A stretch of DNA of 21,544 bases from a virus: the IMG/VR virus record IMGVR_UViG_3300001796_000007, positions 1-21,544 of that record; one strand, 5' to 3'. Of the stretch, positions 1 to 21,544 are shown piece after piece. The notes under the pieces were generated by a model. It was not told the origin of the DNA. It was given only the letters and a program-made list of their open reading frames with translations, and did not search any database. Each line of letters opens with the position of its first letter. The first letter of the stretch is position 1. The position numbers and the translations under genes were made by a program.

Positions 1-28
1 CTCACGCGGAGATTTTTTTTAGCGTGAG
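1..28. repeat. Perfect inverted repeat with T8 loop
   Basis: CTCACGC at 1-7 is the exact reverse complement of GCGTGAG at 22-28. The 14-base spacer contains eight consecutive T (13-20). The 7-bp stem could be an RNA hairpin or a protein-binding palindrome. The T run lies in the loop rather than after the stem, so it is not a standard Rho-independent terminator. It sits at the window edge, so its context is cut off. Confidence 0.4.
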
Positions 29-122
29 GAAAAATCAGCTCGATCTCTATAACGCGATGAAAAATTGGATTACGGGAATCGTCATGGGCAGCACCGACGC
101 CACGCCACGACCGACGACCGAT

Positions 123-198
123 CTGGGCGTAGCTCAGGTGGTAGAACACCGCGCTTGGGACGCGGATGTCGTCGGTACGAGCCCTGCCGCCCAGACCA
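123..198 (+). tRNA. tRNA-Pro (anticodon TGG)
   Basis: This is a full cloverleaf with encoded CCA. CTGGGCG at 123-129 pairs perfectly with CGCCCAG at 188-194, followed by A and CCA (196-198). The anticodon stem CCGCG/CGCGG (149-153/161-165) encloses the loop CTTGGGA with anticodon TGG at 156-158. Oddities are a C-A mismatch in the D stem (GCTC/GAAC), one mismatch in the T stem, and TACGAGC instead of TTCGANN in the T loop (T55 replaced by A). These suggest a diverged phage tRNA that may be weakly functional. It most likely supplies proline decoding during phage growth. Confidence 0.82.
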
Positions 199-222
199 TC
201 ATTCGACAGCAACACTAGACGA

Positions 223-250
223 TCCGGCTTCGTCTAGCGGCGGTGCCTAA
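223..250 (+). pseudogene. 5' fragment of a Gln-type tRNA (acceptor and D-arm start)
   Basis: TCCGGCT (223-229), then TC and GTCTAGCGG, looks like the first half of a Gln/Glu-type tRNA (acceptor 5' strand, positions 8-9, D arm). No matching 3' acceptor strand occurs at normal distance, because an intact tRNA-Gln begins at 257. The exact complement AGCCGGA lies at 848-854, inside a tRNA 3' half that lacks its own 5' half. The right edge of this fragment is uncertain, since tRNA-like sequence fades after about 244. It is read as half of a tRNA gene separated from its other half by about 560 bases. Confidence 0.5.
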
Positions 251-256
251 GAGTTT

Positions 257-332
257 TCTGGGGTCGCCTAATTGGTAGGGCAACTGACTTTGAATCAGGA
301 GGTTGGGGGTTCGAGCCCCTCCCCCAGAACCA
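257..332 (+). tRNA. tRNA-Gln (anticodon TTG)
   Basis: The cloverleaf is complete. Acceptor TCTGGGG (257-263) pairs with CCCCAGA (322-328), followed by A and encoded CCA (330-332). D stem is GCCT/GGGC. The anticodon loop CTTTGAA (288-294) carries TTG at 290-292, and the T arm has TTCGAGC at 310-316 with five pairs. One mismatch closes the anticodon stem (283/299). The 3' part overlaps the open frame of the following HNH protein, and the tRNA begins immediately after the 5' fragment of another tRNA. Confidence 0.9.
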
Positions 333-820
333 AAACATGCAAGAAATGCGGCTTGCTCAAGCCGCTCGCCGACTATGCTATCGATAGAAAGGCGAAAGAC
401 GGTCGTCAGGGCTGGTGCCGGCCATGCAAGGTTATATCAGTGGGTGCCGCACCTAGCGCCAAGACCCGTTGCCGGTCTCGAAGAACTAAAGAACAAGGGC
501 GCGCGCGTTATCACCGAGAGAAGTTGCGCTTCAATATCGGGCGGCGCATTCGGGCTTCGATCGCGGGGGCAAAAACAGCGAGTTGGCCTTCGGTTCTCGG
601 GTATGGCGTTGCCGAGTTGCAAGCTCATCTTGAAGGCCTATTCAAACCAGGGATGTCGTGGGAAAATTACGGCATTCACTGGCACATAGACCATCGAAGG
701 CCGGTTGCTAGTTTTGGGGCGATGGCGATCGGCGACGAGATGTTCTCGGAGTGCTGGGCGCTGTCGAACCTGCAACCACTTGAAGCGGTAGAAAATCTTC
801 GAAAGGGTTGCCGCCTTTGA
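272..820 (+). CDS. HNH endonuclease, free-standing, 5' end fused into tRNA-Gln
   Basis: This is a predicted HNH (beta-beta-alpha metal) nuclease of the type common as mobile genes in phages; it would nick or cut double-stranded DNA. Of 182 residues in the maximal frame, a zinc-ribbon pair (CKKC near 23-26, CRPC near 49-52) is followed by the catalytic HWHIDH (136-141), then NLQPL and ENLRKG near the C terminus. Both zinc and catalytic motifs are intact. The start is unclear. The frame opens with TTG at 272 in the D loop of tRNA-Gln, right after an in-frame TAA, and no ATG or GTG lies before the first cysteine. Related proteins normally begin a few residues before CxxC, which would fall at the tRNA 3' end, so the native start may have been lost. 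An AGGAGG at 297-302 has no usable in-frame start after it. The stop TGA (818-820) lies in the anticodon loop of the next tRNA half. Confidence 0.72.
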   Translation: MVGQLTLNQEVGGSSPSPRTKTCKKCGLLKPLADYAIDRKAKDGRQGWCRPCKVISVGAAPSAKTRCRSRRTKEQGRARYHREKLRFNIGRRIRASIAGAKTASWPSVLGYGVAELQAHLEGLFKPGMSWENYGIHWHIDHRRPVASFGAMAIGDEMFSECWALSNLQPLEAVENLRKGCRL

Positions 821-858
821 AGCGGCAGACCTTGGTTCGAATCCAGGAGCCGGAGCCA
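809..858 (+). tRNA. 3' half of a tRNA-Gln (anticodon TTG), separated from its 5' half
   Basis: Anticodon arm GCCGC/GCGGC (810-814/822-826) has loop CTTTGAA and anticodon TTG at 817-819. A four-base variable region is followed by a perfect T arm (831-835/843-847, loop TTCGAAT), acceptor strand AGCCGGA (848-854), G73 and encoded CCA (856-858). G73 fits Gln or Glu identity. The bases just upstream are HNH coding sequence and give neither acceptor nor D arm. The matching acceptor TCCGGCT is at 223-229. Either this is the remnant of an interrupted tRNA gene, or its product is restored at RNA level; nothing here proves the latter. Confidence 0.55.
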
Positions 859-862
859 ATTT

Positions 863-1132
863 CCACAGCGACGCTCCTCCGACAGGTTGTGGTCGAAGAT
901 TCTCGGGGCGCATCGGCAGAGTGGAGGGATGGTCTCCTAGATGCCGAAGTGGAGGCGAAACTGGTCAGTAGGCAGAGGTGGGCGGCGACGGTCGCTGAGA
1001 GCTCTGAGTGAGCGCTGCCAAATGCCAGCCACACTCGCGGTCCTTAGCCGCCGCAACAGGGCCGCGGCGCCGCCAGCTGGGAAACCGCTGGCGGAGAGAT
1101 TCGGTCTCCCCCTCTGCTTCGGCATGGGGAGG
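863..1132 (+). ncRNA. Candidate structured RNA region, unknown family
   Basis: No convincing protein gene lies in this 270-base stretch, but stable hairpins do. CCACA/TGTGG pairs at 863-867/888-892. CGGCA/TGCCG (914-918/942-946) encloses GGAG/CTCC (923-926/934-937), with a 4x4 internal loop reading as tandem G-A pairs. GGCAG/CTGCC pairs at 971-975/1015-1019. CCGCCAGC/GCTGGCGG (1070-1077/1087-1094) is capped by GG-GAAA-CC, a GNRA tetraloop. CTCCCC/GGGGAG (1106-1111/1126-1131) is topped by TGC-TTCG-GCA, a C(UUCG)G tetraloop. I do not recognise RNase P, tmRNA, SRP, 6S or an intron core. High GC raises the chance rate of stems, so this is a candidate only. Confidence 0.3.
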
Positions 1133-1135
1133 CTT

Positions 1136-1209
1136 GCGGAAGTAGCTCAGTGGTAGAGCAGCGGCCACCTAGTCGCGTGTCGTTGGTTCAATCCCAACCT
1201 TCCGCTCCA
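1136..1209 (+). tRNA. tRNA-Gly-like gene with 6-nt anticodon loop
   Basis: Acceptor GCGGAAG (1136-1142) pairs perfectly with CTTCCGC (1199-1205), followed by T73 and CCA (1207-1209). D arm GCTC/GAGC and T arm GTTGG/CCAAC (loop TTCAATC) are perfect. GCGG at the 5' end and U73 are typical of bacterial tRNA-Gly. The anticodon stem GCGGC/GTCGC (1161-1165/1172-1176, one G-U) closes a loop of only six bases, CACCTA, where seven are expected. If the invariant T33 is missing, the anticodon is ACC (Gly). If base 38 is missing, it would read CCT (Arg). It may be inactive, unusual in decoding, or carry a one-base sequencing deletion. Confidence 0.72.
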
Positions 1210-1210
1210 A

Positions 1211-1313
1211 GTTCGAGATGAGGCGGTTCCGTGAGGAACTCGCGCTGCTCGGCCAGCGTCACCTGGCCGGCTTAAGGCTGAATGGGCGTGACGGCTCGAT
1301 CGGCCATCTCGAA
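1211..1313 (+). other. Candidate multibranched RNA element after tRNA-Gly
   Basis: TTCGAGATG at 1212-1220 is the exact reverse complement of CATCTCGAA at 1305-1313, giving a 9-bp closing helix. Inside it are a 5-bp hairpin with GTGA (GNRA) tetraloop (1226-1239) and a 7-bp hairpin CGGCCAG/CTGGCCG (1250-1256/1263-1269). It begins two bases after the tRNA CCA end, so tRNA 3' processing could release it. A 68-codon open frame (1218-1424) overlaps but has no clear ribosome site and no recognisable product. The remaining bases to 1436 show only a small GCGGG/CCCGC hairpin (1326-1330/1340-1344). A cos site might lie hereabouts, but none is identifiable. Confidence 0.3.
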
Positions 1314-1436
1314 TTCAATTTCGCTGCGGGTTCCAAGCGCCCGCGGATCCCGGCATTCAGACCTGGGCGCGCGAATGGCCCTACGCCGCAAGCAGAGGTC
1401 GCCGGGGCAATTCGAGCGCTGTGAGGACCGCAGCGA

Positions 1437-1706
1437 ATGATGTTCTACGTCGGCAAGATGGTTGACGAGAGATACCGGTTTCGCCCAATCGCGACTGCGC
1501 AGTTTGTCCGAAAAGGAACGGTCGCTGACCTCTGGTTCGCCGGCGGTAAAATCTATCGCGCGGTGTGGCGCTCAAACGGCCGATGCGTCGCATGGTTCAT
1601 GGAGCCTGGACAGCGACGAAAGAAGCCCGCCGGATTGTATGATCCAGAGGCGTGGCGACCGGTAGCTCTTGGCATTGGCGATGGCGGACGGCGGCAACGC
1701 GGCTAA
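1437..1706 (+). CDS. Small protein of unknown function upstream of terminase
   Basis: The predicted basic protein has 89 residues and no family I recognise. It begins MMFYVGKMVDERYRF, contains an aromatic, Trp-containing core (TVADLWF, VAWFMEPG) and ends in an Arg-rich tail. There are two adjacent ATG codons (1437 and 1440) after a weak purine-rich GAGGA-like stretch near 1423. The stop lies 9 bases before the terminase small subunit start, which supports a real gene co-transcribed with it. Position suggests a packaging accessory or a host-takeover protein, but nothing in the sequence decides this. It shows no membrane segment or signal peptide. Confidence 0.5.
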   Translation: MMFYVGKMVDERYRFRPIATAQFVRKGTVADLWFAGGKIYRAVWRSNGRCVAWFMEPGQRRKKPAGLYDPEAWRPVALGIGDGGRRQRG

Positions 1707-1715
1707 CGGTGAACG

Positions 1716-2165
1716 ATGACAGTGAAGAAACGCGGTCGGCCGGCGTTCAAGCCGACGCCGGCCATTCGCCGAAAGGTCGAGCAGTGCGTATTCGGCGGAA
1801 TGCCGAAGACCGAAATCGCCGCCGGGCTCGGCATCGACGAAAACACGCTGCGGAAGCATTTCGAGCACGAGCTCCACATCGGATTGAGCCGCCGCCGAGT
1901 CGAGGTTCTGGACTTGCTTTTCAGCGCAGCCCGCAAAGGCAACGTGACGGCGCAGAAGAAGCTCGAGGAGATGGGCGCGCGCGCCGCCGCAGAAGCCAAC
2001 TTTCACGATCGGCCTGAAAATGAGCCTCGCCAGGCAGACGCCGTCTCGAAGGCGCCGAAGCTCGGGAAGAAGGAATCGCAGCAGATCGAAGCAGAAAATG
2101 CCGGCCTCGGCACGGATTGGGGTGACGATCTGCACATTGGCGCCGGCGGCCGTCTACCGAACTGA
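1716..2165 (+). CDS. terS: Terminase small subunit
   Basis: This protein recognises the packaging site on concatemeric phage DNA and stimulates the large subunit. Its 149 residues are a usual length for the family. The N terminus KKRGRPAFKPTPAIRRKVEQ leads into a helix-turn-helix (about residues 18-50), with GMPKTEIAAGLGIDENTLRKHF as its core. This is the pattern of small terminases in many proteobacterial siphophages. It is followed by a helical region (RRRVEVLDLLFSAARKGNVTAQKKLEEMGA) expected to oligomerise, then a polar, probably disordered tail that may contact the large subunit. Its stop shares a base with the next start (TGATG at 2163), typical of a terS-terL pair. Identification rests on motif and synteny. 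Confidence 0.85.
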   Translation: MTVKKRGRPAFKPTPAIRRKVEQCVFGGMPKTEIAAGLGIDENTLRKHFEHELHIGLSRRRVEVLDLLFSAARKGNVTAQKKLEEMGARAAAEANFHDRPENEPRQADAVSKAPKLGKKESQQIEAENAGLGTDWGDDLHIGAGGRLPN

Positions 2166-3883
2166 TGGCGGACTGGTCAACGGCTTGTCCGGATTGGGAG
2201 CGCCGCCTCCTCGCCGGCCAGTCGCTAGTCCCAAATCTCCCGCTTTTCACCGAGGAGGCAGATCGCGCGGAGCGCGTCTTCAAGAGGCTTCGCATCCCGG
2301 ATCTTATCGGGACGCCGACGATGGGCGAGGTAGCTGGCCCTTGGCTGTTTCCGATCGTCAGGGCGATTTTCGGATCCTACGACGTCGACACTAATCGGCG
2401 AATGATCCAGGAATTCTTCTGGCTCATCGCGAAGAAGAACACGAAGACCAGTTCCGGCGCCGCGATCATGGTCGAGGCGCTGATCCTCAATCGCCGGCCA
2501 GAAGGTGAGTTCAATCTCGTCAGCGCGACGAAGGAGATAGCTGACATTTCGTTCCGCCAGGCATCTGGAACGATCCGGACTGATCCGGAGCTCGACAAGA
2601 CTTTCCAGGTCCAGAAGCACATTCGAACGATCACGCATCGGAGAACCGGAGCGACGCTAAAGGTCAAAGCTGCCGACACCGACGTGATCACCGGCGGCAA
2701 GGGCTCGACGCTGATTGACGAATTGCATGTCCTTGGATCGAAGAAGGACGCAGCAGACATCCTCGTCGAGATCCGCGGCGCGCTGGCGGCGCGTCCTGAC
2801 GGCTTCCTGATCATCATCACCACGCAGTCGAAGGCGCCGCCGGAAGGCGTCTTCAAGAGCGAGCTCGGCAAGGCCCGCCTCGTGCGCGACGGTAAGCTGT
2901 CGCTGCCGCTTCTTCCGATCCTTTACGAACTGCCGGGGCGGCTCCAAGACGGCGACGGCTGGAAGGATCGCCGCTACTGGTCGGCTGTTAATCCGAATCT
3001 GGGGCGCTCGGTCGACGAGGCGTTTCTCGAACGGTCGCTGCTGACGGCGGAGATCGAGGGCAAAGAAGAGCTGGCGCTCTTCGCCTCGCAACATTTCAAT
3101 GTCGAGATCGGCTTGAAAATGAGATCGGATCGATGGGCCGGCACCGATTATTGGGAGAAGGCTGTCGAACCAGCGGTGACGCTCAAGCGAATCCTCGAAT
3201 GCTGCGAAGTCATCACGATTGGCATCGATGGCGGTGGTCTCGATGATCTGCTGAGCCTCTATGTCATCGGGCGCGAGGCTACACCGAATAAGGACGTCAG
3301 GTTCCGCCGCTGGTTCGGATGGGGACACTCCTGGGCATTTAGCGATCCCGTAAACAAGGGCGGCGTATTGGAGCGACGTAAATCGGAAGTCGCGAAGCTG
3401 CGCGATTTCGAGGCGGTTGGCGAACTGACAATCTTCACGCGCATGGGCGACGACATCGAGGAGATGGTCGCCATCATCAAGACGGTCTTCGATTCCGGTA
3501 AGCTGGCAATGATTGGGCTCGATCCCGTTGGCGTCGGGGCCGTCGTGGACGCGATCGCCGATGCCGAGATCCGGAGCGACGGCGACGAAGAGATGATCGT
3601 CGCGGTTTCGCAGGGCTACAAGCTGATGGGCGCCATCAAGACGGCGGAACGCAAGCTCGCCGACGGAACGCTCGTGCCCGCGGAGCAAGCCATCATGGCG
3701 TGGGCGGTCGGCAATGCCCGCAACGAGCAAAAAGGCAACGCCATGATGATCACGAAGCAAGCGAGCGGAACGGCCAAGATCGATCCGCTCATGGCGATGT
3801 TTGACGCGATCGCGCTTATGAGCACAAATCCAGAAGCTTCGGACGCCATTCCAGACGATTATGAACTGGCGGTGTGGGCGTGA
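2165..3883 (+). CDS. terL: Terminase large subunit (ATPase-nuclease)
   Basis: This is the DNA-packaging motor and headful or cos nuclease that docks on the portal. The protein has 572 residues, full length for lambda/HK97-type large terminases. The N-terminal ATPase shows a deviant Walker A AKKNTKTS (about 89-96), Walker B STLIDEL (D185-E186) and a coupling motif IITTQS (about 217-222). The C-terminal RNase H-fold nuclease shows the first acidic motif GIDGGGLDD (about 353-361), a second at IGLDPVG (about 449) and a final acidic stretch DPLMAMFDAIAL near 540-550. The ATG start overlaps the terS stop by one base, and the stop overlaps the portal GTG. All key acidic residues appear present, so it should be active. 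Confidence 0.95.
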   Translation: MADWSTACPDWERRLLAGQSLVPNLPLFTEEADRAERVFKRLRIPDLIGTPTMGEVAGPWLFPIVRAIFGSYDVDTNRRMIQEFFWLIAKKNTKTSSGAAIMVEALILNRRPEGEFNLVSATKEIADISFRQASGTIRTDPELDKTFQVQKHIRTITHRRTGATLKVKAADTDVITGGKGSTLIDELHVLGSKKDAADILVEIRGALAARPDGFLIIITTQSKAPPEGVFKSELGKARLVRDGKLSLPLLPILYELPGRLQDGDGWKDRRYWSAVNPNLGRSVDEAFLERSLLTAEIEGKEELALFASQHFNVEIGLKMRSDRWAGTDYWEKAVEPAVTLKRILECCEVITIGIDGGGLDDLLSLYVIGREATPNKDVRFRRWFGWGHSWAFSDPVNKGGVLERRKSEVAKLRDFEAVGELTIFTRMGDDIEEMVAIIKTVFDSGKLAMIGLDPVGVGAVVDAIADAEIRSDGDEEMIVAVSQGYKLMGAIKTAERKLADGTLVPAEQAIMAWAVGNARNEQKGNAMMITKQASGTAKIDPLMAMFDAIALMSTNPEASDAIPDDYELAVWA

Positions 3884-5208
3884 AATTCTGGCAAGGTTGG
3901 TTTGGCGGCGCCGAGGCCTCGGATGACCGCTATATCGACGACTGGCTCAAAGGCATGGAACGCGGAATCGCGTCCGCGACTGGTCTGCGCGTGACTGTCG
4001 AGAACGCGTTGACGGTGCCGGGAATCTCTGGCTGCGTTCAGGTGCAATCCGAGGACATCGCCAAAGTTCCGTTGGAACTCAAGCGGCGGTCCGACGATGG
4101 CTATGCGCCTGCGACCGAACACCGACTGTATTCGCTTCTGAAATATGGTCCGGCGCCGTGGCTCTCGCCCTATAAGTGGCGAAAGGCGATGGCGCATGTT
4201 GTCATGACCAGAGGCAACGCCTATTCGCGCGTCTGGCGCGACAGCATTGGCATGACCGAGAAAATCACGCCGGTCCAAACCGGCCGTTGCTCGGTGCGAT
4301 GGGCGGATGACGGCGAACCCTTCTTCGACATCACATTGAAAGGCGTCGTCGAGCGCGGATTGACCTGGCAAGACGTTATCCACGTCGGATACCGCGACTC
4401 CGATCAATGCGCCGAAAACGGCGGCGTCATCGGCGTTTCGCCGATTGAGCAGAACAAGGAGACGGTGGCACTGATGATCGCGGCGGAGCGCTTCGCCGCG
4501 GCATTCTTCGCGAACGGCGCGCAACCGTCGATGATTCTCGAATATGACAAGAAGCTGCCTAATGACGAAGTCGCGAAGCGCATCCGCGCCGGCATTGAAC
4601 GCGTCTATGGCGGGCTCGACAACAAATGGAAGGTCGCGATCCTCGAACTGGGGATCAAGATGCGCGAGACATCATTCGATCCGGCGAAAACGCAGCTGGT
4701 CGAAACCCGCAAGCTCGGCGGCGAGATGGCCTGCACGATGTTCCGCACGCCGCCGCACAAGATTGGCATTCTCGATAAGGCGACATTCTCAAATATCGAG
4801 CAACAAAGCATCGACTATGTGACTGGGCCGCTTTCGTCGCTCGCCAAGTCGATCGAGTCGGCAATCACGATCGCGTGCCTGACGCCGCCGGAGCGCGAGA
4901 TTTACAAGGTCGAACACAATCTCGAAGGCCTGATGCGCGGCGATCTGCTCAGCCGTTATCGCGCCTATGCTATGGGTCGTCAGTGGGGCTGGCTGTCGGT
5001 CAATGATGTGCGCGACCGCGAGAATGAAAATCGCATTGGGCCGCAGGGCGACGAATATCTTGTGCCGCTCAATATGATCCCGGCGAACGACGCCAAGCCG
5101 GACACGCCGGACCAGCGCGATGATCAAAACGCATGGATGGCGGGCGATGTCCGCTATGCGCTTCCGCAGGCGGCTGCGAAGGCCATGCGCATCTCCCCCA
5201 CGATCTGA
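3880..5208 (+). CDS. Portal protein, HK97 family
   Basis: This is the dodecameric ring at one capsid vertex through which DNA enters and leaves; it nucleates capsid assembly and binds terminase and the adaptor. Its 442 residues are typical of HK97-type portals. Family features include the N-terminal VENALTVPGISGCVQVQSEDIAK segment, LLKYGPAPW, the GNAYSRVWRD strand, the ADDVIH-like TWQDVIHVGY, and the long helix near RTPPHKIGILDKATFSNIEQQ before the C-terminal clip and crown region. The GTG at 3880 is preferred because it overlaps the terL stop as GTGA. An in-frame GTG at 3874 would add two residues. Portal, protease and capsid in this order is the HK97-like arrangement. Confidence 0.93.
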   Translation: MKFWQGWFGGAEASDDRYIDDWLKGMERGIASATGLRVTVENALTVPGISGCVQVQSEDIAKVPLELKRRSDDGYAPATEHRLYSLLKYGPAPWLSPYKWRKAMAHVVMTRGNAYSRVWRDSIGMTEKITPVQTGRCSVRWADDGEPFFDITLKGVVERGLTWQDVIHVGYRDSDQCAENGGVIGVSPIEQNKETVALMIAAERFAAAFFANGAQPSMILEYDKKLPNDEVAKRIRAGIERVYGGLDNKWKVAILELGIKMRETSFDPAKTQLVETRKLGGEMACTMFRTPPHKIGILDKATFSNIEQQSIDYVTGPLSSLAKSIESAITIACLTPPEREIYKVEHNLEGLMRGDLLSRYRAYAMGRQWGWLSVNDVRDRENENRIGPQGDEYLVPLNMIPANDAKPDTPDQRDDQNAWMAGDVRYALPQAAAKAMRISPTI

Positions 5209-5222
5209 ACTGAGGTCACACC

Positions 5223-6233
5223 ATGGACGAGAATGAAGGCGCGCCGCCGGACGGCGGCGCGGCGGCGCTTGCTGCGACGCCGGCAACTTCGGAAAACCCG
5301 TCGGCGCCCACGCCATCGCCTGCGCCCGGCGTGCGCCGCTATCCGCGCGTCGCCAGCGCCCTCACCGGTGAACCCTGGGCGATCGTTCCTTCCGAGCTCC
5401 ATAAAATCGCGGCGATCGTTTCGCGCCATTCGATCGACGCCGGCAAGCAGGACGGCCCGCCCGCCTATATCAAACGCGACTATGAGGTGATGGCGGGGCC
5501 CAGTGCGCAGCGTCTCCCCGGCGCGAGTCGCGCCTTCCTGATCGACGGCGTCGCCATTCTGCCGATCACCGGCCCGATCTTTCCGCGGGCCAATATGATG
5601 ACGGAATTCTCGGGCGCGACATCGATCAGCACGCTGACCGACGATTATCGCAAGGCGCTGGAGAGTCCCGATGTCGGCGCCATCCTGCTGATGCTCGACA
5701 GCCCCGGCGGCGCCGTTTCCGGCGTCAACGCCTTTGCGGACATCGTGTCGGCTGGGAAGAAGAAGAAATACACCACGGCCTTCGTCGCCGGCGCGGCCGC
5801 GTCGGCGGCCTATTGGATCGCCAGCGCCGCGAGCGACATCGCGATGGAGCGAACCGCGATGGTCGGCTCGATCGGCGTCGTCGCCGCGATCCCGGCGCAA
5901 GTCGCGCCCGACGCCGACGGCGAGCTCTGGATCGAAATCGTATCCAGCAACGCGCCGAAGAAGCGGCCGGACCCGCTTTCCGAAGACGGGCGGGGCGAAG
6001 TCGTGTCGATGCTCGACGCGATCGAGGCGCAGTTCATCGCTGATATCGCGCGCGGCCGCGGCGTCTCGGTCGACAAGGTCAAATCCGAGTTCGGTCAAGG
6101 CGGCGTGATGATCGGCGCGGCAGCGGTGAAGGCGGGCATGGCGGACAAGGTCCAGAGCTATGACGCGACGCTCGCCGGGCTGCGCCGCATGGTCGCCAAC
6201 AATCGAAAACTATCAGCCCTCAAAAGGGCCTGA
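5223..6233 (+). CDS. S49-family capsid maturation protease (ClpP/SppA fold)
   Basis: This serine protease should remove the capsid delta domain and other scaffold segments during prohead maturation. It has 336 residues. An Ala/Pro-rich disordered N terminus (1-40) precedes the S49 core, with LDSPGG (158-163), AAASAAYWIAS carrying the likely nucleophile Ser194, and MVGSIGVV (213-220). The likely general base is K246 or K247 in NAPKKRPDPLSEDGR, by spacing to the SppA Ser/Lys dyad. Residues 250-336 contain the helical C-terminal part, including GVMIGAAAVKAGMADKV. The start follows TGAGGT (about 5211) by a normal distance. The position between portal and capsid genes supports the role. No separate scaffold gene is seen, so scaffold function probably lies in the capsid N terminus. 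Confidence 0.93.
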   Translation: MDENEGAPPDGGAAALAATPATSENPSAPTPSPAPGVRRYPRVASALTGEPWAIVPSELHKIAAIVSRHSIDAGKQDGPPAYIKRDYEVMAGPSAQRLPGASRAFLIDGVAILPITGPIFPRANMMTEFSGATSISTLTDDYRKALESPDVGAILLMLDSPGGAVSGVNAFADIVSAGKKKKYTTAFVAGAAASAAYWIASAASDIAMERTAMVGSIGVVAAIPAQVAPDADGELWIEIVSSNAPKKRPDPLSEDGRGEVVSMLDAIEAQFIADIARGRGVSVDKVKSEFGQGGVMIGAAAVKAGMADKVQSYDATLAGLRRMVANNRKLSALKRA

Positions 6234-6261
6234 GCTGGCGCATTCGCGCTTTTACTGGCCG

Positions 6262-6268
6262 AAAGGAG
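6262..6268 (+). promoter_or_regulatory. Strong ribosome binding site of the capsid gene
   Basis: AAAGGAG ends six bases before the capsid ATG at 6275. It is one of the best Shine-Dalgarno matches in the window, whereas most neighbouring genes rely on overlapping stop/start coupling. This fits the need for hundreds of capsid copies. Confidence 0.8.
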
Positions 6269-6274
6269 ACTCCA

Positions 6275-7609
6275 ATGGCCGATATCGTGACCCTTCGCCA
6301 GAACCGCGCGAAGGCCTATGAGAAAATGGAAGCAAGCCTCGCCGCCGACGATTCCGACACGCGCCAGGCTGACTTCGACGCTGCCGCGGCGGAGGTCGAA
6401 GCGCTCGATCGTGAGATTGCCAACGCCGAACGCGTCCAGCGCCTGAAGGGCGACGGCGCGGTTGGCACGCTCGAGTCTGGCGATCCGAACGCGGTTCCGG
6501 CGCGCGGCTTCATGGCGAAATATCGCAACATGCCGGGGGCGAATGAAAGGCGTCCCGGCGCCATCCTTACGAGCGCGCAGTCTGCGGCCTTTGGCGATCT
6601 GTTGATGGCGACGCGCCGCGCGAAAATCACTGGCCAGGTCGATCCCCTGCTGATTGAGGCGTCGCAGGGCGTGAATGAAGCTATCGCCGAGGATGGCGGC
6701 TTCCTCGTCGAGAAGGACATCGCCGACGGGCTGCTGATGCGCACCTTCGCTCAAGCCAATCTTGCGAGCAAGGTTCGTCGCATCCCGATCTCGGCGCGGT
6801 CCAACGGCGTCAAGATCAATGCGCTCAAGGACGATTCTCGCGCGACCGGCGCGCGTTGGGGTGGCATGCAGACCTATTGGATTGGCGAGGGCGACTCCCT
6901 CACCCCGACGCGTCCGAAGTTCCGCCAGATGAACCTTCAGCTCAAGAAGCTCGCCGGCATGCTCTATGCGACCAGCGAGGCTCTCGCCGACGCGACGGCG
7001 CTGTCGTCGATCATCTCGGAAGCCTTCCCTGCCGAATTCTCTTTCATGATCGACGATGCGATCTTTGAAGGCGGCGGCGTGTCCAATCCGCTCGGCTTCA
7101 TGAATGCCGGCTGTAAGGTGACGGTCGCCAAAGAGGCCGGCCAGGCCGCGAAGACGATCGAGTTCGAGAACATCACCAAGATGTGGGCGCGGTTGCCGGC
7201 GCGTTCGATGGCGAGCGCGGAATGGTGGATCAATCAGGACACACTGCCGCAGTTGATGGGCCTGAACATGGTCATCGGCACCGGCGGCATTCCGGTCTAC
7301 TTGCCGCCCGGCGGGCTTTCGCAATCGCCTTACGGCACGCTGATGGGACGCCCGGTGATTCCGATCGAATACTGCTCGACGCTCGGCGCCGAGGGCGACA
7401 TCGTTCTCGCCGATCCGACAAACTACGTCATGATCGACAAGGGCGATATCCAATACGCCACGTCCATCCATGTCGCGTTTGTGACCGATGAGCAGGCGTT
7501 CCGGTTTATCTACCGCTGCGATGGACAGCCTGTCGATGACAAGCCGGTGACTCCTTTCAAAGGAACGGACAAGCAGAGCACCTTCGTTACTCTCGCAACG
7601 CGAGCGTAA
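6275..7609 (+). CDS. Major capsid protein, HK97 fold
   Basis: This is the main shell protein of the icosahedral head. Of 444 residues, about the first 65 are Ala/Glu/Lys/Arg-rich and heptad-like (RQNRAKAYEKMEASL, AAAAEVEALDREIANAERV), the HK97 delta (scaffold) domain expected to be cut off by the upstream protease. The HK97-fold body follows: A domain and spine-helix regions with EDGGFLVEKDIADGL (N-arm/E-loop area), GARWGGMQTYWIGEGD, YATSEALADATALSSII, and the C-terminal GRPVIPIEYCSTLGAEGDIVLADPTNYVMIDKG region. All are characteristic of phage capsid family PF05065. A 41-base gap after the protease contains its strong ribosome site. Confidence 0.96.
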   Translation: MADIVTLRQNRAKAYEKMEASLAADDSDTRQADFDAAAAEVEALDREIANAERVQRLKGDGAVGTLESGDPNAVPARGFMAKYRNMPGANERRPGAILTSAQSAAFGDLLMATRRAKITGQVDPLLIEASQGVNEAIAEDGGFLVEKDIADGLLMRTFAQANLASKVRRIPISARSNGVKINALKDDSRATGARWGGMQTYWIGEGDSLTPTRPKFRQMNLQLKKLAGMLYATSEALADATALSSIISEAFPAEFSFMIDDAIFEGGGVSNPLGFMNAGCKVTVAKEAGQAAKTIEFENITKMWARLPARSMASAEWWINQDTLPQLMGLNMVIGTGGIPVYLPPGGLSQSPYGTLMGRPVIPIEYCSTLGAEGDIVLADPTNYVMIDKGDIQYATSIHVAFVTDEQAFRFIYRCDGQPVDDKPVTPFKGTDKQSTFVTLATRA

Positions 7610-7615
7610 TCATTA

Positions 7616-7639
7616 GCGCGCGGCTCGACGGTCGCGCGC
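7616..7639 (+). other. GC hairpin between capsid and next gene
   Basis: GCGCGCG (7616-7622) pairs perfectly with CGCGCGC (7633-7639) around a ten-base loop, within the 58-base gap after the capsid gene. No T run follows, so a classical terminator is unlikely. It may protect the 3' end of capsid mRNA or attenuate downstream transcription. AGGAG at 7656-7660 then serves the next gene. Confidence 0.45.
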
Positions 7640-7667
7640 GTATCGCTTCAAATTCAGGAGAAATCCA

Positions 7668-8141
7668 ATGTCGAATCTTACATTCGGCGAGCGTCATGTC
7701 GTCAAGGGCCTCGACGCCGTCGCGGATGCTTTTGCCGGCACGGTCTATTCCGACGTCGTCAACATGGAAGCGTATGCCGCCGCTCGGTTCATCGTCCATA
7801 AGGGCGTCGGGACCACCGGCACATCGACGCTCACGCTCGAAGCCTGCGACGATGCGGCTGGCAACAATCCCGTCGCAATCCCGTTCAGCTACCAGGCCTA
7901 TGCCGGCGCTGATGATGTTCCAGCCGACGTCGTGAACGCCACCGCGGCCGGGTTTGCGACAACTGCCGGCTCGAGCCAGCTTTATGTGCTCGAAGCGGAG
8001 TCGCAGCGCATGCCGGCGGCGAAGCCATGGTTGCGATTGAAGGCTGTCGAGGTCGCAAATGACCCCGTGCTCGGCGGCGTTCTTATCGAACTGCTCAAGC
8101 CGCGCTATGCGCGTCACGTCCCGGATACCGCGATCGCCTGA
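7668..8141 (+). CDS. Putative capsid decoration/stabilisation protein
   Basis: The 157-residue protein has no family I can name with confidence. It is soluble, Ala/Val-rich and mostly beta-like (FIVHKGVGTTGTSTLTLEAC, SSQLYVLEAESQRM, PWLRLKAVEVANDPVLGGVLIEL). The wording resembles short proteins directly after the capsid gene in other alphaproteobacterial siphophages, including an alternating V-G-T-T-G pattern and a C-terminal strand near AKPWLRLKAVEV. It has its own AGGAG site 7 bases upstream, and a hairpin on either side suggests independent, high expression, as for a capsid accessory. A decoration or head-stabilising role is inferred from position only. Confidence 0.7.
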   Translation: MSNLTFGERHVVKGLDAVADAFAGTVYSDVVNMEAYAAARFIVHKGVGTTGTSTLTLEACDDAAGNNPVAIPFSYQAYAGADDVPADVVNATAAGFATTAGSSQLYVLEAESQRMPAAKPWLRLKAVEVANDPVLGGVLIELLKPRYARHVPDTAIA

Positions 8142-8148
8142 TCGTCTG

Positions 8149-8183
8149 CGGGCTCACCCCTGTTTCGCTTTCACAGCGGCCCG
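8149..8183 (+). other. Nested hairpin upstream of lectin-like gene
   Basis: CGGGC (8149-8153) pairs with GCCCG (8179-8183), and within it CTGT (8160-8163) pairs with ACAG (8173-8176). It occupies the 69-base gap between two genes. No T tract follows. A modest, purine-rich AAGGA (about 8198-8202) precedes the next start. Confidence 0.35.
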
Positions 8184-8210
8184 TAAGGGTCGGAACAAGG
8201 ATTCTTCATC

Positions 8211-8918
8211 ATGACCACTCGTTCACGCTTCGCCGCCGGCGTCCTGACGTTCTTCGATCGCACGACGCGGGAAACCGTCCTTCCGGTTTCGCCAGTGTTT
8301 TTCGAAGATGATTTCCTTGGGCCGGCGCTCAACACCACGAAATGGACGGCGCTCGACACTGGCGCCGCGACGGAAGCCGTCGTGGCTGACTTGGCCAACG
8401 GCGCCGTCGGCCTCGCGCTTGACGCAACAAACGAAGTTCAGCTCGCCGGAATTTCTTGGAATGACCAGCGCACGCTGGCGCTCAACCAGGGCCTTATTCT
8501 TGAGGCGCGGTTCCGTCTTTCTGTCCTCCCTTCAGCGGCGAGCGTGATTGCGGTGCTCGGGCTGCAGGGCGATCACAACGCCGCCGTCGACACGGTCGCG
8601 GAGTCCATTTGGTTCCGCGCCGACGGCAATGGGCAGATCACGGTCGAGAGCGACGACACGAGCCATGAAACGTCGAAAGTCGCCACTGGCGTCACCGTCA
8701 CCACGGCGGATTGGGTCATTGGCAAGATCGACTGCACAGACATTGCCGATGTGAAGTTCTTCATCAACGGTAACCGCGTGGCCGAAGGCACGACCTTTAA
8801 TATGAGCCAAGTCGCCGGGCTGGCGTTGCAGCCCGTGGCGCGTGTCAGTAAGAGCGCCGCGACGTCGGTGGGAACGATGCAGGTCGACTATATCCGCGCT
8901 TGGATGAACCGGGCGTAA
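8211..8918 (+). CDS. Lectin/glucanase-like jelly-roll protein, probable virion surface
   Basis: The protein has 235 residues. After a 30-residue N-terminal arm (TRSRFAAGVLTFFDRTTRE), the segment FFEDDFLGPALNTTKWTALDTG begins a domain that reads like concanavalin A/LamG-type beta sandwiches: DDF...LN..KW, GLILEARFRLS, VLGLQGDH, ESIWFRADGNGQITVES, VIGKIDCTDIADVKFFINGNRV, and a final MQVDYIRAWM strand. Such domains bind carbohydrate or act as structural spikes. No catalytic Glu pair of glucanases (ExDxE) is evident, so binding is more likely than hydrolysis. It lies between capsid accessories and the head-tail adaptor, so it may decorate the head and help adsorption. Fold call is from pattern; function is inferred. 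Confidence 0.65.
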   Translation: MTTRSRFAAGVLTFFDRTTRETVLPVSPVFFEDDFLGPALNTTKWTALDTGAATEAVVADLANGAVGLALDATNEVQLAGISWNDQRTLALNQGLILEARFRLSVLPSAASVIAVLGLQGDHNAAVDTVAESIWFRADGNGQITVESDDTSHETSKVATGVTVTTADWVIGKIDCTDIADVKFFINGNRVAEGTTFNMSQVAGLALQPVARVSKSAATSVGTMQVDYIRAWMNRA

Positions 8919-8924
8919 TCGACG

Positions 8925-9554
8925 ATGTTCGCTGTCTCCGTCCCCGCGTCGGATCGCAGTCTTCTGACGCTCGACGAGCTTCGCGTCGCTCTCGATCTCG
9001 ACGGGTCAGAGAGCGACGTGAAGCTTTTGTCGATCGGGCTGGAGATTTCCGACGCGATTGCGGCGGCTTGCCGGGTTCCTGTCGACGGGATTATTCCGGC
9101 GACGCTCCGCCGTGAAACCATCATCGATACGATGCGACTGTGCCACGATCAGGAGCAACTGATCATGACGCGGCGCTTTGTCGACACGGTTTCCAGCATC
9201 ACGGTCAACGGAATACCTCTTGATCCCGCGGAGTTTGAAATCGACAAGGCGGCGGGACTGGCGCGGCGCCTGTCGTCGTCAGGCTATTACACACGCTGGC
9301 CGAGCGGGATTGTCGTCATGACCTATACCGCTGGGTTCGAGGCGGTCCCAAGCGCTTTGAAGGACGCGGCGAAATTGGAGCTTGTCGCGAGATGGTCGCT
9401 GTCCGATCGAGATCCCGCCATCAAAAGAGATCGCACGCAGGGACTTGGAGAAACTGAGTATTTTCCAAGCTCCTCAGAAACGACGAATTCGCCGCTGATC
9501 TCCCCGGATGCGCGCGCAAAAATCAGCCCATACAGCTATCAGCCGGTGGTGTAG
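8925..9554 (+). CDS. Head-tail connector (gp6-like adaptor)
   Basis: This is the adaptor ring that binds below the portal and links head to tail. Of 209 residues, LLTLDELRVALDLDGSESDVKLLSIGLEISDAIAAAC matches the start of HK97 gp6/SPP1 gp15-like connectors (short-helix bundle, with LDGSESD followed by the long alpha helix). Later comes the usual ITVNGIPLDPAEFEIDKAAGLARRL strand region and the closing helix VPSALKDAAKLELVARW. The C-terminal Ser/Thr-rich tail (about 170-209) is longer than in minimal adaptors. The start is 6 bases after the previous stop. The downstream gene order agrees with the identification. Confidence 0.85.
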   Translation: MFAVSVPASDRSLLTLDELRVALDLDGSESDVKLLSIGLEISDAIAAACRVPVDGIIPATLRRETIIDTMRLCHDQEQLIMTRRFVDTVSSITVNGIPLDPAEFEIDKAAGLARRLSSSGYYTRWPSGIVVMTYTAGFEAVPSALKDAAKLELVARWSLSDRDPAIKRDRTQGLGETEYFPSSSETTNSPLISPDARAKISPYSYQPVV

Positions 9555-9557
9555 GAC

Positions 9558-9971
9558 ATGATCAGGCCGGGACTCTATACCATCGCCGATTACGCCGTCA
9601 CCACGGCGGTTGCATCTCTGGCGCTCTCGCCGCTCGCCGATCTCGAAGGCATGGCGGAACTGTCGATCGAGTTCAATTTCGCCTATGGCAGCGGCGGCAC
9701 AAGCGTGAAAGCGTGGCTGCAGACCTCGCTGTCGCAGGGCGTGCGCTGGCGCGATCTCGCCTGTTTCTCAGCAACTACGGCGTCGAAGAACCGCGACTTC
9801 AGCCTGCGGCGCACCGCCGATACAGGCTTCTGGACGCCGGGCAGCGGGACGCTCGCCGATGACACGGTCGCGTCGAGCATCGTCTTTGGCGACAGGCTGC
9901 GCCTCCTGGTGACGTCTGTTGGAACCTATGCCGGCGGAACTGTGCTTTCGGCGCGCGCGGCCGCCGCGTGA
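9558..9971 (+). CDS. Unknown head-tail junction protein
   Basis: The 137-residue protein has no family I recognise. It is beta-rich with repeated small residues: LADLEGMAELSIEFNFAYGSGGTSVKAWLQTSL, ACFSATTASKNRDFSLRRTADTGFW, DDTVASSIVFGDRLRLLVTSVGTYAGGTVLSARA. This resembles a single beta-sandwich domain. It sits between the adaptor and the presumed stopper, starting 4 bases after the adaptor stop and overlapping the next GTG as GTGA, so it belongs to the same translation unit. A minor head or neck component is a reasonable guess. There is no signal peptide or membrane segment. Confidence 0.6.
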   Translation: MIRPGLYTIADYAVTTAVASLALSPLADLEGMAELSIEFNFAYGSGGTSVKAWLQTSLSQGVRWRDLACFSATTASKNRDFSLRRTADTGFWTPGSGTLADDTVASSIVFGDRLRLLVTSVGTYAGGTVLSARAAAA

Positions 9972-10354
9972 ATATTCATCTTGCGCGGCTCAATCGCGAT
10001 CTGAAGCGAAAAGGCGAGCGCATCAAACTGCGGCGCTACGCCGGCACGAACACGCAGATTTTCACGGAAGTCGACTTGCTGGCGTTCGTTCGGGGATATT
10101 CGCCGCAACAGCTCGCGGCCGGCAGCGGCATTCAGGCGGTTGACAGCTTCGTGATCCTGTCGCCGACCGCATTGTTCGCTGCGCAATGGCCCGGCGGGCA
10201 ACAGCCTCTGGAGCCGCCATTCAACCCAGATCCGCATCTGCCGAAGAAAGGCGATCGCGCCATCATTCAAGGGCGCACACGAACCGTGGAAGTGGCGTCG
10301 CCGATCTATGACGGCGACGAATTGGTCAGGATTGAAATGAGGGTTCTCGGGTAG
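9968..10354 (+). CDS. Candidate head-completion (stopper) protein
   Basis: The 128-residue protein starts with GTG at 9968, overlapping the previous stop as GTGA. The basic N terminus RLNRDLKRKGERIKLRRY is followed by a hydrophobic/aromatic middle with FVRGYSPQQLAAG and DSFVILSPTALFAAQWPGG, and a C-terminal beta segment PKKGDRAIIQGRTRTVEVASPIYDGDELVRIEMRVLG. The last resembles the barrel of head-closure proteins (SPP1 gp16/HK97 gp7-like), where a 'GDR..i.G....V..v.p..d.g..v...l.v' pattern is usual. Position after the adaptor and before the gp10-like gene is where a stopper is expected. Function is inferred from these two lines of evidence. Confidence 0.6.
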   Translation: MNIHLARLNRDLKRKGERIKLRRYAGTNTQIFTEVDLLAFVRGYSPQQLAAGSGIQAVDSFVILSPTALFAAQWPGGQQPLEPPFNPDPHLPKKGDRAIIQGRTRTVEVASPIYDGDELVRIEMRVLG

Positions 10355-10358
10355 GCCG

Positions 10359-11018
10359 ATGATCTCGACCAAATACGCGCCTTTCGATCGCGATGTGCTG
10401 TTCGATCTTGGCGGCCTGTCTCCGGAAGAGCAGAGCAAGGCGTTTGCGGCTTTCGCCCGTCAGGAAATCGCCATTGCCGATGCGCAGAACGAACGCGCGC
10501 TTGGGCGCGCCGTTTCATATGAAACCATCGTCGATCAGCGCCGTGGCGCCGCGCTCGAGAGCGTCTCGCCAAATGGCGTGATCCTCGCGAACTTCGATCT
10601 CGGGTCCGACGTCGTCGAGTGGATTTGGGCAAAGCTGATCGCTCGGTCGCCAGTTCTTTCCGGCGCCTTCATAAAATGGATGCTCGTCTATGCCGATGGC
10701 GTCGAAGTTGACGGTCCGGAAAGCATTCCGCCCGATGCACAGGAAATCGTGATTTTGTCGGCCGTCCCATATGCGCGGAAGATCGAACGCGGAAGCTCGA
10801 AGCAGGCGCCGGATGGCGTGTTCGAAGCTCTCGCGGCAATGGCCGCCCAGCGCTATGGCAATCAGGCGAGAATCCGCTTCTCGTATCGTTCGCCGATTGG
10901 CGGCGGCACGCCGTTGGACAAATGGGCGACCGGCAATGCGGCGAAGGCTGGTCGCAAGCAGCGCCAGCAACTCTCCAAGAACACGCGCCAGCCGGCGATC
11001 ATCATCCAGTTTCGCTGA
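10359..11018 (+). CDS. HK97 gp10-like neck/tail completion protein
   Basis: The 219-residue protein has a helical N-terminal half (LSPEEQSKAFAAFARQEIAIADAQNERALGR) and a middle with RSPVLSGAFIKWMLVYADG and IVILSAVPYARKIERG. The 'RSPVLSGxF...' and 'PYARKIERG' motifs are the conserved core of HK97 gp10/minor tail Z-like proteins, which act at the neck or top of the tail. Residues 165-219 are basic (KAGRKQRQQLSKNTRQP) and may contact DNA or the tail terminator. The start is 4 bases past the previous stop. It occupies the expected place between stopper and tail terminator. Confidence 0.72.
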   Translation: MISTKYAPFDRDVLFDLGGLSPEEQSKAFAAFARQEIAIADAQNERALGRAVSYETIVDQRRGAALESVSPNGVILANFDLGSDVVEWIWAKLIARSPVLSGAFIKWMLVYADGVEVDGPESIPPDAQEIVILSAVPYARKIERGSSKQAPDGVFEALAAMAAQRYGNQARIRFSYRSPIGGGTPLDKWATGNAAKAGRKQRQQLSKNTRQPAIIIQFR

Positions 11019-11027
11019 TGAGGGTAA

Positions 11028-11441
11028 ATGGCCTCTCTCGCCGTCATGAACGCCGTGGAAGCACGATTGCGCGCCGGCTGGAGCCGCGCGCCGATCGTCA
11101 GCGAAGCGAATACCGAGGGCGCTCAGCCCCTTGATGGCGGGCCGTATCTTACCGTCACCTACCCGGTCGCGGACGAAACGCAAATCAGCGTCGGCGCGCC
11201 TGGGGCCAACGCCTATCGGGAGGAAGGCGCGATCCGCTTCGTGCTGTCCGTGCCGTTCGGCACCGGGCTCTTGCAATGGGCCGCTTGGATCAACGAGCTG
11301 CGCGATTTGTTTCGCGGCAAGGTGTTCGACGGCGTCGTGACGTGGGAGTCTCCACCCTTCGCCGTCAATGACGATACGGAAAACGCGACGCGCTTCGAAC
11401 TCAGTTTTGCGGTCCCGTATCGCTACGACGTCTTTGCCTAA
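11028..11441 (+). CDS. Tail terminator protein (DUF4128-like)
   Basis: This hexameric cap stops tail tube growth and joins the finished tail to the head. Its 137 residues are a usual size. MNAVEARLRAGWSRAPIVSEAN at the start matches the helix-strand opening of lambda gpU/DUF4128-like terminators, and PYLTVTYPVADETQISVG, YREEGAIRFVLSVPFGTG and ATRFELSFAVPYRYD provide the typical beta sheet. GAGGG (about 11019-11024) precedes the ATG. It directly precedes the tail tube gene, as in many siphophages. Confidence 0.82.
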   Translation: MASLAVMNAVEARLRAGWSRAPIVSEANTEGAQPLDGGPYLTVTYPVADETQISVGAPGANAYREEGAIRFVLSVPFGTGLLQWAAWINELRDLFRGKVFDGVVTWESPPFAVNDDTENATRFELSFAVPYRYDVFA

Positions 11442-11467
11442 TTCGGCTTCGGCCGTCCGCCCATACA

Positions 11468-11503
11468 CGCCCTTGGGCAAGGCGTTGGAGCGCTGTGAAG
11501 CGC
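11468..11503 (+). other. Two hairpins in the leader of the tail tube gene
   Basis: This lies in the 113-base gap before the tail tube gene. CGCC...TT / AA...GGCG forms a hairpin at 11468-11484 with one bulge. GCGCT/AGCGC (11490-11494/11499-11503) forms a second with a GTGA (GNRA) tetraloop. No T run follows. A strong ribosome site, AAGGAAG near 11541-11547, precedes the ATG. The gap and hairpins may separate or stabilise the message for this abundant protein. Confidence 0.4.
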
Positions 11504-11554
11504 CTCGTCCCGCGGTCCGTCGTGAGACGCCCGCAATGAGAAGGAAGCCCTCCT

Positions 11555-12481
11555 ATGCCGATTGCGCCGACCAGCCGCACGCGCGTCGCCTATATTGCCG
11601 AATCCGCCTTCGGCACGACGCCATCAACGCCGACATTCCTCGAAATTCGCCGCACCAGCGGCAATCTTCGCACGCGAAAAACAACCGCGGTTTCCGAGGA
11701 AATCCGTCTCGACCGCAACGTGCGCGCAGAATATCAGCTCGCCCAGGACGTCGAAGGGTCATATGATTTCGAGCTGACCTATGGCTCCTATGACGATATC
11801 CTGGAGGCGGCTGTCGGCGGAGCATGGAATACGAACGTCCTCGTCAACGGGTCCGTTGAAAAAAGCCTCACCTTCGAGGAGACGATCGATGTTGGCGGCG
11901 GTAGCTTCGCCTATCACCGCTTCACCGGCGTCGAGGTCGACTCGCTGTCGCTGAACTTTACCGCACGCCGAGGCGTCACCGGCTCCGTTACCCTGCAAGG
12001 CAAGCAGGAAGCGCTCGATACGGCGATCATCTCCGGGGCCACCTATACGGCGCCGAACACGAACGTCATCGAAACGGCGAACAGCGTCGCGTCGCTGGCG
12101 GTCGCCAGCTTGTCGCCGGTCCCGATCGTGCGCAGCCTCTCGCTCAATATCGCCAACAATCTGCGCCGGCATGAAGTTCTGGGCTCGCTCTATACGAACA
12201 GCTTCGGCTCTGGCCAGTTGGACGTCACCGGCACGCTGGAAGCGTATTTCACGTCCAACGCGCTCTATCAGGCGGTGCTCGACCATGGCACGGGCGCGCT
12301 GGCGCTGACGATTGGTTCGGTGACGGCCAAGAAATACACGATCTCGCTTCCCGTCATTCAGTTTCTCGACGGGGCCAAAAGGCTCGGCGGGAAGAACGAT
12401 GACGTCATGGTGTCGATCCCGTTCCGCGCGGTCGCTGACTCGGCGCCGAAGTCGATCTCAATCACGAGGGCCGTTGCGTAA
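11555..12481 (+). CDS. Major tail tube protein
   Basis: This protein forms the stacked hexameric rings of the non-contractile tail tube. It has 308 residues. The opening TSRTRVAYIAESAFGTTPSTPTFLEIRRTSGNLR is characteristic of tail tube proteins of proteobacterial siphophages ('vaYiaEttfGttPatpt...'). The core follows: EEIRLDRNVRAEYQLAQDVEGSYDFELTYGSYDDILEAAVGG, the TLTFEE-like KSLTFEETID, and FTGVEVDSLSLNFTARRGVTGSVTLQG. A C-terminal extension (about 200-308, with VTGTLEAYFTSNALYQAVLDHG) repeats beta features and may form an outer domain. Its own strong ribosome site fits its high copy number. No contractile sheath gene follows, supporting siphovirus morphology. Confidence 0.9.
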   Translation: MPIAPTSRTRVAYIAESAFGTTPSTPTFLEIRRTSGNLRTRKTTAVSEEIRLDRNVRAEYQLAQDVEGSYDFELTYGSYDDILEAAVGGAWNTNVLVNGSVEKSLTFEETIDVGGGSFAYHRFTGVEVDSLSLNFTARRGVTGSVTLQGKQEALDTAIISGATYTAPNTNVIETANSVASLAVASLSPVPIVRSLSLNIANNLRRHEVLGSLYTNSFGSGQLDVTGTLEAYFTSNALYQAVLDHGTGALALTIGSVTAKKYTISLPVIQFLDGAKRLGGKNDDVMVSIPFRAVADSAPKSISITRAVA

Positions 12482-12678
12482 TGAAACAGGTCGAAATACT
12501 GACCACGTTCAGTGGCTATCCAGACGATACCGTTGCCTCGGAGACGACTTATGTGGCCGGCGCCAAGCCAAAACTTCAGGACGCGTTCGCCGACCTCATC
12601 ATCAAAAAGGGCCTCGCCAGGGAAATCGTCGATCATCCCGCCCGTGCCGCCAATGTGAAATCGGAGTCAGCACCGTGA
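12481..12678 (+). CDS. Small tail-region protein, unknown
   Basis: The 65-residue acidic/neutral protein opens KQVEILTTFSGYPDDTVASETTYVAGAKPKLQDAFA and ends KKGLAREIVDHPARAANVK. The opening 'v.vl..F.gyP..' resembles small soluble proteins often found between the tail tube and chaperone genes of related prophages, but I cannot name a family. The ATG shares a base with the tail tube stop (TAATG at 12479) and its own stop overlaps the next GTG (GTGA at 12675), so it is translated in tight coupling with its neighbours. Confidence 0.65.
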   Translation: MKQVEILTTFSGYPDDTVASETTYVAGAKPKLQDAFADLIIKKGLAREIVDHPARAANVKSESAP

Positions 12679-13076
12679 AGCTTTCGAACATCAAAAGAAA
12701 TGTCGCCGCCGAGAAATCCGGGCGCTGGATCGACGTCAAACTGCCTGAGTTTGACGGCGTGTCCTTTAAGGTGCGCGGCCTCGGCAATCCTGATTACGAG
12801 GCGCTGAAAGCAAGGCTTTTTGAGACGCGCTCCCCGGCGGATCGGGAGAAAGACCTCACCGCCGATGAAATCGCGCAGTTGCTCAGCGAAACGATTTTGC
12901 TCGGCTGGCGCGGCATCCTGAATGATGACAATACGCCGCTGGTCTTCGATCTGCCAACGGCCATGAAGCTACTCGCAGACCAGGATTACGGCGACTTCCG
13001 ATCCGCTGTAATCTGGGCGGCGCAGAACGTCGGCCGTGACCGCTACGCCAGCGCGGAGCAAGACGCAAAAAACTAA
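12675..13076 (+). CDS. Tail assembly chaperone, short form (gpG-like)
   Basis: This would coat the tape measure protein and recruit tail tube subunits, like lambda gpG. It has 133 residues from GTG 12675, which overlaps the previous stop as GTGA; an ATG far upstream (12399) in the same frame would run through the previous gene and is not credible. Content: KLSNIKRNVAAEKSGRWIDVKLPEFDG, a beta strand KVRGLGNPDYEALKARLFE, and ADEIAQLLSETILLGWRGILNDD, which is typical of the 'tail assembly chaperone' pattern (helix plus LxGWxG). It ends at TAA right after AAAAAAC, where a frameshift links it to the T part. Position before the tape measure gene is diagnostic. Confidence 0.85.
   Translation: MKLSNIKRNVAAEKSGRWIDVKLPEFDGVSFKVRGLGNPDYEALKARLFETRSPADREKDLTADEIAQLLSETILLGWRGILNDDNTPLVFDLPTAMKLLADQDYGDFRSAVIWAAQNVGRDRYASAEQDAKN
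13055..13073 (+). promoter_or_regulatory. Programmed -1 frameshift signal (GGAG + AAAAAAC)
   Basis: A AAA AAC at 13067-13073 is a canonical X XXY YYZ slippery heptamer lying exactly in the zero frame of the chaperone, one codon before its TAA (13074-13076). GGAG at 13055-13058, eight bases upstream, is placed like the internal Shine-Dalgarno stimulator of dnaX. The -1 frame stays open to 13408. Downstream GC-rich sequence could add a stimulatory stem, but I did not resolve one. Confidence 0.85.
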
Positions 13077-13408
13077 CCGACGCTCTGCGCTGGACGCTGG
13101 AATGGGGCGGCTCTGCGGAATGGCTCGCCGAGGCGGCGCAAGAGCACGGGATTGTGCCGAAGGCGATCGCCGACCGCGTCGACCCTGCCAAACATCTTCT
13201 CATCGTTTGGCGAGCATTCTGGGCGCTGACGAATGATCGGCCCTTCGGCGCGCTCGGCGGGTTAGGCTACATCCCCTTTATCGCGATCGACCGCTATGCC
13301 GAGCGCTACGGCATCTCCGGCGTTGATGAATTCGAGCGGTTCCAAACGCTGCTGCGCCAGATGGACGACGCCTACCTGGCGTGGATCGGCGAGCATAAGG
13401 ACGATTGA
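13073..13408 (+). CDS. T part of the G-T tail chaperone fusion (by -1 frameshift)
   Basis: After slippage at AAAAAAC, translation continues LTDALRWTLEWGGSAEW and runs 111 codons to TGA at 13406, giving a fusion of about 244 residues. The extension is helical and Trp-rich (ALRWTLEWGG, LLIVWRAFWALTNDRPFGALGG) and ends YLAWIGEHKDD, the type of domain in GT fusions that binds the tape measure or tail tube. The region has no good start of its own: a GTG at 13154 would lose about 27 coding residues and has no clear ribosome site. Synteny (tube, G, G-T, tape measure) agrees with lambda. Confidence 0.82.
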   Translation, partial: LTDALRWTLEWGGSAEWLAEAAQEHGIVPKAIADRVDPAKHLLIVWRAFWALTNDRPFGALGGLGYIPFIAIDRYAERYGISGVDEFERFQTLLRQMDDAYLAWIGEHKDD

Positions 13409-13411
13409 CGC

Positions 13412-16400
13412 ATGGCCGTGACGCTGGAAGTCATCAGAACGCTGACGACACGGGCGCGCACGGAAGGCGTTGATGCGGCGCGTCGCGAGCTGGAGTCCTT
13501 CGCCAAAGCGCAGGACGGCGTCTCGAAAAGCAATGATAACGCCGCGCGCAGCGTGCTGTCGGCAGCGAAGTCTTTTGATGCGCTCGAGCGCTCGGTTGAT
13601 CCGGTCGCCAAGGCGAACGCGCGCCTCTCCGCAGAGCAGGCCAAAGTCCAACGGGCGCTCAACGAGGGGTCTGTCTCAGCTGAGCGCGCGGCGAAGGTGC
13701 TCAGCCTTCTTGGCGCCCGCCATGAGGCGGCGATCGCGCTAACGCAACGTCATGCAGGCGCGACCAGTGATTTTACGGCGCGCCTGTCGGAGTGGAACAA
13801 GCAGACGAATTCCGTCGCCGCGCGCATGTCGCAGTCGACGCAAGCGACGAACGACAACGCCAAGGCTGTCGGCCTTGCGCGTCACGAATGGGTCAATCTC
13901 GGCCGACAGTTTCAGGACGTCGGCACGATGGCGGCGATGGGCGCAGCGCCCATGCAGATTGTGACGTCGCAGGCTGCTCAGATCTATGACGTGCTTGCCT
14001 CGAGTCGAGGCGGGACAAACGCCGCTTTGAAGGAACTCGGAACTGTCGCGCTGCGGTACGTGGTAAGCCCCGTCACGCTGCTCGCTGGCGCGCTGGGCGT
14101 CGCTGGCTATGCTGCCTATCAGTTTGCGGAACAGCAGAACGCTTTGCAGCGCGCGCTCAACGGTACAGGGCGCGCCGCCGGCGTCACGGCGGCGCAGCTG
14201 CGTGAACTTGCTTCAGCGCGGGCCGGCGGACTTAGTGTTGGCGAAGGGATTGGCCTCACGGGCCAATTCGCATCGGCGGGTGTTGCCGGACCGAACATCA
14301 AGACGCTGGTTTCTGACGCGCTAGCCTTTGCGCGCGCATTCGGCCTCGATATCGAAAAGGCCGGCGATGAAATCACCCAGATCGTTTCCGAGTCCGGCCT
14401 CGGTGCGTTCGAAAAGCGTTTCGGCGCGGTGTCGTTTTCAACGAAGGAAATGATCCGCTCGCTTGAGGTGTCGGGGCGGCATATCGAGGCCCAGACGGAG
14501 AAGACGCGGCTCTTTGACGAAGAGGTCAAAAAGGCCAAGGACACATCGTCAGAACTTGAGAAAATCTGGCGATCGATCCGCAATTGGGCGACGACGCCCA
14601 TCGCCGGGCTCGGGCCCTCGCTTGGTCGCATGTCCGCGGGCCCGACGCTGCAAGAGCAGCTTGCGTCCGCCCGCGGGGAATTCTTCAATCTGCGCGCCCA
14701 GCGTAACGGCGACGCCAGCTCTTTCCCGGGTGAATCCGCTGCAGAGGCGCGCGTTCTGGAGTTGGAGCGCCAGATCCAAGCTGAGCGCGAGAGGACCGCC
14801 CAGGCGGCGCGCGAAGCCGATCTGAACCGCCGTTCGCAGATCGCCGGGCCGATTATCGACCGTCTGACGCCCGATGCAACGCGCCTGCGCGGGCTCAAAG
14901 AGCAGCTTGACGCCGTCAAGCCTCTGACCGAGACGGCGGAGGGATTGGAGAAGCTTGGCGACCGGGCCGGTGCGGCGCGGACTGTCGTTGAGCAGCTTAC
15001 CTATCAGATCGACAATTTCCAGACCGCCGCCGACGTCATGCGGCAGGATAATGCGATCGCGGTTGCCGAGATTTCGGCGCGCACCTATGCGCAGCGCGAA
15101 GCAGTCGCGATGGAAAAGGCGCGCATTCAGGTTTTGCGCGAAACCGGCGATGTGAACCGCGCGGCGCTCGCCGCTGAAAACGAGCGCGCCAAGATGCTGG
15201 CGGAATCGGCCCGCAAGGTCGACGAGCTCGCCCGCACGTCTTCTGACAATCTTCGCCTATCGAAAATGCTGCCGTTCGATCGGCGCATGGCGGAAATCGA
15301 TATCGCCGAGCGTGATTTCCGGCGTGACAACATCCCGAATGCAGCGTCGCCGATGGCGGCGCAGTTCAATACAGCGGCCGACGCCGCGCATCGCGTTGCG
15401 GGCGCGTTCGATGGGCTGGCGAACAAGATCGGCGGCGCCGGCGGCAACGTCCTGCCGTTTTTCGCGGGCGGCCGCTCGCCGAGCGGGGCCGACCCGCGTG
15501 GGCTGTCGGACTTCATTCGCTCGGAAGCGGCGCGGATGGGGATCGATCCCAACGTCGCGCTGCGGGTTGCGCGCAGCGAGGGCTTGGGCAGCTTCACCGG
15601 CGACGCCGGATCGTCCTTCGGCGCGTTCCAACTGCACCGCGGCGGCATTGCGAAGGGCGGCAACGCAGTTGGCGGGCTCGGCGATGACTTCTTTCGCCAG
15701 ACAGGGCTCGACCCAAGCAACCCCGCCAATGAGCGCGCGACGATCAGCTTTGCGCTTGAGCAAGCGAAGCGCATGGGCTGGGCGCCGTTCCATGGCGCGG
15801 CGCGGGCCGGGATCGGGCGGTTCGAAGGGATCGGCGCCAACGATAACGCCGGCCTCTTGGCGCGCACGGGCGGCGCCTTCAACGATCAGCGCGAGGCGGC
15901 CCGCTTCGAAGCGATGGTCAAGCCGCTTCAGGACGCCAACCGCGAGATCGAGCGCCAGCGCGCCGCGCTGCAATCGCAGGAATCCGCGCTCGGCCGGTCA
16001 ACGGCGGAAGTCGCGAAGGCGTCGAAAGAGCAAGAGCTGCTCAATCAGATGCAGGCGCAAGGCGCGCCGCTGACCGATCAGCTGCGCGCGTCGATCGGCG
16101 CGACGGCTGAGAATTACGGTCGCCTCGCCGCCGAGACGGAAGCCTTTGGAAACAAGCAGCGCCATCTTATCGAGAACCTAGACTTCATCCGCGGGTCCGC
16201 GCGCGACGCGCTCGGCGGCATTGCCAGCGACCTCCTACATGGAGCCAGTGCCGCGGACGCGCTCAACGGCGCATTGGAGCGGATTGCTGACCGGCTGCTG
16301 TCTCTCGCGACAGACCGCGCGATTGAGGGGATATTCGGTAAAACCGGATCGGCGAGCGGCGGCATTCTGGGCGGGCTTGGCAGTCTTGTCGGCGGACTGT

Positions 16401-16846
16401 TTGGCGGTGGGACCGGGACAGTCGCCCCGTTCGCAGACGGCGGCATTGTCGGCGCTCCTGGCGGCAAGCGTGTCAACGTGCCGATGTCGGCGTTCATCGG
16501 CGCGCCGCATTTCGCCAGCGGCGGCGCCGTTCCGGTGATCGCCCATGCTGGCGAGGTCATCCTGAATGCGGCGCAGCAGCGCAGCGTCGCGGCGGCGCTC
16601 ACGGCCGCGCGCGGGTCAACAAGCAATGACAATCGCGGAACCGGGCCAATGGCGCCCACCCCTGTCACCGTCAATCTGATCGGCGCGCCGCAGGGCACGA
16701 AGGTCCAGGAGACGCGCGACTCCAGTGGCGGGCGCCGGATCGACGTCGTTATGGATGAACGTATCGCCGCCGCGATGGGATCGCCGCAGGGCGTTGAGGC
16801 GGCGGGCGCCAATTACGGCATGAGCCGTAAGGTCGCGCGTCGCTGA
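13412..16846 (+). CDS. Tape measure protein with lytic transglycosylase domain
   Basis: This fixes tail length and leaves the tail first during infection. It has 1144 residues. An N-terminal coiled-coil region (1-150) is followed by a segment of the prophage tape-measure family (about 155-290, EWVNLGRQFQDVGTMAAMG), including a hydrophobic helix near 217-238 (VVSPVTLLAGALGVAGYAAY). Long helices run from 330 to 670. Residues about 695-800 form a lytic transglycosylase-like domain: DPNVALRVARSEGLGSF with likely catalytic Glu723, then SSFGAFQLHRGG. This should open murein for DNA entry. The C terminus is Gly-rich and hydrophobic (GGILGGLGSLVGGLFGGG) and has the usual FASGGAVPVIAHAGEVILN motif near the end. 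The ATG lies 3 bases after the chaperone fusion stop. Confidence 0.94.
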   Translation: MAVTLEVIRTLTTRARTEGVDAARRELESFAKAQDGVSKSNDNAARSVLSAAKSFDALERSVDPVAKANARLSAEQAKVQRALNEGSVSAERAAKVLSLLGARHEAAIALTQRHAGATSDFTARLSEWNKQTNSVAARMSQSTQATNDNAKAVGLARHEWVNLGRQFQDVGTMAAMGAAPMQIVTSQAAQIYDVLASSRGGTNAALKELGTVALRYVVSPVTLLAGALGVAGYAAYQFAEQQNALQRALNGTGRAAGVTAAQLRELASARAGGLSVGEGIGLTGQFASAGVAGPNIKTLVSDALAFARAFGLDIEKAGDEITQIVSESGLGAFEKRFGAVSFSTKEMIRSLEVSGRHIEAQTEKTRLFDEEVKKAKDTSSELEKIWRSIRNWATTPIAGLGPSLGRMSAGPTLQEQLASARGEFFNLRAQRNGDASSFPGESAAEARVLELERQIQAERERTAQAAREADLNRRSQIAGPIIDRLTPDATRLRGLKEQLDAVKPLTETAEGLEKLGDRAGAARTVVEQLTYQIDNFQTAADVMRQDNAIAVAEISARTYAQREAVAMEKARIQVLRETGDVNRAALAAENERAKMLAESARKVDELARTSSDNLRLSKMLPFDRRMAEIDIAERDFRRDNIPNAASPMAAQFNTAADAAHRVAGAFDGLANKIGGAGGNVLPFFAGGRSPSGADPRGLSDFIRSEAARMGIDPNVALRVARSEGLGSFTGDAGSSFGAFQLHRGGIAKGGNAVGGLGDDFFRQTGLDPSNPANERATISFALEQAKRMGWAPFHGAARAGIGRFEGIGANDNAGLLARTGGAFNDQREAARFEAMVKPLQDANREIERQRAALQSQESALGRSTAEVAKASKEQELLNQMQAQGAPLTDQLRASIGATAENYGRLAAETEAFGNKQRHLIENLDFIRGSARDALGGIASDLLHGASAADALNGALERIADRLLSLATDRAIEGIFGKTGSASGGILGGLGSLVGGLFGGGTGTVAPFADGGIVGAPGGKRVNVPMSAFIGAPHFASGGAVPVIAHAGEVILNAAQQRSVAAALTAARGSTSNDNRGTGPMAPTPVTVNLIGAPQGTKVQETRDSSGGRRIDVVMDERIAAAMGSPQGVEAAGANYGMSRKVARR

Positions 16847-17271
16847 TGGCGGTCCCTGTTTGGCCGTCCGAGCTTCCGCAACGCGTCTTGCGCGACGGCT
16901 ACAGCGAAAAGCTGCGCGACGGGCGCCTGTTCTCGCGCACGCAATCCGGGCCGGGCAAGGTGCGCCGACGCTATTCGTCGGCCGTGTTGCCCGTGTCCGC
17001 GTCTACCATCGTCACTTATGCGCAGAAATCGCGTCTAGAGCGGTTCTGGATCGAGGAAACGGCTTACGGGTCGCTCCCGTTCATCATGCCGGACCAGACG
17101 CATGACGGGCTCCCGCTGCTTGATGGCGGCGGCCTTCCGGTTCTGGACGGCGGCGGCTTGCCGATCTTGGTGACGGCCAACTGGCTGGTGCGCTTCGCGC
17201 AAGAGGTGCCGCAGTTCACGCCGTGGGGTCTGCAATTTACAGCCTCTTTCCAACTTGACGTGCTGCCGTAA
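16846..17271 (+). CDS. Distal tail / minor tail protein (gpM-like position)
   Basis: This 141-residue protein follows the tape measure gene (TGATG overlap), where lambda gpM or the Dit protein is found. The opening VWPSELPQRVLRDGYSEKLRDGRLFSRTQSGPGKVRRRYS matches short tail-tip proteins of alphaproteobacterial phages ('WP..lP......gys....d...r...d.G..k.R.R'). Next comes ERFWIEETAYGSLPFIMPD and a terminal RFAQEVPQFTPWGLQFTASFQLDVL, a beta pattern of the N-terminal ring-forming barrel. About residues 86-108 contain a near-perfect tandem LDGGGLP repeat, an insertion in the middle of the fold. It should connect the tube to the hub and baseplate. Confidence 0.78.
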   Translation: MAVPVWPSELPQRVLRDGYSEKLRDGRLFSRTQSGPGKVRRRYSSAVLPVSASTIVTYAQKSRLERFWIEETAYGSLPFIMPDQTHDGLPLLDGGGLPVLDGGGLPILVTANWLVRFAQEVPQFTPWGLQFTASFQLDVLP

Positions 17272-17783
17272 TGGCCGTCATTCCGCTCACAGTTCGCACG
17301 GCGATGTATGCCGAGCACAGCGAAGAGGTCGAAGTCGCGCTCGTCACGATCACACACGCCGATCTTGACGCGCCGGTGCGGGTATCAAGCGACCCGACGT
17401 CGCGGCTGAGCACGGACCCGCTGCGCTACGGAACGTCCTCGCGCGGCAATGAATATGACTTCGTGCTGATGTCGGCGATCGTCCCGGATGACCGCAAGGG
17501 GACGCCACCGCGTGTCGCGCTGGTCTTCGACAATGTCGAATCCAACTTTATCGAAACGGCGCAGTCTTTCATCAATCCGGCGCATGCAGATATCGAGCTG
17601 GTTCTGGCCTCGGCGCCGGACACGGTGATCCAGGCCTATCGCGGGCTGCGCATCGTGCGCTGCACGTTCGACGACGCCTCGGCGACGTTCGATCTGTCGC
17701 GCGAGCCGTTCACGACTGAGCCGTTCGGCGCGCGGCAAGACAAACCAAGATTCCCAGGCCTGCACGGGTTGGCGAGCGCATGA
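17271..17783 (+). CDS. DUF1833-like tail tip protein (gpL-like position)
   Basis: The 170-residue protein has the hallmarks of DUF1833: AMYAEHSEEVEVALVTITHADLDAPVRVSSD, then DEFDFVLMSA-type NEYDFVLMSAIVPDDRKGTPPRVALVFDNVE, and the closing IVRCTFDDASATFDLSREPFTTEPF. DUF1833 proteins lie between the distal tail protein and the NlpC/P60 peptidase in many siphophages, equivalent in position to lambda gpL, and are probably hub components. TAATG overlap with the previous gene; ATGA overlap with the next. It has no obvious iron-sulphur cysteines as in gpL, so equivalence is positional. Confidence 0.83.
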   Translation: MAVIPLTVRTAMYAEHSEEVEVALVTITHADLDAPVRVSSDPTSRLSTDPLRYGTSSRGNEYDFVLMSAIVPDDRKGTPPRVALVFDNVESNFIETAQSFINPAHADIELVLASAPDTVIQAYRGLRIVRCTFDDASATFDLSREPFTTEPFGARQDKPRFPGLHGLASA

Positions 17784-17977
17784 CCGACGACCTTGTGGTT
17801 AAAATGCAGACGGCGATCTCCGGCCTCCCTGTCGATAAGGTCGCCAGCTTCCACGCGCGGTTTCTCGCATATCTTGAGGCGGGGCTTGTCGACGATCTGC
17901 GCGCGCTCAGCGATGTAGAGTTCGGCGATTGCGACGCGATGGCGTTGCAGGTCGTCTGGCGCGAGCGCCGCCCCTGA
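17780..17977 (+). CDS. Small tail-tip region protein, unknown
   Basis: The predicted helical protein has 65 residues: DDLVVKMQTAISGLPVDKVASFHARFLAYLEAGLVDDLRALSDVEFGDCDAMALQVVW. Acidic and amphipathic, no membrane helix, no family recognised. It overlaps the previous stop as ATGA, and its own stop forms TGATG with a vestigial ATG at 17977 that copies the first codons of the NlpC/P60 gene. This suggests it was once directly followed by that peptidase gene and may assist it. Confidence 0.62.
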   Translation: MTDDLVVKMQTAISGLPVDKVASFHARFLAYLEAGLVDDLRALSDVEFGDCDAMALQVVWRERRP

Positions 17978-17988
17978 TGCACTGGAGC
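17977..17988 (+). repeat. 12-bp direct repeat, left copy (vestigial peptidase start)
   Basis: ATGCACTGGAGC here is identical to the first 12 bases of the NlpC/P60 gene at 18189-18200, spaced 212 bases apart. In this copy the frame reads MHWSSE then TGA, so it is a stub. Its ATG overlaps the previous stop as TGATG, the coupling typical of this operon. It looks like the original gene start left behind when the small membrane gene was inserted by duplication. Confidence 0.75.
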
Positions 17989-17993
17989 AGTGA

Positions 17994-18188
17994 ATGATAA
18001 TTGTCGTTCCCGGTTTTTGCGGCGTGATCGCGGGGTTTATGCTTGCCGCGCTATGGATCGGCCTGTCTATGCTGGTCGGGTTTCAGCAGCCGGACCCAGA
18101 CCAGCTTCTAGGGCTGGTAATGGTTTGCGCGGTCGTCGCGCCAATTATCGCGGTCGGGATTGTGATGTCCCTCGAACTCAAATCATAA
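17994..18188 (+). CDS. Small two-helix membrane protein, apparent insertion
   Basis: The 64-residue protein is almost all hydrophobic. Helix one is about residues 4-30 (VVPGFCGVIAGFMLAALWIGLSMLVGF), a short polar loop QQPDPDQ follows, and helix two is about 38-60 (LLGLVMVCAVVAPIIAVGIVMS). Both ends would face the same side of the membrane. Start ATG at 17994 has GGAG six bases upstream (17984-17987), and that GGAG is part of the flanking direct repeat. Size and topology recall small holins or superinfection-exclusion proteins, but no lysis gene is adjacent, and position between tail genes is odd for a holin. Function is unknown. Confidence 0.6.
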   Translation: MIIVVPGFCGVIAGFMLAALWIGLSMLVGFQQPDPDQLLGLVMVCAVVAPIIAVGIVMSLELKS

Positions 18189-18200
18189 ATGCACTGGAGC
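18189..18200 (+). repeat. 12-bp direct repeat, right copy (real peptidase start)
   Basis: ATGCACTGGAGC matches 17977-17988 exactly. Here it begins the intact NlpC/P60 gene, directly after the membrane-protein stop TAA. The sequence diverges right after the repeat. Confidence 0.75.
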
Positions 18201-18599
18201 GCGCGCTACATCGGTCTGCCGTGGCTCCCTGGCGGGCGCACGCGCGACGGCGTCGATTGTTGGGGGCTAATGACCCTCGTCTACGCCGAGGTCGCCGGTG
18301 TCCCGCTTGACCCCCTCAACGGGCTTTACGTCACAGCCGAAGAGCGCGAGGACATCGCGCGTATCGTCGATGGGCAGTGCGCGCATGGGCCGTGGGTCAA
18401 GGTCGAAGCGGGCGACGAGCGCGAAATGGATATCCTGCTGTTCCGCTGTTTCGGGCTGCAAAGCCATGTCGGCGTCGTCTGCGGCCGCGGGCTGATGCTG
18501 CACGCGACGTCCGGCAAGGACAGTTCAATCGAGCGCTATGCGGACGGACGATGGCTGCCGAGGCTCATGAGCGCATGGCGTCACGAGGAGCTGGCGTGA
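18189..18599 (+). CDS. NlpC/P60 cysteine peptidase, tail tip (gpK-like)
   Basis: This peptidoglycan endopeptidase domain is found in tail tips (lambda gpK C-terminal domain, GTA gp14-type); it cuts stem peptides during DNA entry. It has 136 residues. The nucleophile Cys24 lies in GVDCWGL, the catalytic His93 in SHVGVV, and the third polar residue is probably His105 in MLHA. DILLFRCFG is the usual strand before the His. All catalytic positions are present. No clear ribosome site precedes ATG 18189; translation may depend on read-through coupling from the membrane gene. Its stop overlaps the hub gene as GTGA. Activity in assembly, rather than only entry, is possible. Confidence 0.9.
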   Translation: MHWSARYIGLPWLPGGRTRDGVDCWGLMTLVYAEVAGVPLDPLNGLYVTAEEREDIARIVDGQCAHGPWVKVEAGDEREMDILLFRCFGLQSHVGVVCGRGLMLHATSGKDSSIERYADGRWLPRLMSAWRHEELA

Positions 18600-21094
18600 G
18601 CGCGCCCAGCGGCGCGCGCATCATCGCGCAGCCCTATCTCGATGGCGGCCGGCGTCTCGACGCGGTGGCGCCGGCGGGATCGACGATATTTGAGATTGTC
18701 GCTATCGCCATCCCCGGCGTGCCTGAGCCGCTGTTGCCGCATGTGCGCGTCACCATCGGCGAGACGGTCATCCCGCGCGAAATGTGGATGCGAGTCCGGC
18801 CGAAGCCGACGACGATCGTCATCGTGCGGGTTGCGCCTGGCAATCGTGGCGCGCTGCGGGCAGCGCTCTCCATCGCGGTTGGCGTCGCGGCGCTCGCGGT
18901 CGGGCAGGTCTGGGCGGCGCCGCTCGCCGGCGCGCTCGGCTTTGGCGGCTCGGCGCTCGCCACGGGCATCGCCCAAGGCGTGCTCAGCGGCACGGTGCTG
19001 CTCGCCGGCACGTTCCTGATCAACTCGCTTGTGCCGCTGCGCCAGGATCAGGCGCAGGGCGCGGGCATCGCGCAGAGTCCGACATACGCTATCCAGGGCT
19101 TTCGCAACGTCGCCAATCCCGACGGCGTCGTGCCCTGCGTGATGGGCAAGGTTCGCTTCGCACCGCCATATGCGGCGCTGCCCTATACGGAAGTCGCCAA
19201 CGGCGAGACCTATATCCGCGCGCTGTTCCTCGTCGGCTACGGCCCGGTCGCCATTCGCGACATCAAACTCGGCGACACGCCGATCGAGAATTTCAAGGAA
19301 GTCGAGGTCGAGGTCCGCGAGGGCTACCCCGACGACGAGCCGGTCACGCTCTACCCATCGCAGGTGCTCGAAGAACGCCTGTCGATCGACCTCAATCAGG
19401 CCTATGTCGGCACCTACGGACCGCACACGCGGTTCACGGCGTCCGACGCCGACGAAGTCTCGCTCGATATTGCCTTCGCCAACGGCCTCTTTTGGATGCG
19501 CACGGTCGTCGCTGGGTCGACATCGACGACATTTCCGCTGCCGCTGACAGTGACGGTCCGCATCCGCATGCGGCTGAACGGCGTCGGGTCGTGGACGACG
19601 GTTACGGATTGGTCGATCTCGGCGTTCACGCAAAAGCCCTATAGCGCTTCCTATCGCTGGCGGCTCCCGGCGCGCGGCCGCTACGAAATTGAGGTGACGC
19701 GCCTCACCGCCGACCTCGACGAACTGAACGCGTGGCAGCAAAATGACCAGTTCGTTTCGGTCTCGCTTTGGTCGGCGATCCGCAGCTATCGCCCGGAATA
19801 TCCGCTGAACTTCAACCACCCGCTGGCCGTGATCGCGGTGCGGGCGCGCGGCTCCAAGCAACTGAACGGTGTCATCGACAATCTGAATTTGGAAGCCTCG
19901 CGCGTCTGCCTCGATTGGGACGGCGCAGATTGGGTCGAACAGGAGACGCAAAACCCTGCGGCGCTGCTGCGCTACGCGATGCAGGGACCGATGGTCGCCT
20001 ATCCGCTTGAGGATGACGAAATTGATCTTGCGGGTCTCGAAGACTTCCACGACTTCTGCGCGGACAAGAGCCTCACCTATAACCGCGTTCACGATTTCGA
20101 GCAGTCCGTGTTCGACGCATGGAGCGACATCGCGGCGGCCGGTAGAGCCTCCCCGCGAGACGACGGCGAGCGCTGGGGCGTCGTTATCGATCGCACGCAG
20201 ACGATCACCATGCAGCACATTACCGCGCGCAACTCCTGGGGCTTCTCCGGCGCGCGCGATTACGTGCGCCTCCCCGACGCTTTCCGTGTCAAGTTCTATG
20301 ACGAGACGAACAGCTACAAAATGGCAGAGCGCGTCGTGCCGTGGCCGGGGTTCCTTGGCGAGCCGGTCATCACGGAAAGCATCGAGCTCCCCGGCGTAAC
20401 CGCCCCGGATCAAGTCTGGATCGAAGCGCGACGCCGGCAATACGAGCTGATCCACAGGCGCGACGTTTATTATGCGACGATGGACTTCGAGGGTGCCTGC
20501 GCGCGCCGCGGCGATCTCGTTTTGCACAGCCATGATGTGCTGAAGCGCACAAACATTTCGGCGCGGGTCAAATCGGTGTCGGGAACAGCCGTCACGCTCG
20601 ACGACTTCGTGACGATGGAGGACGGCAAGACCTACGCTCTCCGCTTCCGCAAACTGCCAGATTCGGAAGGCGACGATCTCAGCATTTTGCGCAGTGTGAC
20701 GACGGTTGTGGGCGAGCACGACACGGTTTTCATCACCGGCTCCGGTGTGCTGCCCAACGTCGGCGATCTGGCAATGTTCGGCGAGTCCGACAGCGTCACC
20801 AAGGAAATGATCGTTCGCGAAGTTGAGGGCGCCGAGGATCTGGCGCGCCGCTTCACGCTGGTCGACCACGCGCCGCAGATCGAAACGCTCGCCGACGCGG
20901 AAGTGCCGCCGGATTGGAACGGGCGCTTTGGCGAGATCGCATGGCCGTATCTGCAATGGGGATCTGGCGACGTTCTGTCGTGGGGTGACGAGCTGCTTTC
21001 GTGGGGCACGGCGCTCGACACGCCCGGTCTCAAATGGGGGCCTAACAACCGACTGACATGGGGCGGCGATGATCTGCTCTGGGGGAACGCATGA
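18596..21094 (+). CDS. Tail hub / host specificity protein, TipJ (gpJ-like)
   Basis: This central tail-tip protein binds the host receptor and closes the tube. It has 832 residues from GTG 18596, which overlaps the peptidase stop as GTGA; the longer open frame from 18377 would run inside the peptidase gene. Residues 1-80 form a beta-grasp-like start (VRVTIGETVIPREMWMRVRPKPTTIVIVRVA), then about 87-146 is strongly hydrophobic and Gly/Ala-rich, as in TipJ proteins and lambda gpI. The hub region from about 160 includes GFRNVANPDGVVPCVMGKVRFAPPYAALPYTE and LFLVGYGPVAIRDIKLGDTPI, typical of gpJ. Fibronectin-like and hub domains follow. The last 50 residues carry six LxWG motifs ending LLWGNA, an unusual Trp-rich tail probably contacting the next fibre. 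Confidence 0.9.
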   Translation: MSAPSGARIIAQPYLDGGRRLDAVAPAGSTIFEIVAIAIPGVPEPLLPHVRVTIGETVIPREMWMRVRPKPTTIVIVRVAPGNRGALRAALSIAVGVAALAVGQVWAAPLAGALGFGGSALATGIAQGVLSGTVLLAGTFLINSLVPLRQDQAQGAGIAQSPTYAIQGFRNVANPDGVVPCVMGKVRFAPPYAALPYTEVANGETYIRALFLVGYGPVAIRDIKLGDTPIENFKEVEVEVREGYPDDEPVTLYPSQVLEERLSIDLNQAYVGTYGPHTRFTASDADEVSLDIAFANGLFWMRTVVAGSTSTTFPLPLTVTVRIRMRLNGVGSWTTVTDWSISAFTQKPYSASYRWRLPARGRYEIEVTRLTADLDELNAWQQNDQFVSVSLWSAIRSYRPEYPLNFNHPLAVIAVRARGSKQLNGVIDNLNLEASRVCLDWDGADWVEQETQNPAALLRYAMQGPMVAYPLEDDEIDLAGLEDFHDFCADKSLTYNRVHDFEQSVFDAWSDIAAAGRASPRDDGERWGVVIDRTQTITMQHITARNSWGFSGARDYVRLPDAFRVKFYDETNSYKMAERVVPWPGFLGEPVITESIELPGVTAPDQVWIEARRRQYELIHRRDVYYATMDFEGACARRGDLVLHSHDVLKRTNISARVKSVSGTAVTLDDFVTMEDGKTYALRFRKLPDSEGDDLSILRSVTTVVGEHDTVFITGSGVLPNVGDLAMFGESDSVTKEMIVREVEGAEDLARRFTLVDHAPQIETLADAEVPPDWNGRFGEIAWPYLQWGSGDVLSWGDELLSWGTALDTPGLKWGPNNRLTWGGDDLLWGNA

Positions 21095-21544
21095 CAACCG
21101 ATCTGAAAGCGCTAACGGCGGATACTTCAATCCCAGATACCGCTCTCATCTTCGGGGCTGATGATCCGACCAGCGCTCAGCCGAGCGTCTATCCGATCGA
21201 CGACGTGAAAGCGAAAGTGCTCGAGGCCCCAGCGGAATTGGAGGCATCAACAACGGCCGCTGCCTCGCTGAATGTTCCGCACGGCGTCGCGCCAACATCT
21301 CCGGTCGATGGCGACATTTGGACAACGACAGCAGGCATCTACGCGCAGCTGAACGGCACGACCAGCCAAATTGCGATCGCGGCGAGCATGGCGTCGACCT
21401 ACGCGAAACAGATCGTCATCCAGGTTTTTACCTCGAACGGCACCTACGCCCCTACCGCAGGAATGAAGCTTGCCGAGGCGTTCGCGTTCGCGGGGGGGGG
21501 TGGCGGCGGGTCTGGCGCGCGGCGGGCGGCGGGCGCGATCGCAT
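21091..21544 (+). CDS. Tail fibre protein, glycine-rich domain, 3' end cut by window
   Basis: Starts with ATG 21091 (ATGA overlap with hub stop); 151 codons are visible and the frame is open at the window end. The N terminus MTTDLKALTADTSIP probably attaches to the hub. The phrase SLNVPHGVAPTSPVDGDIWTTTAGIYAQLNG is common in fibre and tail-tip proteins of many phages, and the stretch IQVFTSNGTYAPTAGMKLAE leads into AGGGGGGSGARRAAGA, the start of a glycine-rich 'YTPxAGM...GGGG' fibre domain that forms polyglycine helix bundles. It should determine host range. A G9 homopolymer lies in this domain. The C-terminal receptor-binding part and any chaperone are outside the window. Confidence 0.85.
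   Translation, partial: MTTDLKALTADTSIPDTALIFGADDPTSAQPSVYPIDDVKAKVLEAPAELEASTTAAASLNVPHGVAPTSPVDGDIWTTTAGIYAQLNGTTSQIAIAASMASTYAKQIVIQVFTSNGTYAPTAGMKLAEAFAFAGGGGGGSGARRAAGAIA
21492..21500 (+). repeat. G9 homopolymer in tail fibre frame
   Basis: Nine consecutive G encode part of the polyglycine stretch. As read, the frame stays open through the tract (GCG GGG GGG GGT) and the following residues SGARRAAG fit the family, so the length shown is the in-frame one. Gain or loss of one base would shift the frame. Confidence 0.8.

Follow-up and report, generated by a model that had tools for sequence, protein, structure and literature searches.

A tRNA-Gln(TTG) gene of a bacterial virus that stands in two parts around a second tRNA-Gln(TTG) gene and an endonuclease VII-like nuclease gene

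A tRNA gene for glutamine with the anticodon TTG (tRNA A) is present in two parts in a 21,544-base record of a bacterial virus, the whole of which is called the window below, and the gap between the two parts holds a divergent but complete tRNA-Gln of the same anticodon (tRNA B), together with an open reading frame (ORF) for an endonuclease VII-like HNH nuclease. Comparison with other viral sequences confirms, at the level of sequence, that positions 223-240 and 810-858 are two parts of one viral-type tRNA-Gln(TTG). As the two parts belong to the same tRNA class, as a tRNA-Gln(TTG) and a nuclease gene lie in the gap and as an intron is not recognised there, insertion with replacement is the simplest explanation: an insertion probably split tRNA A at a point past the D loop and ahead of the anticodon stem, and tRNA B and the nuclease gene either came with it or were added later. 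If it is true that such nucleases target tRNA genes for homing and supply a replacement, this would help to explain the fast turnover of phage tRNA clusters, as well as the broken and duplicate tRNAs found in them. If, on the other hand, the DNA was merely rearranged by chance, it still documents clearly the loss and replacement of a phage tRNA gene.

The features concerned are part of a small tRNA array upstream of the terminase genes, which comprises tRNA-Pro(TGG), tRNA B and a tRNA-Gly-like gene (Table 1). A second IMG/VR record, 3300025520_000006 (L002, 58,137 bases), is identical to positions 1-2200 of the window and extends 1.8 kb further upstream.

Table 1. Features of the tRNA array, the insert and the adjoining terminase genes in the window.
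Feature	Positions	Strand	Evidence
tRNA-Pro (TGG), first of the array	123-198	+	ARAGORN; Rfam, 43.8 bits; alignment
tRNA-Gln A, 5' part: acceptor strand TCCGGCT, TC, D-arm GTCTAGCGG	223-240	+	18/18 bases as at the start of the intact L024 tRNA-Gln(TTG)
Filler of 16 nt with no recognised counterpart, replacing the missing 7 nt of tRNA A	241-256	+	Sequence
Complete tRNA-Gln (TTG) B, CCA encoded	257-332	+	ARAGORN; Rfam, 62.8 bits
Endonuclease VII-like HNH nuclease ORF (conserved part 332-817)	272-820	+	phrog_1035, E 5.1e-17; AlphaFold2, pLDDT 91.1
tRNA-Gln A, 3' part: anticodon arm, variable loop, T arm, acceptor, G73, CCA	810-858	+	Covariance model; motif; L024, 27/32
tRNA-Gly-like gene	1136-1209	+	ARAGORN ('tRNA-???'); Rfam, 53.9 bits; covariance-model alignment
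Probable terminase small subunit	1716-2165	+	phrog_12540 (unknown function), 1.1e-24; phrog_309 (terminase small subunit), 0.0014
Terminase large subunit	2165-3883	+	Pfam TerL ATPase and nuclease; phrog_9, 3e-92

The 5' part of tRNA A (TCCGGCTTCGTCTAGCGG) is laid out as TCCGGCT (223-229), TC, GTCT and AGCGG, and beyond position 240 no tRNA sequence follows. The 3' part consists of an anticodon arm (stem GCCGC at 810-814, loop CTTTGAA at 815-821 with the anticodon TTG at 817-819, and GCGGC at 822-826), AGAC, the T arm at 831-847, the acceptor strand AGCCGGA at 848-854, G855 and CCA at 856-858. The two acceptor strands pair at 7/7 positions, as a preliminary description of this DNA had pointed out, and its warning that such a match may by itself be due to chance was well founded, the four occurrences of TCCGGCT in the window being at chance level (4.39 expected). 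Figures can now be given for its further argument that the tRNA-like context lowers the role of chance: the 18-mer 223-240 is found, with up to three mismatches, at one place in the window, which is its own (0.05 expected), and the tRNA-Gln class motif, with its 14 fixed bases, is expected 0.0003 times per window. Positions 795-858 are matched on their own, with 32.8 bits, by a covariance model of 27 tRNAs, which include three from the window but not the 3' part of tRNA A; the Rfam tRNA model gives the 3' part 19.4 bits, which is below its threshold. Another 5' partner for 810-858 was considered and rejected: TCCGGCT occurs on the + strand of the window solely at 223, and the nuclease sequence just before 810 provides no acceptor strand, 7/7 acceptor pairs being broken in the covariance-model alignment. 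Neither relatives in which the 5' part is without a tRNA counterpart nor another native 5' half for the 3' part were seen.

An uninterrupted tRNA of the same class is found elsewhere. One further IMG/VR contig (L024) contains the 18-mer 223-240, as the start of an intact 74-nt tRNA-Gln(TTG) at 1012-1085 that lies upstream of ORFs that we take for terminase genes by their place; the first 18 bases of this tRNA agree with the window at 18/18 positions and its last 32 bases at 27/32. Compared with L024, tRNA A is without seven bases, namely positions 20-26 (the last part of the D loop, the D stem's 3' strand and base 26), and the lengths add up to that of the intact tRNA (18 + 7 + 49 = 74). A looser class pattern leads to 21 loci, L024 and 20 more (16 different sequences when aligned), all of which have a tRNA-Gln(TTG) at that place according to ARAGORN. 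The exact pattern of the whole tRNA had no match in the viral contigs, a similar pattern had none in the genome contigs, and no near-identical uninterrupted relative of tRNA A was found in the data searched. The uninterrupted tRNA that had been suggested for a search among relatives is thus seen at the level of the class and not in a near-identical genome, for which reason the insertion is deduced from class-level relatives. No ORF of the endonuclease VII type was found at E 1e-3 in loci L003-L021, L024 and L036-L055. One of these loci, on a 14-kb viral contig (L047), has on its minus strand at 731-805 an ARAGORN tRNA with the anticodon CTA, printed as tRNA-Pyl, which is possibly an amber suppressor. 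Relatives of the window's terminase (20 loci, one being the window's own copy) have a tRNA, by ARAGORN, only in that copy, and therefore supply no empty site for the window array.

In place of the seven missing bases of tRNA A, the window has 16 nt of filler, tRNA B and the nuclease ORF, so that the earlier report of a complete tRNA-Gln with the same anticodon and a nuclease gene between the halves is correct. No 11- or 12-base word of the filler occurs in the other loci searched, own copies excluded. A near-identical source of tRNA B was not found among phages, the best match having 81.4% identity over 70 bases, nor in 289 genomes of one class, where the best was 88% over 49 bases. The Rfam intron families give no match at gathering score in the window and none up to E 10 in 200-1430; a group I or group II intron in tRNA A was rejected on the ground that no Rfam intron core lies between its parts, in agreement with the preliminary description. 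Because an intron match is absent, tRNA A is most likely dead and replaced in function by tRNA B, which most likely is its replacement and, judged by its complete sequence, can serve CAA codons; we infer that decoding was kept after the insertion. A functional split or spliced tRNA, in which the parts of tRNA A are joined as RNA, would fit the seven acceptor pairs, and the parts do fold with acceptor, anticodon and T stems when joined by eight N; however, the D stem has lost its 3' strand, there is no match to an intron family and a complete tRNA-Gln of the same anticodon stands between the parts, and we consider such joining highly improbable.

Phage attachment sites (attP) often start in the anticodon loop, and an integrase gene is present in the 58-kb record, so that the 3' part of tRNA A might be taken for an attachment site, that is, for a copy of the 3' end of a host tRNA. 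Of all readings weighed here, this one is nevertheless the least probable: the 5' part is also present and has the same orientation, the integrase gene lies ~29 kb away, and among 289 genomes of the class of G004 no high-identity match covers the 3' part, the comparison giving 15 with E <= 0.001 and a best match of 86% over 36 bases.

The HNH nuclease of the preliminary description can be specified further as endonuclease VII-like, since residues 19-181 of its product (P0001) match PHROG 1035, endonuclease VII. No Pfam family was found above the cut-off, and the PHROG and Pfam scans gave no GIY-YIG domain. The HNH residues D120, H121, N146 and N155 and the N-terminal zinc cysteines C3, C6, C29 and C32 are present, and the C-terminal NLQPL..xN..K motif of PHROG 1035 relatives is shared, with the Trp of LQPLW replaced by Glu. 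The AlphaFold2 model is confident; its best structural matches are weak, both for Foldseek (Hpy99I, E 0.83) and for VIA (GVE2 HNH, Z 4.6, rmsd 3.2 over 77), the rows returned being mostly HNH nucleases. An exact-peptide search for close relatives of the nuclease returned the window's own copy alone.

Both ends of the nuclease gene are shared with tRNA sequence. The frame is open, and its first in-frame ATG is found at 653; possible starts are TTG 272, TTG 290, TTG 353 and GTG 440, of which the first two lie inside tRNA B. TTG 290 is the anticodon of tRNA B and has AGGG nine bases upstream, and GTG 440 has AAGG eight bases upstream. At the site of the start codon the best-matching relative, L142, reads ATG AAA AAT TGT and the window reads ACC AAA ACA TGC; the ACC at 329-331, in the place of the lost start, is the 3' end of tRNA B, which directly abuts the nuclease. 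This fusion of tRNA B to the second nuclease codon, with loss of the ATG, suggests that the joint between them is itself a product of recombination. At the other end, the stop codon TGA (818-820) lies in the anticodon loop of tRNA A, the overlap with the 3' part amounting to 11 bases (810-820), and the last codons, TGC CGC CTT TGA, are at the same time the anticodon stem and loop of tRNA A. The C-terminus of the nuclease family is KGxR/K, and GCCGC fits the tRNA stem and the codons alike, so that this junction has the look of microhomology joining. The absence of an ATG and the change of W to E in LQPLW suggest decay of the nuclease, which may be weakly expressed from one of the TTG or GTG codons, or silent.

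Relatives of the nuclease were collected in two scans of 79 loci each, with two loci in common, each scan being taken from the best 80 matches of a longer list (at least 600 matches in the first). In a blastp search with the window nuclease (162 rows) the best matches were L142 (46%, 142 bits) and L056 (41%, 127 bits), followed by L144 (111 bits). Among the listed homolog loci ARAGORN found a tRNA in 1 of 79 in the first set and in 4 of 81 in the second, one of the four being the window's copy. ARAGORN misses some phage tRNAs, including both of L142, and the covariance model was therefore added. Over 170 listed homolog rows (79 + 91) it gave confident tRNAs in L056, L143, L142, L172, L176 and L033, and weak ones in L103 and L171. 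The model includes the tRNAs of the window, L056, L142 and L172, which thus match by construction, and these tRNAs were also found independently by Rfam or ARAGORN; the tRNA scans leave out eight bacterial or archaeal nuclease loci.

The majority of the listed homologs have flanks without a tRNA. A tRNA lies directly upstream of the nuclease in three of the 170 listed rows, which correspond to two sequences (L142, and L056, whose coordinates are also those of L143), and in addition in L176. The distances are short: the 3' end of a tRNA-Glu is 11 nt before the nuclease ATG in L142, a tRNA-Glu(TTC) is 29 nt before the nuclease in L056, where moreover a tRNA-Glu(CTC) overlaps its stop codon, and a tRNA-Ile is 17 nt before it in L176, with no tRNA in the 1.3 kb downstream. 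In L172 the nuclease comes first and the tRNA follows 47 nt later, and in L033 the 3' end of a tRNA seen by the covariance model alone is 513 nt from the nuclease start. tRNAs for one and the same amino acid flank the nuclease in the window (Gln) and in L056 (Glu). Four of the five different loci with a confident tRNA have the nuclease within 50 nt of it, for which random placement gives 5e-5; this value is overstated, as the cut-off of 50 nt was chosen after the fact, L172 is a sister of L176 and has its tRNA downstream, and the true odds are much weaker, because gene-dense phage DNA puts any neighbour of a tRNA close to it. In the nuclease trees, calculated with L176 not labelled as tRNA-abutting, L056 groups with L142 (98/93), and none of 200 bootstrap trees unites the window with these two; a tree in which the three are forced into one group is not rejected (AU p 0.541) and has a likelihood 2.03 higher, and 7 of 500 label shuffles are as low.

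We would also like to mention some peculiarities of these loci. In L056, which is part of a 370-kb viral contig, the nuclease stands within a run of four tRNA-Glu genes (2393-3217) with the anticodons TTC, CTC, CTC and TTC. L142 has another endonuclease VII-like gene (phrog_1035, 2.4e-29) at 1507-2010, ~310 nt upstream of the tRNA-Thr of that locus. Furthermore, the tail of the L142 nuclease (2983-3170) holds GTTTGGATAAAAGGT, which resembles the D/anticodon stem of its own tRNA-Glu at 14/15 bases (shuffle p 0.0165; a shared word of at least 10 in 0.4% of 500 shuffles, post hoc); as a post hoc lead, it is possibly a tRNA remnant in the same place as in the window.

Other relatives are found with packaging genes. 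Those of L025, L027, L030, L034 and L035 lie beside terminase genes without tRNAs; in L025 (in the order endonuclease VII, TerS, TerL), L027, L030, L033 and L035 the nuclease either immediately precedes the terminase genes or lies between them, and in L034 it is two genes upstream of the terminase. The window's own terminase is ~0.9 kb downstream of the nuclease, and the region upstream of the terminase is described as a hot spot of different homing-type nucleases, the HNH protein of HK97 being a packaging partner instead (PMC10448857). The nuclease could thus be an ordinary endonuclease VII/HNH gene of the packaging locus that illegitimate recombination joined with tRNA B and a broken tRNA A, in chance mosaicism without any tie to tRNAs, and the imprecise look of the junctions would agree with this. 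Such an origin deserves to be taken seriously but is somewhat unlikely, since the two best matches, L142 and L056, as well as L176, abut tRNAs instead, random joining would not predict the same anticodon in tRNA A and tRNA B, and a different HNH gene is already present in the record ahead of the array (L002 1419-1775). Quite unlikely, in our opinion, is an origin by duplication and loss without any insertion, in which tRNA B and the nuclease were flanked by two copies of tRNA A, of which the upstream one kept only its 5' part and the downstream one only its 3' part: two complementary losses ending at most seven bases apart would be needed where a single event suffices, even though in L056 the nuclease stands between tRNAs of the same amino acid, the downstream one complete, and SegB is stated to drive tandem amplification of tRNA segments (PMC13096335).

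According to the insertion reading, which we prefer, the ancestors of the nuclease would be free-standing homing endonucleases that, in the manner of SegB in T4-like phages, cut at or close to tRNA genes and so become established in phage tRNA clusters. A nuclease of this tRNA-settling lineage would have entered tRNA A, either with tRNA B or before it, and imprecise, microhomology-like joining would have removed seven bases of tRNA A, leaving it without a D stem and killing it. Decoding of CAA would then have been taken over by tRNA B, which may have arrived with the nuclease or have been selected afterwards, and today the nuclease would be weakly expressed from TTG or GTG, if it is not silent. 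By analogy, we infer a tRNA-region homing endonuclease that cuts and copies itself, and the position of some relatives right behind tRNA genes hints at a little-known route of selfish nucleases into viral tRNA clusters. Insertion into, and replacement of, a tRNA-Gln by a mobile unit had been proposed in the preliminary description. The insertion and the replacement find support, in that the halves are of one tRNA type, no intron is recognised and some relatives follow tRNAs; tRNA and nuclease may travel as one mobile unit, but the relatives' tRNAs are of other kinds (Glu, Ile), the ATG is lost at the tRNA junction, most relatives are tRNA-less and no uninterrupted close relative was found. An unlikely elaboration would be homing with rescue, in which an endonuclease VII-like lineage cuts the tRNA-Gln or tRNA-Glu genes of rivals and carries a divergent, cleavage-proof tRNA of the same specificity. 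The target would be the region of the D loop and the anticodon stem, and a single event would both eliminate the cut tRNA and make good its function, which would make the system nature's equivalent of a rescue gene drive; expression of the nuclease could then be set by tRNA processing, with maturation of tRNA B removing the upstream starts, including the anticodon TTG at 290-292.

Several known systems resemble the window arrangement in part. A phage ribonucleotide reductase gene is reportedly split by a homing endonuclease without an intron ('genes in pieces'); both cases have a phage gene divided by a nuclease gene in the absence of a recognised intron, but that protein gene is functional in pieces, whereas the tRNA gene of the window most likely is not. 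Group I introns are also said to occur in bacterial tRNA genes, with endonucleases of the anticodon region, and like these the window has nuclease-bearing DNA that interrupts a tRNA gene in the anticodon region, although without a group I match. Phage introns observed up to 2014 were reportedly all in protein-coding genes (PMC3984707). SegB of phages T4/T6 is reported to be a tRNA-region homing endonuclease that is found near tRNAs in many phages and drives the amplification of tRNA genes (PMC13096335), its target being intergenic between tRNAs (PMC2988022). The window shares with it a free-standing endonuclease gene among phage tRNA genes, and the nuclease gene is repeatedly found within or beside tRNA genes (in the window, L142, L056/L143 and L176), most of the 170 listed rows being tRNA-less. 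The differences are that SegB is a GIY-YIG enzyme and the window nuclease is of the endonuclease VII/HNH kind, that a tRNA gene is broken in the window, and that a tRNA of the same anticodon lies beside this predicted nuclease. The arrangement thus resembles that of a tRNA-region homing nuclease, and would work like one, with a different nuclease domain. As to the HNH proteins of PHROG 1035 on the terminase side, the profile family, the HNH residues and the C-terminal motif are the same, but unlike its relatives in L025, L030 and L035, which have no tRNA nearby, the window gene lies between tRNA parts and is without an ATG. The vicinity of phage tRNA genes and homing endonucleases is already known; the interrupted phage tRNA gene is what is new here, as far as the literature searched goes, a full-text search of listings and a few passages having returned no report of one.

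The remainder of the tRNA array is also unusual. The tRNA-Pro has a mutated T loop (TACGAGC) and one mismatch in its D stem, and the tRNA-Gly-like gene, which ARAGORN was unable to name, has an anticodon loop of 6 nt (CACCTA) and is probably defective; with this odd gene and the changed T loop of tRNA-Pro, the array seems to be decaying. Positions 1252-1335 give a weak tRNA-like match to our own covariance model (12.4 bits, E 0.01), which may be a further tRNA remnant or due to chance. The HNH gene in L002, just upstream of the window and of the array, is of another type (phrog_589, 2.9e-22). Finally, at 18377-21130 of the window an ORF of 849 aa on the minus strand lies opposite an ORF of 905 aa on the plus strand, which is probably an effect of codon composition.
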